Positions 1 through 64,000 of a DNA stretch of 64,000 nucleotides are shown here, in pieces. This DNA comes from Fimbriiglobus ruber (GTDB lineage: Bacteria > Planctomycetota > Planctomycetia > Gemmatales > Gemmataceae), in the NCBI RefSeq assembly GCF_002197845.1, contig NZ_NIDE01000003.1, forward strand, positions 372,001-436,000, in the 5' to 3' direction. The position numbers and the translations under genes are program-made. Below the pieces are notes generated by a model. The model saw only the letters and a program-made list of their open reading frames with translations. It ran no database searches and was not told the origin of the DNA. The stretch's first letter is position 1; each line of letters starts with the position of its first letter.

Positions 1-1470
1 GTCCGGGTGTCGATCGGGAAGCTCACTCGCGAGGCCGTGGCCGAGTGCAAGCTTAGCCCCCGCGAGGCGGACCGCTGCAAGAACTTCTTCGCCCTCGGGC
101 TCGTCTACTGGATGTACGAGCGGCCGCTCGAGACCACCCTGAAATGGATTCGCGACAAGTTCGGCAAGAACCCGCAATTCGTCGACGCCAACTCCCGCGC
201 CCTCAAAGCCGGTTACAACTACGGCGAGACGGTCGAACTGCTCCCGGTCCAGTACAAGGTCGCCAAGGCCAAGATCGCCCCGGGCACCTACCGGAAGATC
301 ACGGGTAACGAAGCCCTGGCCCTCGGCCTCGTCGCCGCCAGCATGAAGGCCAAGAAGACCCTCGTCTTCTCCGGCTACCCGATTACCCCCGCCAGCTCCG
401 TTCTCGAACAACTCGCGGACATGAAGCGGTTCGGCGTAAAGACCCTCCAGGCGGAAGACGAGATCGCCGCCGCGGGCGTCGCCATCGGGGCGAGCTTCGG
501 CGGCGCGATCGGCGTGACGGCCACCAGCGGGCCCGGCATCTGTCTGAAGTCCGAAGCCATCGGCCTCGCGGTGATGACCGAACTCCCGCTCGTCATCCTG
601 GACATCCAACGGGGCGGGCCGAGTACCGGCCTCCCGACCAAGACCGAGCAGGCCGACCTGCTCCAGGCGATGTTCGGCCGCAACGGCGAGTGCCCGGCCG
701 CCATCATCGCCCCGCAGTCCCCGAGCGATTGCTTCGACATCGCCCTGGAAGCCGTCCGCATCGCGACGCGGTTCATGTGCCCCGTGTTCCTCCTGTCCGA
801 CGGGTACATCGCGAACGGGGCCGAGCCGTGGAAGGTGCCGGCCGTGGCCAACCTGCCGAACCTGGAAGTGAAAAACATCACCGAGCCCAACGGGGCAGGG
901 TGGGGCGGAGCCGCGCACGAGAACGGGGCCGGCGACGCGGCCAAGTACCTGCCGTATAAGCGGGACGAATTGCTCGCCCGACCTTGGGCGCTGCCCGGAA
1001 CTCCGGGACTCGAACACCGGATCGGTGGGATCGAGAAGCAGGACGTAACCGGGAACATCAACTACGACCCGGAAAACCACGAACACATGGTCCGCACCCG
1101 GGCGCAGAAGATCGAGAACATCGCGCTGACGATCCCGGACCTGGACGTCATCGGCCCGGCCGACGCGGACCTGCTCGTGATCGGCTGGGGCGGGACGCAT
1201 GGGACGATCACCACGGCCATCGAGCGGGCCCGGCGGAAGGGCCAGAAGGTCGCCCAGGCGCACTTCCGGTACCTGAACCCGATGCCCAAGAACACGGCCG
1301 AGGTACTCGCCCGGTTCAAGAAAATCCTGGTCCCCGAATTGAACTCCGGGCAACTCCTCTGGCTGCTCCGGGCCAAGTTCCTCGCCCCCGCCCAGGGGTT
1401 GAATAAAATCCAAGGCCGCCCGTTCCTCGTGTCCGAAATTGAATCGGCCATCGATGGCATGCTGAAGTAA
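1..1470 (+). CDS. korA: 2-oxoacid:ferredoxin oxidoreductase, alpha subunit with fused gamma domain (5' end missing)
   Basis: Oxidises a 2-oxoacid (2-oxoglutarate or similar) to an acyl-CoA with reduction of ferredoxin, together with the KorB subunit encoded next. The reading frame is open to the first base, so the true start lies upstream. The first ~85 visible residues are the end of a gamma-type domain. The pyrimidine-binding alpha domain begins near the GNEALALGL motif, with the family-typical segments FSGYPITPAS, TATSGPG and DIQRGGPSTGLPTK. The C-terminus contains a transketolase C-like region (LNPMPKN, VPELNSGQL). The gamma-alpha fusion is typical of KorA in many bacteria. korB follows after 159 bases on the same strand. 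Substrate choice cannot be read from the sequence. Confidence 0.9.
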   Translation, partial: VRVSIGKLTREAVAECKLSPREADRCKNFFALGLVYWMYERPLETTLKWIRDKFGKNPQFVDANSRALKAGYNYGETVELLPVQYKVAKAKIAPGTYRKITGNEALALGLVAASMKAKKTLVFSGYPITPASSVLEQLADMKRFGVKTLQAEDEIAAAGVAIGASFGGAIGVTATSGPGICLKSEAIGLAVMTELPLVILDIQRGGPSTGLPTKTEQADLLQAMFGRNGECPAAIIAPQSPSDCFDIALEAVRIATRFMCPVFLLSDGYIANGAEPWKVPAVANLPNLEVKNITEPNGAGWGGAAHENGAGDAAKYLPYKRDELLARPWALPGTPGLEHRIGGIEKQDVTGNINYDPENHEHMVRTRAQKIENIALTIPDLDVIGPADADLLVIGWGGTHGTITTAIERARRKGQKVAQAHFRYLNPMPKNTAEVLARFKKILVPELNSGQLLWLLRAKFLAPAQGLNKIQGRPFLVSEIESAIDGMLK

Positions 1471-1474
1471 CCCC

Positions 1475-1504
1475 GAAGCCCGCGGTCGCCCGACCGCGGG
1501 CTTC
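1475..1504 (+). terminator. GC-rich hairpin between korA and korB
   Basis: A perfect 14-base inverted repeat (1475-1488 with 1491-1504) around a minimal CC centre starts just after the korA stop. No T-run follows, so it is more likely an mRNA-stabilising or attenuating hairpin inside the kor operon than a full terminator. Confidence 0.5.
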
Positions 1505-1629
1505 TGTCGTGCCGCGCCCCCCGAAAGCGGGTTGCGAACCCAGCAGAGAACATTCCCGAACCCCCGGCCGCCCTCCCCACCTACAGCGGCCGCACGATAC
1601 TTCCGAACAAACGACGAGGCTATTTCCCC

Positions 1630-2655
1630 ATGTCCGCGTCCGCAACTGCTCTGCCGACCCTCAGTACCAAGGATCTTTCCTCCGACCAGGAAGTCCGCTG
1701 GTGCCCCGGGTGCGGCGACTACTCGATCCTCGCCCAGATGAAGAAGGCACTCACGACCGTCGGCGTGCCCCGCGAAAAGATGGCCTTCGTGTCCGGCATC
1801 GGCTGCTCCAGCCGGTTCCCGTACTACATGAACACTTACGGGTTCCACACCATCCACGGCCGCGCGCCGACCTTCGCCACCGGCCTGCGGCTCGCCAACC
1901 CGGACCTCCAGGTCTGGGTCGTGACCGGCGACGGCGACGGCCTGTCGATCGGCGGGAACCACACGATCCACCTCCTCCGGCGGAACGTGGATGTCAAAGT
2001 TCTGCTGTTCAACAACGAGATCTACGGGCTGACCAAGGGCCAGTATTCGCCCACCAGCCGGCCCGGGACGAAAACCAAAACCAGTCCGGTGGGTTCGGTC
2101 GAGAGCCCGATCCGCCCGCTCACCATCGCCCTGGCGGCCGAGGCCACGTTCGTCGCCCGGACGATCGACGTGGACGTGCAGCACCTGGTCGCCATCCTCC
2201 AGCGGGCGGCCGCCCACAAGGGGACGGCGTTCGTCGAGATCTACCAGAACTGCAAGATCTTCAACGACGGCGTCTTTGAATACGCGACGGACAAGAGCGT
2301 AAAGGCCGAACACGTACTCTACCTCGAACACGGCAAGCCGATGATCTTCGGCAAGGACCGGAACAAGGGCATCCGGCTCAATGGCCTCAAGCCCGAGGTG
2401 GTCGAGATCGGCAAGGATTGCGGGCCGGACGACCTGCTCATCCACGACGAGACGCTCTCCGAGCCGACCCTGGCGAACCTGCTGAGCCGGATGGTCAACC
2501 CGGAGTTCCCCGAAGTCGTCGGCGTTCTCCGGGCGGTCCGCAAGCCGACCTACGAAGAACTCATGGACAAACAGGCCGCCGACGCCGTCGCCAAGAAAGG
2601 CCCGGGCAAGATCGAAGACCTGTTCAAGGCCGAAGACACCTGGACCGTTGAATAA
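1630..2655 (+). CDS. korB: 2-oxoacid:ferredoxin oxidoreductase, beta subunit
   Basis: This is the thiamine-diphosphate-binding and electron-transfer subunit that partners KorA. At 341 residues it has the usual length for KorB. Visible motifs are WCPGCGDY near residues 24-31 (two cysteines), GIGCSSR (third cysteine) and YQNCKIF (fourth cysteine), which in this family ligate a 4Fe-4S cluster. TPP/Mg binding is indicated by GDGDGLSIGGNH followed by FNNEIYGLTKGQYSPTS. The gene is collinear with korA and is followed by a strong hairpin terminator, so the pair forms one transcription unit. Confidence 0.93.
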   Translation: MSASATALPTLSTKDLSSDQEVRWCPGCGDYSILAQMKKALTTVGVPREKMAFVSGIGCSSRFPYYMNTYGFHTIHGRAPTFATGLRLANPDLQVWVVTGDGDGLSIGGNHTIHLLRRNVDVKVLLFNNEIYGLTKGQYSPTSRPGTKTKTSPVGSVESPIRPLTIALAAEATFVARTIDVDVQHLVAILQRAAAHKGTAFVEIYQNCKIFNDGVFEYATDKSVKAEHVLYLEHGKPMIFGKDRNKGIRLNGLKPEVVEIGKDCGPDDLLIHDETLSEPTLANLLSRMVNPEFPEVVGVLRAVRKPTYEELMDKQAADAVAKKGPGKIEDLFKAEDTWTVE

Positions 2656-2660
2656 GATCC

Positions 2661-2809
2661 GTCATCAAGTCGTCAGGTCTTCAAGTCATCAAGTCGCCAG
2701 AGTGGGATCACCCAGTCTGGCGACTTTTTCGTCGCCGAATACACCAATCTCATCGCCCCGTCCCGCCTTGTCTAGACTTGAAGACTTGATGACCTGAAGA
2801 CTTGACGAC
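2661..2809. repeat. 35-bp imperfect inverted repeat built from an 8-base unit
   Basis: Arms at 2661-2695 and 2775-2809 are reverse complements at 31 of 35 positions. The four mismatches fall exactly every eighth base, because each arm is made of repeats of the heptamer GAC(T/C)TGA separated by one variable base. The arms flank the korB terminator. Nothing else is seen in this gap before the next gene. Confidence 0.7.
2692..2730 (+). terminator. Rho-independent terminator after korB
   Basis: A ten-base stem (2692-2701 with 2716-2725) continues as an inner TGGG/CCCA stem after one mismatch, with an ATCA loop. It is followed directly by TTTTC. This ends the kor transcript. Confidence 0.8.
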
Positions 2810-2818
2810 TAACGTATT

Positions 2819-3334
2819 ATGATTTGTCCCCTGTGCGGTCATAAAGGAAATCTGCCGGGTGCCGATTGGTGCTTGTGGTGTCAATTCGACCTCTCGGCCG
2901 TCGACCGGCCGGTTCCGTCGGACCGCATCGAACACAGTCTGATGAGCGATTCCGTGTCCGTTCTCGGACCGCGTGTCCCGGTGACAGTGTCGGACACGGC
3001 CGACATCGGGATCGCGGTGCGGTCGATGATCGACCGCCAGGTCGGGGCCGTTCTCGTCACGGACGCAAGCGGCCGGCTCGTCGGCATCCTGACCGAACGG
3101 GACTTCCTGACCAAGGTCGCCGGGTCGGCGGACTTCGCCTCCAGACCGGTGGCCGCGTTCATGACGCGACACCCGGAAACGGTCAGGCTCGCTGATCCGC
3201 TGGCGTTCGCCCTCGGGAAGATGGCCGGCGGCGGATACCGGCATTTACCAGTCGTAGCCGACGGCAAGCCGGTCGGCGTCGTCTCGGTCCGCGACATCCT
3301 CCGGTACATCGTGGGGCTTTGCCGGGAGGGGTAA
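2819..3334 (+). CDS. Zinc-ribbon plus CBS-pair protein
   Basis: A 171-residue protein. The N-terminus has two CxxC pairs (CPLC at residues 3-6 and CLWC near 18-21), which look like a small zinc ribbon. Residues ~45-165 form a tandem CBS (Bateman) pair, with typical segments such as GAVLVTD, GRLVGILTERDFL, GGYRHLPVV and GVVSVRDIL. CBS pairs usually bind adenosine nucleotides and regulate a partner; here no catalytic domain is attached, so it may be a stand-alone energy sensor. No clear Shine-Dalgarno sequence precedes the ATG. The partner is unknown. Confidence 0.8.
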   Translation: MICPLCGHKGNLPGADWCLWCQFDLSAVDRPVPSDRIEHSLMSDSVSVLGPRVPVTVSDTADIGIAVRSMIDRQVGAVLVTDASGRLVGILTERDFLTKVAGSADFASRPVAAFMTRHPETVRLADPLAFALGKMAGGGYRHLPVVADGKPVGVVSVRDILRYIVGLCREG

Positions 3335-3701
3335 CGCGGCCCCGCGAATTTGCGACCGGGCAGCGCGATCGAGCATTTCTGAACCGCATATCAGGCGGTC
3401 GGCAGCAAATACCTTACCCAGCCAGATTGCCTGGATAACTGGGGCGGCCTGCCGATCCTAAAATAAGGGTTTCAGCGCAATAAATGCAAAAAATGCGCCA
3501 CGTCGGCCAAGGCTCGGCAGTCGTGGAGACGCGCCGGCCCAAGACAAAAGGGGGTTTCAGCGCAATAAATGCAAAAAAATGCTCCGCGAGGAGTTCCACA
3601 GGTTGTTGGAGTGCGTCAACGACCAACTGCCGAACGCCATAACGCGCCGCTCGGCACGAGGCCGAAGATATCATCCCTTAATCAGGTACCGGAGGCGCGC
3701 A
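3335..3701. repeat. Gene-free stretch with a 30-base direct repeat
   Basis: No gene is supported here. Two near-identical direct copies of a 30-31 base A-rich segment (3467-3496 and 3552-3582, the second with one extra A) lie 85 bases apart. They may be remnants of an inserted element next to the broken toxin-antitoxin pair downstream. Confidence 0.6.
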
Positions 3702-3926
3702 ATGAGCCCGGCCATGAAAGATTTTGGGATCGACCGGCTCCCTCCCGAACAGCGAGTCGCGCTCGCCCTGGAGATCTGGGAGAGTCTGGGGGATGAACGG
3801 CCAACCGATCGGTTGAGTTCGGAGAGACGGGCGGAACTGGCCCGGCGGAATTCCGAACTGGATGCCGACCCGGGAATCGCGCTGACTTGGGAGGCGATCC
3901 GAACGAGTGTGGGGACCGGTCGATGA
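3702..3926 (+). CDS. Addiction-module antitoxin-like protein
   Basis: A 74-residue acidic protein starting MSPAMKDFGIDRL. It resembles the short 'putative addiction module component' family of antitoxins, which share a pattern like RLPPEQRVALALEIWESL followed by helical LSSERRAELARRNSEL and a C-terminal SWEAI-like segment (here TWEAI). The start at 3702 is preceded by GGAGG at 3691. The stop overlaps the start of a truncated toxin by an ATGA junction, the usual toxin-antitoxin arrangement. In the family this protein neutralises a RelE/ParE-like toxin. Here it seems to be an orphan. Confidence 0.75.
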   Translation: MSPAMKDFGIDRLPPEQRVALALEIWESLGDERPTDRLSSERRAELARRNSELDADPGIALTWEAIRTSVGTGR

Positions 3927-3994
3927 GTTTGCCGCTTGCGTGTCACCCAGCGGTCCACGGCGAAGTTGAAACCGCTTACCAATCTCGAATTTAA
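3923..3994 (+). pseudogene. Truncated RelE/ParE-like toxin
   Basis: The frame begins with ATG overlapping the antitoxin stop (ATGA) and reads MSLPLACHPAVHGEVETAYQ before a stop after 23 codons. This fits the first strand and helix of ParE-type toxins (hydrophobic start, then H/RPAV..D/E...AY). The rest of the ~95-residue toxin is absent downstream, where the minus-strand kinase gene soon ends. This is likely a degraded toxin. The identification rests on a short segment plus gene position. Confidence 0.55.
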
Positions 3995-4029
3995 GCCGGT
4001 CACACTGCCAGCGTGTTCAGCGAATGCGC

Positions 4030-5529
4030 TTAACCCCGCCCATCTCCATCGGCGCGGCTCCGACCCGTCTCAGCGAGAATGCGTTCCAGTTCGCGCGGGG
4101 CGACCGGCTTAACGAGATGCTGATCGAACCCGGCTTGTTTCGATCGGCGACGATCTTCCTCCTGCCCGTACCCGGTCAGCGCTACCAATTTCGCGCCTTT
4201 CATCCCGGGGTGACCACGGAGCCGAGTAGCCACCTCGTAACCGTTCATTCCGGGTAAGCCGATGTCGAGCAGAATCACCTCGGGGCAGTGGGCCTCCGCG
4301 ATCGCAACGGCCGCCGGGCCGTCGTGGGCGACGACGACCTGGTGCCCCCACATGCGGATCAGTTCGGCTAACATCTCCGCCGCGTCTTTCTGGTCTTCGA
4401 CCAGAAGCACGCGACAGACCCGTTCCGCCGGATGCCCAGGATCGGCTCGGTAAGTATCGTCCGGCTTGCGACCCGGTACTGTCGGCAAGCGGACCACGAA
4501 CTCGCTCCCGCGCCCCGCGCCGCCGCTGTCCGCGGACACGCTGCCGCCGTGCATTTCCACCAGGTTCTTCACCAATGTCAGGCCGATTCCCAACCCGCCC
4601 TGGGCGCGATCCAGAGTGCGGCCCGCCTGGGCGAACAACTCGAAGACGTGCGGAAGGACGTCGGGCGGGATGCCTACGCCGGTATCGCGAACCGAGATGG
4701 CAACTTCGTCGCCCTGATCCATGACTGACAGCCAAATCCGGCCGCCCGGCAGCGTGTACTTGGCGGCGTTGTTCAGTAGGTTCGCGAGAATTTGCTCCAG
4801 GCGGGTTGCGTCGGCTTCGACCCAGACGGGTTCATCTGGTAGGGAAAGTAAGAATTCGTGTTCGTGAGCCTCGATCGCCGGGGCCACAGTTTCTGCGGCG
4901 CGGGCCGCGGCGGCCACGACGTCGACCGGCTCTTTCTTCAGCCGGATTTTCCCGTGGGTGACGCGGGACACATCCAGCAGGTCGTCGACCAATCGGGTCA
5001 GGTGTTGAATTTGTCGTTCCGCGACCCCACGGGCACGTTCCGTGTGCCCGCTGTTCACCCCCGGTATCCCCAAGACGTGCAGGGCGTTGCTGATCCCGGC
5101 GAGCGGGTTCCGCAGTTCGTGGGCGAGCATCGCCAGGAATTCGCCCTTCCGCCGGTCGGCTTCCTTGACCGCCTCTTCCGCCCGCTTGCGGTCGGTGACG
5201 TCGCGTAACGACGCCAGAAAAGCGGGTTCGCCTTCCCACTCGGTTTCCACCACCCGCATCTCGGCGACGCCCCCGGCTGCAGAGCCGTGGAGGTCGACTT
5301 CCGTCCGCCCGTCGGGCACGATCGGGACGCCGAAGAGCGTGCCGACAAATGCGCTGGCCGGATAGCCGAACAGTTGCTCGGCGGCCCGGTTCACGTACCG
5401 GACGACGCCGTCGCGGCTCATGACCACGATGCCGTCGGCGTTCTTTTCGATGACGTCGCGGAATCGCGATTCACTGGCCCGCAAGGCGTGCTCGTACCGC
5501 TCCCGTGCGGCGTCCGGCGCATCGCTCAT
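4030..5529 (-). CDS. Hybrid sensor histidine kinase (PAS-HisKA-HATPase-REC)
   Basis: A 499-residue cytoplasmic kinase without membrane segments. In order: a PAS domain (~residues 15-125, with NADGIVVMSRDGVVRYVN), a HisKA domain with the phospho-acceptor motif MLAHELRNPLAG (~residue 135), an HATPase_c domain with NLLNNAAKY, DTGVGIP and GGLGIGLTLVK (~245-355), and a C-terminal receiver (~390-490, VLLVEDQ and phosphorylatable D in ILLDIGLPG). It lies 57 bases downstream of kaiC on the same strand with GGAGGTGA upstream of the ATG, so it is probably the last gene of the kai operon. By position it is a candidate output or input kinase of the Kai module; that role is inference. Confidence 0.88.
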   Translation of the reverse strand: MSDAPDAARERYEHALRASESRFRDVIEKNADGIVVMSRDGVVRYVNRAAEQLFGYPASAFVGTLFGVPIVPDGRTEVDLHGSAAGGVAEMRVVETEWEGEPAFLASLRDVTDRKRAEEAVKEADRRKGEFLAMLAHELRNPLAGISNALHVLGIPGVNSGHTERARGVAERQIQHLTRLVDDLLDVSRVTHGKIRLKKEPVDVVAAAARAAETVAPAIEAHEHEFLLSLPDEPVWVEADATRLEQILANLLNNAAKYTLPGGRIWLSVMDQGDEVAISVRDTGVGIPPDVLPHVFELFAQAGRTLDRAQGGLGIGLTLVKNLVEMHGGSVSADSGGAGRGSEFVVRLPTVPGRKPDDTYRADPGHPAERVCRVLLVEDQKDAAEMLAELIRMWGHQVVVAHDGPAAVAIAEAHCPEVILLDIGLPGMNGYEVATRLRGHPGMKGAKLVALTGYGQEEDRRRSKQAGFDQHLVKPVAPRELERILAETGRSRADGDGRG

Positions 5530-5586
5530 GTGTATGTCACCTCCACACGGGACGGACCGGGGGCCACGGTCTGTCCCGGCTGGCTC

Positions 5587-7115
5587 TCAAGACCGCCGGG
5601 GTTTACCGTCCGCGAACATGTCGGTGATCCGCTGGACTTCATCAGAGGGCGCGTGGACGAAGTGCCCGGACAAGATACCTGAGACCCCGCGGAACGGCCG
5701 CCCGAGGTGCATGCCCGACCCGTCGATGTGGAACTCGCGAATGTCCTTGTCGTGCATCGAGCCACGCATTTTCAAGACGGTCAACCCGCGCCGCATCTCC
5801 CCGAACGTTTCCACGTACCGGAGCAGGATGATCGAGTCGGTGATCGTGGAAATGTGCGTCTCGGTGACGGACGAGCCGCCCAGGAGTTGGGGGCTGGTGG
5901 CGGTGAACAGGCCGGCCATTTCCTGGTGCTTGACGAACGACGTGAGGCCAATGACGAACTCGCGGAAGCCCTTGGGAGAAGAGACCCGCTCCAGTGCCGA
6001 GAGGCTGTCGACCGCGACCCGGTTCGGGCGGAACGACTCAATCTCCCGCTTCATGACGATGAGGTGGTCTTCCAGGCCGGCGCTCTCGGGATACGTACAG
6101 ACCACCCGCAACTTGCCCTCGTCTTCCATCCGGGCGAAGTCCACCCCCAACCGCTGGCGTTGCGGAACAACTGGTCGTGGCTCTCCTCGAACGCGAACAA
6201 CAGGCACCGTTCGCCCGATCGATAGCCGCCGGCCATGAACTCCGTGGTACTCAGCGTCTTGCCGGTCCCCGTCGCCCCGGAGACCAGGATGACCGAATCG
6301 CGGAAGAAGCCACCGCCGCACATCTGGTCGAGTTCGGTGTTGCCGGACGTGATCCGCAGGTTCGACGACTTCTGCCGCAATTCGATGGCCGAAAGCGGCA
6401 GGACGACGATACCCTGTTCGGACGTTACCGTGAACGGGAACTCGCCTTTTTGGTGCGCCGTCCCGCGGAACTTGAGAATTTCCAGGGTCCGCCGCCGCTT
6501 CTCCTGCTCCAGCGTGTTCCGCAGGATGATGACGTTGTCGGTAACGAACTCCTCGACCCCGTACCGGGCGAGCGGCCCGCCCTCCTCGGCCCGCTCGGCC
6601 GTCATGACGGCCGTGATGCCCATTTGCTTCAAGGCCGCCGCGATGCGAAAGATCTCGTGCCGGACGACCCCGCTCTCGGCGAACTGCGCGAAAATGCCGC
6701 CCAGCGAATCCAGTGAGACCCGCTTGGCCCCGAGTTTGTTGACCGCGTATTCGATCCGGGTCAGCAGCGCGCCGAGGTCGTAGTCTCCGGTGACGGCCGG
6801 CGGGTCGCCGGGACGTGGGGATGCGTCGACGAACGCCCACTTCCCGGCCGCCTCCCACTTGGCGATGTCCCAGCCGAAGCCCCGCATGTTGGTGCGGATG
6901 TCGGCCGCCGACTCCTCGAACGTCACGAAGACCCCGGGCTCTTCGGCCATCTGAATACCGGCGGCCAGGAATTGCACCGCGAAGACGGTCTTCGCGCTGC
7001 CCGCCGTCCCCGACAGCAGGGTCGTGCGGCCCTCGGGCAGGCCGCCATACGAGACGAGGTCAAAACCTTCGATCTCGGTCTTGAGTTTCGCGAGGGGGAC
7101 GGCCGCGTTTGTCAT
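5587..7115 (-). CDS. kaiC: KaiC-family clock ATPase, frameshifted
   Basis: A duplicated RecA-like ATPase/autokinase. After correction of one frameshift it encodes ~509 residues, close to cyanobacterial KaiC (~519). The N-terminal (CI) half has EGFDLVSYGGLP, Walker A GTAGSAKT and FEES. The C-terminal (CII) half has Walker A SGATGTGKT, then FEESHDQLFRNASGWG. The segment TETHISTITDSI matches the KaiC phosphorylation site: the Ser-Thr pair equivalent to S431/T432 and the Thr equivalent to T426 are all present. The frame breaks at a run of five C at 6144-6148 (plus strand); one more base would join NASGWG to VDFARMEDEGK. Because it is in a homopolymer, this may be sequencing error. The start at 7115 is chosen because GAGGAG precedes that ATG; an in-frame start at 7151 is possible. 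kaiB is upstream, a hybrid kinase downstream. Confidence 0.88.
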
Positions 7116-7337
7116 AGACTCCTCAATCGCCCGGCGGGCACTGGGACTCATACGTTTGGGATCGGCTCCGTCGCCTCGTTACGAGGGCGAGCCGAGACGG
7201 GAGAGAAACTCGTTTCGGGCGGGCGAATGTTGAGCCGCGGCTTCCAAATCCCGTTCTCGAATACGGACACGAAGACTGGGATTTTCGACTCGAAAATTGG
7301 AGGGCGAGGTACTTCCACGGGCGAACCGGCCGCCGGT

Positions 7338-7625
7338 CTACGACTTCGCAGTGTGGGGACGGAGGTCGAGACCGAGGAGAACTTTTTCCGAATCGGACAG
7401 GTCGCCGATCAGGCGGCGGATGGGAGCGGGCAATTCCTTCACGACGGTCGGCGTGGCCAGGATCTTTTCGTCCTCGGCCAGCTGGGGCCGCTCGAGGACG
7501 TCGATCACGACCAGTTCGTACTGCCCGCCCAGCTCTTCCCCGCAGATGCGTTGTAAGTTGGTGATCGCCCGTTGCGCGCGGGAGGTCTGTCCCGTGACGT
7601 ACAGCTTGAGCACGTACTTGTTCAA
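7338..7625 (-). CDS. kaiB: KaiB-family clock protein
   Basis: A 95-residue protein with the KaiB pattern: [18 protein letters not shown], then [25 protein letters not shown] and a C-terminal [17 protein letters not shown]. The family is thioredoxin-like and, in cyanobacteria, switches fold to bind phosphorylated KaiC. The start codon is TTG at 7625 with GAGGA about six bases upstream; translation is probably coupled to the preceding gene, which ends at 7638. kaiC starts 222 bases downstream on the same strand. That spacer (7116-7337) shows no other gene. Confidence 0.93.
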
Positions 7626-7637
7626 GGCAGATCCTCG

Positions 7638-9398
7638 TTAAATGGCTGGCGAAGAGGCCGGGCGACTTTGTCCTCCTCCGAGCGAAGCGGCACGGTAATA
7701 CGATACCAGATGGCCCATGAGTTCGACGAGTAGCAGGCGACCTTCCTCGGCGTACGCCCGGGCTTTCGTCGGAAGCACCTCGGCGGTCTTTTCCTTCAAG
7801 GCGGCGGTGTACAGGTCCACCACGTCGCGGGGACCGGCCCGCGCGAACCCGAGTCGGTCGCTCAACCGCCTTAACTCCTCGGACACATTATGCGTGACTT
7901 TATACTGCCGCTGCTCCAAAGCGTCGTCCAGTAATCGGGCGTACCGCCCGACCGTTTCCCCGAACAGATCCGGGTGGGACTCGCGGAGAGACACGGCGCC
8001 GAACGCCTGGGCCGTCGCTGCGGCCGGGGGCGGTCCGGCCAGGCGTTCGAGACCCTTCATTTCCAGCTCGAGTTGTTCGATGCGTTCGGCCTGGGCGCGC
8101 GTCGCCCCTTCGGCCTGTTCCGCCCGCTTGCGCTCGCTCAGGTCGCGGAGAAACCAGGTGAACGCCGGTCGGCCGCCGGCCGGGGTGCTGACGACGGACA
8201 ATTCGGCGGGGAACTCGCTCCCGTCCGCCCGGCGGGCCGGAAACTCCGTCCGCGGGGTTGCCCCAGCGGTCCCGTTGGCGGCCGGGGCGGCCCCGTGCCG
8301 CGGAGCCGTTTCCGGCGCCGTGGAGGGAATCAGGTCGGTCAATTGTGACCCGACGACCCGCGCCCGCGGGTGCCCGAGTAAGCGCTCGGCGGCGGCGTTG
8401 AACTCGACGACCCGGCCGACCTCGTCGGTGGCGATGATGGCGTCCGGGGCCGATTCAAACATGGCCGTTTTCCGGGCCTCGGATTCCCGCCGGACTGCGT
8501 CCGCCCGCTTGCGCTCGATGCCCAGGGCGATGGCGTCCGCCACGACCCCCAGGGCGGCATACGTGTCCTCCGCGAGCGCGTGCCGGCCGTAAACGGCGAA
8601 CACGCCCACCACCCGCTCTTCCACCAGCAGGGGAAATCCCGCGAACGCGGTAACACCTGTTCGCATAATCCATGCCGAGTCGCCGACACCCGCGTCGTCA
8701 ATCGCCCGGTTGGTCCAGTACGGCCGCCGGTCTCGGCTCAGTCGCGCCACCACGGGAACGAGCCCACCTTCTCCCAGTGCGTCGGCCACCCCGGCCGCGG
8801 CCGCGAGATCCCAGTCGCCCTCCCGCGCCGCCGGCGTCCAAATCCCCGCGAACGCCACGCCCACGTGGCGGACGACGGCTCCGACGCACTGCCCGAGAGT
8901 CGCCGGCAAGTCGTCCCCCTGGTTCAAGGCGACGACCACGTCCGCCGTCAAGCGGGCGTGGCTGGCCTGCCGCGCGTACGCCTGTTCGGTCCGGTGGAGG
9001 CGCAGGAGGCTCTTGACCGTCGCGATCAATTCCGGCGGTTCGACCGGCTTGGTCAGGTATCCCTCCGCGCCCATTTCCAGACCGTGGGACTTGTCTTCGC
9101 CGCGGACGCGGGTGCCAGAGAGGTACAAAACGGGGATGGTCGACGTGGCGGCATTCGCCTTGATTCGCCGGCAAACTTCGAAGCCGTTCAGGTCGGGGAG
9201 CACGACGTCCAGAATGATCAGGTCCGGGAGCCCGGCTGCCGCCCGCAAGGCTTCCGCACCCGTGCGGCCCTCGCGGACGCGAAAGCCCTCGCCGCGCAAC
9301 AAGAACGCGAGGGACTCGCGCCCGTCGTCGTTGTCGTCGACGAGCAAAATGTCGGCCGCCGGCGGCTCCGGATCAGTCGCGCCGCCCGTCTGCCCCAT
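7638..9398 (-). CDS. REC-GAF-PAS regulator with KaiA/RsbU-like C-terminal helical domain
   Basis: About 586 residues, first gene of the kai operon. Order: receiver domain (~15-130; ILLVDDNDD and phosphorylatable D in LIILDVVLPD), GAF-like sensor domain (~150-310), PAS domain (~320-440; SAPDAIIATDEVGRVVEFN), and a short coiled coil (~EQLELEMKGLERL). The last ~100 residues are helical, with LFGETVGRYARLLDDALEQ and GPRDVVDLYTAALKEK, the pattern of KaiA C-terminal/RsbU N-terminal four-helix domains. There is no histidine kinase core and no classical output domain. The start at 9398 has GGAGA seven bases upstream; an in-frame ATG at 9473 is an alternative. The KaiA-like assignment is a similarity judgement by eye. 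It would make this protein a candidate KaiC stimulator under receiver and GAF/PAS control. Confidence 0.75.
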   Translation of the reverse strand: MGQTGGATDPEPPAADILLVDDNDDGRESLAFLLRGEGFRVREGRTGAEALRAAAGLPDLIILDVVLPDLNGFEVCRRIKANAATSTIPVLYLSGTRVRGEDKSHGLEMGAEGYLTKPVEPPELIATVKSLLRLHRTEQAYARQASHARLTADVVVALNQGDDLPATLGQCVGAVVRHVGVAFAGIWTPAAREGDWDLAAAAGVADALGEGGLVPVVARLSRDRRPYWTNRAIDDAGVGDSAWIMRTGVTAFAGFPLLVEERVVGVFAVYGRHALAEDTYAALGVVADAIALGIERKRADAVRRESEARKTAMFESAPDAIIATDEVGRVVEFNAAAERLLGHPRARVVGSQLTDLIPSTAPETAPRHGAAPAANGTAGATPRTEFPARRADGSEFPAELSVVSTPAGGRPAFTWFLRDLSERKRAEQAEGATRAQAERIEQLELEMKGLERLAGPPPAAATAQAFGAVSLRESHPDLFGETVGRYARLLDDALEQRQYKVTHNVSEELRRLSDRLGFARAGPRDVVDLYTAALKEKTAEVLPTKARAYAEEGRLLLVELMGHLVSYYRAASLGGGQSRPASSPAI

Positions 9399-9616
9399 GA
9401 CGGAATCTCCGACCACCGAACAACCCGGCCCATCGAGGCGACACCGGCGCGGACCGACCGCCACCGCCATCACATTTTAGAGACGACGGACCCCGAAAAG
9501 CGACCTTTTCGCCCGAACAGATAATGACGGGATATCGGTCTCAAGAACTGATGGGAAATGACTTGCCGATCGCGAGCCGGAAGAGTATCCGATTTTAGCG
9601 CCAAGGTGGGAATCGG

Positions 9617-10303
9617 CTACAGCACCTTTTTGGCTTCGTGCAATCGCCGCGCGCGTTCCACCAGAGTTTCTTGCCAACTCGCGGACAATCCCGGAACCGC
9701 CGCCAGCTCTTCCATGGCGGCGGTGTCCAATCGTTGGAAGTACATGACGTGGTTGGCGCGGGTGACGGTCCACTCCGGGTTCGGCCGCGCGACCAGTTCC
9801 ATCCCCGTGCCGGCCTCGATCGTTCCCATTTCGCGAACGCGCAGATACCACCCGCTCCGCCCGGTCTCGACCACGCGGCCGGGAAGTTCCTGAATCCGCC
9901 ACCGTCGCGCGAGCTTCCAACACGGCTGCCGCGGTTGGCTGACCTCGAATACTACCAGTCCCGCCCGCCACACGTCGCCGATGCAGACGTCGCCTTCGGT
10001 CACACCGTCGATCGTCAGGTTTTCTCCGAACGCGCCGTACGGCAGTTCCGTCTGCCCGAGTTCCGCCCGCCACGCCGGGTAGTGGGTGGCGGCATACGCG
10101 AGAACGGCTTTATCGACCCCGCCGTGGTTAACGAGGTCGGCCTGGCCGTCGCCCGAGAGGTTGGTCCAGCCGACGTGGACGGGACCGGCGATCGGCTCCT
10201 TGAAAAACCCGCTGGTCCAGGGCTGGTCGAAGTGAGAGGTGGCGTCCGAGGTTCCGAGGTGGCGCGGGAGCCCGACCTGGATCGAAAGCACTACAGCCGT
10301 CAT
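9617..10303 (-). CDS. MOSC domain protein (YiiM-like)
   Basis: A 228-residue MOSC-fold protein, the family related to molybdenum-cofactor sulfurase C-terminal domains and to the YiiM detoxification proteins. Typical segments are DGQADLVNHGGVDKAVLAY, YGAFGENLTIDG and EVSQPRQPCWKLARR, which holds the conserved cysteine. A C-terminal helical extension with ARRLHEAKKVL follows. The ATG at 10303 is preceded by GTGAGG. It stands alone between the kai operon and the Tad/kinase operon. The substrate is unknown; a role in N-hydroxylated base reduction is known for some relatives only. Confidence 0.85.
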   Translation of the reverse strand: MTAVVLSIQVGLPRHLGTSDATSHFDQPWTSGFFKEPIAGPVHVGWTNLSGDGQADLVNHGGVDKAVLAYAATHYPAWRAELGQTELPYGAFGENLTIDGVTEGDVCIGDVWRAGLVVFEVSQPRQPCWKLARRWRIQELPGRVVETGRSGWYLRVREMGTIEAGTGMELVARPNPEWTVTRANHVMYFQRLDTAAMEELAAVPGLSASWQETLVERARRLHEAKKVL

Positions 10304-10427
10304 GCTCGCCTCACCCCGGGACCGTCGGCACGACCGCCGGTCGCGCGGGACCGGCACCCGGAGTTATCATACCGCCTTCCGAGGTGAGATTGGTCGGCCG
10401 AGAAAACGGTCGTTCGGTGCCGGCGGT

Positions 10428-12191
10428 CTAGCGCAGCCCGAGCCAGACCGCTACACATCCGGCCAGCCCGAAGGCGACACACGCGGCCGTCATGAGCCAA
10501 CCGTTAGCAGACTTCTGAGCCTGTTCGGGCCACAAATCCGCGTCCGTAGCCCGGCAACTTCGCCACATACTGGCCAACATCTTGTATTCAAGGTTGACGA
10601 GCGAAGCCCGCGTGACCCACGGCTCGATCAGCGACCGGGCGCGGTCGATTTGCTCCGGAGGGAGCGCCGAACACTCGGACACGTCGCGTAAGACTGCCGT
10701 CAAAGCCCGATACAGCGTCTTGTACTGGCCGTCGGTGACCTGATTGGGTGTTCCCCGGACGCAGTCCTCGACGACCGCGCACCATTCCCGCCACAGCCGC
10801 CGGAATTCCGCGACGGTTTCCCGGCCGCCGAGGGCTCCCGGGCGCGGGAGCAGCGGTTGCGACGACGGGGGCGCCGGCCGCAATTGGACCATCGCCGTGG
10901 CGCGGGTCGGGTGGCGGGAGTTTCTGCTCACGTCCGTTTCCCACTGGTCCGGCGGCGCGGACGGCCCGTCGGACCTCGCCTCCGGAAACCCGAGCCCGCC
11001 GGAGAGGACGAAACAGTTCAGAGCGGCGATCAGGTCGGCCGGCGTCTGAAACCGCTGGGCGGGGTTCTTGGCCATCAGGCGGTGGACGATCGCCGCGAGC
11101 GGCGCGGGGACGGACGGTTGGAGGGACCGCAGGGGCGTCGGCTCCTTGTCCAGGTGCTGGAACAGGGTGAGTTCGCTCGTCATGCCGTCGAACGGGAGGC
11201 GGCCGGCGAGGGCGAAATAGAGCGAACACCCCAGGCTGTACAGGTCGGACCGGATGTCGGCCTTGTGGACGTCCGTAATCTGCTCGGGGGCGATGAACGC
11301 CGGGGTGCCGATGGCGGCCCCCTCTTCGCACGGGATGGTCGTGATGATACCCCGCCCGCCCTGGCGGAAGCTCGCCAGGCCGAAGTCGACGACCTTCACC
11401 AGGACCAAGGTTCCGCTCACCATGTTCGTCTGGGGCACCAGACCCGGGAGCAGAATGTTCGCCGGCTTGATGTCCCGGTGGACGATCCCGTTCTCATTGG
11501 CGTGTTGCAGCGCCTGTGCGGTCTCCAGTAGAACGGAACACGCGACGGGGACCGGGAGGGCTCCCCTGTCCGTCACGTAGGCGTGGAGCGTGGGCCCCTC
11601 GACGAACTCGATGACGAAGAACACCTGCCCCTCGAACTCGTCGGCGTCGTACGCCGTCGCGATGTTCGGGTGGGCGAGGCGGGTGGTCGTGACCACTTCC
11701 CGGAGGAACAGATCCCGGGCGGTTTTATTCTTGCACAGGTCCGAGCTGATCACCTTGAGCGCGACCACCCGGTCCATGAGGGCGTGCCGGGCCTTGTACA
11801 CTACCCCGCACCCGCCCTGCCCGAGTTCGCCGAGGATGTGGTACTGGCCGATCACGAGCCCGTGGTGCTTGCCGGCCTTGAGGCGGTCCACCTGGTACTG
11901 GGTGAACACCCCCCGGTCGATCAAATCGCGGAGGACGTCGGCCAGCGGCTCCTCCCGCACGCGCCGCTCCAACTCCTCGAGCGTCTCCGCCGAAAGCAGG
12001 CGGCTGGCCCGGAGCGCGCGGAAAAACATCCACGTCGAAATTTCGTCGGCCACGTTCTCATCCCGGAGATTCATCGGCACGTCATTCCCCCCCGGGTCCG
12101 GTCGCCCGTCCCCCGGCCACAGTGACACTCGCGACGAGGCCGCCGGGTCCCCCACTCGGGGCCGGCGATCGGTTTCGGATGAACTGATCAT
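10428..12191 (-). CDS. Membrane-anchored Ser/Thr protein kinase
   Basis: A 587-residue Hanks-type kinase. An N-terminal ~85 residue helical segment precedes the kinase domain (~95-360), with GELGQGGCGVVYKA (P-loop), VALKVI (Lys), IVHRDIKPANILL (catalytic loop) and VVDFGLA (DFG). A long Pro/Ser-rich linker follows, then a helical domain and a terminal membrane helix (TAACVAFGLAGCVAVWLGL). A kinase with a C-terminal anchor is common in planctomycetes. The ATG at 12191 overlaps the stop of the TadG-like gene (ATGA), which suggests translational coupling to the Tad operon; an internal ATG at 12074 is an alternative start. It may phosphorylate pilus or surface components, but this is only inferred from context. 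Confidence 0.9.
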   Translation of the reverse strand: MISSSETDRRPRVGDPAASSRVSLWPGDGRPDPGGNDVPMNLRDENVADEISTWMFFRALRASRLLSAETLEELERRVREEPLADVLRDLIDRGVFTQYQVDRLKAGKHHGLVIGQYHILGELGQGGCGVVYKARHALMDRVVALKVISSDLCKNKTARDLFLREVVTTTRLAHPNIATAYDADEFEGQVFFVIEFVEGPTLHAYVTDRGALPVPVACSVLLETAQALQHANENGIVHRDIKPANILLPGLVPQTNMVSGTLVLVKVVDFGLASFRQGGRGIITTIPCEEGAAIGTPAFIAPEQITDVHKADIRSDLYSLGCSLYFALAGRLPFDGMTSELTLFQHLDKEPTPLRSLQPSVPAPLAAIVHRLMAKNPAQRFQTPADLIAALNCFVLSGGLGFPEARSDGPSAPPDQWETDVSRNSRHPTRATAMVQLRPAPPSSQPLLPRPGALGGRETVAEFRRLWREWCAVVEDCVRGTPNQVTDGQYKTLYRALTAVLRDVSECSALPPEQIDRARSLIEPWVTRASLVNLEYKMLASMWRSCRATDADLWPEQAQKSANGWLMTAACVAFGLAGCVAVWLGLR

Positions 12192-13447
12192 TCGACCACC
12201 CGGACGTCGGGAACCCGCGGCGGGTTCAGCCCCAGATTGACGGTCACCGCCCCGATCCCCCCGACCGTCATGGAGTCGACGACGTACGCCCCGCCCATGA
12301 TGTCCAGCCCGACGGCCGCACTCCCGGTCAGGGTGACCGGGGCCGACGCGCCGTACACGACCCCCGTGATCGTGGTCAGACCGAGCCCGGTGACGGAGAT
12401 CGGTTGGGTCAGGTTTCGCTGTTGGAAGAAATTGATCCCCTGGTACGTGCCCGACAGGGGGGCGATCATCACGAGCTTGCCGAGCCCGCCCACGGCGATC
12501 GGGCCGGGGGCGTAGGTGGGACTCGTCCCGTTGTAGACCATGACCCCGATCCCGGCCACGGTCGCGAGCCCGTTCACGGTGAACCCGCCCCCCTGCATGA
12601 TGTAGACCCCGGGCGCCATGACCACGATGGCGGCCCCGGAAACCTGGATGCCCCCCTGGTAGATTCCCGGTTGAAGAACCACCGGCAGCAGACCGTTGAT
12701 CGCGAGCGGGGAGGAACTCCGCACCGGTGCGGTCATGTCTGGGAGGGGCAGGAAGGCCAGCGGGTCCAGCGTCGGGCGGACGCCGGTGTTGATCTTCGTC
12801 GTCAGGGTCAGCAGCCCGCCGAGGTTGGTGCCGCCGGTGACGTCAACCCGGCTGGCGAGGAACACGTTGACGAGGCCCGTCAGACTGAAGGCCGCCGGGT
12901 CGGACGAGTTGACGATCAGCGGCTTGTTCACCAGGGCGAACACGAGGGCCGAGTTCTGGAATGCGTTGGCCCCGCTCGACCGCAGCGCGATAATACCGAT
13001 CGGGAGCGGCAGCCCCCGGCCGACCGAGCGGGCCGAGACCTCGAGCCCGGACCCGGTGAAGATCCTTCCGAAGCTGGCCGTCAGGGAGGTGTCGATGACG
13101 ACCTCGGCGTGCCCCGCCACCCCCGCGAACGTGCCCGATTGGGGCGGGATGTTCACGGTCACGGCCCCGGCCGGGAACCCGTTGGCGGCGGCCGACGCCT
13201 GGGCCGCGGCGACGGCGGACCCCGACACGTCGGCCCCGTAATTCGTCCAGTAGTTCTTGTACAGGTCCGCGCCCGCGGCCAGGGCCGCGGCGTCGGCCGC
13301 CGCCTGGGCGCTGCGGCGCTCGTCCATCATCCGCCCGCCATCCAGGTTCAGGGCGAGGATGCCGATCAGGACCGGGAGGCAGATCAGGACTTTGACGAGT
13401 ACAGTCCCCTTCCGCCGCCGCCCGCCGGCCGCTCGAACAGATCGCAT
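12188..13447 (-). CDS. TadG-like pilus assembly protein
   Basis: A 419-residue exported protein. The N-terminus has a basic run, one membrane helix (VLVKVLICLPVLIGILAL) and then the conserved TadG-type segment DGGRMMDERRSAQAAADAAALAAGADL. The remainder is Gly/Val-rich and likely extracytoplasmic beta structure, with no von Willebrand A domain recognisable. TadG-like proteins are minor pseudopilin-like parts of the Tad secretion apparatus. It is last of the tad genes and overlaps the downstream kinase start by ATGA. Confidence 0.8.
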   Translation of the reverse strand: MRSVRAAGGRRRKGTVLVKVLICLPVLIGILALNLDGGRMMDERRSAQAAADAAALAAGADLYKNYWTNYGADVSGSAVAAAQASAAANGFPAGAVTVNIPPQSGTFAGVAGHAEVVIDTSLTASFGRIFTGSGLEVSARSVGRGLPLPIGIIALRSSGANAFQNSALVFALVNKPLIVNSSDPAAFSLTGLVNVFLASRVDVTGGTNLGGLLTLTTKINTGVRPTLDPLAFLPLPDMTAPVRSSSPLAINGLLPVVLQPGIYQGGIQVSGAAIVVMAPGVYIMQGGGFTVNGLATVAGIGVMVYNGTSPTYAPGPIAVGGLGKLVMIAPLSGTYQGINFFQQRNLTQPISVTGLGLTTITGVVYGASAPVTLTGSAAVGLDIMGGAYVVDSMTVGGIGAVTVNLGLNPPRVPDVRVVE

Positions 13448-13486
13448 GATACCTCCCTCCCGTGAAACTGGTGGCCGGACTACGAC

Positions 13487-13975
13487 TCAATACGACATCG
13501 GTATTTCGCACACATTTTGGACCGTGATCGTGTCCGTCAGGATTCCCGGAGCCCACTGGTAGGTGACGGTGACCCGAACGGTGTTACTCACGTACACGCC
13601 CGACGAGGTAATCGAGCGGACGTCTTTGGTCGCGAGATCCCAGTCCCACGCGATCCCGCTCCCCTGGTCGACCCACACCACGTCGACCGTCAGGCCGGCG
13701 GAGTTCATGCCCGCGGCCAGCGGCATCACCGCTTGGGTCACGATCTGCTGCTTGGTCGGCGGCGTCAGGTTCATCTCTTTCTGGTAGTCGCCCCCGCGGA
13801 CGCTCGCCCACCGGGCTCCTTCCTGCGCCAGGCACGCGACCTGCTGGTAGCGAAACACGCCGATCCCGCCGATCAGAAAGCCGAAAATCAGCATGCAGAC
13901 GACGGACAGGACGACGGCCGTTTCGACCGCGACAGCCCCACTCCGGCGGTTTTGCGTACAAGTCCTCACCGGCAT
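13487..13975 (-). CDS. TadE-like pseudopilin (first copy)
   Basis: A 162-residue protein with the TadE pattern: a short basic N-terminus, GAVAVETAVVLSVVCMLIFGFLIGGIG (a membrane helix with the typical E after the AVA), then YQQVACLAQEGARWASVRGG. TadE family members are minor pseudopilins of Flp/Tad pili. It is flanked by a second TadE-like gene 15 bases upstream and by the TadG-like gene 39 bases downstream, all on the minus strand. Confidence 0.85.
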   Translation of the reverse strand: MPVRTCTQNRRSGAVAVETAVVLSVVCMLIFGFLIGGIGVFRYQQVACLAQEGARWASVRGGDYQKEMNLTPPTKQQIVTQAVMPLAAGMNSAGLTVDVVWVDQGSGIAWDWDLATKDVRSITSSGVYVSNTVRVTVTYQWAPGILTDTITVQNVCEIPMSY

Positions 13976-13990
13976 TCCTCCCGCCAGCCG

Positions 13991-14431
13991 TCAGCTACCG
14001 GGCTGCGGCGCCATCGGCACGACCACGGTTCTCTGGAGCGTCACGCTCCCCCCCGGAATGAGCAAGCCTGTCAGCATCGGGCACGCGTACGTGACCGTCA
14101 CCGTGGCGGTCGCACCGGGCACAATCACGACCGAAACCTGATCCGCCTGTAAGGGCGGGTTGAGACTCGCTCCCACCGTGCAGGCGGCCGTCGCCGCGGC
14201 GCCGGCCGAGGTTCCGGGGGCGCCCGGAACCCACACCGAGCCGCTCGCGTACCCCGCCCCGGAACTGACGGCCGCTTCCAACACCTGGGTCGCGTAAAAG
14301 ACCCGGCCGAAGTCGAGGGCGGCCGCGAAGCAAAACGCCAGGAACGGGAGCAGGAGCGCGAGTTCGACCGCGGCCGCCGCCGGTCGCTGACCCAGACACC
14401 AGCCCGGACGTCGATTACCCACGCGCATCAT
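13991..14431 (-). CDS. TadE-like pseudopilin (second copy)
   Basis: A 146-residue protein with AAAAVELALLLPFLAFCFAAALDFGRVFY, the TadE membrane helix with conserved glutamate and the DFGRVFY-type segment after it, followed by ATQVLEAAVSSGAGYASG. The extracytoplasmic part is small and beta-rich. The start is one of two adjacent ATGs at 14431/14428; a TTG at 14446 is also in frame. It lies within the tad operon between tadC and the other tadE. Confidence 0.85.
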   Translation of the reverse strand: MMRVGNRRPGWCLGQRPAAAAVELALLLPFLAFCFAAALDFGRVFYATQVLEAAVSSGAGYASGSVWVPGAPGTSAGAAATAACTVGASLNPPLQADQVSVVIVPGATATVTVTYACPMLTGLLIPGGSVTLQRTVVVPMAPQPGS

Positions 14432-14473
14432 GGACGCTTTCCCCAAAATCCACCGGCGGCACCTACCACAGTC

Positions 14474-15403
14474 CTACCGGGCGAACAAACGAGACATCTG
14501 GAAGGCGGCCGGCCCGAGTAGCACGATGAACATGGCCGGGAAAATACACAGCAACATCGGGAACAGAATCTTCACACCGGCTTTCTGGGCGACTTCCTCG
14601 GCCCAGACCTGGCGGTCCGCGCGGGCGGAGTCCGCGTACGACCGCAGGACCTTGGCCACGCTCGCCCCATACCGCTCCGACTGCACCAGGGCGGCCGCCA
14701 GGTCGCGGGCTTCGGCGATCCCGCACCGGTCGGCGAACGACCGGAACGCCTCCCCGGGCGTCATCCCGAGTTGGACCTCCCGCTCGACGACGACCAGTTC
14801 GGCCCCGAGGAGCGGATGAACCGGCTGGATCTCGTCCGTCACCAGCGCGAGCGCCGCGTTCAAGCTCGCCCCCCCTTCGACGCTCAACACCAGGATGTCC
14901 AGGGCGTCCGGCAGGGCGGTGCGGAGTTGCCGCGCCCGCTTCTTCATCTGCGAAGTGAGTGCGAACGACGGGGCGATCAGTCCCACGGCCCCGCCCGCGG
15001 CGGCCCACATCAGAACCCGCGACCACGGCGCCCCGCCGACCACGGCGGCCGTCCCGCCCGCGGCCGCGAAGGCGAGTACCAGAACGAGTTGCAGGCCGGT
15101 AAAGTAGACGACTGCAGACGGGTGGCGGTATCCGGCCAGCGACAGCCGCGCGCCCAAGTCCGAAACCTGTTTCCCGTCCGGGGGCAGGACCCATGCTCCG
15201 AGTCTCATTACCGCCTGCCACACCCCGCCGGCCTTGACGCCCTCGTCCGAGGTATCGGGCTCCGGCTCCCGGCGCATCTCGCGGAACCGGCGGGCGGCCT
15301 GCCGGTGGTCCCGGGGCGGGCGGCCGGCGACAGACCGCCCCAGGACGAACACGCCCAGGAAGACCGTCAGAAAAACGAACCCGCCGATCGCGACCGTCAG
15401 CAT
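14474..15403 (-). CDS. tadC: TadC-like inner-membrane platform protein (type II secretion F family)
   Basis: A 309-residue integral membrane protein with an N-terminal helix (VAIGGFVFLTVFLGVFVLG), a central hydrophobic pair (VVYFTGLQLVLVLAFAAAGGT, VLMWAAAGGAVGLIAPSFAL), the T2SSF domain with LPDALDILVLSVEGGASLNAAL and EVQLGMTPGEAFRSFADRCG, and a terminal hydrophobic stretch (ILFPMLLCIFPAMFIVLLG). TadB and TadC together form the membrane platform that the TadA ATPase drives. Ten bases separate it from tadB. Confidence 0.87.
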   Translation of the reverse strand: MLTVAIGGFVFLTVFLGVFVLGRSVAGRPPRDHRQAARRFREMRREPEPDTSDEGVKAGGVWQAVMRLGAWVLPPDGKQVSDLGARLSLAGYRHPSAVVYFTGLQLVLVLAFAAAGGTAAVVGGAPWSRVLMWAAAGGAVGLIAPSFALTSQMKKRARQLRTALPDALDILVLSVEGGASLNAALALVTDEIQPVHPLLGAELVVVEREVQLGMTPGEAFRSFADRCGIAEARDLAAALVQSERYGASVAKVLRSYADSARADRQVWAEEVAQKAGVKILFPMLLCIFPAMFIVLLGPAAFQMSRLFAR

Positions 15404-15413
15404 GTCCCTGTCC

Positions 15414-16388
15414 TCATCCCTCGAAGTTCATGATGTTCCGGATCCACAAGACCCCGACGCCCATACACGCGCCCGTGCCCGCGAGCAGCTTCCAGTGGTC
15501 CAACAGGGCCTCGGCGTACTGCCGGTTCAGGAAGTACATGACCACGAACGTTATCACCGGCAGGACTGTCAACGTCAGGCTCTGGAGCCGGCCTTCCGCG
15601 GTCAGCGCCCGCAGTTTTTGCCGCATCTTGAACCGGGCCTGGACGACCGCGGCCAGGCGGTCCAGGACCTCGCCCAGGTTCCCCCCGGTCTGCCGTTGGA
15701 TCACCATCGCCACGACGAAAATTCGCATTTCCACGACGCCCGACCGCTGACTCAACTCCCGGAACGCCGCGTCCGGTCGCAAGCCGTGTTCGATCTGGTG
15801 GAGGCACCGCCCGAACTCGCCGGACAGCGGATCTTCGAACGCCTCCACGGCCGCGCGGAACGCCTCGGGGATCGACTGGCCCGCCCGGAGGACGCGGGCC
15901 ATCAATTCGAACGCCCCGGCCAACTGTCTAACGTACCGCTCCCGCCGGGCTCTCCGCTTCGCGTTCAGGACGACGACCGGGACAACCAGTCCCGCCGCGA
16001 CCCCGCCGATCCCCCCGAGCCACCCGGCCACCCCGACCCCGATCCCGCCCAGTAGCAGGGCGACGCCCGCGACGAACCAAAGTATCTGGCGGACACTCAA
16101 TTCCACGTCGGCTTGTCGTAAGAACTCTTCCGCCCGCTGCCGCCGCCCGACCGTCCGCCCCGGCGCCGCGACCGCAATCGGGGTATCCCTGCCGTCGGAG
16201 CCGAAGTTGGCGTCGAGGGCGTCGACGTCCTTGTAGAGCGGGGTCGCCACCTCGACGGGCACCACGCCGTACTTCCCGGCCAGCCGCCGGCGGATCCGCT
16301 CCTGTCCCGCCCGGCCGCCGCCGATGGACGCCAGCAACAAGGCCAAAGCCCCGCCGGTGACGGCCACGAAAATCCCGATCTGCAACAC
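15414..16388 (-). CDS. tadB: TadB-like inner-membrane platform protein (type II secretion F family)
   Basis: A 324-residue membrane protein. The start is GTG at 16388 or TTG at 16385, both behind GGGAGGG; longer in-frame extensions lack coding character. It begins with a helix (GIFVAVTGGALALLLASIGG), has a central hydrophobic pair, and a T2SSF domain with LAGAFELMARVLRAGQSIPEAFRAA and MVIQRQTGGNLGEVLDRLAAVV. It ends with two helices. It lies between tadA and tadC in the tad operon. Confidence 0.85.
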   Translation of the reverse strand: MLQIGIFVAVTGGALALLLASIGGGRAGQERIRRRLAGKYGVVPVEVATPLYKDVDALDANFGSDGRDTPIAVAAPGRTVGRRQRAEEFLRQADVELSVRQILWFVAGVALLLGGIGVGVAGWLGGIGGVAAGLVVPVVVLNAKRRARRERYVRQLAGAFELMARVLRAGQSIPEAFRAAVEAFEDPLSGEFGRCLHQIEHGLRPDAAFRELSQRSGVVEMRIFVVAMVIQRQTGGNLGEVLDRLAAVVQARFKMRQKLRALTAEGRLQSLTLTVLPVITFVVMYFLNRQYAEALLDHWKLLAGTGACMGVGVLWIRNIMNFEG

Positions 16389-16417
16389 AGTTCCCTCCCC
16401 GGCGGCGCCGGGCTCGA

Positions 16418-17791
16418 CTACAAAGGTCGCGAGCCCGGCTGGAGGATCCTTTTTCGGAACAGGTCCATCGACAGCGCCTCGCCGAGGGATTCCAGCCGCT
16501 CCATACAGTTGGGGCGGAGGCCGGTGGCGTGGAAGCACCCCTGGGCCCGGCGGTCCTCGTCGAGCCCGGTCTGCTTGAACACGAACAAGTCTTGCATGGC
16601 GTAATTCTCGCCCTCGACGCCCGTGACCTCGGACACCCGCATGATCTTCCGGCTCCCGCCCATCAGCCGGCTGACCTGGATGACGAGATGGATGGCCGAC
16701 GAGATCTGCCGGCGGATCACCCACAGCGGCAGGTCGAACCCGGCCATCCCGACCATCACCTCCAGGCGCCCGAGGCTCTCCCGGGTGTCGTTCGCGTGGA
16801 CCGTCGTCAGGCTCCCCTCGTGCCCCGTGTTCATCGCCTGGAGCATGTCCAGGGCCTCGGGGCCGCGGCACTCGCCGACGACGATCCGGTCCGGCCGCAT
16901 TCGCAGTGCGTTCCGGACGAGGTCGCGGGTCAGGATTTTCCCGACGCCTTCGACGTTCTCCGGGCGGGTTTCCAGCCGGCCCACGTGGGGCTGTTGGAGT
17001 CGGAGTTCGGCGGCGTCCTCGATGGTGATCACCCGCTCGTCTTCCGGGATGAACGCGGACAGGACATTGAGCAGGGTGGTCTTCCCACTCCCCGTCCCCC
17101 CGGAAACGATGATGTTCAGCCGGGCCCGGACGCAGGCCGCGAGGAAGTCGATCACTTCCGGCGGGGCGGTCTTGTTGGCTATCAGGTCGGCCGCCCGGAT
17201 GGCCTTGGTCCCGAACCGGCGGATCGAGACCAGCGCCCCGTCGAGGGCGAGCGGCGGGATGATCGCGTTGATCCGCCCGCCGTCGGGGAGCCGGCTGTCG
17301 ACCATCGGGCTGGTTTCGTCCACCCGCCGGCCGGCCTGGCCGACCACCCGCTGGACGATGTGCAGCAGGTGGGCGGCGTCGTGGAACGACACGTCGGTCA
17401 GTTCCAGTTTCCCGTCCCGCTCGACGTACACGGTGTGCGGGCCGTTGATCAGGATGTCGCTGACCGTCGGGTCTTTCATCAGCGGTTCGAGCGGTCCCAG
17501 CCCGAACGTCTCGTCCAACACCTCACTCACCAGGCGATCCCGCTCCTGCTGGTTGAGCAGGTTCGGGCTCCGCTGGCAGAGTTCCTCGGCGACCCGCCGG
17601 ACTTCGTACCGCAGCTGGTCGCGGGACAGCGAACTGAGGGCGGTCAGATCCATCCCGACGACGAGTGACCGGTGCAACTGGGCTTTGAACCGGCGGAGGT
17701 CGTCCGACCCCTCGACCGCCGCGGGCGGGGGCTCAAGCCGAGATCGCTCGGGGATCGGTGGCGCGGAATTCCTGGGGGAGAATCGGGGCAT
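16418..17791 (-). CDS. tadA: TadA/CpaF-family secretion ATPase
   Basis: A hexameric ATPase that powers Flp pilus/Tad secretion. About 457 residues. Motifs: GLGPLEPLMKDPTVSDILINGP in the N-terminal domain, Walker A SGGTGSGKTTLLN, Walker B region PDRIVVGECRGPEALDML, and the histidine-box TGHEGSLTTVHANDTRESL. The start at 17791 (MPRFSPRNS) is preferred over 17836; either overlaps the 3' end of cpaE. The gene is followed by tadB 29 bases on. Confidence 0.92.
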   Translation of the reverse strand: MPRFSPRNSAPPIPERSRLEPPPAAVEGSDDLRRFKAQLHRSLVVGMDLTALSSLSRDQLRYEVRRVAEELCQRSPNLLNQQERDRLVSEVLDETFGLGPLEPLMKDPTVSDILINGPHTVYVERDGKLELTDVSFHDAAHLLHIVQRVVGQAGRRVDETSPMVDSRLPDGGRINAIIPPLALDGALVSIRRFGTKAIRAADLIANKTAPPEVIDFLAACVRARLNIIVSGGTGSGKTTLLNVLSAFIPEDERVITIEDAAELRLQQPHVGRLETRPENVEGVGKILTRDLVRNALRMRPDRIVVGECRGPEALDMLQAMNTGHEGSLTTVHANDTRESLGRLEVMVGMAGFDLPLWVIRRQISSAIHLVIQVSRLMGGSRKIMRVSEVTGVEGENYAMQDLFVFKQTGLDEDRRAQGCFHATGLRPNCMERLESLGEALSMDLFRKRILQPGSRPL

Positions 17792-19103
17792 GGCAGGTCT
17801 CGACCTCCTCGACATCGATCGGCGGGAACGGGGCATGGTTGTACCGGGTCAGGCGGACGACGGCCGCCCATGTTCTGTTGGCTAACGCCGCGGCCCATAG
17901 AGATACGGCTCGGGCACGCGGGGCCAGCCCCTGGAGCCGGGCTGTGGCTTCCTCCCGGACCTTCGCGACGAGCCGGGTGAACCGGTCGGGGCCGGCGGGG
18001 ACCGGCGCGTCCAGACCGACCAGCCGGGCGATACTTTGGACGACGTCGGCGAGCGGAACCGTCAGCGCCGCGGGGACGCCCGTGTTGTTGGCCGCGCAAA
18101 TCGTTTCCGAATCGTAGGGCACGAAATGCACCAGCGGCCCGCCGACCGCGGCTTCCGCCTCGGCCACCGGGAGTTCGTCCGGCGCCCCGAAGTGGTTAAC
18201 GACGATCTCGATGCGCTCCCGCGGGACGCCCCGGCCGACCAGGAAGTCGACGATCCGGCGGGTGTTGCGGAGCGCGGTGAAGTCCAGCCGGCAGACCAGT
18301 AAAATCCGCGTGGCACGTTCCAGGACGGCCGCTTGCTCGTCCTGGAAGCAGTCTTGCAGGTCGACGACCACATCCTTGAAGGTCTCGTGCGCGACGCCCG
18401 CCGCCCGCGCGACGCCGCGGGTCGTGATGGCCGCGGTATCTTCGAACTCAAGGGGGCCGGCCAACAGGCTGATCCCGTCGGGGTGCCGGACGAGTAGTTT
18501 CTCGTACATACTCCGGTCGAGCCGCTCGTCGTTCCGGCAAAGGTCGGCCAGCGTGTACTGGGGCTTCAGATCGAGCAGCGGGGCGAGGTCCGCCTTGCCG
18601 AGGTTGAGGTCGATGAGGTTGCACTGGCCGTATTCCTTGGCCAGGAGCGCGGCCAGGTTGACCGCGATCGTGCTGGCCCCACACCCGCCGGCGGCCGACA
18701 GGACGGCCAGCAGTTGCCCGGCCCGGTCGCCGTCTGGTTGCCGGACCTGCAAGCGGGCCAGCGCCGATTCAAGTTCCGACCCCAGTTCTTCCTGGTCCAA
18801 GAACAGGTCGGCCCCGGCCTGCAGGGTGCGCAGAATCAATTTCGCGTCGGTCGCCAGTCCGGCGACCAACAGGTGTTGGGCTCCGGCCCCGCGGAGCCGC
18901 CGGACCGCCTCAAGGGTTCGCTCGACCTGCTCCCCGTCGAGGATGACGATCACGAACTCGGGCTGGTGGCCGCGGCACCAGTTTTCAACCCGATCCAGTG
19001 CGACCACTTCGGGCGCCCCGAACCCGCGCCGCGCCCGGATCAACTTTTCGAGGTCCCCGAGTACCGGGTGTTCCCGCGTCGGGGAAACGAGCAGTGTGTT
19101 CAC
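17733..19103 (-). CDS. CpaE/TadZ-like localisation ATPase
   Basis: A 456-residue protein with an N-terminal atypical receiver-like domain (~1-115; FVIVILDGEQVERTLEAVRRL) and a MinD/ParA-like ATPase domain (~130-370). The P-loop is degenerate, AAGGCGASTIAVNLA, with no Lys at the usual positions, as in some TadZ proteins. Other signs are YGQCNLIDLNLGKADLAPLL and FKDVVVDLQDCF. The C-terminal ~80 residues are helical and basic. TadZ/CpaE targets the Tad apparatus to a cell site. It is the first gene of the tad operon. Confidence 0.85.
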   Translation of the reverse strand: MNTLLVSPTREHPVLGDLEKLIRARRGFGAPEVVALDRVENWCRGHQPEFVIVILDGEQVERTLEAVRRLRGAGAQHLLVAGLATDAKLILRTLQAGADLFLDQEELGSELESALARLQVRQPDGDRAGQLLAVLSAAGGCGASTIAVNLAALLAKEYGQCNLIDLNLGKADLAPLLDLKPQYTLADLCRNDERLDRSMYEKLLVRHPDGISLLAGPLEFEDTAAITTRGVARAAGVAHETFKDVVVDLQDCFQDEQAAVLERATRILLVCRLDFTALRNTRRIVDFLVGRGVPRERIEIVVNHFGAPDELPVAEAEAAVGGPLVHFVPYDSETICAANNTGVPAALTVPLADVVQSIARLVGLDAPVPAGPDRFTRLVAKVREEATARLQGLAPRARAVSLWAAALANRTWAAVVRLTRYNHAPFPPIDVEEVETCHAPILPQEFRATDPRAISA

Positions 19104-20667
19104 AGGGTCTCCTATTCACGGGGCGGTATTTTGGGCGATACCAAACTCGACGGAGGTCGCCACCTCGGCCCCTGTAAAACGATTACGTGTCAAACTTAGA
19201 TTCCAGGTCCGGCCGCCCGTGTCAGGGAAACTCCTAATTCCACCCCCCATGTAGGACAGCAGGTCAACCGCGCATGGTATGATCTCGTCAGCTCCTTGCC
19301 GGCCGCACCCGTTGGCGCACCGTCAGGGGCATCGCGCCCAAGGTCGCGAGTTCGCCCCAGGTTCCGTACCATTGGCTCACGGATGCACGCTTCGCCCGCA
19401 TCGTCCTCTGGCCCGACGCGACGACCGTCTCACTCGATTGACGGTATGGCGTTGTGGCGTCGTTTGGCTGTGCCCAAGAAATATCGATGGTGGAATAAAC
19501 CGAACGCACCGCCGGTTACTGCGCTCTCCTCAACGATCGACGAGCAGACGATCCCTTCATTTCCGCAACCATACGCCGGACTGCAGTCGTACCTCGGTTA
19601 CCTGACATTTGCCGTATTGGAGCCGTGTGAGATCGGACAAAGCGCAGGGCGGTTCGACCGCCTTCGCTGTGGACGTCATATTTCTCCCTGCCATGATTCG
19701 GAGAACACTCAGAAGGGATCGATTTTGTTGCGGCGAGAACGCGCGCAAACAGTTGGGAACATTTTTTGCTCAAAATACATTAATACTGACAGGCAATTAT
19801 TTTTAGATATTGCCTCAACCGGCAGACCGGCTGGATCGCACGTTTTGGGAACACGCGAACGGCTCAAGACGACTGAATAGCGGAACGATCGTCGATGACA
19901 GGTCGAGGATCAGAGAAAGCGTTGGCTCTTGGGTCGTAAAGTTCGGCTAGGGATCGTTATTTGGTGATTCTGCGAAGAATGGCCAATTGCGTAAACGATT
20001 GTACTCTTTTCGGCAACGAATATGCATCTCGGGATGCAGCCAGTTTGCTGGTAACGTGTGGGTACTCGCACCCAGCGTCGTTTTGCCGAGACATTGCGGA
20101 CGAATTTTTCCGCAATAATTAAGCGACTTTTCGGCCGGCGCTGCAAACGTGTCGGAAGCTTTTCGCGTCGATCGAAGCGCCTTCGGAATTGTGAACAGAG
20201 GTGATCGCTCATGCGGCCGGCTGCGCTGCATTTGTCTGTCCAGGTTCCTGCACGACTGTCCTGGGACGATCGATAAAGCGTAGACGGGGAAAAAAGGGAA
20301 ATAATGCGGCGCGGCATCCGTGCCGCAAGCCCGACCGCCGGCGTCCGGACGTTAGGCTTCCGCAACGAAACTTGTGTCGTATCGATCCAGAATTTCCTAT
20401 TCGACGGCTACGATTTTCTGCTCGCGTTCGGATAAGGAGGGATCTCAGCCACGCCGACGTCGCCCACCAAAATCGGTGTGTACCCGCTGCCGAAGCGGGG
20501 CGCAAAACGTTCGATGCCTGCTCCTTACGATCGCGGCGGCCGCGTCCATGATTCGGCCGGAGTGGGTCGCCCGGGAATTGTGTCTGCGCGGTTTGCGTTT
20601 GTAAGCTTTTGAGTTCCGAATTCTCACCCCTACAGCCCTACTGCCCAACGGCGCCAAGGAGGGGTTC
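19104..20667. other. Long gene-free region between divergent operons
   Basis: About 1.56 kb with no gene I can support on either strand. The base composition is visibly more AT-rich and mixed than in neighbouring coding DNA, and the short open frames have no recognisable motifs. It should carry the promoters for cpaE (minus) and the kinase at 20668 (plus). No tRNA, repeat array or IS end is seen. It could be a decayed gene region. Confidence 0.5.
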
Positions 20668-22992
20668 ATGATGACCGCGGTTAAAGGCGATTATGTAACG
20701 ATCACAGGACCGCCGCCCCGCATTTTGCTTGTGGGAACCGAACAGACTGCGGCCGCCGGGGTGCGAGCCCGACTCGAAGGCGCCGGATATCGCGTGACAG
20801 GAGTCGCGGCGCCCGGCGCCTTAGCCGTCGAACTCGTGACCGACAACCGGCCCGATTTGGTGGTCATCGACGTTCGCCCCGGAAGAGAAACGGACGGGGT
20901 CGAAGCGGCCCGCGTCATCCGCGAGCGGCTGGCGATTCCCGTCGTGTACCTCACGGCCCCGGAAACTTTGGAAGCGATCCTCGGGATCGAGGCCGTCGAG
21001 CCGCACCAGTTCCTTTTGAAGCCGGTATCCGACCGCGAACTGCGGCTCGTCGTGGACGCGACCCTATTCCGTCACCGCGTCCAGGAACAACACCTGCGAC
21101 AAAAGCGGTTGCTCGCGGCCGTTCTTGAGGGTACCGGTGACGCCGTCGTGGCGACCGACCGCGAGGGCCGGGTCACGTTTCTGAACTCGGCCGCCGAAGC
21201 CCTCACCCGGTGGACCGCGGACGACGCCCGGGGCCGCGCGGTCGCGGACGTGGTCGTGGTCGCGAACGAGTGGGACGACCGGCCGGTCACCTCCCCGCTG
21301 GACCGGGCCATGGCCGAAAAGCACGTCGTGCCGCTCGGCGAACCGGCGGTGCTGATCGCCCGCGACCAGTCCCCGGTCCCGATCGACGTGTTGGCCTCGC
21401 CCATTTTGGACTCCGACGGGGACGTCCTCGGGGGCGTCCTCGTCTTGCGGGACGCGACGAGCAAGCGGGCGACCGCGAAAGCCCTGTCGAACTTCGCGGC
21501 GATCGTCGCTTCGACCCAGGACGCCATCATCGGGCACACGATGGACGGCGTCGTCACGAGTTGGAACCCGGCCGCCGAGCGGCTGTACGGGTACACGGCG
21601 GCCGAAATGATCGGGCGGCCGATTTTCGTCCTGGCGACGCCCGAAGACGAAGGCGAGATGCGGGCCATGTTCGCCCGCCTCTCGCGCGGCGAGGTCGTCC
21701 CGCCTTACGAGAAATCGCGCCGGCGCAAAGACGGCAGCCTGGTCGAAGTCAGTGTGTCCATTTCGGTCGTCCGGGACCAGGACGGGCGTGTGACCGGGTT
21801 CGCGGCGATCGTCCGCGACATCACGCAGTTCCGGCAACTCGAAGAACAGTACCGTCACGCCCAAAAGATGGAAGCGGTCGGACGTCTGGCCGGCGGCATC
21901 GCCCACGATTTCAACAACCTCCTGACCGTCATCGGCGGGTACAGTAACCTGCTGCTCGAAGACCTGCCGCACGACAACCAGTACCGGCCGGCGATCGAGG
22001 AAATCCGGGAAGCCGGCGAGCGGGCCACCAATCTCACCCGCCAGTTGCTCGCGTTCAGCCGCAAACAGGTTCTCCAACCGGCCGTCCTCGATCTCAACGA
22101 CGTGGTCACCCAAACCGGGCGGATGCTCCAGCGGTTGATCGGGGAAGACATCTCCATCTCCCTCATACTCGACCCGGCCGCCGGGTGCGTGAAGGCGGAC
22201 CCAGGGCAGCTGGAACAGGTGCTGATGAACCTGGCGGTGAACGCCCGCGACGCCATGCCCCAGGGCGGGCGGCTGACGATCGAGACGGTCGCCGTCGAGA
22301 CCGGCCGGCACGGGTCCAGTTCGCCCCCCGGCGCCCCGCGGGGTCGCTGCGTTCGCCTGGCCGTCACGGACAACGGGTCCGGGATGACGGACGAAGTGAA
22401 AAATCGGATCTTCGAGCCGTTCTTCACCACGAAAGGGATCGGCAAGGGGACCGGGCTCGGGCTCGCGATGGTCTTCGGGTTCGTCACGCAGAGCGGCGGA
22501 CACATCTGCACGTCCAGCACGATCGGGTCCGGCACGACCTTCACGATCCTGCTCCCGGTGGTCGACGAAATGAGTTCGCCACCCCGCCCGGGGGACGCCC
22601 ACCTGACGCCGCGGGCGCAGACCGGGGAAACCATCCTCCTCGTCGAGGACGACGGCCACGTCCGCTCGCTGGTGCGGGACGTCCTGCAAATGCAGGGGTA
22701 CGTCGTGATCGAGGCGGCCGACGGAGCGGAGGCGGTCCGGGCCGCGGAAGCCCACTCGGGGCCGATCCGCCTGCTCGTCGCGGACGTCGTCATGCCGGAG
22801 ATGCGCGGGCAACAACTGGCGGACGTGTTGCGGAACCGGTATCCGGGTCTTAAAGTCTTGTACGTCAGCGGGTATCTCGACGACGGCGGACACGGTTCCG
22901 TCGTTTCGGGGACGGAGAACTTCTTGCAAAAGCCGTTCACACCCCTCGGGATCGCCCAAAAAGTTCGGAGCGTGCTAGACTGCCCCCCATGA
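20668..22992 (+). CDS. Hybrid histidine kinase (REC-PAS-PAS-HisKA-HATPase-REC)
   Basis: A 774-residue soluble kinase. Order: a degenerate N-terminal receiver (~17-130; RILLVGTEQ lacks the usual acidic pair, though LVVIDVRPG keeps the Asp), PAS 1 (~145-260), PAS 2 (~275-395; STQDAIIGHTMDGVVTSWN), HisKA with GGIAHDFNNLLTVIGGYSNLL (~410), HATPase_c with NLAVNARDAMP, DNGSGM and GKGTGLGLAMV (~515-635), and a C-terminal receiver (~655-770; ILLVEDD, LLVADVVMPEM). AAGGAGG precedes the two ATGs. The stop overlaps the next kinase's ATG (ATGA), so the signalling genes form one operon. Confidence 0.92.
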   Translation: MMTAVKGDYVTITGPPPRILLVGTEQTAAAGVRARLEGAGYRVTGVAAPGALAVELVTDNRPDLVVIDVRPGRETDGVEAARVIRERLAIPVVYLTAPETLEAILGIEAVEPHQFLLKPVSDRELRLVVDATLFRHRVQEQHLRQKRLLAAVLEGTGDAVVATDREGRVTFLNSAAEALTRWTADDARGRAVADVVVVANEWDDRPVTSPLDRAMAEKHVVPLGEPAVLIARDQSPVPIDVLASPILDSDGDVLGGVLVLRDATSKRATAKALSNFAAIVASTQDAIIGHTMDGVVTSWNPAAERLYGYTAAEMIGRPIFVLATPEDEGEMRAMFARLSRGEVVPPYEKSRRRKDGSLVEVSVSISVVRDQDGRVTGFAAIVRDITQFRQLEEQYRHAQKMEAVGRLAGGIAHDFNNLLTVIGGYSNLLLEDLPHDNQYRPAIEEIREAGERATNLTRQLLAFSRKQVLQPAVLDLNDVVTQTGRMLQRLIGEDISISLILDPAAGCVKADPGQLEQVLMNLAVNARDAMPQGGRLTIETVAVETGRHGSSSPPGAPRGRCVRLAVTDNGSGMTDEVKNRIFEPFFTTKGIGKGTGLGLAMVFGFVTQSGGHICTSSTIGSGTTFTILLPVVDEMSSPPRPGDAHLTPRAQTGETILLVEDDGHVRSLVRDVLQMQGYVVIEAADGAEAVRAAEAHSGPIRLLVADVVMPEMRGQQLADVLRNRYPGLKVLYVSGYLDDGGHGSVVSGTENFLQKPFTPLGIAQKVRSVLDCPP

Positions 22993-24442
22993 CCCGGTCC
23001 TTCCATCCCCCCCACTACCGCCCGGCGACCCCGCCCCCGGGCGGGTTCTCATCGTCGACGACGACCTGGGCGTCCGCCGCTTCGTCCGACACGTCATGCT
23101 CGCGTGCGGTCACGCGGCCGACGCCGCCGCGAGTACCGACGAAGCACTCATCCTTCTGTCAAAGGGCGCGTACGACGTGGCCCTCGTCGACCTCGAAATG
23201 CCGGGGCGGAACGGCCTCGATTTGCTCGACGCGATGCGGGCGTCGGGGGCGGACGTGGTCTCGATCCTGTTGACCGGGACGACGAACATTGTGGCGGCCG
23301 TCGACGGGATGAAGCGCGGGGCGTTCGACTACCTGCCCAAGCCGGCCGAGCCCGAGGCCCTGCGGTGGACGGTCGCCCGGTCGATCGGGGTGGCCCGAGC
23401 CCGCCGGCGGGAGCGGGCCCTCGAGCGGGTCGTGGCCGACTGGGCGTCTACCTTCGACGCCTGCCCGGACCTGCTGCTCGTCATCGACGCGGACGATCAC
23501 GTCCTCCAGGCGAACCTGGCCGTCGCCAGGCGGACCGGAACCCCAGCCGGAGAAGCGGCCGGGCGTCGGGTCGGTGAGGTGTTACCCGGCGGACTCGGGG
23601 CCGCCGTGGCCGGGTGCGTGCGCCGCTTGCAGACCCGGGGGGACGCCACCCCGGTCAAATATTTTGACCCGGACACGGGCGGGCGGCTGATCATCAGCGT
23701 CAACCCGATTCGGGCCGCGGACGGCCCGTCCCCGGGCGTCGTCGTGGTCGTCCGCGACATGACCGAACTCGCCCTGGCCGAGGAAGTCCAGGCCCGCTTG
23801 TACCGCGAGCTGCTCACGGCCCAGGAAGACGAGCGGGGGCGGATCGCCCGCGAGTTGCACGACGGGATCGGTCAGGAAGTCGTCTCGCTCGCGCTCGGGC
23901 TCAGCGCGGCCGCCGAGGCCGCCCCGCCCGGGGAAGACCGGGACCGACTGGAAAAACTGCGGCAGGGCGCGGCCGAGACGCTGGAAGAGATCCGCCGGAT
24001 GGCTCAAGGGCTCCGCCCGATGGTGCTGGACGACCTCGGCCTGGTGGCCGCGCTCGAACGGCTGACCGACGGGTTCACCCGCCTCCACGGGGTGCGGGCC
24101 GAGGTCGTGGTGGCGGCCCCGCCGAGCGACCGGCTCCCGCGGGAGGTCGAATCGGCCGTCTACCGGATCGTTCAGGAGGCGATGGCGAACGTCGCGAAGC
24201 ACGCCCGGGCCCGGACCGCGGACGTGACGCTGGAAGTCGCCGACCGGTGCGTCCGCGTGTCCGTGACGGACGACGGGGACGGGTTCGCCATCCCCGACCG
24301 CCCGCGGTTGCACGCGGGCCTCGGGTTGTCGGACATGCGCGAGCGGGCCGTCATGCTGGGCGGAACCTTCCGGGTCGATTCGTCCCCCGGCCGGGGGACG
24401 ACGATCGACATCATGATCCCGCTCCGGGAGGACTCGCCGTGA
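22989..24442 (+). CDS. REC-PAS-HisKA_3 sensor kinase, probable frameshift near the start
   Basis: A NarX/DegS-type kinase. Receiver (VLIVDDDLGVRRFV, DVALVDLEMPG), then a PAS-like domain (~FDACPDLLLVIDADDHVLQAN), the HisKA_3 motif ELHDGIGQEVVSLALGLS, and HATPase with REVESAVYRIVQEAMANVAKHA and DDGDGF. The start of the receiver lies in the frame that first shows ATG only at 23096. The ATG at 22989, overlapping the previous stop (ATGA), is one base out of frame. One missing base, most simply in the run of seven C at 23007-23013, would restore a ~484-residue protein. Without correction a 448-residue protein with a beheaded receiver would start at 23096. It pairs with the NarL-type regulator next to it. 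Confidence 0.82.
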
Positions 24443-25107
24443 ATCGGACGCGCGTCGTGGTGGCCGACGACCACGCGGTCTTGCGGGAAGGCCTGCGGAT
24501 CTTGATTAATTCGCAACCGGACATGCTCGTGGTGGCGGAGGCCGGGACCGGCCCGGACGCGGTCGAGCGCATCCGCGAGACGAGCGCCCGGGTGCTGTGC
24601 CTCGACCTGTCCATGCCCGGTTGGGGGGCGACGACCACGATCGAGCGCGTCCACGCCGTCTCGCCGCGGACGCGGGTTCTGGTCCTGACCATGCACGACG
24701 ACCCGGCCTACGTGCGGACGGCGATCACGGCCGGGGCCAGCGGGTACATTCTCAAGACGACGCCCACCGCCACCCTGCTGAGCGCGATCCGGGGCGTCGC
24801 CGCGGGGAACCGCGTGATCGACGCCCCGCTGAGCGCGATCCTCGACGAAGCCCCCCCCGTGGCCCCGGGCGGGCAAGCCGTCCTGAGCCGGCGGGAGCGG
24901 GAGGTGCTGGAACTCCTGACCCGCGGGCACACCCACCAGGAGATCGCGGACCGGTTGTTCGTCAGCGTCAAAACGGTCGAAACGTACCGGGCCAGGGTCC
25001 GCGAAAAGACCGGCCTCAAAACCCGCGCCGACTTCGTCCGGTACGGGTTGGACGCCGGCATGCTGATGCCGCCGGACGGGGCTGCTCCGCCCGAGGTCGA
25101 AGGGTAA
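24439..25107 (+). CDS. NarL/FixJ-type response regulator
   Basis: A 222-residue DNA-binding response regulator. The receiver (VVVADDHAVLREGLRIL, phosphorylatable D in LCLDLSMPG, T in VLVLTMHDDP, K in GYILKTT) is followed by a LuxR-type HTH (SRREREVLELLTRGHTHQEIADRLFVSVKTVETYRARV). The start is GTG at 24439, overlapping the kinase stop as GTGA. This is the usual partner arrangement for HisKA_3 kinases, so the gene is the likely transcriptional output of the operon. Confidence 0.93.
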   Translation: MNRTRVVVADDHAVLREGLRILINSQPDMLVVAEAGTGPDAVERIRETSARVLCLDLSMPGWGATTTIERVHAVSPRTRVLVLTMHDDPAYVRTAITAGASGYILKTTPTATLLSAIRGVAAGNRVIDAPLSAILDEAPPVAPGGQAVLSRREREVLELLTRGHTHQEIADRLFVSVKTVETYRARVREKTGLKTRADFVRYGLDAGMLMPPDGAAPPEVEG

Positions 25108-25510
25108 ATAACCTATCACTTCCCGCCCGACGAAGTCCGCCACGTCAGTCTCGTCGTTCGCCACCACCCGCGGCAAAGTCCGCCAGCTCGTCCGCGGGTT
25201 GGATCGCCCAACGTCGGGCGCCATCAGCGGTGGAAAATCTGCCTTTCTGTCCGACCGAGCCTGCATGTGTATCCCAATTTTATTCCCGTGCAACAACTAT
25301 CTCTGCCCTTATTGACTATTTAAGCTTGACAGATCGTCTGCACTCAAATCGCGCACCTGTTCCACGGCAAATGAGGCGCCGGAGTTCTCACCGGCGCGGA
25401 AGAAATGAACAACGAGTGGTTGGAATAGGGCTTTCCCTGACAAGTTCGTCGACTTGAGGGACCTACGGTTCTGCAGATCAATCGGCAGAGACATTTGCAA
25501 GGATCATTAC
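25108..25510. other. Spacer upstream of the giant surface protein gene
   Basis: A 403-base stretch without a supported gene. The middle (about 25290-25340) is locally AT-rich, with a TTGACA at 25327-25332 that could be part of a promoter for the downstream gene. No confident -10 element was found. Confidence 0.35.
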
Positions 25511-28500
25511 ATGCCAGTCAAGCCGTCACTCGTCCGTCTGGAAGAACGGTCCACGCCCGCGGTCTTCGGCACGGCATCCGTGGTGCCACTCACCAGCCTG
25601 ATTACCACCCCCGTCACCGAGACGCTTTGCGACGTGAACGGGACGACCGGCCCGGCCCTCGTGATCGGCGGGGCGAGCGCGTCGAGCGGGGCACTCGTCG
25701 AAGTGTACCTCGGCAACGGCTCCGGCGGGTTCTCGTCGGCGCCGTCGGCCCGGATCGATCTCGACTCCGGCCTGATCGGGTCCCTGCTCGGCCTGGGTGC
25801 GAAAATCCAATCCGTCGCGACCGGGGACGTGAACGGGGATGGGAAAACGGACATCGTCGTCACCATCGGGGGCGGGTTGGGCGAACTGCTCGGCTCAAAG
25901 GTCGTCACCCTGCTCGGGAACGGCGACGGGACGTTCCAGCAGCCGTTCAGCCAAAATCTCCTGAGCCTCACCGGTCTACTTTCGACCGGCCCACTCAACA
26001 CCGTCGTCGGCGACCTGACCGGGACCGGCGGCCTCGGCATGCTGGTTCAGAACAGCTCCGGCAGCCTGACGGGTGTCCTCGGCGGGGCGACCGGACTCGT
26101 CGGTTCGATCCTGGGCAACCTCCTGCCGTCGGGGACGAGCGGGCTGAGCAGCGTCGCCCCGGTCATTACCGACCTGACGGGCAGCGGGAGTTCGATTCTC
26201 AGCCTGGCGACCAGCGGCGGTCAGACCGGCGTCTCGATCCTGAATGCCATCGGCAACGGGAATTTCCTGTCCGGCGGCTTCATCCCGCTCCCGGCCGGCA
26301 GCAATCCCGTCGGCCTGGCCGCCGTCGACCTGAACGGCGACGGAAAGAAGGACATCGTCGTCGCCGACGCGAACGGGACACTCGACGTAGCCCCCGGCGG
26401 TGGCAGTGGCTTTACATTCGGACCGCCGATCAACCTGAGCGGGTTGGTCGGCGGGTTGAGCGGGCTCGTGAACGCCAACGTAAACATTGGTGGGGTAGCC
26501 GACCTGGGGCTCGTTGACGCGAAAAACGGGCTGGTCTACCTGGCGACCGGCAAGGGCGACGGGTCCGGCGGAGTCTCGGTCAACGTCCAGACCCCGCTCA
26601 ACTTGGGCAGCACGCCGTTGAATCTGAGCCTGGGGAACCTGACGGGCAACGCACTGCCCGACCTGGTCGCCCAACTCGGCAACGGCGACATCATGGTGGC
26701 TCTGGACGCCGGAACGACGACCACCACCACCCTCGTGAGTTCGGCCAACCCCGCCCCAGCCGGGCACACCGTCACCCTGACGGCCACGACCACGGCGTCC
26801 GACGGCAGTATCCCCAGCGGGACCGTCACGTTCATGGACGGGGCCACAGTCCTCGGCACCGCCCCGCTCGACGGGACGGGTACCGCGATCCTCACGATCA
26901 GTTCCCTGGCCGCCGGCACCCATTCGATAACCGCCCAATTCGCGGCCTCCGCGGCGTTCGGAGCCAGCACTTCGCCCGCCGTGTCCGAGGTAATCGACGC
27001 GAGCAGCGCGGTTTCGACGTCGATCTCGCTAACGAGTTCGGCCGCTTCGGTCACGTTCGGCCAACTGACGACCCTGACGGCGACCGTCACCGCGACCGAC
27101 GGCAGTATCCCGAACGGGACCGTCACGTTCTACAACGGCACGACCCCACTCATCACCCTGCCGTTGGATCTCACCGGAAAGGCCGTCCTGACGACGGCCG
27201 CCCTACCCGTCGGGACGCTCGCTCTGTCAGCCCAGTTCAACGGGAACGCGGCCTACAGCCTCAGTTCGTCGACCATCTTGTCCCAGCTGATTGCGCCGGT
27301 GACGATCTCGACGACGGTCACTCTTTCGGGTTCGGCGAATCTCCTCTCTCTGGGTTCGTTACTCACGTTGACGGCCGACGTCACGGCGACCGACAACAGC
27401 CTCCCGAGCGGAACGATTTCCTTCTTCGACGGTACTAACCTGCTGACGACGTTGCCTGTCGGGCTGTTGGGTGACACCACGCTCGCTCTTTCCGTCCTGG
27501 GCCTCGGTTCACACACCCTGACCGCCCAGTTCAACGCGAACTCGCCGTATGTGTCGAGCGATTCCAACACAATCTCGGCGGATATTACACTCGCGACTTC
27601 GCCTCCGGTGACGCCACCCGTTACGCCCCCGGTGACGCCTCCTGTCACACCCCCGGTGACGCCTCCTGTCACACCCCCGGTGACGCCTCCTGTCACACCA
27701 CCGGTGACGCCGCCCGTCACGCCCCCGGTGACGCCGCCCGTCACGCCCCCGGTGACACCACCCGTTACACCCCCGGTGACGCCACCCGTTACACCGCCCG
27801 TGACGCCACCCGTTACACCGCCGGTAACTCCTCCTATTGTGCCTCCGGTGTCGCCACCCGTATCACCGCCCGTGTCTCCACCGGTGACACCGCCCGTGAC
27901 GCCTCCTGTTGTGCCTCCGGTTTCGCCACCCGTAACGGTCTCGCCTCCGGTCTCACCCCCTGTATCTCCGCCGGTCTCACCCCCTGTATCTCCGCCAGTC
28001 TCGCCCCCTGTATCTCCGCCAGTCTCGCCCCCGGTTTCACCCCCTGTATCTCCGCCGGTCTCACCCCCGGCGTCCCCACCCGCATCGCCTCCGGTGTCCC
28101 CGCCGATTACGGCGCCATCGACATCCGCGGCGGACAAATTGTCGAACATCCTCGTCCTATCCGGAACAGCCGACGGTTCGGCGCACACTTACCAATTCGG
28201 CGTGACGAGTTCGGGTGTGTCCGCGACACCGTTGAGTACGTTCACCCCGTTCCCGGGTTACACGGGCGCGGTGCGGTCGGTCGTCGGCGACTTCAACGGC
28301 GACGGGGTCGAAGACACCGCCTACGTCGTCGGGCCGGGTGGCGGGTCGCTCGTCCGCGTGATCGACGGCGCGACCGGGAAGGATCTGCTCACGGCCGGCA
28401 CAGTCTCGACCTACGAAGCCGGCTTCACGGGCGGCCTCTTCGCCGCGGCAGCAGACTTCTCCGGGACCGGGCGGGACGACCTGATCGTCAGCCCGGACGA

Positions 28501-29179
28501 CGGCGGCGGCGGCCGGATCCAGGTTTTCTCGATCGCAAACGGCATTCTGACCCAGGTCGCGAACTTCTTTGGCATCAACGACACGAACTTCCGCGGCGGC
28601 GCCCGGGTCGCGACAGGCGACATTAACGACGACGGCGTTCCGGACCTGGTCGTGACGGCCGGGACCGGCGGTGGCCCGCGGGTGGCCGTGTTCGACGGGA
28701 AGTCGATCGCGTCGGGTTCGTCTAACCCGAACCGGCTCGTGCCCGACTTCTTTGCCTTCAACGGCGCGGACACGGGCAACCTGCGAGACGGAGCTTACGT
28801 CGCCGTCGGCGACGTCAACGGCGACGGGTACGCGGACCTGGTGTTCGGGGCCGGTCCCGGCGGCGGCCCCCGGGTGTTCATTCTCGACGGCAAGACGCTT
28901 ATGACCGAAGGCTCGGCGGCAGCCGCGGCCGACCCGATCGCGAACTTCTTCACGTCGGGAGACGCCAGCGACCGGGGCGGGGTGCGGGTGGCGACCAAGG
29001 AGGCGACCGGGGGCACGGCGGCCGACCTCGTCGTCGGAAGCGGGGAAGGGATGCCGAGCCAGGTCTGGGTCTACTCCCACACCACGTTGACCAGTGCGAT
29101 CGCGGGCGTGCCACCGGTCAGTTACGGCTTCGATCCGTTCGGCAGCCAGTCCCTCGCCGACGGGATCTACGTCGGGTAA
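25511..29179 (+). CDS. Giant FG-GAP/Ig-like surface protein with a proline-rich repeat stalk
   Basis: A 1222-residue protein. The N-terminus MPVKPSLVRLEERSTPA has the LE(E/D)RxxPA-type motif seen at the start of many Gemmataceae surface proteins, in place of a normal signal peptide. Residues ~60-400 contain FG-GAP/VCBS-type repeats (GDVNGDGKTDIVV, DLNGDGKKDIVVAD). Residues ~410-695 hold three Ig-like repeats (GHTVTLTATTTASDGSIPSGTVTF and two more). Residues ~698-870 are an almost pure PPVT/PPVS tetrapeptide repeat. Residues ~880-1222 hold further FG-GAP repeats (GDFNGDGVEDTAYVV, GDVNGDGYADLVFGAGPGGGPRV). FG-GAP repeats usually form beta-propellers; the stalk probably separates two globular ends. 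AAGGA precedes the ATG at 25511. The ligand is unknown. Confidence 0.85.
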   Translation: MPVKPSLVRLEERSTPAVFGTASVVPLTSLITTPVTETLCDVNGTTGPALVIGGASASSGALVEVYLGNGSGGFSSAPSARIDLDSGLIGSLLGLGAKIQSVATGDVNGDGKTDIVVTIGGGLGELLGSKVVTLLGNGDGTFQQPFSQNLLSLTGLLSTGPLNTVVGDLTGTGGLGMLVQNSSGSLTGVLGGATGLVGSILGNLLPSGTSGLSSVAPVITDLTGSGSSILSLATSGGQTGVSILNAIGNGNFLSGGFIPLPAGSNPVGLAAVDLNGDGKKDIVVADANGTLDVAPGGGSGFTFGPPINLSGLVGGLSGLVNANVNIGGVADLGLVDAKNGLVYLATGKGDGSGGVSVNVQTPLNLGSTPLNLSLGNLTGNALPDLVAQLGNGDIMVALDAGTTTTTTLVSSANPAPAGHTVTLTATTTASDGSIPSGTVTFMDGATVLGTAPLDGTGTAILTISSLAAGTHSITAQFAASAAFGASTSPAVSEVIDASSAVSTSISLTSSAASVTFGQLTTLTATVTATDGSIPNGTVTFYNGTTPLITLPLDLTGKAVLTTAALPVGTLALSAQFNGNAAYSLSSSTILSQLIAPVTISTTVTLSGSANLLSLGSLLTLTADVTATDNSLPSGTISFFDGTNLLTTLPVGLLGDTTLALSVLGLGSHTLTAQFNANSPYVSSDSNTISADITLATSPPVTPPVTPPVTPPVTPPVTPPVTPPVTPPVTPPVTPPVTPPVTPPVTPPVTPPVTPPVTPPVTPPVTPPVTPPVTPPIVPPVSPPVSPPVSPPVTPPVTPPVVPPVSPPVTVSPPVSPPVSPPVSPPVSPPVSPPVSPPVSPPVSPPVSPPVSPPASPPASPPVSPPITAPSTSAADKLSNILVLSGTADGSAHTYQFGVTSSGVSATPLSTFTPFPGYTGAVRSVVGDFNGDGVEDTAYVVGPGGGSLVRVIDGATGKDLLTAGTVSTYEAGFTGGLFAAAADFSGTGRDDLIVSPDDGGGGRIQVFSIANGILTQVANFFGINDTNFRGGARVATGDINDDGVPDLVVTAGTGGGPRVAVFDGKSIASGSSNPNRLVPDFFAFNGADTGNLRDGAYVAVGDVNGDGYADLVFGAGPGGGPRVFILDGKTLMTEGSAAAAADPIANFFTSGDASDRGGVRVATKEATGGTAADLVVGSGEGMPSQVWVYSHTTLTSAIAGVPPVSYGFDPFGSQSLADGIYVG
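27600..28110 (+). repeat. Tandem coding repeat (PPVT to PPVS stalk)
   Basis: About 510 bases of 12-base units encoding Pro-Pro-Val-Thr, switching at about 27850 to Pro-Pro-Val-Ser with a few variants (PPIV, PPVV, PPAS). Larger 24-base units are nearly identical at DNA level (cctgtcacacccccggtgacg type), indicating recent expansion by slippage or unequal crossing-over. The complementary strand reads Gly-Gly-Val-Thr and is not coding. Confidence 0.85.
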
Positions 29180-29185
29180 CGTCAC

Positions 29186-29226
29186 GGCGAGTGGGAGAGG
29201 AGGCATGCCCTCCTCTCCCACTCGCC
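29186..29226 (+). terminator. Strong hairpin after the giant surface protein gene
   Basis: A perfect 18-base stem (29186-29203 with 29209-29226) with a five-base loop, starting seven bases after the stop codon. No T-run follows, so it may act as a Rho-independent-like or processing hairpin. Confidence 0.6.
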
Positions 29227-29989
29227 GGCTGTAGTTGATTTCGTTCCCGAACCCCTGACATCTCGTTGCCTTCGCGACCGACTCTTTGGAACGGACACGA
29301 CGTTGGTCTCTCGAACGAATCGGCCCTCTGACTTAAGACTAACCTCTGTGCAATGGGAACCGCATTCGACCACGGTCGGTTTCCTGTGAAAAGCAGACCA
29401 GGACGCCTGTCGGAGAGGGTTTTTGCGCTTTTTGCGCCTTCCAGGGCGTTGTCTGATATTGCACGAACAAACACATAAATTCATGGCAGAGATCATGTCT
29501 ATCTTCTAATGTTCCGCGAAAGAGCATGAACGAAGACATAAGTGCAGAAGAGGGGTTTTGCGGTGGCGCCGAACCCCGGCAGCGGTTCGTAGGATCTCAG
29601 AACAAACGACCGAGATGCTTCGGAGCCGTGAAACAGCGATGGCTTCGTTCCTGGCCGTGTAAAGCATACTCTGGCGTAGGCCATAATCACTTCGGAGTCG
29701 TGACCGCAGGCGAGCTGGTGATTTGGTAACTTTTACAAATTGGTCTTGATGTGGCCTGCGGCTTTGGGTAAACAATGGTGGCCCAGAGTGTGGGCACGGA
29801 CGCCACAGCGAATGTTATACCCTCCAACCGGGCGGTATCAGTTCGGGCGTCTCAAACCACTTCTCTTCAACACCCCGTTTATTTCACTTGAGACCGCACC
29901 GAGATGTGCGGTGGCGTTATGCTACCGTTTCATCCGCGCCGGGTTGGCCCGACGCCGCCGTTTCAACCGCGCCGGGAGGGAATCCGCGC
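29227..29989. other. Gene-free region upstream of the CsrA fusion
   Basis: About 760 bases, more AT-rich than the neighbours, with no recognisable gene on either strand. It presumably holds the promoter for the CsrA fusion gene. No RNA gene is recognised, though a small RNA cannot be excluded. Confidence 0.4.
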
Positions 29990-30769
29990 ATGCTCGTCGT
30001 GTCACGTAAACCGAATGAAAAACTGGTTTTTCCAGGGATCGACACCGTCGTCCGGGTGGTGTCCGTGAAATCCAACGTCGTGCGGCTCGGCATCGATGCC
30101 CCGCCCGATGTCGCCGTCTACCGGGAAGAACTCCTGACCCGGATCGCGGCGTCAGAGTCGGCGGCGAATGAGCCGCACGAACCGCCCGCGGGCAGTCGCG
30201 AATTCCGGCACCGCTTGCGGAATCGCTTGAACGCGGCCGCCATTGGCCTCGCCCTTCTGGAACGCCAGCAGCGGGCCGGCATGACCGAGGCCGCCGAGGC
30301 GACGCTCGCCCGGGTCAACGAGGAGTTCTCGACCCTTCAGGGCTACGTCGAGCGCATGGCCGACCCGCCTGCACCGGTCCGCAAGACGGCCAAGGTTCGC
30401 CGGGCCTTGCTCGTGGAAGACGACCGGAATGAACGTGAGTTGTTGGCCGGCTTTCTCCGCGTGGCGGGGATCGACGTGGCCTCCGTTGGCGACGGGTCCG
30501 AGGCGCTCGACTATTTGCACACCCACGACCGGCCGGACGCGGTTCTCCTCGACATGGGCCTCCCGCGCTGCGACGGACCGACGACGGTCCGCGCCCTGCG
30601 CCACAGTCCGGCCCACGCCGGGCTCAAGATTTTTGCCGTCAGTGGCTACCCGCCCGAACACTTCGGCCTCGACCACGGCCCGACCGGGATCGACCGCTGG
30701 TTTCAGAAGCCGCTCGACCCCGAGCGACTCCTGGTCGAACTGGACCGCGAATTGAACATTCACGCCTGA
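29990..30769 (+). CDS. CsrA domain fused to a DHp-like helix and a receiver domain
   Basis: A 259-residue protein. Residues 1-~55 are a CsrA RNA-binding domain: MLVVSRKPNEKLVF, VVRVVSVKSNVVRLGIDAP and VYREELL, including the conserved Arg of the VHREEI-type motif needed for RNA contact. Residues ~75-130 are helical with FRHRLRNRLNAAAIGLALLERQ, which resembles a histidine-kinase dimerisation helix (H-x-LRN-x-LNA). Residues ~140-259 are a receiver (ALLVEDDRNERELL, D in AVLLDMGLP, S in FAVSGYP, K in WFQKPL). GGGAGGG precedes the ATG. Free-standing CsrA is ~60-75 residues; fusion to a receiver is unusual. It suggests post-transcriptional control gated by phosphorylation, which is inference. Confidence 0.85.
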   Translation: MLVVSRKPNEKLVFPGIDTVVRVVSVKSNVVRLGIDAPPDVAVYREELLTRIAASESAANEPHEPPAGSREFRHRLRNRLNAAAIGLALLERQQRAGMTEAAEATLARVNEEFSTLQGYVERMADPPAPVRKTAKVRRALLVEDDRNERELLAGFLRVAGIDVASVGDGSEALDYLHTHDRPDAVLLDMGLPRCDGPTTVRALRHSPAHAGLKIFAVSGYPPEHFGLDHGPTGIDRWFQKPLDPERLLVELDRELNIHA

Positions 30770-30794
30770 GCCATCCAGCCAATCGGGGGCCATA

Positions 30795-30883
30795 CCCCGG
30801 GAGGCTCCGGCGACCCGAGATTCGTCTCGGGAGCCCCAGGACGGGGCAAAAACGCCAAGGAAATACAGGACCGCCTCCCGGGG
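30795..30883. terminator. Nested hairpins between convergent genes
   Basis: An inner hairpin, CCCGAGA-TTCG-TCTCGGG (30814-30831), with a stable UUCG loop, lies inside an outer 11-base inverted repeat (30795-30805 with 30873-30883). It sits between the CsrA fusion gene (ending 30769) and the convergent dapA-family gene (ending 30919), so it probably terminates both. Confidence 0.55.
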
Positions 30884-30918
30884 TGTGTTACTTCTCTCCC
30901 TGCAAAACCCTCTCGCCT

Positions 30919-31803
30919 TCACATCAGTTCCACCTTTGTCAAAATCGCCTTCAGCTTTTCGCGCTTGTCCGCGGGCAACGCGGAAATCGGCCCCCGATTC
31001 GGCCCGGCCGGCCGGCCGAGCAACGCCATCGCTTCTTTCACGGCCCCGTTGCCCGTGGCCAGCGTCAACGCGAGGCGAACCGGCGCGAGCAGATCCTGGT
31101 ATCGCCGGGCGGCGGGCAGATCGCCCTTCGTAAACGACTCGTAAATGCCCACGCAGAATTCCGGGGCGATGTTACACGTCGCGGGGATGGCCCCGCTCGC
31201 CCCGAACATGAGCGCGGCGAGGAGCAGGGTGTCGCGGCCGTTGAGGACGGCGAACTTGTCGCGCGGCGTGACTTTGATCAGTTCGATGGTGTTCTGCAGG
31301 TCGCCGGACGAGTCTTTGATGCCGACGATGTGGGGCGTTTCCGCGAGCCGCGCGACCGTGTCGGGCTCGATGCTAACGCCGCCGCAGGTGGCGGGATTGT
31401 TGTAGAGGACGACCGGCTTCGAGGTGCTGTCCGCGACGCGGCGGAAGTGATCGATCAATTCGGCCTGCGACGGCTTGATGAAGTACGGCGTGATGACGGA
31501 CACGCCGTCCGCCCCTTCCTTCTCGGCCATTTTCGTAAGTCGCACGACTTCCCGCGTCGTCTCGGCTCCCGTCCCCGCGTAAACCCGGCTGCGGCCATTG
31601 ACGTGCGTCACCGCACACGCGACGACCGCCTGCTTCTCGTCTTCGGAGAGCGCGTAGAACTCGCCGGTGGTGCCGAGGACAAAGATGCCATGGACGCCCT
31701 TGCCGAGCAAGAAATCGATGTGGGCGCGCAAGCCGTCCAGGTCGAGCGACTCGTCGGCACGCAGAGGGGTGACAACGGGGGGGATGATACCCTTTAACAA
31801 CAT
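30919..31803 (-). CDS. Dihydrodipicolinate synthase family aldolase
   Basis: A 294-residue class I aldolase of the DapA/NanA family. Visible: GIIPPVVTPL start, GTTGEFYALS (substrate-binding T-T), VVLYNNPATCGG (catalytic Tyr) and IVGIKDSSGD (Schiff-base Lys). The family includes 4-hydroxy-tetrahydrodipicolinate synthase, N-acetylneuraminate lyase and sugar-acid aldolases; I cannot tell which. A nearby sialidase gene makes a sialic-acid-related role possible, not shown. The start at 31803 follows GAGGA. An IF-1-like gene lies 10 bases upstream, and two partial copies of this gene's 5' end lie further upstream. Confidence 0.87.
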   Translation of the reverse strand: MLLKGIIPPVVTPLRADESLDLDGLRAHIDFLLGKGVHGIFVLGTTGEFYALSEDEKQAVVACAVTHVNGRSRVYAGTGAETTREVVRLTKMAEKEGADGVSVITPYFIKPSQAELIDHFRRVADSTSKPVVLYNNPATCGGVSIEPDTVARLAETPHIVGIKDSSGDLQNTIELIKVTPRDKFAVLNGRDTLLLAALMFGASGAIPATCNIAPEFCVGIYESFTKGDLPAARRYQDLLAPVRLALTLATGNGAVKEAMALLGRPAGPNRGPISALPADKREKLKAILTKVELM

Positions 31804-31813
31804 GGCAGGTTCC

Positions 31814-32047
31814 TCAACAGTTTGAGTTGTTTGCTGGCGGTCGAAGACCAATGATCCGGCCGATGCCGGGGTCGAACGGACTTATTTCGACCGTAACCTC
31901 ATCGCCGGGAAGTAGCCTCGGGATGTTCCTTTTATGAACGACCCTGCGGGCAAGACTCACTCGAAGCCTTTGCCCGCTTTTTAGCTCCACGGTAAAGTGA
32001 GTGCAGGGTAAACACTCTTGAATGACGGCATACAGTTCCTCATCCAT
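31814..32047 (-). CDS. Translation initiation factor IF-1-like protein
   Basis: A 77-residue protein that aligns along its length with IF-1: VIQECLPCTHFTVELKSGQ corresponds to the VxExLPNxxFxVELxNG region, and NIPRLLPGDEVTVEISPFDPGIGRI to the xIRILPGDxVTVExSPYDxxxGRI region. It is an OB-fold (S1-like) RNA binder. It is more divergent than a housekeeping IF-1 (no HISGKMRK, instead VSLARRVVHKR) and has a short C-terminal tail, so it is likely a second, specialised copy. It is sandwiched between a broken dapA 5' copy and intact dapA, 10 bases from the latter. AGGGA precedes the ATG. Confidence 0.75.
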   Translation of the reverse strand: MDEELYAVIQECLPCTHFTVELKSGQRLRVSLARRVVHKRNIPRLLPGDEVTVEISPFDPGIGRIIGLRPPANNSNC

Positions 32048-32056
32048 ATTTTATCC

Positions 32057-32203
32057 CTATTTTCTGGGCGTCTTCACAGGGAAGATACCGTGGACACCTT
32101 TGCCGAGCAAGAAATCGATGTGGGCGCGCAGGCCGTCCAGGTCAAGCGACTCGTCGGCGCTCAACGGCGTGACGACTGGCGGGATGATACCGTATAGTAA
32201 CAT
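32057..32203 (-). pseudogene. Truncated duplicate of the dapA-family 5' end (copy B)
   Basis: A 48-codon frame starting MLLYGIIPPVVTPL and continuing DESLDLDGLRAHIDFLLGKG up to GVHGIF, as in the intact gene at 31803, then seven unrelated residues (PVKTPRK) and a stop. DNA identity to the intact gene is high over ~120 bases. It ends 9 bases before the IF-1-like start, so it now acts as a leader frame for that gene. This is a partial gene duplication, not a functional aldolase. Confidence 0.85.
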
Positions 32204-32242
32204 GATGGATTCGCTTAAAGGTAGTGTGGTGTGTCCTGTGCG

Positions 32243-32581
32243 CTAGTCATCTTCGATGACATTCCCCTCCGGGTCGTATGTCAACGAGTTCTCATACAAG
32301 ATGTCGCAGACGTATGGCTCAGGCGGACGAGTCTGCCACTCGTCGCTACGAACTTCCCACATCGCTACGAGTCCGAGCAATTCGACCGCCGTGGTTGCAC
32401 TAAAATGGCAACCGTCTTTCTCAGCATCGAAGTTCTGGTGGTACTCGCCGGATGCTGATTTGCTAAACCACAGCGTCAGGTTATACCCCTTCGCGCGAAG
32501 GACCAGTAAGCTGGGGTTTTCAGTATTCCCGGCGATCCGAATATTGACACCGCGTTCAGGTTCTTTCATGTGGGTACTCAT
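32243..32581 (-). CDS. Small acidic protein of unknown function
   Basis: About 112 residues (start MSTHMKEPERG at 32581; a second Met at 32569 is possible). I do not recognise the family. It has a mixed alpha/beta look: an N-terminal basic part, LLVLRAKGYNLTLWFSK, FSATTAVELLGLVAMWEVRSDEW, and an acidic tail (YDPEGNVIEDD). No membrane segment or signal peptide. Its start overlaps (ATGA) the stop of a partial dapA copy. The size, acidity and cassette-like setting are like immunity proteins of polymorphic toxins, but no toxin is nearby and this is only a suggestion. Confidence 0.6.
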   Translation of the reverse strand: MSTHMKEPERGVNIRIAGNTENPSLLVLRAKGYNLTLWFSKSASGEYHQNFDAEKDGCHFSATTAVELLGLVAMWEVRSDEWQTRPPEPYVCDILYENSLTYDPEGNVIEDD

Positions 32582-32688
32582 TCTCTGGGGGGTGCACACA
32601 GCCAAAATTCCGTGGGCACCTTGCCGAGCAAGAAATCGATGTGGGCGCGAAGGCCATCCAGATCGAGTGACTCGTCGGCACGCGCCTG
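32578..32688 (-). pseudogene. Internal fragment of the dapA-family 5' region (copy C)
   Basis: The frame reads ADESLDLDGLRAHIDFLLGK, the same segment as residues ~16-35 of the intact aldolase, then diverges into VPTEFWLCAPPRE and stops at 32578-32580, overlapping the start of the next small gene by ATGA. The matching ~63-base core (32621-32683) differs from the intact gene (31700-31762) at five positions. The first ~14 codons of the gene are absent here. It is a decayed or recombinant copy. Confidence 0.75.
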
Positions 32689-32789
32689 TTCCTCAAAGGT
32701 CTCTTCTGCATCCGCGTCTACCGAACTCGAAGCGATTCTTATAATTCCCCCGTCCTCTCCGGTCGCGCTCCGCCAGCCAAGGATCACGC

Positions 32790-34271
32790 ATGCCGCGTTA
32801 CGTCGCCGCGCTTCTTGCACTCGCTCTATTTCCATTCGCCGCAATAGCCGCGCCGGGGATAAGGTTCGAGGTCCGGCTCGCACCGGGCAACGTCCCGAAC
32901 CCGCTCGCGTCCGGCCGGATGCTGGTCGCGATTGCCCCGGCGGACGGGCAACCGGGTTTCACCGAGACCGATCCGCCGCTCTTACCCCTGCTCGGGGCCG
33001 ACGCGACCAACATGACGGCCGACACCGTCGTCGGCCTCGACGCCAAATCCGCGACTTTTCCCCACGTCTCACTCGATGACCTGCCGATAGGCGAGTATGC
33101 GGTCCAGGCCATCTTCGCGTTCAACCGGGACATCAACCTGCCAGGCGCGCCCGGCAACCGGTATTGCGTGCCGGTCAAGGTGAAGCTCGACGCGAAAGCC
33201 GGCACCGTTGTTCGCCTCACCCTCGACAAAATGTACGACGGCAAGCCGCCCGACGACACGAAAACCCACAAGTATCTGTCGGTGCCCTCGAAGCTCCTGT
33301 CCGCCTTCCACGGCCGGCCGATGGTCTACCGGGCGGCCGTCGTGCTTCCGCCAGACTTCGAGACCGCCCCAGCGAAGAAGTACGCCCTGCTCGTCCGCAT
33401 CGGCGGCTTCGGTACGCGCTACACCTCGGCCGCGTCGATCGAGCCGGACGCCCGGTTCGTGCAAGTGTTGCTCGACGGAGCCGGCCCCTACGGCGACCCC
33501 TACCAGGTCAATTCCGCGAACAACGGCCCCTACGGGGACGCTCTGACGCGCGAGGTGCTGCCGCTCATCGAGGCCCAGTACCGCTGCCTAGGTACGCCGA
33601 AGTCGCGGTTCACGTCCGGGGCCAGCACGGGTGGGTGGGTCTCATTCGCCCTGCAAGTCTTTTACCCGGACTACTTCAACGGCTGCTGGTCGCAGTGTCC
33701 GGACGGCGTGGACTTCCGCGCGTTCGAGTTAATCAACATCTACAAGGACGACAACGCCTACGTGAACCGATTCGGCGCCGAGCGGCCGAGCAAGCGGACG
33801 CACGAAGGGGAAACGGTGTTCACCCTCCGCCACGAGTGCCAGATCGAAAACGTCCTGGGCCGCGGCGGGCGGTGGGAACTCTCGGGCCGCGACTGGTGCT
33901 GCTGGAACGCGACCTACGGACCCCGCGGCCCGGACGGGTTGCCGGTCCCGCTGTGGGACGGCAAGACGGGCAAGATCAATAAGGCGATCCCGCCGTTCTG
34001 GGAGAAATACGACCTGCGGCTGGTGCTGGAGCAGAACTGGAAAACGCTCGGCCCGAAGGTGGCGAGCGGCAAGATCCACGTCTGGGTCGGCGAATCGGAC
34101 GACTACTTCCTGAACAACGCCGTTCACCTTCTCAAGGAGTCGATGGAGAAGCAGAAGGAGCCGCCGTTCGACGGCCAAATCCTGATCGAGTTGCGAAAGG
34201 GCCACGAGTCCGGCGGCTGGACCGACAAGCAGATGCGCGACGACATGGCAGTGCGGGCTGGCGTCAAGTAA
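32790..34271 (+). CDS. Secreted putative esterase
   Basis: A 493-residue protein with a signal peptide (MPRYVAALLALALFPFAAIAAPG). The N-terminal ~165 residues are beta-rich. The rest looks like an esterase D/feruloyl-esterase type alpha/beta hydrolase: YALLVRIGGFG, GPYGDPYQVNSANNGPYGDAL, then FTSGASTGGWVSFALQVFYPDYF with a G-x-S-x-G nucleophile elbow, and late IHVWVGESDDY and LRKGHESGGWT that could give the acid and histidine. The substrate is unknown; carbohydrate-ester cleavage is plausible given neighbouring glycan-related genes. It runs divergently from the dapA cassette region. Confidence 0.75.
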   Translation: MPRYVAALLALALFPFAAIAAPGIRFEVRLAPGNVPNPLASGRMLVAIAPADGQPGFTETDPPLLPLLGADATNMTADTVVGLDAKSATFPHVSLDDLPIGEYAVQAIFAFNRDINLPGAPGNRYCVPVKVKLDAKAGTVVRLTLDKMYDGKPPDDTKTHKYLSVPSKLLSAFHGRPMVYRAAVVLPPDFETAPAKKYALLVRIGGFGTRYTSAASIEPDARFVQVLLDGAGPYGDPYQVNSANNGPYGDALTREVLPLIEAQYRCLGTPKSRFTSGASTGGWVSFALQVFYPDYFNGCWSQCPDGVDFRAFELINIYKDDNAYVNRFGAERPSKRTHEGETVFTLRHECQIENVLGRGGRWELSGRDWCCWNATYGPRGPDGLPVPLWDGKTGKINKAIPPFWEKYDLRLVLEQNWKTLGPKVASGKIHVWVGESDDYFLNNAVHLLKESMEKQKEPPFDGQILIELRKGHESGGWTDKQMRDDMAVRAGVK

Positions 34272-34405
34272 GGCTCGCCGCCAGGGAGGTAGGCGCGTAG
34301 GACTGAAGGGGACGCCGGCCGATTCGTGCCGGCGTGGGGCCGCCCTCCGCTTAGTAGATCGTGTTTCCGTACCGGTGCCGCACCCGCTTCGTGGAGTATC
34401 CGACC

Positions 34406-36037
34406 ATGTCGAGTCACCACCCGCTTACCCAACGCCCGGCCTGGCTCGCCCTTCGCGACCACCACGCTGCCATCCGCGACCTTCACCTCCGCGACCTCTT
34501 CAAAACCGACCCGGCCCGCGGCGAGCGGATGACCGCCACGGCGGTCGGCGTGTTCCTCGACTACTCGAAGAACCGCGTTACGGACGAAACGCTCAAGCTG
34601 CTCCTCGGCCTCGCGGACGAGTGCGGCCTGCGCGACCGGATCGACGCCATGTTCCGCGGCGACAAGATCAACGTCACGGAAAAGCGGGCCGTCCTCCACA
34701 CCGCCCTGCGGGCGCCCCGCGGGACGAAAATCCTCGTCGACGGCCAGGACGTGGTATCGGACGTCCACGGCGTCCTCGACAAGATGGCCGCGTTCGCCGA
34801 CCGCGTCCGCTCGGGCGAATGGACCGGGCACACGGGCAAGCGAATCCGGACGGTCATCAACATCGGCATCGGCGGTTCCGACCTCGGCCCCGTCATGGCC
34901 TACGAAGCCCTGAAGCACTACTCTGACCGCGGACTCACCCTGAGATTCGTGTCCAACGTCGACGGCACGGACATCACCGAAGCCACCCGCGACCTCGACC
35001 CGGCCGAGACGCTGTTCATCATTTCGTCGAAGACGTTCACCACCCTGGAGACGATGACCAACGCCCGGACCGCCCGGGATTGGAGCCTGGCCGGACTCAA
35101 GGACGAAAAGGCCGTCGCGAAACATTTCGTCGCCGTGTCCACGAACGCGGAAGAGGTCAAGAAATTCGGCATCGACACGGCGAACATGTTCGGCTTCTGG
35201 GACTGGGTCGGCGGGCGGTACTCGATGGACTCGGCGATCGGCCTCTCGACGATGATCGCCGTCGGCCCGGCCGGGTTCCGCGACATGCTGGCCGGCTTTC
35301 ACGCGATGGATGAACACTTCAAAACGGCCCCGTTCGCCCAGAACTTGCCCGTCCTGCTCGGTCTATTGACCGTCTGGTACACGAACTTCTTCGGGTCCGA
35401 AACGGTCGCCGTCCTCCCTTACGACCAGTACCTCAAGCGCTTCCCGGCCTACCTGCAACAGCTCACGATGGAGAGCAACGGCAAGCGGGTCACGCTGGAC
35501 GGCACCGAAGTCGATTACCAGACCAGCCCGATCTACTGGGGCGAACCGGGAACGAACGGCCAGCACTCGTTCTACCAGCTCATCCACCAGGGCACGAAAC
35601 TCATCCCCTGCGACTTCATCGCGTTCGCCAAGTCGCTGAACCCGTCGGGCCGGCACCACGACCTGCTCATGGCCAATGTGTTCGCCCAGGCGGAAGCGCT
35701 GGCGTTCGGAAAGACGGCGGCCGAGGTGAAAGCCGACGGCAATCCCGACTGGCTGGTCCCCCACCGCACCTTCCCCGGCAACCGCCCGTCCAACACCCTG
35801 CTCCTCGACCACCTGACGCCCGCGGCCCTCGGCAGCCTGATTGCCCTCTACGAACACAGCGTCTTCACCCAGGGAACGATCTGGGGCGTCAACTCGTTCG
35901 ACCAGTGGGGCGTCGAACTTGGCAAGGTTCTGGCCCAGCGCATCGTCCCCGAACTCGAAGCTGCGGGCGACCCGCCCCTGGCGCACGACGCGTCGACCAA
36001 CGCGCTGATCCGCCGGTATCGGAAGATGAAGGGGTAG
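34406..36037 (+). CDS. pgi: Glucose-6-phosphate isomerase
   Basis: A 543-residue enzyme converting glucose-6-phosphate to fructose-6-phosphate in glycolysis/gluconeogenesis. Full-length, with the family signatures: [87 protein letters not shown] (catalytic Glu and His) and [12 protein letters not shown] (catalytic Lys). The start at 34406 ([13 protein letters not shown]) has GGAG upstream. It appears monocistronic, and a large palindromic repeat follows. Confidence 0.96.
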
Positions 36038-36074
36038 GGCGTTGCCTGCGATACTGGGAGGGAGGTGTCAGGCC

Positions 36075-36217
36075 GGTGTCCCGGGCTCCCGCCCGGGTCT
36101 ACGTTAGGCCGCCCCGGAGGGGCGGAAGACGTGGTGATATGAGTCATACCTGATGGAGATGGTTTCCGCCCCTCCGGGGCGGCCTAACGTAGACCCGGGC
36201 GGGAGCCCGGGGACACC
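36075..36217. repeat. REP-like palindromic element with ~53-base arms
   Basis: Arms at 36075-36127 and 36164-36217 are reverse complements except for one extra G in the right arm, with a 36-base loop. Each arm itself contains smaller palindromes (cccgggctcccgcccggg; ccgccccggaggggcgg). A further 13-base inverted repeat (36056-36068 with 36213-36225) extends the structure. A related segment (gcccgggtctacgttcgggcg) occurs near 41333. It looks like a dispersed intergenic repeat or MITE. Confidence 0.8.
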
Positions 36218-36323
36218 TCCCTCCCACGCCGGGAATACCTGCCCATACCTTCCACCCAACCCCGTTTCTCCGCGATCCAGTTCCAACTCCACCCGCCCCC
36301 TCATACCTCCCGAGGGCATTTCG

Positions 36324-38627
36324 ATGAAGCGTCTTTCCCATGTGATCTGTTGGATCGGCCTATCCCTCACCGCACTGACCCCTCCCGCCTCCGCCCAGCC
36401 TCCCGCCCCCGACATCTGGGCCGCCGCCGTACTCCCGCAGCCGTTCGACAAGACACCTTTCCGCCCCATCAAAGTACCGGCCTGGGTGCAGGACACGGTC
36501 GGCTGCGGCTACTGCCTCTCGGTGATGGACGGCAAGGCCCGGGCGGCCGCGGCGGCACACGGCGTCGGGCTCAGCGAGATGGGCTTCGTCGACCCGTTTT
36601 ACGCCTATTACGACAGCAAGCTCCTCAAGAAACGAAGCCCACACGTTCCGCCGGACCGGCTGTTGAAGGATGTCGCCGAGTACAAGAAGCTGGGCGTCCG
36701 CATCCTGGGTGTTTACCCGCCCTGTCTTCAGGGCGAAGTGTACGAGACGCACAAGGACTGGCGGCGGATCGCGACCAACACCACCGTCATTCCCCAGATC
36801 GACATGAAGCAGTACCCGCACGGCGGGATGCTCTGCCTGCTCGGGCCTTACGGGGACTTCTTCATCGACGTGTTGGCCGAGATCCTGACGACTTTTCCGG
36901 ACGTGGATGCTTTCAGCTTCGACGGCCTCCATTACGGCGGCGTCTGCTACTGCGAACACTGCCGCAAGAACTACAAGGCCGAAACCGGCGGCGAGATCCC
37001 GGCCCTCGACATGAATGACCCGGCCTTCCGCCGGTACCAGCATTGGGCCGACCGGCGGATGGAAGATCTGGTTCGCCGGATGCAAACGCGGCTCAAGGGG
37101 ATCAAACCCGAGGTCGCCCTGGTGACGTGGACGACGAACGCCGGTCGGTTCGGGCACTTCCTGGACATTCCGCGAAACATGCCCGCGCGGATGAACCTCC
37201 TGCTCGACGCCCCCGACCAGGAATTCTGGCTGGACGAGACCAACCGCGGCACCACCGTCGTGCCGGCCTTCGCCAACGCCTACATCTGGGCGACCACCAA
37301 CCACCGCGTTGCGTTCAGCGAGCCGTACATCCTCAGCCACGGCAACCCTTACGGGAAGGACAGCTTCCCCCCGCACGAAATCGAGCGGCGGATGATGCTG
37401 GCCCTGACCTACGGTGCATCCCCAAGCATCGCCGTCGCCCAGCCAACGCACCTCCAGGCAGACTTGTACAAGTGCATGGACGCCGTGACCGCGCGCAAGC
37501 CGTGGTTGACGCACAAGACGCCGGAGCCGTGGGCGGTCATCGTGATGAGCGACAACACCCGGAACTTTTACGGCCGCTCGTCCGGCAAGGTCGAGGAACG
37601 CTACCTGTCGGCCGTGTTCGGCACCTTCCGGGCGGCCGTCGAGGAACATCTCCCCGTCAACGTAATCGCCGACTGGAACCTGACGGACGCCGACCTCGCG
37701 AAGTACAAGGTGCTGATCCTTCCCAACACCGCCTGCTTGGACGACACCCAAGCCGCCGCGGTCGCGCGGTTCGTGCGCAACGGCGGCGGTCTCGTCGCCA
37801 GTCTGGATACGAGCCTATTCGACGAGTTCGGTACGCCCAGGAAGGGATTTGCTCTCGGAGAGGTATTCGGCATCGAGTACCGCGGCCCGGCCGTCTCGTC
37901 CCAGGGAGCCAAGGAAGATCTCGACGTCAACTTCGCGAAATCGATCGGCCCGGACTACTGGGAGAAGCGGAAAAGTGTGTTCGATTTCCGTCAGGACGCC
38001 GGATCGTTCTTGAACCAGGGGAAGATGAAGACTTACGTGGGGGACCAGCCCGTCACGTTCAAGGGACCGGCCTTACGGGTTGCCGCGGGCACCGGGACCA
38101 AGACCGTGGGAACAATGCGGGCGAAAAGCACGGCCGGAGCGGCCGAATACCCGGCCGTCGTCACCAACACTTACGGCAAAGGGCGCGTCGTCTACCTGGC
38201 GTCCGGGCTCGACGCCGGGTACTACTCGTACTCCTACCCATATCAACGCCTGGTCCTCAAGCACGCGATCGGCTGGGCCGCGGGAGACGCCACGCCGCCG
38301 ATGACGGTCGAGGCCCCGATGTGTGTTCACGCGACACTGATGCGGCAGGTCAAAGACGGCGAACGGCTCGTCGCGCATCTGTTCAGCGACCTCAACACGA
38401 CCGCCCACCACGCGCTGCCCCAGGACGACGTACCGTTGCGCGAGGAAGCCGTGCCGATCCACGACATCGCGATCACCTTCGCCCCGCAGTACCGCTTCAA
38501 ATCCGTCCACCTCGAACCGGGCGGCAAGGCGCTGGAAATGCAAAAGACTGCCACCGGAACCCGCGTCGTCGTGCCCCGGCTCGACGTTCATGCGATGGTG
38601 GTGGGCGAACTCGAAGCTGCCCGGTAA
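36324..38627 (+). CDS. Secreted glycoside-hydrolase-like protein with beta-galactosidase trimerisation-type domain
   Basis: A 767-residue exported protein with a signal peptide (MKRLSHVICWIGLSLTALTPPASAQ). Residues ~40-400 look like a TIM-barrel glycosidase-like domain (LGVRILGVYPP, FPDVDAFSFDGLHYGG, then a CxxC in CYCEHC). Residues ~400-560 resemble the class I amidotransferase-like trimerisation domain of GH42 beta-galactosidases (KYKVLILPNTACLDDTQAAAVARFVRNGGGLVA). The C-terminal ~150 residues are beta-rich. A catalytic pair cannot be assigned with confidence. GAGGG precedes the ATG at 36324. It probably acts on an external polysaccharide. Confidence 0.75.
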   Translation: MKRLSHVICWIGLSLTALTPPASAQPPAPDIWAAAVLPQPFDKTPFRPIKVPAWVQDTVGCGYCLSVMDGKARAAAAAHGVGLSEMGFVDPFYAYYDSKLLKKRSPHVPPDRLLKDVAEYKKLGVRILGVYPPCLQGEVYETHKDWRRIATNTTVIPQIDMKQYPHGGMLCLLGPYGDFFIDVLAEILTTFPDVDAFSFDGLHYGGVCYCEHCRKNYKAETGGEIPALDMNDPAFRRYQHWADRRMEDLVRRMQTRLKGIKPEVALVTWTTNAGRFGHFLDIPRNMPARMNLLLDAPDQEFWLDETNRGTTVVPAFANAYIWATTNHRVAFSEPYILSHGNPYGKDSFPPHEIERRMMLALTYGASPSIAVAQPTHLQADLYKCMDAVTARKPWLTHKTPEPWAVIVMSDNTRNFYGRSSGKVEERYLSAVFGTFRAAVEEHLPVNVIADWNLTDADLAKYKVLILPNTACLDDTQAAAVARFVRNGGGLVASLDTSLFDEFGTPRKGFALGEVFGIEYRGPAVSSQGAKEDLDVNFAKSIGPDYWEKRKSVFDFRQDAGSFLNQGKMKTYVGDQPVTFKGPALRVAAGTGTKTVGTMRAKSTAGAAEYPAVVTNTYGKGRVVYLASGLDAGYYSYSYPYQRLVLKHAIGWAAGDATPPMTVEAPMCVHATLMRQVKDGERLVAHLFSDLNTTAHHALPQDDVPLREEAVPIHDIAITFAPQYRFKSVHLEPGGKALEMQKTATGTRVVVPRLDVHAMVVGELEAAR

Positions 38628-38691
38628 AGAATCCCCGCGCTGTCATCCGTCATGCGAGCGGACGACAGCGCGACTCACCCGACCGAGACTC

Positions 38692-39612
38692 TTACTTTCC
38701 ACCCTTCGCACCGTGTTCCAGCCACGCCCACCGGAACAGGTTACGGGCGTCGGTATACCGCCCGTCCACCGAGGTCGACCCGAGTACGACCAGGATCAGG
38801 CGGTCGTCGCCTCGCTTGGCACTGGCGACGAGGCAATTCCCGGCCGGCGTAGTCGTCCCCGTCTTGACGCCTTCGTACCCTTCGATGTCGAGCAACTTGT
38901 TGGTATTCGTCCAGGTCACTTTCCGCTTTCCGCCGTCCGGTTCGGTCACTTCGCACTCGTGCCGGCGCGTAGAAACGTATTTCCGGAATCGCTCGTCCTT
39001 CATCGCTTCCAAAGTGAGTGCGGCGAGGTCGCATGCGCTCGACACGTTCCCGCTGCTCAGCCCGTTGGGGTCCTTGTAAGCCATTTCCTTGAGGCCGAGC
39101 GACTTGGCCCGCCGATTCAGTTCCGCCACGAACTGCTGTAGGCTGTCTCCTTCTCCGTCCGAAGATCCCTTGAACCGCGGCCCGAAATGCTCGCCCAGCG
39201 CGACGGCCGCGTCGTTGCCGGACGGCAGCAACAGCCCGTACAGCAATTCCTTCACGGGCACCTTCTCGCCGACGAGGAGCTTGGCCGAACTGCCGGTCGT
39301 CTTGGCCGCGCGTTCGGAGTACGTGACGACCTCGTCCAGCACCTTGGGGTCGGCGGCGGCCAGGCGGAGAACGACCCACGCCGTCATGATCTTGGACGTG
39401 CTGGCCATCGGCCGGGCCTCGGCTTCGTTGCCGCCCCGCAGCACCTTGCCAGTCTTCCCGTCCATTACGACCCACGCTTTGGCGGTCACATACGGCGGCC
39501 CGTCGAGCGGGTCGGCGGCGGTTTTTGTCGGGGGTTTCTCGGATTGCGCCGTCACGGTTGTCGGCGTCAGGAATGCCAGAAGTGCCAATGCCGGCAGGAG
39601 TCGGCGGACCAT
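38692..39612 (-). CDS. D-alanyl-D-alanine carboxypeptidase (penicillin-binding protein 5/DacA family)
   Basis: A 306-residue exported serine peptidase. Signal peptide MVRRLLPALALLAFLTPTTVTAQ, then the three active-site motifs: S71-x-x-K74 (STSK), S131-G-N133 and K250-T-G252. Length and motif spacing fit DacA/DacC-type low-molecular-weight PBPs, which trim peptidoglycan stem peptides. No C-terminal amphipathic anchor is obvious. GGAGA lies just before the ATG at 39612. It is convergent with the glycosidase-like gene and divergent from the sialidase gene. Confidence 0.9.
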   Translation of the reverse strand: MVRRLLPALALLAFLTPTTVTAQSEKPPTKTAADPLDGPPYVTAKAWVVMDGKTGKVLRGGNEAEARPMASTSKIMTAWVVLRLAAADPKVLDEVVTYSERAAKTTGSSAKLLVGEKVPVKELLYGLLLPSGNDAAVALGEHFGPRFKGSSDGEGDSLQQFVAELNRRAKSLGLKEMAYKDPNGLSSGNVSSACDLAALTLEAMKDERFRKYVSTRRHECEVTEPDGGKRKVTWTNTNKLLDIEGYEGVKTGTTTPAGNCLVASAKRGDDRLILVVLGSTSVDGRYTDARNLFRWAWLEHGAKGGK

Positions 39613-39917
39613 TTCGTCTCCGAATCGTTGAGAGTGCGAGAGAGGGAATTTCCGGTAGCTTACCGCGGGACAGTGGGGCGGACAGTTACGTTTCGCCCAC
39701 ATCCACACTTTGACACTGATCGAGGTGCGATGCAAAATCGAGTGACTGTGCCGGTCGAAGGGGCAGCGTTCGTTGTCGTGAGCTGCACGACCGGCAGTTA
39801 TGGCCCCGAATTCCTACTTCGCGGTAGCCTCACCATTTCTTCATCCCATCGCCGCGATTACAATCTCCCCGTCGCGTCAGTGCCCGCTTCCCCTCTCCTG
39901 CCAGCGGACTCTCACCT

Positions 39918-40847
39918 ATGTTCATCTTCGACAAACCGCCGACCCCGTCGTGTCACGCGTCGACGCTTTTGGAAGTCGAGCCGGGTAAGTTGTTGGCCGC
40001 GTGGTTCGGCGGTCGCGACGAGGGCGCGAAGGACGTCCAGATCTGGTCCAGCCGGTTTGACGGTGCGGCGTGGTCGACGCCGGAGGTGATCGGGACCGAG
40101 CCGGGTTTCCCGTGCTGGAATCCCGTCCTGTTCCAGACCGCCAAGGGCACGCTCTGGCTCTGGTATAAAGCCGGTCCGTCGCCGATGACCTGGACGGGCT
40201 ATTCGCGCAAATCCCCCGACGGCGGCAAGACGTGGTCCAAGCCCGAGATGCTGCCGGCCGGGTGTTACGGCCCGGTCCGCGCGAAGCCGATCCGCCTCGC
40301 CGACGGCACGATTCTGGCCGGCACTTCCGTGGAGAGCCACCGCTGCTGGACGCCCTACGTCGACCGCTCCACCGACGACGGCGAGACTTGGCTGCGGTCG
40401 AACGCGTTCTCCACCAAGGATGGGCACAACCAGATCCAGCCGACGCTGTTCGAGGGGAAAGACGGCACGATCGTCGTACTAATGCGGTCGAAGAGCCCGC
40501 GCAAGATTTGCCGTTCGGAGTCACGCGACGGCGGCAAGACGTTCACACCCGCGGAGCCGACCGAACTGGCCAACCCGAGCGCGGGCATCGATTGCGTCAA
40601 GACGCGGGCCGACGACGTGTTCCTGATCTACAACCCGACGCCGATGCTCCGCACGCCGATCAGCCTCGCCCGCTCGACCGACGACGGGAAGACGTGGGCC
40701 AAAGTCGTCGACTTGGAGACTGAACTCGGTGAATTCTCGTACCCGGCAATGATCGAGAGCGCCAAGGGCACACTCGAAATCGCGTACACCTGGCACCGCA
40801 AGCACATCAAACACGTCAGCGTCGATCCGACGAAGTACAGAGGTTAG
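39918..40847 (+). CDS. Sialidase-family (BNR repeat) protein
   Basis: A 309-residue six-bladed propeller of the sialidase superfamily. Four Asp boxes (S-x-D-x-G-x-T/W) are visible: SPDGGKTWSK, STDDGETWLR, SRDGGKTFTP and STDDGKTWAK. Other signs are the N-terminal PSCHASTLLEVEPGKLLAAWFGG and GPVRAKPIRLADGTILAGTS. No signal peptide is evident, so it may be cytoplasmic or start further upstream. Many planctomycete members are uncharacterised and need not cleave sialic acid. Confidence 0.85.
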   Translation: MFIFDKPPTPSCHASTLLEVEPGKLLAAWFGGRDEGAKDVQIWSSRFDGAAWSTPEVIGTEPGFPCWNPVLFQTAKGTLWLWYKAGPSPMTWTGYSRKSPDGGKTWSKPEMLPAGCYGPVRAKPIRLADGTILAGTSVESHRCWTPYVDRSTDDGETWLRSNAFSTKDGHNQIQPTLFEGKDGTIVVLMRSKSPRKICRSESRDGGKTFTPAEPTELANPSAGIDCVKTRADDVFLIYNPTPMLRTPISLARSTDDGKTWAKVVDLETELGEFSYPAMIESAKGTLEIAYTWHRKHIKHVSVDPTKYRG

Positions 40848-40867
40848 CACTGATTATCCAAGATTCG

Positions 40868-41215
40868 CTAGCGACGTAAAAGTTGCCGAATCATGCACAC
40901 GCCCAACAAAAACAGAGAGAAATATATCAACAGAACCACGGAAACCAGTAGAATTGCGATGCCAGTGAGTATTCGATCGATATCTTCGGATAGCCCTCCT
41001 GAAGTGTTTCCAAAATCTGCCGATGATCTACCGATCGATATCGAGCCGAAGTTAAAATGGAAAGTCATGCATATATAGACGAGATAAATTGCAAAAAAGA
41101 TCGGGCCGAATACTTTCCAGGCTGCATCCGCGCACGGGCCGCCGACCGGACCGAATTGAGAAGTATCGATGGGTATGTGGACATAGTGTTTCAGTATATC
41201 GATAGGATCGTCCAC
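40868..41215 (-). CDS. Small membrane protein (paralogue 1)
   Basis: About 115 residues with two hydrophobic helices (FFAIYLVYICM and ILTGIAILLVSVVLLIYFSLFLLGVCM). The start is GTG at 41215 with GGAGG upstream. Its N-terminal part (DPIDILKHYV...DTSQFGPVGGPCADAAWKVFGPI) matches that of the next membrane gene. The gene is visibly more AT-rich than its paralogue. Function unknown. Confidence 0.65.
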   Translation of the reverse strand: MDDPIDILKHYVHIPIDTSQFGPVGGPCADAAWKVFGPIFFAIYLVYICMTFHFNFGSISIGRSSADFGNTSGGLSEDIDRILTGIAILLVSVVLLIYFSLFLLGVCMIRQLLRR

Positions 41216-41309
41216 AAAAGACCTCCAAAAACCTGTCTGTTTTGGTTGCTATCGACGACTCGTTCGCGGTCTGGGTGACGTAATCCGATCTGAGCGTGCG
41301 TCGGGCCGT

Positions 41310-41397
41310 CAACCCGGTGACTCCGGATCCTTGCCCGGGTCTACGTTCGGGCGATCCCCCGGCGAAGTACGGGGGTAGCGCCTGCGGCCTGTCGACC
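41310..41397. repeat. REP-like palindromic sequence
   Basis: A GC-rich palindromic segment between two paralogous membrane-protein genes. It contains gcccgggtctacgttcgggcg and a CCCCCGGCGAAGTACGGGGG hairpin, sharing the core cccgggtctacgtt with the large inverted repeat at 36075-36217. Probably a dispersed intergenic repeat. Confidence 0.55.
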
Positions 41398-41742
41398 TCA
41401 CGAACTTGCCCGACCTCGATTTCGCCTCGGACGTTGATCGCTCGCGAGAGCCGCGATCATGAGTGCCGCGATTGCGCCCATCAAAATCACGGCAATGATC
41501 GTCGTCACGACGACCAACACGATTCGAAGGACCATAGCCAACAAGTCAGCCAAACCTTGAGCGGCCCCGGCGAACAAGGCGGTCATTCCCGCGGCGATTT
41601 GGGGGCCCTGAGTGCCACTGACAATGACGAGCCAAACGGTGTAAACAACCGGACCGAGAATGTGCCAGAACGCGACCGCGAACGGCCCGGCGACCGGACC
41701 GAGTTGGGTAAAGTCAATGGGCGGAAGAGCGGGATCGTTCAC
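41398..41742 (-). CDS. Small membrane protein (paralogue 2)
   Basis: About 114 residues starting at GTG 41742 behind GGGAGA. The N-terminal DPALPPIDFTQLGPVAGPFAVAFWHILGPVVYTVWLVI is clearly homologous to paralogue 1 just downstream. A second long hydrophobic stretch (LLAMVLRIVLVVVTTIIAVILMGAIAALMIAAL) and a basic tail (RPRRNRGR) follow. The equal lengths and same order suggest a tandem duplication split by a REP-like element. Function unknown. Confidence 0.68.
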   Translation of the reverse strand: MNDPALPPIDFTQLGPVAGPFAVAFWHILGPVVYTVWLVIVSGTQGPQIAAGMTALFAGAAQGLADLLAMVLRIVLVVVTTIIAVILMGAIAALMIAALASDQRPRRNRGRASS

Positions 41743-41829
41743 GAAGATCTCTCCCGTGGGCCGGAAATCTCGGTATTGGACCGCGGCACACAAGAGAAGA
41801 GCCACGAGCCCCGCGAATATTCCCGCCGA

Positions 41830-42216
41830 TCAGCAACGACGGGGCACGCGACAGGCCGCGTGGCCGAGGATGATGTCGCCGTTGACGGTGGCGGTCGTCG
41901 TTGCTTCCCAGCCACGGGCGAGCCGGGCGTCGAGCAGTTCGTCCGGCGTCGGCCGGTGGTCCCAGACGGCGACCGCCGTCACCACGCCGAATCAGGTGCA
42001 GTCGTAAACGAGCCAGCATCCGGCGGGATACGGAAATAGGAAGTCGTGGCTGTATTCGTCCTGCGCGACGGCGTCCGCCGGGACGATTTGCGGGGTCATG
42101 CCAAGCAGCCAGTCGAAGGCATGCTTCATTGAGGTGTGCGTGCCGACGATCGCGGCCAGCGGGGCGAACAACGCTTCGGATAACGCGGCGCGGTTTTCGA
42201 TCGGGAAGGGGGCCAC
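41830..42216 (-). pseudogene. Hypothetical gene interrupted by an in-frame TGA
   Basis: Reading from GTG 42216 (GAGGAA seven bases upstream), the frame gives PIENRAALSEALFAPLAAIVG...FDWLLGMTPQIVPADAVAQDEYSHDFLFPYPAGCWLVYDCT and meets TGA at 41992-41994. The same frame then continues sensibly for 53 codons (FGVVTAVAVWDHRPTPDELLDARLARGW...ILGHAACRVP) to a TGA at 41830. Composition is coding-like on both sides, so I read it as one ~128-codon gene broken by a nonsense mutation or a sequencing error. The family is not recognised. Confidence 0.55.
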
Positions 42217-42292
42217 GTCGCGTTTCCTCGAATAGCAGACTGTCGAAGACCGCCCCCACTCTCCACAACAGAGAGTGGGGCAGTCTTTCACG

Positions 42293-42601
42293 TCAGACCT
42301 TTCGGCACCCCGGCCCTTCGAGCGGCGGGAGTTTGTCGGTCATGTGCGCGGTGCCGAGTTGAATCAACTCGGCGACTCGCGCCCGGTTGATTTCGATGTA
42401 ATCCTGCCACTGCGGCGGAATGTCCCGATCTAGGAACAGCGCCTCGACCGGACACTCCGGGGCGCACGCGCCGCAGTCGATGCACGGGTCGGGATTGATG
42501 TAGAGTTGCTTTTCGTCCTGGTAGAAACACTCGCAAGGACAGACCACCACGCAGTCGGTGTACTTGCAGTCCGAACACGGTTCGGTGACGACGAACGCCA
42601 T
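42293..42601 (-). CDS. Seven-iron-type ferredoxin (FdxA-like)
   Basis: A 102-residue ferredoxin. The N-terminus [26 protein letters not shown] carries the C-x(2)-C-x(4)-C-x(3)-C cysteines, and [21 protein letters not shown] carries the second CxxCxxC...CP cluster, the spacing of FdxA-type 3Fe-4S/4Fe-4S ferredoxins. The C-terminal extension [18 protein letters not shown] is also typical. AAAGGGG precedes the ATG. It is a possible electron carrier for the KorAB enzyme encoded in this window, by family knowledge only. Confidence 0.92.
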
Positions 42602-43044
42602 GCCATTCCCCTTTCTACCGCCGCCCGTTTCGCGCGAAGCGATCGGGGCAGTGGTTCATGAATTGGGGGGCGTTGGGCCGGTCTGGTGGCCTCGACCCGC
42701 GCGAATCGCGGGGTCTCGTGCCCGATTCGGGTGACCGCCCCGGCGAACCTCGCCGTTGACCGGTCCCACAAACAGCCGTCGCGTGCGGCGTGTGGTACGC
42801 GACGTACCACCGTTGTTTCTCGCCAGTCCGCGCGGCGCCAAGCATCTCGTGCTCGCCCCCCTTGGATAATGACGATATCGTCCGGGCGGAGCGGGTTCAA
42901 CAAACGAATTCCTCGGCGAGCGGTTTGTCTCCAGCTGAAATAGCCCGAACTGGCTCCCGGAAGCCGATATCCGCTCGCTTTTCACCCACCTTCCGCAAGA
43001 TAATCGGCAGACCTCTCGGAATTCACTCAGTGGAGACGTTCCTG
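42602..43044. promoter_or_regulatory. Divergent intergenic region with an operator-like palindrome
   Basis: A 443-base spacer between the ferredoxin gene (minus) and the S9 peptidase gene (plus). It holds a perfect interrupted palindrome, GTGGTACG-CGA-CGTACCAC (42792-42810), of operator size, and a short hairpin about 42700-42720. No gene is supported here. The regulator is unknown. Confidence 0.4.
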
Positions 43045-46000
43045 ATGTTCCGCGCCGTGTGGGCGACCGGGCTCGCTATAGCACTTCTCGCATCCATAAC
43101 CGACCTGCGTGCCCAGGCACCGGCCGCCAAACGGCCGATCACGCACGCGGATTACGAAATCTGGAACACGATGACCGGCGTCAAGCTGTCGCCCGACGGC
43201 CGGTATCTGGCGTACCGCCTCGCTCCGCCCGAAGGGGACGCGGACATCGTAATCCGGACTTTGACCACGGGGGCCGAGATCCGCATCCCGACCGGCGGTC
43301 GACCGGCCACGCCGCCCGCGACTCCCGCCGATCCTTCGGCACCACCCCCGGAACCGGCCCCCGCGCCGGAAGCGACAGCCGGCACCGGTCCGGCCGGCGG
43401 ACCACAGTTTTCGCCGGACTCGAAGTTGCTCCTCGTCCCGCTCACGCCGACCAAGGCGGAGTTGGACAAGGCAAAAGCCGACAAGGTGAAAACGGACGAG
43501 ATGCCGAAGGCGGCGCTGGCCATCATTGAGTTGGAGACTGGCAAGATCGTGACGCGGGTCGAACACGTGCGGGCGTTCAGCGTATACGGGCCGGGCACCG
43601 GCTTGTTGGTCTATCAGAAGGAACCGAAGCCGGAAGACATGCCGAAGACCGACACGCGCCCGAAAGAAGTCGCCCCGGCTCCCGCACAACCCCGCGGTCC
43701 GGGAACCCGCCAGCGACCACCAGGAGCCGGCGGTCCGACCGGCGGTGCCACACCTGCCCCACGCCTCACGTTCGGCACCGATCTCGTCGTGCGCAACCTG
43801 GCGACCGGGTCAGAAACGCTCTTCGCCGACGTAGCCGAGTATTCGATCACCAAGGATGTCAAACAGATCGTCTTCACGGTCCAATCGAAATCGGCCGGTC
43901 GGAACGGTGTTTACGTGGCCCCGCTGACCGGGGCCGCGGTGCCGACCGCGCTAACCAGCAGTCTGGGCCGATTTTCCCGGCTCACCTGGAACGAAGGGCA
44001 GAGCAAGCTCGCGTTCTTCGTGGGCGATCCACCGCCGGCCCCGCCGCCCAGTGCGGCCGTGACTGGGGCCGTCGCAGTACCCGCGCCCGGGCCGACGAAG
44101 GTGCGGGTATTCGTCTGGGACCGAACCGCTACGCCACCAGTCGTCAACCCAATGGCGGTGGTCGCGTCGGCAGTGGTTCATGTCGCGGGGGCTGCCCCGG
44201 CCGAAGAAATTCTCGGCGCGAGCGTACCCGGGCTGAAATCGGGCTGGGCCATCGTCGACCGCAGCGGGTTACGCTTTTCGACCGACGGACTGAAGCTGGA
44301 AGTCGCCACCGCTCCGGTCTTGTCGCGCGAGTCGGTGGCCGCCCCCGAAACACCGCCTTCTGCTCCGGCTGAGCCGCCCGCGGCCACTCCCGGCACCCCT
44401 CGCGGGCCAGCCCGTGCGGACGCGGACAAAGTCGAACTCGATATCTGGCACTGGAAGGATGACTACGTCCAGCCGATGCAGAAAATCCGCTCCGCGGCCG
44501 ACCGCATGCGGACCTACCGCGCTGTGTATTTCCTCGACACCAAACAGTTCCGCCACCTGTCCGACGCGGACACGGACGTGTTCGTGCCCAGTCACGGTGA
44601 CTGGGGTCTCGCGTCGAACGACAAGCGGTTCCGCGGTCAGCAGTGGCTCTCGCCGACCCCGCGCGACTATTCGCTGGTCAACGTTCGCACGGGCGAAGCC
44701 AAACCGATCCTGGCGGGCCAGGACTCCGCCGTCTTCCGGTCCCCGGACGGCAAATCGCTGGTCGCGTTCGATGGCCATGACTGGCACGGACTCTCGGTCC
44801 CAGTCGGGCAGAAGGCCAACCTGACGGCCAAGCTCCCGACGACCTTCTTCAACGAGGAGTTCGACAGCCCATCCACCCCGCCACCTTACGGCATGGCCGG
44901 CTGGACGAACGACGGGAAATACGCCCTGCTCGAAGACCGGTTCGACATCTGGAAGGTCGCCATCGATGGGAGTGAAGCCGTGAACCTGACGGGTACTGGG
45001 ACCGGCAAAAATCGCAAGATCCGATACCGGCACGTCCGGCTCGCCGAGCCCGAAGAGGGCGAGGACCGCGGCGTCGACCTGACGAAGCCCATGCTGCTGG
45101 CGGTCGAAAATCTCGTCACGCACGACACCGGCTTCTACCGCATGGAACCGGGGTCCAGGCCCAAGCTGCTCGTGATGGGAGCCCGGCGGTACGGCACGCC
45201 GACCAAGGCCAAGTCCGCCGACACCATGATCTTCACCGTCTCCACCTTCTACGACCACCCGGACTACTACGTCGCCGACAAGGACTTTCACGAGATCCGC
45301 CGGGTGACCAACGCGAACCCGAAGGTGCGCGAATTCAACTGGGGCAAGGCGGAACTGATCCACTACCACTCGGCCGACGGTGCCCCGCTGAGCGGCATCC
45401 TGATCAAGCCGGAAGACTTCGACCCGATGAAGAAATACCCGATGATGGTGTACATCTACGAGCGGCTGTCGGGCGGCCTACATAACTTCACTCTCCCGAA
45501 AGCCGGCACGTCGATCAACCCGACGTACTACGCCAGTAACGGCTATCTGGTGTTCATGCCCGATATCAAATACACCGTCGGCGCGCCCGGCCAAAGTGCC
45601 CTGAAGTGCGTCCTCCCGGCAATTCAGGCGGTCGCCGATAAGGGCTACGTGAACGAGGCGGCCATCGGCATCCAAGGCCACTCTTGGGGCGGGTATCAGA
45701 TCGCATACCTGGTGACACAGACGGGCCGCTTCAAGGCGGCGGCCGCCGGGGCCCCGGTGTCGGACATGGTTAGTGCCTACGGCGGCATCCGCTGGGGGAC
45801 GGGCCTACCGCGGCAGTTTCAGTACGAGCGAACGCAGAGCCGGATCGGCAAGACGCTCTGGGAGACCCCGATGAAGTACATCGAAAACTCACCCATCTTC
45901 ATGGCCGACCGGGTCCAGACGCCGCTGATGATGCTCCACAACGACCAGGACGACGCGGTCCCCTGGTATCAGGGCATCGAGTACTATCTGGCCCTCCGCC

Positions 46001-46227
46001 GACTCGGCAAGGAAGTCTACCTGTTGAACTACAACGGCGAACTGCACGGCTTGCGAAAGAAAGCCAACCAGCGGGATTACACCCTGCGAATGCAGCAGTT
46101 CTTCGACCATCACCTCAAGGGCGCGCCCGCGCCCGAGTGGATGGCGAAGGGGGTGCCTTACAACGAGCGGGACAAGGAGAAAGAACAGTGGAAGAAGCTG
46201 TTCGGCCTGGAGAAGAAAGCACAGTGA
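43045..46227 (+). CDS. Secreted S9-family prolyl oligopeptidase-like peptidase
   Basis: A 1060-residue exported peptidase with a signal peptide (MFRAVWATGLAIALLASITDLRAQ). The N-terminal ~750 residues are WD/propeller-like (VKLSPDGRYLAYRL, FSPDSKLLLVPL) with Pro/Ala-rich inserts (residues ~95-125 and ~210-250). The C-terminal alpha/beta hydrolase has IGIQGHSWGGYQIAYL with nucleophile Ser ~880, then MLHNDQDDAVPW (Asp) and NGELHGLRKK (His). S9 enzymes cleave short peptides after a barrel filter domain. The start at 43045 has GGAGA upstream. The Pro-rich inserts make it longer than most S9 proteins (~700). Confidence 0.88.
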   Translation: MFRAVWATGLAIALLASITDLRAQAPAAKRPITHADYEIWNTMTGVKLSPDGRYLAYRLAPPEGDADIVIRTLTTGAEIRIPTGGRPATPPATPADPSAPPPEPAPAPEATAGTGPAGGPQFSPDSKLLLVPLTPTKAELDKAKADKVKTDEMPKAALAIIELETGKIVTRVEHVRAFSVYGPGTGLLVYQKEPKPEDMPKTDTRPKEVAPAPAQPRGPGTRQRPPGAGGPTGGATPAPRLTFGTDLVVRNLATGSETLFADVAEYSITKDVKQIVFTVQSKSAGRNGVYVAPLTGAAVPTALTSSLGRFSRLTWNEGQSKLAFFVGDPPPAPPPSAAVTGAVAVPAPGPTKVRVFVWDRTATPPVVNPMAVVASAVVHVAGAAPAEEILGASVPGLKSGWAIVDRSGLRFSTDGLKLEVATAPVLSRESVAAPETPPSAPAEPPAATPGTPRGPARADADKVELDIWHWKDDYVQPMQKIRSAADRMRTYRAVYFLDTKQFRHLSDADTDVFVPSHGDWGLASNDKRFRGQQWLSPTPRDYSLVNVRTGEAKPILAGQDSAVFRSPDGKSLVAFDGHDWHGLSVPVGQKANLTAKLPTTFFNEEFDSPSTPPPYGMAGWTNDGKYALLEDRFDIWKVAIDGSEAVNLTGTGTGKNRKIRYRHVRLAEPEEGEDRGVDLTKPMLLAVENLVTHDTGFYRMEPGSRPKLLVMGARRYGTPTKAKSADTMIFTVSTFYDHPDYYVADKDFHEIRRVTNANPKVREFNWGKAELIHYHSADGAPLSGILIKPEDFDPMKKYPMMVYIYERLSGGLHNFTLPKAGTSINPTYYASNGYLVFMPDIKYTVGAPGQSALKCVLPAIQAVADKGYVNEAAIGIQGHSWGGYQIAYLVTQTGRFKAAAAGAPVSDMVSAYGGIRWGTGLPRQFQYERTQSRIGKTLWETPMKYIENSPIFMADRVQTPLMMLHNDQDDAVPWYQGIEYYLALRRLGKEVYLLNYNGELHGLRKKANQRDYTLRMQQFFDHHLKGAPAPEWMAKGVPYNERDKEKEQWKKLFGLEKKAQ

Positions 46228-46286
46228 TGCGAACGCTTCCGGCGCTCGGCGCGGGTCTCCGATCCCGCGCCGAGCGCCTGAGATTG

Positions 46287-47408
46287 CTACACCCTCACAC
46301 CGTACTGCTTCAATGTCTCCTGATTCAACTCAATACCCAGGCCTGGTTTGTCCGGAAGCGTGAGCATGCCGTCGGCGTCCGGCCGGAACGGGTTCACGAT
46401 CAGGTCGTCAACGTAAGGGGATGGGGTGATGAACTCGACGTAGCTCGCGACCGGTAAGGCGGCCGTCAGGTGTAGGTCGGCGGCGAGGCCGACGGCCGTG
46501 TTCCAGCCGTGTGGGACGAGTTGGATGTTATGCTCGTAAGCCATCCAGCCGATCCGCCAGGCCTCCGTCAGTCCGCCGCACTTGGTGCAGTCCGGTTGCA
46601 GGATATCGGCCGCGTGGGCCTGGATGTACGGCCAGAAGCTCTGCCGCCGGGTCAGGACTTCGCCAGTAGTGATGGGGATCGGCGAATGCAGTCGGAGTTC
46701 GACGAAACCGGCGAGGTCGTCGGGCGGCAGCGCCTCCTCGAACCAGGTCACGTCATACCCCGCTAACATCTGGGCCGTCCGCAGTGCCCACTTGTACCCG
46801 TGCGGCCAGTAGGCGTCGCTTCCGCCGGCGTCGACCATTAACTCGACGTTCGGGCCGACGACGTCGCGGGCCGTGCGAACGAGGAGTTCGTCCGTCTTGG
46901 CGTCCCGCCGCCCGAACGGCTTCCACCCGAGCTTGATCGCCCGAAACCCCCGCGCGACCGCCTGCTTCAGCTTCTCGCCCAACGGCTCCGGTTCGTCGAA
47001 TAGCAACGACCCGTAGGGCTTGATCCGGTTCCGGTAAACGCCCCCAAGGAGGCGGGCGACGGGTTGGTTGCAGATCTTGCCAAAGAGATCCCACAGGGCG
47101 ATGTCGATGCCGCTGATGGCGTGTTCGACGGACCCGCCGCGGCCCTGCCAAAAGGTATGCTGGCGAAGTTTCTCGGACACACGGGCCGGTTCGTCGGCCC
47201 GCTCGCCGATCAGGAACGGGCGGAGGAGCTTGCCCGCGGCCGCGACCAGGGCCACACTCGTCATCGCGCTGCCGACCCCGACGCGGCCGTCGTCGGTGAT
47301 GACTTCGACGATGGTGTGGAGGTTATCTTCGGGGGTGAGTTCGGCGGTCCACCCGCCCTCGACGGTGCCCCCGGCCAGGCCGGTCAACCGAAGGTCGGCG
47401 ATCTTCAT
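46287..47408 (-). CDS. Enolase-superfamily enzyme (mandelate racemase/muconate lactonizing type)
   Basis: A 373-residue enzyme with the N-terminal capping domain (WTAELTPEDNLHTIVEVITDDG) and the barrel: GIDIALWDLFGKICNQPVARLLGG, RGFRAIKLGWKPFG (catalytic Lys region), ELMVDAGGSDAY (metal Asp), WFEEALPPDD (metal Glu), ITTGEVLTRR (metal Glu) and LVPHGWNTAVG (His). These fit acid-sugar dehydratases of the family, such as galactonate or mannonate types, but the substrate cannot be read. The start at 47408 is the Met of MKIADLRL. It is convergent with the S9 peptidase gene. Confidence 0.87.
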   Translation of the reverse strand: MKIADLRLTGLAGGTVEGGWTAELTPEDNLHTIVEVITDDGRVGVGSAMTSVALVAAAGKLLRPFLIGERADEPARVSEKLRQHTFWQGRGGSVEHAISGIDIALWDLFGKICNQPVARLLGGVYRNRIKPYGSLLFDEPEPLGEKLKQAVARGFRAIKLGWKPFGRRDAKTDELLVRTARDVVGPNVELMVDAGGSDAYWPHGYKWALRTAQMLAGYDVTWFEEALPPDDLAGFVELRLHSPIPITTGEVLTRRQSFWPYIQAHAADILQPDCTKCGGLTEAWRIGWMAYEHNIQLVPHGWNTAVGLAADLHLTAALPVASYVEFITPSPYVDDLIVNPFRPDADGMLTLPDKPGLGIELNQETLKQYGVRV

Positions 47409-47469
47409 CAGCGGTCTCGCGTGGAGTTGCGGTGCGGAGTCTCCGTGAGAAGATACCAAGAACGGGGGG

Positions 47470-48660
47470 TTAGTGGCCGCTCCCGTTCAACGCAACGCCG
47501 TTCGTCGCCGCGGCCACGAAACCGAGAGGGCGGTCGCCGCGCCGGGACGCAAGACCCGATCGATTCTCCCGGAACTGCTCCTTGGCCCACGCCCAGTCCC
47601 ATTCGTTCACGTCAACGAACCGGAGGACGAGCAGATTCTTCAGTTCTTCGATCTCCGCGAAGCTCATGTCGGCGGTGTCCCTCACCACCGCATCGAGGTC
47701 GAGGGCCGAACGAATGTCCTGGTGCCAGCGGTTCGAGAGCGTGCGCCGTAATTCCGCGCTTGGCTTTGGGAACTGGAGGGTGAGGTCGATTCGCCCCGGC
47801 CGGCGGAACGCCGCGTCGATCCGGTCGATCGGACAGTTGGTGGTGAACACGTACACGACGCCCTCATTTACCTCGATGCCGTCGAGCGAGGAAAGAAACA
47901 CGGCTTGGTCGTCGGTATCGGCTTTCGCGTCGCGGTCCCGAAGGGCCACGTCCATGTCGTCGAAAAAGATGACGCCCCGGGTCGTGACCTGGAACAGTGC
48001 TTTGACCGCCGCGGCCGGGTTGCAATCCCGCCGGGCCGCCTGGTAATCGTCCGGGCCGACGATCCTGACCTCCCACCCGCGTTGCTCGGCTTCCCGGCGG
48101 ATCCACCGGCACGCGGACGTCTTCCCGTTGCCGGGCGGCCCGGTGAGCAACAACCCGCGCTTGGCTCGGCCGCCGAGCGCGCGAATTCGTTTAAGGTTTC
48201 TCGGGTCGAGAAACCCGATCGTATTTCGCCAAACGGTTTCGCGTTGCCCGTCCGGCATCACGGGCGGCTCTTCGGCTTCTTCGTCGCTGGCTCGCTTGTA
48301 CCGAAGGGCGGCACGATACAAACGGACGTAGTCCTTCCGATCCACGATGAAAAAGTCGTACCCGAAGCACGACAACTCGGGGGCACTCGCACAGTAACTT
48401 CGCGCGAACGTGATCCCGTTAACGGTATAGAGTCGAATCCCGTACATCATTCCGGGTCGGGTCTTGCGCCAGTCCGGGCTCCAATCCCGGATGAAAACCC
48501 CGTCGACCGGCACGAACGCCCCGCGGGTCGCGTGTTCGAGTAAAGGGGTTTGGAACTCGTCCAGGTCGAACACCACCGGGTCGGAGAACCCCGCCGCCTT
48601 CGCGGCCGTGTCGACGATGGCTCGGTGGTCCGCGGTAAAGTCGGCGATGGTGTTGCTCAT
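47470..48660 (-). CDS. AAA-family ATPase
   Basis: A 396-residue protein with an N-terminal ~170-residue domain of unknown fold (YGIRLYTVNGITFARSYCASAPELSCFGYDFFIVDR) and a C-terminal AAA module: Walker A LLTGPPGNGKTSACRW, Walker B GVIFFDDMDVAL, sensor VFTTNCPIDRIDAAF and Arg finger FRRPGRIDL. The layout (extra N-terminal domain plus one AAA) resembles Bcs1/spastin-type remodelers. The start at 48660 (MSNTIADF) has a weak RBS. It is divergent from ispG. A link to the ubiquitin-like cassette 1.8 kb away is possible but unproven. Confidence 0.82.
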   Translation of the reverse strand: MSNTIADFTADHRAIVDTAAKAAGFSDPVVFDLDEFQTPLLEHATRGAFVPVDGVFIRDWSPDWRKTRPGMMYGIRLYTVNGITFARSYCASAPELSCFGYDFFIVDRKDYVRLYRAALRYKRASDEEAEEPPVMPDGQRETVWRNTIGFLDPRNLKRIRALGGRAKRGLLLTGPPGNGKTSACRWIRREAEQRGWEVRIVGPDDYQAARRDCNPAAAVKALFQVTTRGVIFFDDMDVALRDRDAKADTDDQAVFLSSLDGIEVNEGVVYVFTTNCPIDRIDAAFRRPGRIDLTLQFPKPSAELRRTLSNRWHQDIRSALDLDAVVRDTADMSFAEIEELKNLLVLRFVDVNEWDWAWAKEQFRENRSGLASRRGDRPLGFVAAATNGVALNGSGH

Positions 48661-48741
48661 ACGGTTTCGGACATGTGCCCCGGCCCGCAGGTTCGCGGAA
48701 GGGTAACGCACCGTGAGAATTGCAATCGAAAGCACTTTGTG

Positions 48742-48771
48742 TTGACGAGCTTCCCGTGATGAGCCTAGATT
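48742..48771 (+). promoter_or_regulatory. Candidate sigma-70-type promoter of ispG
   Basis: TTGACG (48742-48747) and TAGATT (48766-48771) are separated by 18 bases and lie about 60 bases upstream of the ispG start. They are close to the -35/-10 consensus. Not verified. Confidence 0.4.
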
Positions 48772-48832
48772 GACCACGGTTAATAGGCTGTGCCGCGTTC
48801 CGCGCGATGTCTCCGACTGGTGAGGTGTTTGT

Positions 48833-50014
48833 ATGTCCCGGTTCGACTACGCCGTGCTCGAAAGTGCCCCGAAAGTCCCCGGGCGGCCGCGGCACAAGAC
48901 CCGTGAAGTGGCGGTCGGCGACAAGGTGTTCGGCGGGGCGAACCCGGTCTGGGTCCAGTCGATGACCACGACCGACACCTTTGATGTCGAGGGGACGGTC
49001 GAGCAGATCAAGAAACTCGAAGAAGCCGGGTGTGAACTCGTCCGGGTGACGGTGCCCAAGCCGGAAGACGCTGGGGCTCTCGGGGAAATCCGCAAGCGGA
49101 TCGGCATCCCGCTCATCTGCGACATCCACTTCGACTACAAGATGGCCCTCGCGGCCCTCGACCACCCGATCGACAAGATTCGCATTAACCCCGGCAACAT
49201 CGGCGGGTACGACCGGTTCCGGCAGGTGGTGCGGAAAGCCAAGGCCAAGGGCATTCCCATGCGGGTCGGCGTGAACGCCGGCTCGCTGGAAAAGGAACTC
49301 GTCGAGAAGTACGGCTTCCCGTGCCCGCCGGCGATCGTCGAGTCTGCCCTGCGGTCGATCGAGGTGGCCGAATCCGAGGGGTACGACCAGATCGTCGTCT
49401 CGCTCAAGTCGTCGGACGTGCTGGTCGCGGTCGAGTCGTATCGGCTGTTCGCCCAGCTCGCGGACTACCCGACGCACATCGGCATCACCGAAGCGGGCAA
49501 GCCGCCCTACGCCGTCACCAAATCGTCCGCCGGCCTCGCGCCGATCCTGCTGGACGGCATCGGCGACACCATCCGCATCTCACTCCTGGGCGACCCGGTG
49601 CCCGAAATCGCGGCCGCGTTCGACATCCTGCAAGCCACCCAGCGCCGCGTCCGCCGGCCCGAATTGATCGCCTGCCCGACGTGCGGCCGGCTGGCGATCG
49701 ACCTGGAGAAGATCATCGCGGAACTCGAACAGCGTCTGGAAGGCCGCCGGTTGCCGGTGAAAATCAGCGTCCTCGGCTGCGTGGTCAACGGCCCCGGCGA
49801 GGCCCGCGAGGCGGACATTGGCATCGCCGCCGGGAACGGCAAAGGGATGATCTTCCGCAACGGGGAGATCGTCCGCCGGGTGGACGAAGCCGAGATCGTC
49901 GACGCACTGATGGAAGAAGTTGCGCGGTGGGAAATCGAGAACGCGGACCGCATCCCTAAGGACAAAGACGCGGAGCGACTCGGCCGCCGTAAGTTGCCTA
50001 TGGTCGCGAGCTGA
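48833..50014 (+). CDS. ispG: 4-hydroxy-3-methylbut-2-en-1-yl diphosphate synthase
   Basis: A 393-residue MEP-pathway enzyme that reduces 2-C-methylerythritol 2,4-cyclodiphosphate to HMBPP for isoprenoid synthesis. It shows the IspG core VQSMTTTDTFDVEGTVEQIKKL, EAGCELVRVTVP, IPLICDIHFDYKMAL, KIRINPGNIGG, the cluster cysteines in LIACPTCGRL and LGCVVNGPGEAREADIG (cysteine and catalytic Glu). It lacks the extra middle domain of plant and some bacterial IspG. It needs ferredoxin or flavodoxin electrons. A hairpin at 50050-50073 follows. Confidence 0.96.
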   Translation: MSRFDYAVLESAPKVPGRPRHKTREVAVGDKVFGGANPVWVQSMTTTDTFDVEGTVEQIKKLEEAGCELVRVTVPKPEDAGALGEIRKRIGIPLICDIHFDYKMALAALDHPIDKIRINPGNIGGYDRFRQVVRKAKAKGIPMRVGVNAGSLEKELVEKYGFPCPPAIVESALRSIEVAESEGYDQIVVSLKSSDVLVAVESYRLFAQLADYPTHIGITEAGKPPYAVTKSSAGLAPILLDGIGDTIRISLLGDPVPEIAAAFDILQATQRRVRRPELIACPTCGRLAIDLEKIIAELEQRLEGRRLPVKISVLGCVVNGPGEAREADIGIAAGNGKGMIFRNGEIVRRVDEAEIVDALMEEVARWEIENADRIPKDKDAERLGRRKLPMVAS

Positions 50015-50049
50015 GGCTGAAAAAACAACCGACCGCGAGCGAGAAGAAT

Positions 50050-50073
50050 GGCCGCCGCACTCGCGCGGCGGCC
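50050..50073 (+). terminator. Hairpin after ispG
   Basis: GGCCGCCGC (50050-50058) pairs with GCGGCGGCC (50065-50073) around a six-base loop, 36 bases past the ispG stop. No T-run follows. The remaining spacer to 50432 shows no separate gene, but its reading frame just before the JAB gene looks partly coding. Confidence 0.4.
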
Positions 50074-50432
50074 TGGAATTCGTGGGGAGTTTGAATTGCC
50101 CCCAAGTCGGCTTCACCTTTCCAGTTGATGACGACACGCCGGATGGCATATGATACAGTGCCGGATGGCGATGCGAGTGACCGATCCGGAGCCTAGGATT
50201 GGCCCGTCCGCACCACCTCTCCCGCTTGGGAATCACCGCCGCGCACACGACGCGGCGGCGCGACCGATGAAACACGACGAGGGCGCCAACGATCCGCCCC
50301 ACGCATCTGATCCGAGCGACGGTATCCCAGGTCCGCGAATGGGCCGGAACACTGACCGGGCCGGTTACCCCCGGCCCGCATCCCGCTCGCCCGACGGGTG
50401 GCTCCCCGCCACGGTACGAACGCCTTCGCCGC

Positions 50433-51272
50433 GTGGTGTTAACCGACGAAGTGTCGCGGACCCTTTTCGGCGAATACGCCGCGCACCGGGCGACGGACCG
50501 CGGGACTGAGGAAACGGGCTGGCTGTTACTCGGCCTCCGCGAGGCGGACGAGGCCATCGTCCTGGCGACCCTCCCCGCCGGCGCCGACCGCGACGCGGGC
50601 GAGGCCCACGTCCGGTTCAACGGCGTGGCCCAGACGATCGGGTATCGGGTCGTTTGGCAGTTCGACCGACGGCTCACCCAGCTCGGCGTCGTTCACACGC
50701 ACCCGGGGACACTCCGGCACCCGAGCGACGGCGATTACGACGGGGACCGGGAGTGGGTGCCCTGCCTCCAAGGCGGAGAAGGGGTGTTCGGGATCGGAAC
50801 GCTGGACAGGCGGGGGCACGACGAGCCCGGCGGAAGCGAGACCGCCGTCGGCGGGCACCCCAAGCCGCACGTGCAGACATTCGGCGACCTGAGATTCGAC
50901 TGGTACTCACTCGCCGCCGGGGACAAAAAATACACCCCGCTCAACGTCGAGATCACGATTGGCCCGGATCTCGCATTACCGCTCCGACCCGTTTGGGGCG
51001 TCATCGAGGACCACGCGGACCGGCTCGACCGGCTGGCCCGACAGATGGCCAAGGTCCGGTTCGAGGTGGGGCGGGGGCGCGACGGGCCGGCCCTGGGCGT
51101 GGTGGTGGGGCTGGGGGCACCGGAACAGACGCTCCGGGTCGTACTCGAAGGGAAAACGGCACGATACTTTTACGAGGCGGGCGGGGAAGTGTTTCACCCC
51201 GACCTGCCGGCGGGCACGGCCCCGGACCAGGGGGTCTATCTGATCCTGGCCGAGCTGGCCGCCCGCGGTTGA
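50433..51272 (+). CDS. JAB/MPN-domain protease (JAMM deubiquitinase-like)
   Basis: A metalloprotease of the JAB1/MPN family, used in eukaryotes and in bacterial ubiquitin-like systems to remove modifiers. The intact JAMM motif is visible: upstream Glu in GTEETGWLLLG, then VVHTHPGTLRHPSDGD, that is H-x-H-x7-S-x2-D. A C-terminal ~100-residue domain (from PLRPVWGVIEDHADRLDRL) is unassigned. The annotated GTG at 50433 lacks an RBS. The same frame is open from 50271 and reads PPRYERLRRVVLTDEVS just before it, with no ATG/GTG/TTG, so the true start may be upstream behind a frameshift. It is followed by a small gene, an E2-like and an E1-like gene. Confidence 0.82.
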   Translation: MVLTDEVSRTLFGEYAAHRATDRGTEETGWLLLGLREADEAIVLATLPAGADRDAGEAHVRFNGVAQTIGYRVVWQFDRRLTQLGVVHTHPGTLRHPSDGDYDGDREWVPCLQGGEGVFGIGTLDRRGHDEPGGSETAVGGHPKPHVQTFGDLRFDWYSLAAGDKKYTPLNVEITIGPDLALPLRPVWGVIEDHADRLDRLARQMAKVRFEVGRGRDGPALGVVVGLGAPEQTLRVVLEGKTARYFYEAGGEVFHPDLPAGTAPDQGVYLILAELAARG

Positions 51273-51335
51273 GGAGCCAACGAAGGTCAACGTGACCAAT
51301 GTTGGGTTCGGTTTCGCCCGGATGGAGAGACGGCC

Positions 51336-51518
51336 ATGGACTTCCGACCGCTGACGACGAAAGAGAGGAGCGACCTGATCACCGCACTCCGCGGAAACGC
51401 CGAGAGTGATCGGGCCTTGCTGATGGACCGCCGCGACACGAGCTTCGCCGGAACCGCCGACGACGTGCCCGACGAAGAAGTCATCAACGCCATCAAGTCT
51501 GTTCCATGCCACTATTGA
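51336..51518 (+). CDS. Small protein in the ubiquitin-like cassette
   Basis: A 60-residue, mainly helical protein: LTTKERSDLITALRGN, SDRALLMDRRDT, DDVPDEEVINAIKSVPCHY. The ATG at 51336 has GGAGA seven bases upstream, supporting real translation. It does not look like a beta-grasp ubiquitin and has no C-terminal Gly-Gly. It lies between the JAB and E2 genes, so an adaptor, effector-associated or unusual modifier role is possible. The family is not recognised. Confidence 0.6.
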   Translation: MDFRPLTTKERSDLITALRGNAESDRALLMDRRDTSFAGTADDVPDEEVINAIKSVPCHY

Positions 51519-51534
51519 GGGGCTAGGGCGGGGC

Positions 51535-51586
51535 CCGGGTCCGCGCAGGGGGCGGTTTTCCTTCCGCCTTTGGTGCCCGGACCCGG
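51535..51586 (+). other. Structured hairpin between the small gene and E2
   Basis: CCGGGTCCG (51535-51543) pairs with CGGACCCGG (51578-51586), enclosing an inner GGCGG...CCGCC hairpin. It could attenuate or process the cassette transcript. Confidence 0.45.
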
Positions 51587-51619
51587 ACCCCGAACATTCC
51601 GAGAGTAGTACGCGGAGCT

Positions 51620-52045
51620 ATGGGCTTACTGGACACCGAAACCGGGAAGCGGCGGCTCTTGACCGTCGAGATCCCGGTCGTCGAGAAGTACAACGAGGGC
51701 CGCGACCCGGAGTACCGCATCCGGTTGGCCCGCGTCGGCGGGACGTTAGTATTGTCGTACGCGCTGAAGCCCGGTCACAACCTGTACCAGATTGAAACCC
51801 GGCTCCTATCCAGCTACCCGACCGTCCCCCCGGAATCTCGGGTCATTACCCCCCTCAAGCACTGCCCGCACCTGCTCGAAGGGCAGACGCTGTGCCTGTG
51901 GCGGCAGGGCTCGACGCGGACGACGAGCCGGTGGGATCCCTCGCGGTTCACCTGCATCTTCGCCGTCCAGGCGGCTTGGCGGTGGTTGGCTTGCTACGAA
52001 ATTTGGCACGAGACGGGCGAATGGCCGCTGCCAGAAGCCAAGTGA
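51620..52045 (+). CDS. Prokaryotic E2 (ubiquitin-conjugating enzyme-like) protein
   Basis: A 141-residue protein with an E2-like layout: beta-meander LVLSYALKPGHNLYQIETRLLSSYPTVPP, then VITPLKHCPHLLEGQTLCLWR with a candidate catalytic cysteine at residue 92 (LCLW) and another cysteine at 82, and a C-terminal helix AVQAAWRWLACYEIWHETGEWP. The YPxxPP segment and the Cys followed by a Trp-rich C-terminal helix are typical of bacterial E2 families found with E1 and JAB genes. It would accept a modifier thioester from the E1-like protein encoded 245 bases downstream. Confidence 0.8.
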   Translation: MGLLDTETGKRRLLTVEIPVVEKYNEGRDPEYRIRLARVGGTLVLSYALKPGHNLYQIETRLLSSYPTVPPESRVITPLKHCPHLLEGQTLCLWRQGSTRTTSRWDPSRFTCIFAVQAAWRWLACYEIWHETGEWPLPEAK

Positions 52046-52116
52046 AGCCAATCCAATCGGCCACAGATGGGGACGGTTCATAGGGTTTGATGGCACGAGG
52101 ACAAGGCAGTGTCATC

Positions 52117-52247
52117 TTCAGTCTGAAGGACTGACGGTTCTCAGCCCAGGGCAACGCCCTGGGTTGTTGCTTGGCGGGAGGTTGCATGTCGGTGGCTGTT
52201 CCCATGGCGTTGCCCTGGGCTGAGAACCGTCAGTCCTTCAGACTGAA
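52117..52247. repeat. Perfect 42-base inverted repeat (REP/MITE-like) inside the ubiquitin-like cassette
   Basis: Arms 52117-52158 and 52206-52247 are perfectly complementary, with a 47-base loop. The arms hold the sub-palindrome gcccagggcaacgccctggg. It sits between the E2 stop and the E1 start and could form a very stable cruciform or RNA hairpin. It resembles paired REP elements or a small non-autonomous element; no transposase is adjacent. Confidence 0.85.
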
Positions 52248-52289
52248 TAGAATAACATAATACACCCTCCACCTTCTTGTTAACTATTC

Positions 52290-53186
52290 ATGGCTCACCT
52301 GTTCCAAGTCGGCGTCGGCAGTGGCGGCATCGTCGTGCTGGACCTGCTCGCCCGCGACCCGCGGGTCACGCGAGTCACGCTCGTCGACCCGGACGTTTAC
52401 AAGCCCCACAACGTCCACCGCCACCTGTTCCCGGCGAGCGCGGTGGGGCGAGCGAAGGTGGAGTTGGCCGCGGAGTGGCTGCGGGAGCGGCGGCCGGAAC
52501 TCGTGATTGAGACACTGCCGGTCGACCTGATGAGCCCGGCATACCAGGCAGACATCGTCCGCGCGGTCGCGGCGTGTGATGTGGCGGTATGCGCGGCCGA
52601 CAACGAGGCCGCCAAGTACCACTTCGACCAGTTGATGCGCGCCCACCGCAAACCCTGGGCGCTGGGCGAGGTGTTGAGCGGCGGGATCGGCGGTTGGGTC
52701 CACCGCTTCATATCAGACGGACCGTGCTACGGGTGTGTCGCGAGTTACCTCCAACGATCAGCTCCCGGCGATCCGGCCGCCCCGGCACCGGACTACGCGA
52801 ATCCCGGTGGCGCCGTGCAAGAGACGACCGTACCGGCCAGTAAAGCCAGTATCGACGCCATCGCCAGCCTTCACGCGCTGGTAACACTGGGCCTCCTGGA
52901 CCAGAGCGGCGATGATTCGGCCGCTTCTCCCGAGCCGACCGGACCCGCGGAACAGCGTTTGCAAGCGTCTACCGGGCAAGCCGGGAGCGAGGCGGATTTT
53001 ACCAGCCTGTTGTTCACCCTCAAGCGGGTGCCGGGCGTCTTCGACGACGCTTTCCGACCGTACAAGTTTCGCGTCGCCCGTTCGACTTCGTGTTTAGTCT
53101 GTTCTCCTTCCGCCGTGCCGACCCCCGCCGGGGAGGACCTCGATGCGGCACTCGATCAGGCTCTGGCTCGACTGGGCGATGTCTGA
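52290..53186 (+). CDS. ThiF/E1-like adenylyltransferase
   Basis: A 298-residue E1-type ATP-binding protein that starts directly at the Rossmann fold: G8-V-G-S-G-G13 nucleotide loop, LVDPDVYKPHNVHRHLF (Asp35 plus Asn41/Arg44 typical of E1 adenylation), Lys56 in AVGRAKVE, and CAADNEAAKYHF. Two CxxC pairs (Cys146/149 and Cys268/271) should bind zinc. No separate cysteine is seen at the crossover-loop position where E1/MoeB/ThiF enzymes usually have the thioester cysteine. The gene's last eight bases overlap the next gene (ATGTCTGA), so translation is coupled. Confidence 0.85.
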   Translation: MAHLFQVGVGSGGIVVLDLLARDPRVTRVTLVDPDVYKPHNVHRHLFPASAVGRAKVELAAEWLRERRPELVIETLPVDLMSPAYQADIVRAVAACDVAVCAADNEAAKYHFDQLMRAHRKPWALGEVLSGGIGGWVHRFISDGPCYGCVASYLQRSAPGDPAAPAPDYANPGGAVQETTVPASKASIDAIASLHALVTLGLLDQSGDDSAASPEPTGPAEQRLQASTGQAGSEADFTSLLFTLKRVPGVFDDAFRPYKFRVARSTSCLVCSPSAVPTPAGEDLDAALDQALARLGDV

Positions 53187-54372
53187 CCTCCTCCACCTGA
53201 ACCGCCCGCGGGCGATCGATCAGTCCGTCTACACCCGGTACGAAAAAGCCGGGCTGACGCTCTACGGTCCCGCGCTCCCTTGGAACGCGGACGCCGTCGT
53301 AGTCGAACTCATCGCCCGCCTCCCCCCGACCGCGCGGACGCGGACCGATTTCACGCTCCGTTTGCCTGGACAGAACGCGGTCCCCGCCGACACCGTCCGC
53401 AAAGACGAGGTCGACGCGAGCAAGTACCGCGTCTTCTTCCGGCTCGCGGTGCCACCGGCGTCGGCAAGCGCGGAGTTGTTGTGGCGGAACCGCCTGCTTG
53501 CGACGGTGCCACTCACGGTTTACCAGGCCGACCAGTATCTTGCGGAACTCAAGCTCACGACGCCGACGGTCGCCGTGCGAGTCGGCCCGCAATCGGTCGC
53601 CGCACAGACGTTCGTCACGACCCAGTGTCGGGGCTTGACCGCGGCGGCCGTACTCCGATCGTCCTCCGGTCTCGCGCCGCTGGCCGACCTCGGCGTGCGC
53701 GCGGTGTTCAAGTCCGACCGCGGCGCCGATCAGATCGTCCCCGTTCCCCTGACGAGTTCGCAATTGTCGGCCAAGGAAGCGTTGCTCACGGCCGCCCCGG
53801 CAAAAACTCCGCGGCGGGCCGGGACGTATTCGGTGACGTGGTGCGCGGGCAGCCGGGAACTGTTCTCCCAACCGTTCGTCGCGGTCACCGGCCCGCGGTT
53901 CCTGAAATCGCTCCGTGTGTCGGACGCCCGGTTCGTGACCGCGGACAAGGCCGGGGTGGTCCGGTCGTCGCGGAATTCCCCGCAGCCCGGCGAAGCGGTT
54001 CGGGTAGGGCCGTGCTTCGTCCTCGCCAGCAGTGAGCCGGGTGCGGCCGGGGCGCTAACACTCCACGTGGTCGCGGTCGTTCCCGGTGCGGGCAGGCCGC
54101 CACTCGTCCTCGAACAAACGGTGCTGGTGACCGACGGCCCGACCGTGTTCGCACCCGGGATGTTCGATGTTTCCGATCTCGGCTCGTACACGGGGTTTGA
54201 ACTCCGGCACCGCGAGAAGGTACTCGGCGTGCTCTCCGTGAGCCCGGTACCGTCGGCGGTGTTCAACTCCGAAGGCGCGTTCAAGCCGCCGCCCGATTTC
54301 GCGTGGACCCAGCCCGCCGAAGACGAACTGGCCGAGCGCCTGGCCAAACTCATGGGCGACGGCACTGGCTGA
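53179..54372 (+). CDS. Uncharacterised beta-rich protein coupled to the E1-like gene
   Basis: A 397-residue protein starting MSDLLHLNRPRA, overlapping the E1 stop by eight bases. No signal peptide or membrane helix. The sequence predicts mostly beta strands in possible Ig-like or other beta-sandwich repeats (GLTLYGPALPWNADAVVVELIARL; TPTVAVRVGPQSVAAQTFVTT; LTLHVVAVVPGAGRPPLVLEQTVLV), ending in a short helix (EDELAERLAKLMGD). I do not recognise a family. The tight coupling makes it a core part of the JAB-E2-E1 cassette, perhaps its target, substrate receptor or modifier precursor. It does not end in Gly-Gly. Confidence 0.65.
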   Translation: MSDLLHLNRPRAIDQSVYTRYEKAGLTLYGPALPWNADAVVVELIARLPPTARTRTDFTLRLPGQNAVPADTVRKDEVDASKYRVFFRLAVPPASASAELLWRNRLLATVPLTVYQADQYLAELKLTTPTVAVRVGPQSVAAQTFVTTQCRGLTAAAVLRSSSGLAPLADLGVRAVFKSDRGADQIVPVPLTSSQLSAKEALLTAAPAKTPRRAGTYSVTWCAGSRELFSQPFVAVTGPRFLKSLRVSDARFVTADKAGVVRSSRNSPQPGEAVRVGPCFVLASSEPGAAGALTLHVVAVVPGAGRPPLVLEQTVLVTDGPTVFAPGMFDVSDLGSYTGFELRHREKVLGVLSVSPVPSAVFNSEGAFKPPPDFAWTQPAEDELAERLAKLMGDGTG

Positions 54373-54535
54373 CCAACGCCTGTCCCGTTTCTGACCTACG
54401 AAAGCGCGCGGTGCCCCGGATCACTCTCCTCCGTGTCGCCTCGCATGGCTGCGATTTGTCTTGCTTTCCCAGCCTTTTCCGTCATGGTACGGTTGTGCCG
54501 CGTACCACCACTCCCAACTTTTCCCAGGTGTCTGA

Positions 54536-55462
54536 ATGCTCGCGCGATGGCTTCTGGCTCTATTGATGGCGGGGTCGCTCGCCGCTCCAACTCTCGCGGC
54601 CGACGCGCCGAACTACACCCGCACCGAAGACGTAATTTACGGCCGCAAGTTCGGTCTCGCGATGACGATGGACGTGTTCGCGCCGAAGACGGGGGCGAAC
54701 GGCGCGGGCGTCATTTTCTGCGTGAGCGGCGGGTGGATCTCGGCCAAGGAAGGGATACACCTCGGGTTCTTCGCCGAGTTCCTGAAACGCGGGTACACGG
54801 TGTTCGCGGTCGTACACGGTTCGCAGCCGAAGTTTACCATCCCGGAAGTACTCGACGACATGCACCGGGCCGTCCGCTACATCCGGCACAACGCCGGCAA
54901 GTACGGCGTCGACAAGGAACGGCTCGCGATCTGCGGCGGGTCCGCCGGCGGTCACCTGTCGCTCATGCAAGGGACTGCTCCGAAGCCTACTACCATACTC
55001 GAACTGGACGCGGTCAACCGCGAATCATCGAAGGTCGCGGTGGTCGGGTGTTTCTTCCCGCCGACCGACTTCCTGAACTACGGCAAGGAAGGCAACGTCA
55101 TGCTCGGCGACGGCGTCCTTTCCGGCTTCCGCCCGCCGTTCGAGTTCTGGGAGCGCGATCCCAAGACGAACGCCCTGATCGTCATCTCCGACAAGGCGAA
55201 GCGAAAAGAGATCGGGAAGGCCATCTCGCCCGTCTACCACGTCACCAAGGACTCAGCCCCGGCCCTCATAGTTCACGGCGACGCGGATAAGTTGGTCCCG
55301 ATCCAACAGGCGGAACTCATCATCGCCCGATACAAAGAAGCCGGTGTCCCGTGCGAACTGATCGTGAAGAAAGGGGCCGATCACGGTTGGGCGGGGATGG
55401 ACAAAGACCTAATCACCATCGCGGACTGGTTCGATAAATATCTCGCGAAGAAGTCGAACTGA
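54536..55462 (+). CDS. Secreted lipase/esterase-like alpha/beta hydrolase
   Basis: A 308-residue protein with a signal peptide (MLARWLLALLMAGSLAAPTLAAD). The hydrolase fold shows VIFCVSGGWISAKEG (oxyanion region), LAICGGSAGGHLSLM with nucleophile Ser in G-x-S-x-G, APALIVHGDADKLVP (Asp) and KGADHGWAG (His). It resembles the BD-FAE/esterase-lipase group of planctomycetes. A perfect 52-base palindromic terminator follows; fusA converges from the other side. Confidence 0.85.
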   Translation: MLARWLLALLMAGSLAAPTLAADAPNYTRTEDVIYGRKFGLAMTMDVFAPKTGANGAGVIFCVSGGWISAKEGIHLGFFAEFLKRGYTVFAVVHGSQPKFTIPEVLDDMHRAVRYIRHNAGKYGVDKERLAICGGSAGGHLSLMQGTAPKPTTILELDAVNRESSKVAVVGCFFPPTDFLNYGKEGNVMLGDGVLSGFRPPFEFWERDPKTNALIVISDKAKRKEIGKAISPVYHVTKDSAPALIVHGDADKLVPIQQAELIIARYKEAGVPCELIVKKGADHGWAGMDKDLITIADWFDKYLAKKSN

Positions 55463-55469
55463 CCTGACG

Positions 55470-55521
55470 CCGGAAACGAAAAAGCCCTCGGGCACGTGCC
55501 CGAGGGCTTTTTCGTTTCCGG
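55470..55521. terminator. 52-base perfect palindromic bidirectional terminator
   Basis: A self-complementary sequence centred on CACGTG, with a GC-rich core and A/T runs at both ends (cgaaaaagccctcggg ... cccgagggctttttcg). It lies between the convergent hydrolase and fusA genes, so it can terminate both. Confidence 0.85.
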
Positions 55522-55539
55522 CTGTTGAGGCCGAATTGT

Positions 55540-57681
55540 TTACTTCTTGGCGTCCTTCTTCGGCAGGTCGGCCAGCGCTTCGGGCACCGACGAGTAGTGG
55601 CTGAATTCCATGCTGAAGCTCGCCGTGCCGGCCGTCGCGCTGCGGAGGTCGTTGGTGTACCCGAAGAGGTTCGCCAGCGGGATCTTGGCCATCACTTGCG
55701 CGATGCCGCGGTCCTCGGACGTCTCCTCGATCACGCCCCGGCGGGAGTTAATGTTCCCGACGATCGACCCCTGGTACTGCTTCGGCGAGACCACGACCAC
55801 TTTCATGATCGGTTCGAGCAGCGTAATCCCGGCCCGCTCCTCGGCGTCCCGGAACGCTTCCAGGGCACACAGATAGAACGCGTCCTGCGACGAGTCGACG
55901 TCGTGGTACTTCCCGAAGTGGAGTTCGAACTCCAGGTCGACGAACGGGAAGGGGAACTTGTACCCCTTCTTCGCCCGCTCCCGGAGGCCTTCCTCGACGC
56001 TCGGGATGTACTCCTTCGGAATCGACCCCTGGCTGATCCCGTTCACGAAGTAGACGTTGTTCGGGTCCGGTTTGATCTTCGGGTCTTTGAGTTCCTCGAT
56101 CTCCTTGACCTTGGCCTCGACGTCTTCCGGCGTCAGCGGTCGGTACCGCACGTTGATCACGGCGTACTTCCCGCGGCCGCCCGTTTGCTTCTTGAACTGG
56201 TACTCGAGGTCGACCGCCCGGGAGAACGTCTGCCGGTACGCGACCCGCGGCTTGCCGAGCTGGATCTGCGGGTCCGACTGCGGGATGTTGAGCGCCCGGC
56301 GGAGCTTCTCCATGCTCACTTCCAGGTGCAACTCGCCCATCCCGGACAGAATCGTTTCCTTCGTTTCCTCGTCCGTGTGCTGCTTCAACGTCGGGTCGTC
56401 CCGGACGAGGCGGCCGAGCGCCTCGCCGACCTTCCCGCTGTCGAGCGTTTTCGCGAACGTCAGGGCGGACGACACCACCGGCTTCGGGAACGAGATCGCC
56501 TCGAGGGCGATCGGCTCGTCCGGGTCGCACAGGGTCGCCCCGGTGAACGTGTCCTTGAGGCCGATGCCGGCCACGATGTCCCCGGGGCCGGCCGTCTCCA
56601 GTTCGAGCCGCTTGTCGCCCATCATCCGGTAAAAGCGGGCGATCCGCTCCCGCTTCCCGTTGGTGGTGTTCGTGTAGTTCTCGCCCGGCTTCAGGACACC
56701 GGAGTACACGCGGATGTACACCAGATCCCCGGTCGATTCGGCGACGGTCTTGAAGGCCAGGGCCGAAAGCGGTTCCTTCGGGTCCGGTTTCCGGGTGAGG
56801 ACTTCCTTCGTCTTCGGGTGGATGCCGTCGACCGGCGGGCGGTCGAGCGGGCTCGGCAGGCAGTCGACCACGAGGTCCAGGAGTTGTTGAACCCCCTGGT
56901 ACATCTTGGACGACCCGCAGTGGACGGGCGTGAACAGCCCTTCCAGCGTCCCCTTGCGGAGCGCCGCCTTGATCAACTCCTCGGAGATCGGCTTGCCTTC
57001 GAGGACGAGTTCCGTGACCTCATCGGACGCGACCGAGATGGCGTCGAGCAGTTCGCCCCGGCGCAGCACGGCCTCGTCCCGGTACTTGTCCGGGATCTCG
57101 TTCAGGAAGAACGCCCGCTTCGTCTCGTCGGTGTTGTCCCGGGTGACGAGCTTCATGCGGACCAGGTCGATCAGCCCTTCAAAGGCGGAGTCCTGACCGG
57201 CCGGGATGGTGACCACGGCCGGGGTCGCCAGGAGCTTGGCCTTGATCTGGGAGACGCACTCCCAGAAGTCCGCGCCCATGCGGTCCAGTTTGTTCACGTA
57301 CGCAATGCGGGGCACCTTGTACTTGGTCGCCTGCCGCCACACGGTCTCGGACTGAACTTCGACGCCACCCACCGCGCAGAAGACGCCGATCGCGCCGTCC
57401 AGCACGCGGAGACTCCGCTCGACCTCGGCCGTGAAGTCGACGTGTCCGGGAGTGTCGATGATGTTGATCGTGTTGTCGCCCCAGTCTACCGAGACCGCGG
57501 CGCTATTGATCGTGATCCCCTTCTGCTTTTCCAGGGGGTCGTAGTCGGTCGTGGTGTTCCCATCGTCGACGTCGCCGGTCTTGTGCTTGGTCCCGCTGTA
57601 GTACAGAATCCGCTCCGTAGTGGTCGTTTTACCGGCGTCCACGTGGGCCATAATCCCGATGTTGCGGATGTTTTCGAGCAT
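55540..57681 (-). CDS. fusA: Translation elongation factor G
   Basis: A 713-residue translational GTPase that moves tRNAs and mRNA through the ribosome. G motifs: AHVDAGKTTTTE (residues 12-23), KGITI, DTPGHVDF and NKLDRMG, followed by the domain II-V segments (LSALAFKTVAESTGDLVYIRVYSG, SGMGELHLEVSMEKL, GSIVGNINSRRGVI). The start at 57681 (MLENIRNIGIM) is chosen because homology begins there; an upstream in-frame ATG gives a low-quality 45-residue extension. The usual ribosomal-protein neighbours are absent here. It could be the main or a second EF-G. Confidence 0.94.
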   Translation of the reverse strand: MLENIRNIGIMAHVDAGKTTTTERILYYSGTKHKTGDVDDGNTTTDYDPLEKQKGITINSAAVSVDWGDNTINIIDTPGHVDFTAEVERSLRVLDGAIGVFCAVGGVEVQSETVWRQATKYKVPRIAYVNKLDRMGADFWECVSQIKAKLLATPAVVTIPAGQDSAFEGLIDLVRMKLVTRDNTDETKRAFFLNEIPDKYRDEAVLRRGELLDAISVASDEVTELVLEGKPISEELIKAALRKGTLEGLFTPVHCGSSKMYQGVQQLLDLVVDCLPSPLDRPPVDGIHPKTKEVLTRKPDPKEPLSALAFKTVAESTGDLVYIRVYSGVLKPGENYTNTTNGKRERIARFYRMMGDKRLELETAGPGDIVAGIGLKDTFTGATLCDPDEPIALEAISFPKPVVSSALTFAKTLDSGKVGEALGRLVRDDPTLKQHTDEETKETILSGMGELHLEVSMEKLRRALNIPQSDPQIQLGKPRVAYRQTFSRAVDLEYQFKKQTGGRGKYAVINVRYRPLTPEDVEAKVKEIEELKDPKIKPDPNNVYFVNGISQGSIPKEYIPSVEEGLRERAKKGYKFPFPFVDLEFELHFGKYHDVDSSQDAFYLCALEAFRDAEERAGITLLEPIMKVVVVSPKQYQGSIVGNINSRRGVIEETSEDRGIAQVMAKIPLANLFGYTNDLRSATAGTASFSMEFSHYSSVPEALADLPKKDAKK

Positions 57682-57991
57682 CGTCGTCGGCCGACCAGGG
57701 TTGATCGGCTCCTTAGCAAAGGGGTAAAAACGGACCGTCCGGGGCCGACACGGCCGCGGCTGAGCGGGGCACCACCCCACATGCCGGACGAGAGTCCGGA
57801 TGCGGGGATACCACACCTACCGACTAATAGAGTCCCCCACGGGCCGCCGAGGTTCAGGATTCGGGCCGGACCGTGGGGGAATATTCAATCGTATCCGCGA
57901 GTCAAAAAACGTCCACCCCCGCGGCGCGAAGCTTCGGTGAAGCGGATTTAGGAATGCGGTGAGGATGAGTAAGATCGGTGCGTGGCTGGCG

Positions 57992-58297
57992 TCAAACGAA
58001 AAGCCTGCGTAATACCAGGGCTACGCAAAAGAGAAAGGTTGCGGAGAGGGCTGCAAAGCCCCAGATGCACAAGAGGCCATTCAAAAACCCGGGCATCGGA
58101 GGAGGACCGAGCTTAGCCCAGACCCAAAACGACCCGATCGAGACCACGACACCGAGCCACGGGCTAACGAGAATTGACGCCGATACCGAGGCCAGTGCAC
58201 AGGCTACTATGAATAAAAAGATGAGCGACAGATAGACTGTGAAGGCCAGAATTTCATAGCCGAGAGATGTTTTAAACTGGGGCACGTCGTCGGGCAT
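57992..58297 (-). CDS. Small membrane protein of unknown function
   Basis: About 101 residues from Met 58297 (an in-frame GTG/ATG at 58330 is possible). Three hydrophobic segments: ILAFTVYLSLIFLFIVACALAS, ILVSPWLGVVVSIGSFWVWAKL and GLLCIWGFAALSATFLFCVALVL, ending in a basic LRRLFV. The gene is more AT-rich than its neighbours. No family recognised. Confidence 0.55.
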   Translation of the reverse strand: MPDDVPQFKTSLGYEILAFTVYLSLIFLFIVACALASVSASILVSPWLGVVVSIGSFWVWAKLGPPPMPGFLNGLLCIWGFAALSATFLFCVALVLRRLFV

Positions 58298-58356
58298 AGG
58301 ATGTCTCACAAAGGCCAAGACAAATGCCACGCTTTATGACTACTCGAACCACGATA

Positions 58357-58383
58357 CCAGACCCGGCACATTGCCGGGTCTGG
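58357..58383. terminator. Hairpin terminator after the second S9 peptidase gene
   Basis: Twelve-base perfect stem (58357-58368 with 58372-58383) and a CAT loop, in the spacer between the S9 peptidase gene ending at 58425 (minus strand) and the small membrane protein gene. No long T-run is seen. Confidence 0.5.
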
Positions 58384-58424
58384 TCGCCTGAAACTTCCTC
58401 CTGACTTTGTCGGCACGTCTCCGC

Positions 58425-61400
58425 CTACCGCCGCTTGACATCTTTCTCGTAGATGTCGGCTTTCGTTTGCCGGTCCGCGAGCAGGTGTTCCGCGAAGAAA
58501 TCCCACATCCGCTGAGTGAAGTACGGCTGGGCCGGGCCGAACCCGTGTCGGGCTCCGGGGATGATGAGCAGATCGAACCGCTTGTTGGCCTTAATCAAGG
58601 CATCCGCGAGCCGCATCGTGTTCGCCGGGTGGACGTTGTTGTCGATCTCGCCGTGGACCAGAAGGAGGTGCCCCTTCAGGTTCGCAGCCAGTTCCGCGTT
58701 CGTCGGCACCTTGATTTCGAACTTCGTCTTCGGCGGCTCTTTCCCTTCGATCTTCTTGTCGTCCGCTTTCGCGTCATCCTTTTTGGCGTCGTGCTTCCCC
58801 GTCTCGGCGGTTTCCTTTTTCGTGGTTTCGGTGCCGGTCTTTTTATTGTCGTCCGCTTTCGCGTTATCCTTTTTGGCGTCTTGCTTTCCCGTACCAGTGG
58901 TCTCTTTTTTCGCCGCCTCGGCGTTGGTCTTCTTGTCGTCGGTTTGTTTCGCGTCCGTCTTCGTCTCGTCCTTTTTCCCCGTGTCTTTCTTGAGTTCCGC
59001 CAGTTGTTTTTTCAGTTCGGTCAGCTTCTTTTCCACTTCCTCGACGGACTCTTTGTCGTCCGGGTCGAAACCCGTCAGGAGGGCCTCGATCTCGGCCTCG
59101 ATCGCCTCCTCTTCCGGCGGGGGCCGTCGACCGCCGCCGCGACCAGTCCTGGTGGTTCCCGATGCACCTGTCGCGGAATTCGTCGCGGCGACGTCCTTCT
59201 TCTCGTCGGTGGCGGCCACCTCTTTCAAGCCGTGGTATCGCTCCGACCAGTTGTCGTTGTAAATGTTGTTGTCGTGGTTGCCGGCGCTGGCGACTGCCGC
59301 CTTGAAGAACTCGTTGTACGGGGGTTCGAGGACGGCCGCGGCCGACATGAAACCGCCGCCCGAGTGGCCGTAGATTCCGACCCGGGTCAGGTCGATGTAC
59401 GAGTGCCGGGCGGCGAGCTGTTCGATGGCCGCCTTCTTGTCGACCAGGCCATAGTCGCGGAGGTTGAAATACCCAAAGCTGTGATAGGCCTTAGACCGCT
59501 CGGGGCTCCCGCCGCGGTGCCCGACCTGGATCACGATGAAGCCGAGTTGGGCGAGTTGCATTGTCTGGCTGTGGGCGGAGAACCGGTGAACGACGCCCTC
59601 GGTCTGCGGCCCCGGGTAAACATTCGCGATAATCGGGTACGACTTCTTCGGGTCGAAATCGAACGGCTTCCAGAGGTTCCCGTAAAGGTCCGTGACCCCG
59701 TCCGCCGCCTTGACCACGAACGTCTCCGGCATCTGCCAACCGGTCGCCCGTAACTGCCCGAGGTCCGACCGCTCCAGGGGCATGACCGGAGTACCGGCCT
59801 CGTCATACACGAGCGCGACTGGCGCGTGGTCTACCGCACTTGCGCTCGTCACGACAAACTTCTTGGAGGGAGACAGGTAGGACTGGTGGTTCAGCCCGCC
59901 GCGTACCCGGGAAGGATTCGTTTCATTCACGTACTCGACGCTCGGGTCGAGTACGGTCAACCCGGTCCCGTCGAACCGCACGCGGTAAAGGTGGGTGTAG
60001 TAGATGTTTTCGCCCGGCTCGCGGGCGTTGCCGACGAAGTAAAGTTGCTTGTTCTTCCCGTCCACCTCAACGATCCGGCTCGCCCGCCACGAACCGGAGG
60101 TGATGGCGTTCTTGAGGGTGCCGTCCCGGCCGTACAGGTAGAAGTGGCCCCAGCCGGACCGCTCCGACCACCAGATCAGCTCGTCCGTCTCCTCGACGTA
60201 CCGGACAGGTTGAGAATCGAGGAACGCCGCCTCGAACGACTCGACGAACAGGCACTTCTCGGCGCCGGTGGTAACGTCGATCGTACAGACCGCCATGTTC
60301 CGCTGGAGTCGGTCGCGGCGGATGAAGCGGAGTTCCCCGGCCGCCTTGCCCCAGACGACGCCGGTGTACCGCTCGTCCTTCCACTTCGGCTTCACCGGCG
60401 TGAGGGCTTTCTTGGCCACGTCGCAGTAAAAGAGTTCCTGCTTGCGGACCTTTTCCTCGCCCGGCATCGGGTACTTGTACTGTTCGAGCTTGGGCCGGGG
60501 GCTGGCGATGGAATCGACGAGGTACAACTCTTGCACCCCGCGACTGTCCGCCCGCGAGACGAAGAACGCCTTCGAGTCGGCCGCCCACGTCACGTTCGGC
60601 CGGGTCTTGCGGTCTTCGGTCGGCGGCGGGGAGGTTGCCGCAGCGGTCGCGGCGGCCCCAGCTAGGCGGCCCCGACCGAACATCCCGCGCTGCGGGCCGA
60701 ACGTGTATTCCTCCTCGCCGTCCTTGCTCAATTGGACGGCTTTGTCCTCGGCCCCCTCGTCGGCCAGGTAGAGGTTGTGCTTGTAAGCGTAGACGTATTT
60801 CTTCTTGTCCGGGGAGACCGCCTTGTACCCGGTGGGGGTGGTCGCCGGCGGTGGCGTCTGATTCCCTTGCTGTTGTTGCTGTTGCTGCTGTTGTTGTTGG
60901 TCCTGCTGGTCTTCGCGGCGTTGATCCCGGTCGCGAATTTCCTCGAACTGTCTTCTCTGCTCTTCGGTCATTCGGGCGAGCGTCTCGGGGGTCGGCTGGA
61001 ATCCGGTCCGCGGGGCCTTGGCTCCCTTGGTCAACGTGCCGGCGGCGATGTCGTACTCGTACTGGTATTCGTCGAACACGAACTTCAGCTTTTTGCCGTC
61101 TTCCGCGACACTCACCCGGGAAAGAGAAACGGTCGCCGCGTCGAGTGGCTTCTTCGTCGATTCGGACAAAGCAGCGGCCAGTTTACCGGCGTCGAATAGA
61201 GCCTCCCGGGTCTTCTTCGCCGGGTCGACTCGCCAGTAAGTGGTTCCTTCGGAAGTGCGCGTCTGGTACCAGAACTGATCGGTCTTCCCGATCCACTGGG
61301 GAGTTACGGTCGATTCGTGGACGTTTCGTGCGACGAACTCGCGGCTGAATTTCTGGGCGAGCGGGTAGTTCGCCCCGGCGACTTTCTCCGGCTCGGCGGC

Positions 61401-61469
61401 GATCGTCGGGGTGGCGAGGGCGAGGACGAGCAGAACAGGGCGCGCGAATTCGTACCGGATGCGAGTCAT
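58425..61469 (-). CDS. Secreted S9-family (dipeptidyl peptidase IV-like) peptidase with a charged insert
   Basis: A 1014-residue exported peptidase; signal peptide from MTRIRYEFARPVLLVLALATPTIAAEP. The N-terminal ~590 residues are a DPP4-type propeller (VSLSRVSVAEDGKKLKFVFDEYQYEYD; IWWSERSGWGHFYLYGRDG) interrupted by a Gln run (residues ~185-205). The alpha/beta hydrolase has YGHSGGGFMSAAAVLEPP with Ser703, LLLVHGEIDNNVHP (Asp) and IPGARHGFG (His). Between Ser and Asp lies a ~165-residue insert rich in Lys/Asp/Glu (repeats like KKDDAKADDKK and a coiled-coil EEVEKKLTELKKQLAELKKD). The active site triad seems intact. Confidence 0.88.
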   Translation of the reverse strand: MTRIRYEFARPVLLVLALATPTIAAEPEKVAGANYPLAQKFSREFVARNVHESTVTPQWIGKTDQFWYQTRTSEGTTYWRVDPAKKTREALFDAGKLAAALSESTKKPLDAATVSLSRVSVAEDGKKLKFVFDEYQYEYDIAAGTLTKGAKAPRTGFQPTPETLARMTEEQRRQFEEIRDRDQRREDQQDQQQQQQQQQQQGNQTPPPATTPTGYKAVSPDKKKYVYAYKHNLYLADEGAEDKAVQLSKDGEEEYTFGPQRGMFGRGRLAGAAATAAATSPPPTEDRKTRPNVTWAADSKAFFVSRADSRGVQELYLVDSIASPRPKLEQYKYPMPGEEKVRKQELFYCDVAKKALTPVKPKWKDERYTGVVWGKAAGELRFIRRDRLQRNMAVCTIDVTTGAEKCLFVESFEAAFLDSQPVRYVEETDELIWWSERSGWGHFYLYGRDGTLKNAITSGSWRASRIVEVDGKNKQLYFVGNAREPGENIYYTHLYRVRFDGTGLTVLDPSVEYVNETNPSRVRGGLNHQSYLSPSKKFVVTSASAVDHAPVALVYDEAGTPVMPLERSDLGQLRATGWQMPETFVVKAADGVTDLYGNLWKPFDFDPKKSYPIIANVYPGPQTEGVVHRFSAHSQTMQLAQLGFIVIQVGHRGGSPERSKAYHSFGYFNLRDYGLVDKKAAIEQLAARHSYIDLTRVGIYGHSGGGFMSAAAVLEPPYNEFFKAAVASAGNHDNNIYNDNWSERYHGLKEVAATDEKKDVAATNSATGASGTTRTGRGGGRRPPPEEEAIEAEIEALLTGFDPDDKESVEEVEKKLTELKKQLAELKKDTGKKDETKTDAKQTDDKKTNAEAAKKETTGTGKQDAKKDNAKADDNKKTGTETTKKETAETGKHDAKKDDAKADDKKIEGKEPPKTKFEIKVPTNAELAANLKGHLLLVHGEIDNNVHPANTMRLADALIKANKRFDLLIIPGARHGFGPAQPYFTQRMWDFFAEHLLADRQTKADIYEKDVKRR

Positions 61470-61702
61470 GTCGGGACAGCCTCGGTGCGAGCAAAAGTAC
61501 TTGCCTAAATTACCACGCGGCTCGACCGTTCGTAACAGAATGGGTGATCATGAGAGGAATTTCATGAGCAAATCACGCCGCGCCGGGTCACTTTCGATTC
61601 GAGCTGGCGAGAGCAGAGAATCTCGGACAGATTTTTTACGACCGAATTCGGAACAGAACGTCCGGAATGACTTGTCGTGGGCACGTGGCGAAGTGAACGA
61701 CG

Positions 61703-61742
61703 CAAAAGAGCCGGGGGCGGACATCCGCCCCCGGCTCTTTTG
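61703..61742. terminator. Bidirectional hairpin terminator
   Basis: Eighteen-base perfect stem (61703-61720 with 61725-61742), ACAT loop, with A-run before and TTTTG after (caaaagagccgggggcgg core). It lies just past the 3' end of the PEP-CTERM-like gene (minus strand). Confidence 0.8.
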
Positions 61743-61766
61743 TTACTCAGACGATCGTCGAACGAC

Positions 61767-62480
61767 TTACGCGGTGAGCTTGCGGCGGACCGCCCGAGCT
61801 AGGCCCAGGGCCGGAACGCCAGCGAGCATCAGCACGACGGCCGGCGGGGCCGGAGCCGACGGCGGGGCGTTCGGCGTGTTGACCGACACGTTGGAGATTT
61901 GGAAGTCGGCCGAGATCTGCGGGCTCGCCCCGCCGTTGACCAGCAACTCGATCGAAGTCACGTGGGTCAGGTCGACCCCGGTGAATCCGCTCAGGCTCAG
62001 CGTGTAGGTGTTGCCGCCGGCGGTGATCGCCCCGGACTGTGTCGCGGTGTTGGTGCCGTCACCGATGGTCACGACGTACGGAATGTTGCCGAGGTCGGCA
62101 AACGGGAACGTGACCGACAAGCTGGTCCCGGCGGTCGACAGGTTTTGGGGCGCCGAGTACGTGTACGTGACGTCGACGTTCGCGGTCGTCAGGGGTGCCG
62201 TGGCGAGCGAGAGCGTGCCGCCGCCGACCTTCCACTCGGTCCCACCGACAGAACCGTCGGATTGGGTTTGGGTGACGAGGATGTTCCGGGTCACACCTGC
62301 TGCCGTGGTTTCCGGCCCGCGGGCCGAAGTGGCTCCGACGCCGGCGGCTAGCTGGATGTACCCCGTGCTGGTCACGGGAGTCGAGAAGTCGTCGATCACG
62401 AAATCCGCCCGGGCGGCGGTGCCGGTCAGCCCAAGGGCTGCAGCCACCGCGACCGCCTTCAATACCATCCGCTTCAACAT
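61767..62480 (-). CDS. Secreted PEP-CTERM-like surface protein
   Basis: A 237-residue exported protein: signal peptide MLKRMVLKAVAVAAALGLTGTAARA, a beta-rich body (DFVIDDFSTPVTSTGYIQLAAG; LTTANVDVTYTYSAPQNLSTAG), and a C-terminus with a Pro-rich lead (PPSAPAPP), hydrophobic helix (AVVLMLAGVPALGLARA) and basic end (VRRKLTA). That tripartite tail resembles PEP-CTERM sorting signals processed by exosortase, though the exact VPEP motif is not present. AAGGAG sits seven bases before the ATG. The role is unknown; surface or matrix structure is likely. Confidence 0.78.
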   Translation of the reverse strand: MLKRMVLKAVAVAAALGLTGTAARADFVIDDFSTPVTSTGYIQLAAGVGATSARGPETTAAGVTRNILVTQTQSDGSVGGTEWKVGGGTLSLATAPLTTANVDVTYTYSAPQNLSTAGTSLSVTFPFADLGNIPYVVTIGDGTNTATQSGAITAGGNTYTLSLSGFTGVDLTHVTSIELLVNGGASPQISADFQISNVSVNTPNAPPSAPAPPAVVLMLAGVPALGLARAVRRKLTA

Positions 62481-63078
62481 GGTAAGCTCCTTCTGGTGTG
62501 AAATGAATCGCATCGGACAGCGGCCGTTGTTGTTGGCACCTTTAGCAATTTCCAAAAATCTCGGCTCGGGAAGATTACCAATAGTTCTCGGCGGGTGCAA
62601 CAGACGCTGGGAGAGGTTATTCCGTTTTTGCCGGAAAATTGGGCTCTGCTGAGAGATGGGAGTCAAATCAGATGCCTAAACACGAATGAGAAATGTCAAG
62701 AAAAAAAGAATTGCCACAAGTATCAGTAATGATTAGTTTTGCGCTGCATTCGCTTACTCGTTTTGCTTTTCTGCTTCCCCCAAAAAGCCCTGTTGTGTTT
62801 CTCGGAGTTTACACCTGACGACGGATAATGATAGTAAAGGTTGACGAGAATCAGAGCAGAGCTGCGAAATTTTTTTCCCCGGAATTCTGGTGGACTGCGA
62901 CTTTTTTCCCGAATGGCGTAGTCGAGTGAATGCCGGCTTAATGGAAACCGTTTCTTGCCTCAGATGAACAGAAGTTGCGAATTGGAACCGCTCGGGATGA
63001 CAGGGGCAATCAGAAATGGGTTCCCGGATTGTTCCCAAAGTCAAGGAACAACTGCTTTTCCGATAGGCATGAGAGAAT
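62481..63078. other. AT-rich spacer upstream of the PEP-CTERM-like gene
   Basis: About 600 bases without a supported gene. It includes A/T-rich segments (around 62695-62740) and should carry the promoter of the PEP-CTERM-like gene. No tRNA, hairpin terminator or known regulatory site was recognised. Confidence 0.4.
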
Positions 63079-64000
63079 TTACCGATCCCGAACCGCTTGA
63101 ATCCGCGTCGCGGTCAGCACTCCGGCACCGCGGAGGTCGTCGCGGGAGGCAATCGAGCCGAAGAGATCGGCTTCGTATCCCCGAAATGATTCGAGGCTCA
63201 CTCCCGGACCGGCGACGACATAACACTTCACTCGCCGCTGGGCGTCCTCAAGCGCGTAGGTCGGCTGGTCGTTTAACCGAAACCCGGACGCCCGCAGCGT
63301 GCCGGACAACCATTGTGGCTGCGACGACTCCGCAATTGCTCCGGTCGGCGGTGGCACACTGGCGGAAGTCGCCGTTGTGAGTGGCGGCAAGGTTATGGGA
63401 GCCTTTCCGCCCGACGAAAGACGACGCTTCTCGCCGATCGCGTGGACGCGGGCGAAGCACTGATTAGCCAGTTCCGTATCCCCGCCCGCTCTATTCATTT
63501 CCGTCGCGAGTTGAAGGTACAGCTTTTTGGCGGCATCAGTGTCTCCGGCGATTTCCGCGGCCTCAGCCTGTTGCCAGAGCGGGTGGTTCGGCCAGTTCGC
63601 CGGTCGTACCGGCAAGGTAGGTTTTGTGGGTGGTGTGGCGGGCACTGATGCGGTAATCGGCTCGGATCCGCTTCCGCTTCGCCCCTCGTTTCCCTCGCCT
63701 GCCAGGAGCGGAGACGCTGGCTGGGGCGATTTGACGACGAACGACTGCACCGGCTGCCCCTTCGTGACCTGCAAGGCGGACACGGGGACGTACCGGAAAT
63801 CGCCGTCCGGCGGCTCGATCGGAACCCACTTGGCGTTCTGGTAGTCGACGGAGCGGCCGATCACCCAAACGATGGCCCCGTCCGGCAGTTTGGTCCGGCG
63901 GATGCCAAGCGGTTCACCCGAACCCGGTCGCCCGTAAGAGATTTCGGCGGTCGGCTCCGCATGCACGACCGCGTTCCGGGGGGTCAGATCCTGCTGCGGC
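63079..64000 (-). CDS. SH3-like domain protein of unknown function (5' end beyond window)
   Basis: The frame is open to the window edge, so the N-terminus is missing (a GTG at 63966 is not needed as start). Visible: IRRTKLPDGAIVWVIGRSVDYQNAKWVPIEPPDGDFRYVPVSAL, an SH3-like segment; a Pro/Ser-rich linker; a helical part (HPLWQQAEAAEIAGDTDAAKKLYLQLA, reminiscent of a TPR); another Pro-rich linker; and a C-terminal beta-rich domain (WLSGTLRASGFRLNDQPTYALEDAQRRVKCYVV, then EADLFGSIASRDDLRGAGVLTATRIQAV). The layout is typical of planctomycete envelope proteins. Function unknown. Confidence 0.7.
   Translation of the reverse strand, partial: PQQDLTPRNAVVHAEPTAEISYGRPGSGEPLGIRRTKLPDGAIVWVIGRSVDYQNAKWVPIEPPDGDFRYVPVSALQVTKGQPVQSFVVKSPQPASPLLAGEGNEGRSGSGSEPITASVPATPPTKPTLPVRPANWPNHPLWQQAEAAEIAGDTDAAKKLYLQLATEMNRAGGDTELANQCFARVHAIGEKRRLSSGGKAPITLPPLTTATSASVPPPTGAIAESSQPQWLSGTLRASGFRLNDQPTYALEDAQRRVKCYVVAGPGVSLESFRGYEADLFGSIASRDDLRGAGVLTATRIQAVRDR

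What the first reader, a model, noticed from the sequence alone, without database searches (positions are those of the whole stretch)
29990..30769. CsrA fused to a DHp-like helix and a receiver domain
Seen: a full CsrA domain with conserved MLVVSRK and VYREEL motifs, a helix FRHRLRNRLNA that mimics a histidine-kinase DHp segment, and a full receiver. Known: CsrA normally is a free homodimer controlled by small RNAs or FliW. Inference: phosphorylation of the receiver could gate mRNA binding, joining two-component signalling directly to translation control.
Basis: partly seen in the sequence, partly recalled or inferred. Interest (0 to 1): 0.78.

Follow-up and report, generated by a model that had tools for sequence, protein, structure and literature searches.

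The report
RNA-binding CsrA wired to phosphorelay
A planctomycete protein joins a messenger-RNA-binding CsrA domain to two phosphate-handling signalling modules; relatives in the class Planctomycetia keep the key residues, often sit beside a hybrid sensor kinase and often carry a CsrA-type hairpin at their own start codon, so sensor signals may control translation directly.

Summary
In detail: window 29990-30769 encodes 259 aa with CsrA (1-53), a two-helix hairpin (67-124) and a receiver (137-258). It is not a one-off: 65 of 248 sampled Planctomycetia genomes (own included) have a full-length relative, and 0 of 273 sampled genomes of other classes of the phylum (few candidates scored per genome).

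In 129 aligned members the CsrA arginine (127), receiver aspartate (128) and hairpin histidine (118) are kept. The hairpin is a HisKA relative without kinase domain, histidines in register. An immediate neighbour is a histidine kinase in 46 of 81 loci and 30 of 47 further loci; 73 of 79 such kinases are hybrids. A GG..ANGGA..CC hairpin pattern lies over the ribosome-binding site in 45 of 94 leaders against 0 of 99 controls.

Best reading: hybrid kinase, hairpin His, receiver Asp, altered RNA binding, with autoregulation. CsrA as a response-regulator output was listed by 2007, citing a 2006 census; I found no paper on the hairpin, partner or operator in partial searches. New variant of a known kind.

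The parts
29990..30769 (+). csrA-hairpin-receiver gene, 259 aa
   Evidence: 129 aligned members
29973..29986 (+). putative self-operator: CGGG-AGGGAA-UCCG hairpin with ANGGA hexaloop, overlapping the ribosome-binding site
   Evidence: pattern match at G000:C3:401974-401992; family consensus and control; stem of this leader scored
29990..30148 (+). CsrA domain, residues 1-53; R6 and R45 (aligned with Arg44 of solved CsrA) kept
30188..30361 (+). HisKA-derived helical hairpin, residues 67-124 (helices 67-95 and 99-124)
30209..30211 (+). His74, putative phospho-accepting histidine, 118 of 129 members
30221..30223 (+). Asn78 (H+4), 115 of 129 members; phosphatase position in HisKA
   Evidence: passages of PMC3510030
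30398..30763 (+). receiver domain, residues 137-258
30551..30553 (+). Asp188, expected phosphorylation site of the receiver, 128 of 129 members

Best explanation
It is a response regulator whose output is an RNA-binding CsrA domain and which carries its own phosphotransfer hairpin. A hybrid histidine kinase (most often CheB-CheR-PAS-HisKA-CA-REC) autophosphorylates and passes phosphate to its own receiver. The hairpin's His74 takes it from there, as the DHp-type phosphotransferases Spo0B and ChpT do (recalled), and hands it to Asp188. The phosphorylated receiver then changes access to the RNA-binding edges of the CsrA dimer. The protein also tunes, probably represses, its own translation through an ANGGA hairpin over its ribosome-binding site. 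Shown by computation: domains, residue conservation, HisKA kinship of the hairpin, kinase linkage, predominance of hybrid kinases, leader hairpin. Inferred: direction of phosphotransfer, effect on RNA binding, repression as its sign, and that the fused domain rather than a standalone CsrA reads the leader.
For: 129 members: R6 128, R45 127, His74 118, Asn78 115, Asp188 128, Ser/Thr218 127, Lys240 126, while the acid next to the His, needed for kinase activity in HisKA (passages of PMC3510030), is present in only 52. Hairpin versus HisKA P 4.4e-11, shuffled and reversed controls far below. Flanking gene is a kinase at 46 of 153 first positions versus 11 of 461 at positions 2-6; second set 33 of 92 versus 15 of 238; all four relative orientations occur. 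Adjacent kinases are hybrid in 73 of 79, other kinases nearby in 10 of 26. With a hybrid neighbour His74 is present in 70 of 71; with a non-hybrid one in 1 of 4; with none in 44 of 51. Leader: A two bases before GGA 87 of 94 versus 30 of 99 control genes; GG..ANGGA..CC 45 of 94 versus 0 of 99; both inner pairs formed 62 of 94 versus 11 of 99; pairing excess over permutation z 2.5, 4.9 and 3.2 at the three positions of a hexaloop stem. Fold search of residues 1-128 finds solved CsrA/RsmE, including RNA complexes.
Against: No biochemistry exists. 52 of 128 loci, the window among them, have no kinase as immediate neighbour by the criteria (some contigs are short); the window genome has an unlinked CheB-CheR hybrid kinase. 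The hybrid/His correlation rests on four non-hybrid cases, of which L213 and L215 look alike. His74 is also kept in 44 of 51 members without a neighbouring kinase. 11 of 129 members lost His74, 10 of those keeping Asp188, so the receiver can be needed without the His. The leader stem is short, its fourth pair does not covary (z -0.8), the closing pair forms in only 40%, shifted registers reach z 4.0 and a column pair that fits no stem reaches 3.5, so part of the signal is kinship; 8 of 102 leaders lack GGA there. Control starts were chosen by script and may not be true starts. Counts are not corrected for phylogeny.
Confidence: 0.5

Rival explanations
1. Same output, other use of the hairpin: it is a phosphatase and dimerisation module for the attached receiver. 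A kinase phosphorylates Asp188 directly and the hairpin's Asn78 helps remove the phosphate.
For: The phosphatase position of HisKA (H+4 Asn/Thr) is Asn in 115 of 129 while the kinase acid is kept in 52 (passages of PMC3510030). In that work the His itself enhanced phosphatase activity without being strictly required.
Against: His74 is kept as strongly as Asn78, and adjacent kinases are mostly hybrids (73 of 79), which usually need a separate histidine carrier (recalled knowledge). His loss goes with non-hybrid neighbours in 3 of 4 cases.
Confidence: 0.28
2. CsrA and the receiver are tethered but independent: the protein is an mRNA regulator brought to a signalling complex, and phosphorylation does not gate RNA binding.
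For: The linker between CsrA and hairpin varies in length and is predicted with low confidence (block pLDDT about 60), so rigid coupling is not evident.
Against: Near-invariance of receiver active-site residues in 129 members and linkage to kinases suggest that the phosphorylation state matters to the output.
Confidence: 0.12
3. The CsrA fold no longer binds RNA and serves only as a dimerisation or protein-binding domain.
For: The domain is divergent: below the NCBIfam equivalog cut-offs for csrA (52 against 73 bits, 48.7 against 70.1), with F-P in place of the usual I-G in the first strand region (P15 in 126 of 129). L101 has lost R6, R45 and His74. A standalone CsrA could be what reads the leader.
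Against: R6 and R45 kept in 128 and 127 of 129; a CsrA-type hairpin is conserved on the family's own leaders, not on control genes, and found with both inner pairs on 2 of 14 standalone csrA-type leaders.
Confidence: 0.07

Closest known systems
CsrA/RsmA/RsmE translational regulators
   Same: CsrA fold and RNA-contact arginines; ANGGA hairpin over a ribosome-binding site, as in the RsmE-hcnA complex (title of 2jpp; details recalled)
   Different: CsrA is free-standing and controlled by sRNAs, FliW or CesT (recalled; structures with a flagellar assembly factor and with CesT listed); here it is fused to signalling modules and has an F-P signature
Response regulators with RNA-binding outputs (ANTAR; CsrA in the 2006 census cited by PMC2222644)
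   Same: Receiver joined to an RNA-binding output; CsrA is named as such an output (passage)
   Different: A census entry, the 2006 paper itself not held, so its members could not be compared; here with a HisKA-derived hairpin, a linked hybrid kinase and a self-operator
Spo0B and ChpT, DHp-type phosphotransferases
   Same: DHp-like hairpin without a working kinase domain that moves phosphate between receivers (recalled); 2 of 50 hairpins match Pfam SPOB_a weakly
   Different: Those are separate proteins with a degenerate CA-like domain (recalled); here a bare hairpin inside the final response regulator
Hybrid histidine kinases of the CheB-CheR-PAS type
   Same: The commonest neighbour: 52 of 79 adjacent kinases; Pfam architecture confirmed on L098 only
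   Different: Partner, not relative

Membership tests
CsrA (PF02599) | Sequence and fold of CsrA | tested here: met
   Pfam E 1e-15, 57.8 bits over the 27-bit cut-off; solved CsrA chains E 2.3e-9 and fold match
CsrA (PF02599) | RNA-contact arginines (Arg6, Arg44 of E. coli; roles recalled) | tested here: met
   Present in the window protein; 128 and 127 of 129 members
CsrA equivalog (NCBIfam) | Score over the curated equivalog cut-off | tested here: not met
   52 against 73 bits and 48.7 against 70.1 bits: a CsrA-domain protein, not the standard csrA
CsrA | Binds GGA hairpins in RNA | not testable with these tools
   Indirect only: conserved leader hairpin
Response regulator | Receiver with phospho-Asp, Ser/Thr and Lys | tested here: met
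   D188, S218, K240 in the window; 128, 127 and 126 of 129; Z 20.2 to receiver chain 3gl9_B
HisKA / DHp | H-box with phosphorylatable His in a helical hairpin | tested here: met
   Profile match in register P 4.4e-11, controls; His74 118 of 129. The window sequence alone has no Pfam match
Histidine kinase | Catalytic ATP-binding domain | tested here: not met
   No HATPase_c in the protein at E <= 1
DHp-type phosphotransferase (Spo0B, ChpT) | Moves phosphate between a kinase receiver and a response regulator | not testable with these tools
   Inferred from hybrid partners
DHp-type phosphotransferase (Spo0B, ChpT) | Sequence kinship to SPOB_a | tested here: inconclusive
   2 of 50 hairpins, best E 0.016

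The most novel reading that the evidence does not exclude
A complete His-Asp-His-Asp phosphorelay that ends in translation instead of transcription: a CheB-CheR-type hybrid kinase feeds a stripped-down HisKA hairpin built into the regulator, whose receiver switches CsrA on mRNAs, starting with its own; in one genus the same regulator sits in a cluster with KaiB, KaiC and a hybrid kinase and may read out a Kai-type timer.
Probability: 0.35. Interest if true: 0.87.

Novelty: new variant of a known kind. Interest (0 to 1): 0.74.

Why it matters
CsrA control is known through sponge RNAs and protein antagonists; a two-component system usually reaches CsrA by transcribing those sRNAs (recalled). Here the sensor and the mRNA-binding protein would be one phosphotransfer apart, removing a transcription step. 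It would be a natural design for phosphorylation-controlled translation, gives a defined RNA operator for assays, and makes the general question whether CsrA can be switched allosterically testable with one small protein and one short RNA. It also shows a HisKA domain reduced to a hairpin inside a regulator.

Tried and rejected
Matches of residues 83-254 in several large kinases of the same genome looked like a shared hairpin-receiver module; reading them showed that the part before the receiver is the end of the CA domain (such as GLGIGLAL), a chance match. The solved-structure search with the hairpin profile listed no DHp protein among 28 matches (best hit a designed protein, E 0.00059). VIA-align of residues 1-128 showed generic helical hairpins and no DHp family in the 50 rows printed; this tests nothing against DHp kinship. 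In the Pfam scan of 50 hairpins 49 families were hit by some member, HisKA most often (16); TPR_19 hit 8, and a phage tail family reached E 7.3e-4, so single weak matches mean little; the profile comparison carries the claim. Its first control, a coiled coil of 10 similar sequences, was poor; column-shuffled and reversed HisKA controls were added. Rfam around the gene: one chance match at E 0.8. A whole-genome pattern search for further operators gave 50 sites against 20 for the reversed pattern, but one string accounts for 9 of the 50; of the 30 sites read, besides the gene itself only L245 (lpxB-like by eye), L256 (transposase-like) and L252 (short) looked like possible gene starts. No regulon is claimed. 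Neighbouring kinase genes do not share the operator: 0 of 26 with all three features. The Fisher test on 75 loci for His74 and hybrid neighbour (p 0.00023) and those for kinase linkage are not corrected for kinship. In the permutation test stems of 4 bp or more were not significant (231 of 2000 permutations reached the observed count).

Rows dropped: L147 (frameshifted) and L159 (cut by contig edge) before the alignments; 12 of 59 later loci as duplicates, near-duplicates were kept; leaders close to a contig start and, for covariation, members over 80% identical (138 leaders to 102). Linkage counts used ORFs of 120 aa or more from a longest-ORF script; some calls look spurious (for example near L160), so the counts are rough. 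The table covers 126 of the 128 loci.

Full report
WHAT IS THERE. The gene runs from ATG 29990 to the stop ending at 30769 and encodes 259 aa. Pfam finds CsrA at residues 1-53 (E 1e-15) and a receiver at 140-250 (E 1.9e-16). An AlphaFold2 model from 79 family sequences has mean pLDDT 89 and shows CsrA strands with a C-terminal helix, a two-helix hairpin (67-95, 99-124) and the receiver; pTM 0.57, so relative domain positions are uncertain. Residues 1-128 folded alone match solved CsrA/RsmA/RsmE chains, including RNA complexes (the first 14 Foldseek rows, best E 1e-4). The best VIA-align match of the full model is receiver chain 3gl9_B, Z 20.2, rmsd 1.6 over 120 residues.

THE FAMILY. The window genome (12.36 Mb) has seven CsrA-domain places; the open frames of the other six are 70-136 aa. 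In 95 genomes of that family, own included, 32 match residues 1-140 at E <= 1e-8, some only through ordinary CsrA; 23 full-length sequences were aligned from there. A scan of GTDB contigs found 148 relatives, of which the best 80 were returned; their titles are of planctomycetes, or in one case just 'bacterium', and include Blastopirellula marina, Rhodopirellula baltica, Stieleria, Bythopirellula, Rubripirellula, Thalassoglobus and Gimesia. A profile search found members at E <= 1e-45 in 65 of 248 Planctomycetia genomes, own included. In the phylum sample 11 of 294 matched: own and 10 of 20 others of the class; by the order of the listing the remaining 273 are of other classes and none matched. 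Only 9 or 10 candidates were scored per genome, so these are lower bounds.

RESIDUES. In 129 distinct members: R6 128, R45 127 (aligned with Arg44 of solved CsrA), P15 126, His74 118, Asn78 115, Leu80 125, Asp188 128, Ser/Thr218 127, Lys240 126. The acid next to His74 is present in only 52. In the HisKA kinases tested this acid is needed for kinase activity and the Asn/Thr at H+4 for phosphatase activity (passages of PMC3510030). The hairpin has therefore not been held to the kinase-specific residue, and there is no ATP-binding domain, but it has kept the phospho-acceptor and the phosphatase position.

THE HAIRPIN IS HisKA-DERIVED. 16 of 50 hairpins match Pfam HisKA at E <= 1 (best 1.9e-4), 2 match SPOB_a (best 0.016) and 8 match TPR_19; the window's own hairpin matches none. 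Profile-profile comparison with HisKA domains of 41 nearby kinases: probability 97.2%, P 4.4e-11, H-box in register. 100 column-shuffled HisKA alignments reached at most 8.8% (lowest P 0.0038) and the reversed one 1.1%; a small coiled-coil control gave 0.2%.

THE PARTNER. In 81 loci a kinase is the first flanking gene of at least 120 aa in 46: 46 of 153 first positions against 11 of 461 at positions two to six (Fisher p 1e-20). 47 further loci gave 30, with 33 of 92 against 15 of 238 (p 1.5e-10). The kinase may lie up- or downstream on either strand, so the link has survived rearrangement. 52 of the 79 adjacent kinases carry CheB and CheR parts; L098 reads CheB-CheR-coiled coil-PAS-PAS-HisKA-CA-REC, 1340 aa. 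73 of 79 adjacent kinases end in a receiver, against 10 of 26 kinases further away. Hybrid kinases usually need a histidine carrier to reach a response regulator (recalled knowledge), and His74 is present in 70 of 71 members with a hybrid neighbour, 1 of 4 with a non-hybrid one, and 44 of 51 with no kinase neighbour. The one of four, L099, has a separate 145-aa gene, grouped by BLAST with receiver and kinase proteins, as its second upstream gene. The window copy has no adjacent kinase; its genome holds a CheB-CheR hybrid kinase at G000:C4:276767-280423.

THE SELF-OPERATOR. Many leaders share GG-N-A-N-GGA-N-N-CC just before the start codon. Of 102 leaders (80% clusters) 94 have GGA at -18 to -7; of these 87 have A two bases before it, 56 GG and 56 CC at the stem positions, 45 all three, and 62 form both inner pairs. 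Of 99 neighbouring genes chosen for an SD-like GGA the numbers are 30, 7, 10, 0 and 11. Testing column pairs against permuted partners, the strongest excess lies on the diagonal that leaves a hexaloop ANGGAN: z 2.5 (closing pair, formed in 40%), 4.9 (81%), 3.2 (78%), and -0.8 for the next pair out; shifted registers reach 4.0, and one pair beside the GGA that fits no stem reaches 3.5. A separate permutation of whole 3' arms gave 4 of 2000 for the mean stem score, 34 of 2000 for stems of 3 bp or more, and 231 of 2000 for 4 bp or more. The window leader can form CGGG-AGGGAA-UCCG at 29973-29986. Of fourteen leaders of standalone or receiver-less csrA-type genes 2 have ANGGA with both inner pairs. 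A hairpin with ANGGA in the loop over the ribosome-binding site is the textbook CsrA/RsmE target (recalled; 2jpp is titled RsmE bound to the Shine-Dalgarno sequence of hcnA). This is the best evidence that the fused domain, or another CsrA of the cell, reads RNA at this gene.

MECHANISM. I take the protein to be the end point of a phosphorelay: kinase His, kinase receiver Asp, His74, Asp188, then CsrA. Which form binds RNA, and whether binding represses, is not known; overlap of the operator with the ribosome-binding site suggests repression. The main rival is that the hairpin is a phosphatase for its own receiver; both could be true.

KNOWN AND NEW. A 2007 paper lists response regulators with RNA-binding outputs 'ANTAR and CsrA', citing Galperin 2006 (passages of PMC2222644; the 2006 paper is not held). 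A 2025 review calls E. coli CsrA itself an orphan response regulator (passage of PMC12471899), which is not what CsrA is. Searches of the held library for 'CsrA domain' with 'REC domain', and for CsrA with Rhodopirellula and two-component, returned no paper. Broader searches were seen as partial listings (20 of 43, 3 of 3, 20 of 72, 15 of 184 and 12 of 23 papers), among which I saw no study of such proteins; apart from the papers cited, none was opened. Subscription journals are mostly missing. The combination is therefore a known curiosity; the hairpin, the kinase link, the operator and the spread over the class are what seems new here.

Noticed in passing
L090:9024-12998 (also L089, L091): The csrA-hairpin-receiver gene is followed by a 157-aa gene without Pfam match, KaiB (PF07689, E 7.9e-27), double-domain KaiC (PF06745, E 8e-117) and a PAS hybrid kinase. 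By reading, L089 shows the KaiC and kinase genes, L091 KaiB and KaiC without a kinase in the stretch held.
   Followed up: partly
L069:8093-8512, L071:7981-8433, L075:7686-8138, L080:7253-7636: Related CsrA-hairpin proteins of 128-151 aa without receiver; by eye only L069 keeps the hairpin His.
   Followed up: no
L101 and L107 (one MAG, UBA4732): Two copies in one genome, both without His74; L101 has also lost CsrA R6 and R45, yet both keep the receiver Asp.
   Followed up: partly
L153, L156, L168 (Rhodopirellula-type paralogues): Members without the GGA operator at the start codon that keep His74 and Asp188.
   Followed up: no
L147 (= G006:C39): Family gene with a stop after 64 codons and the rest matched further on: pseudogene or sequencing error.
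   Followed up: no
window 23096-25107: Receiver-PAS-HisKA_3 kinase followed by a LuxR-type response regulator about 5 kb upstream; no sign that it is the partner.
   Followed up: no
window 32578-32883 (minus): Reading frame with a stretch (RADESLDLDGLRAHIDFLLGK) identical to the start of the dapA-like gene at 30919-31848: a partial duplication.
   Followed up: no
window 25454-29179: 1241-aa protein with a long PPVTPPVTPPV / PPVSPPVS repeat tract.
   Followed up: no
PMC12471899: The review's table lists E. coli CsrA as an orphan response regulator with a C-terminal RNA-binding domain, which appears to be an error.
   Followed up: no
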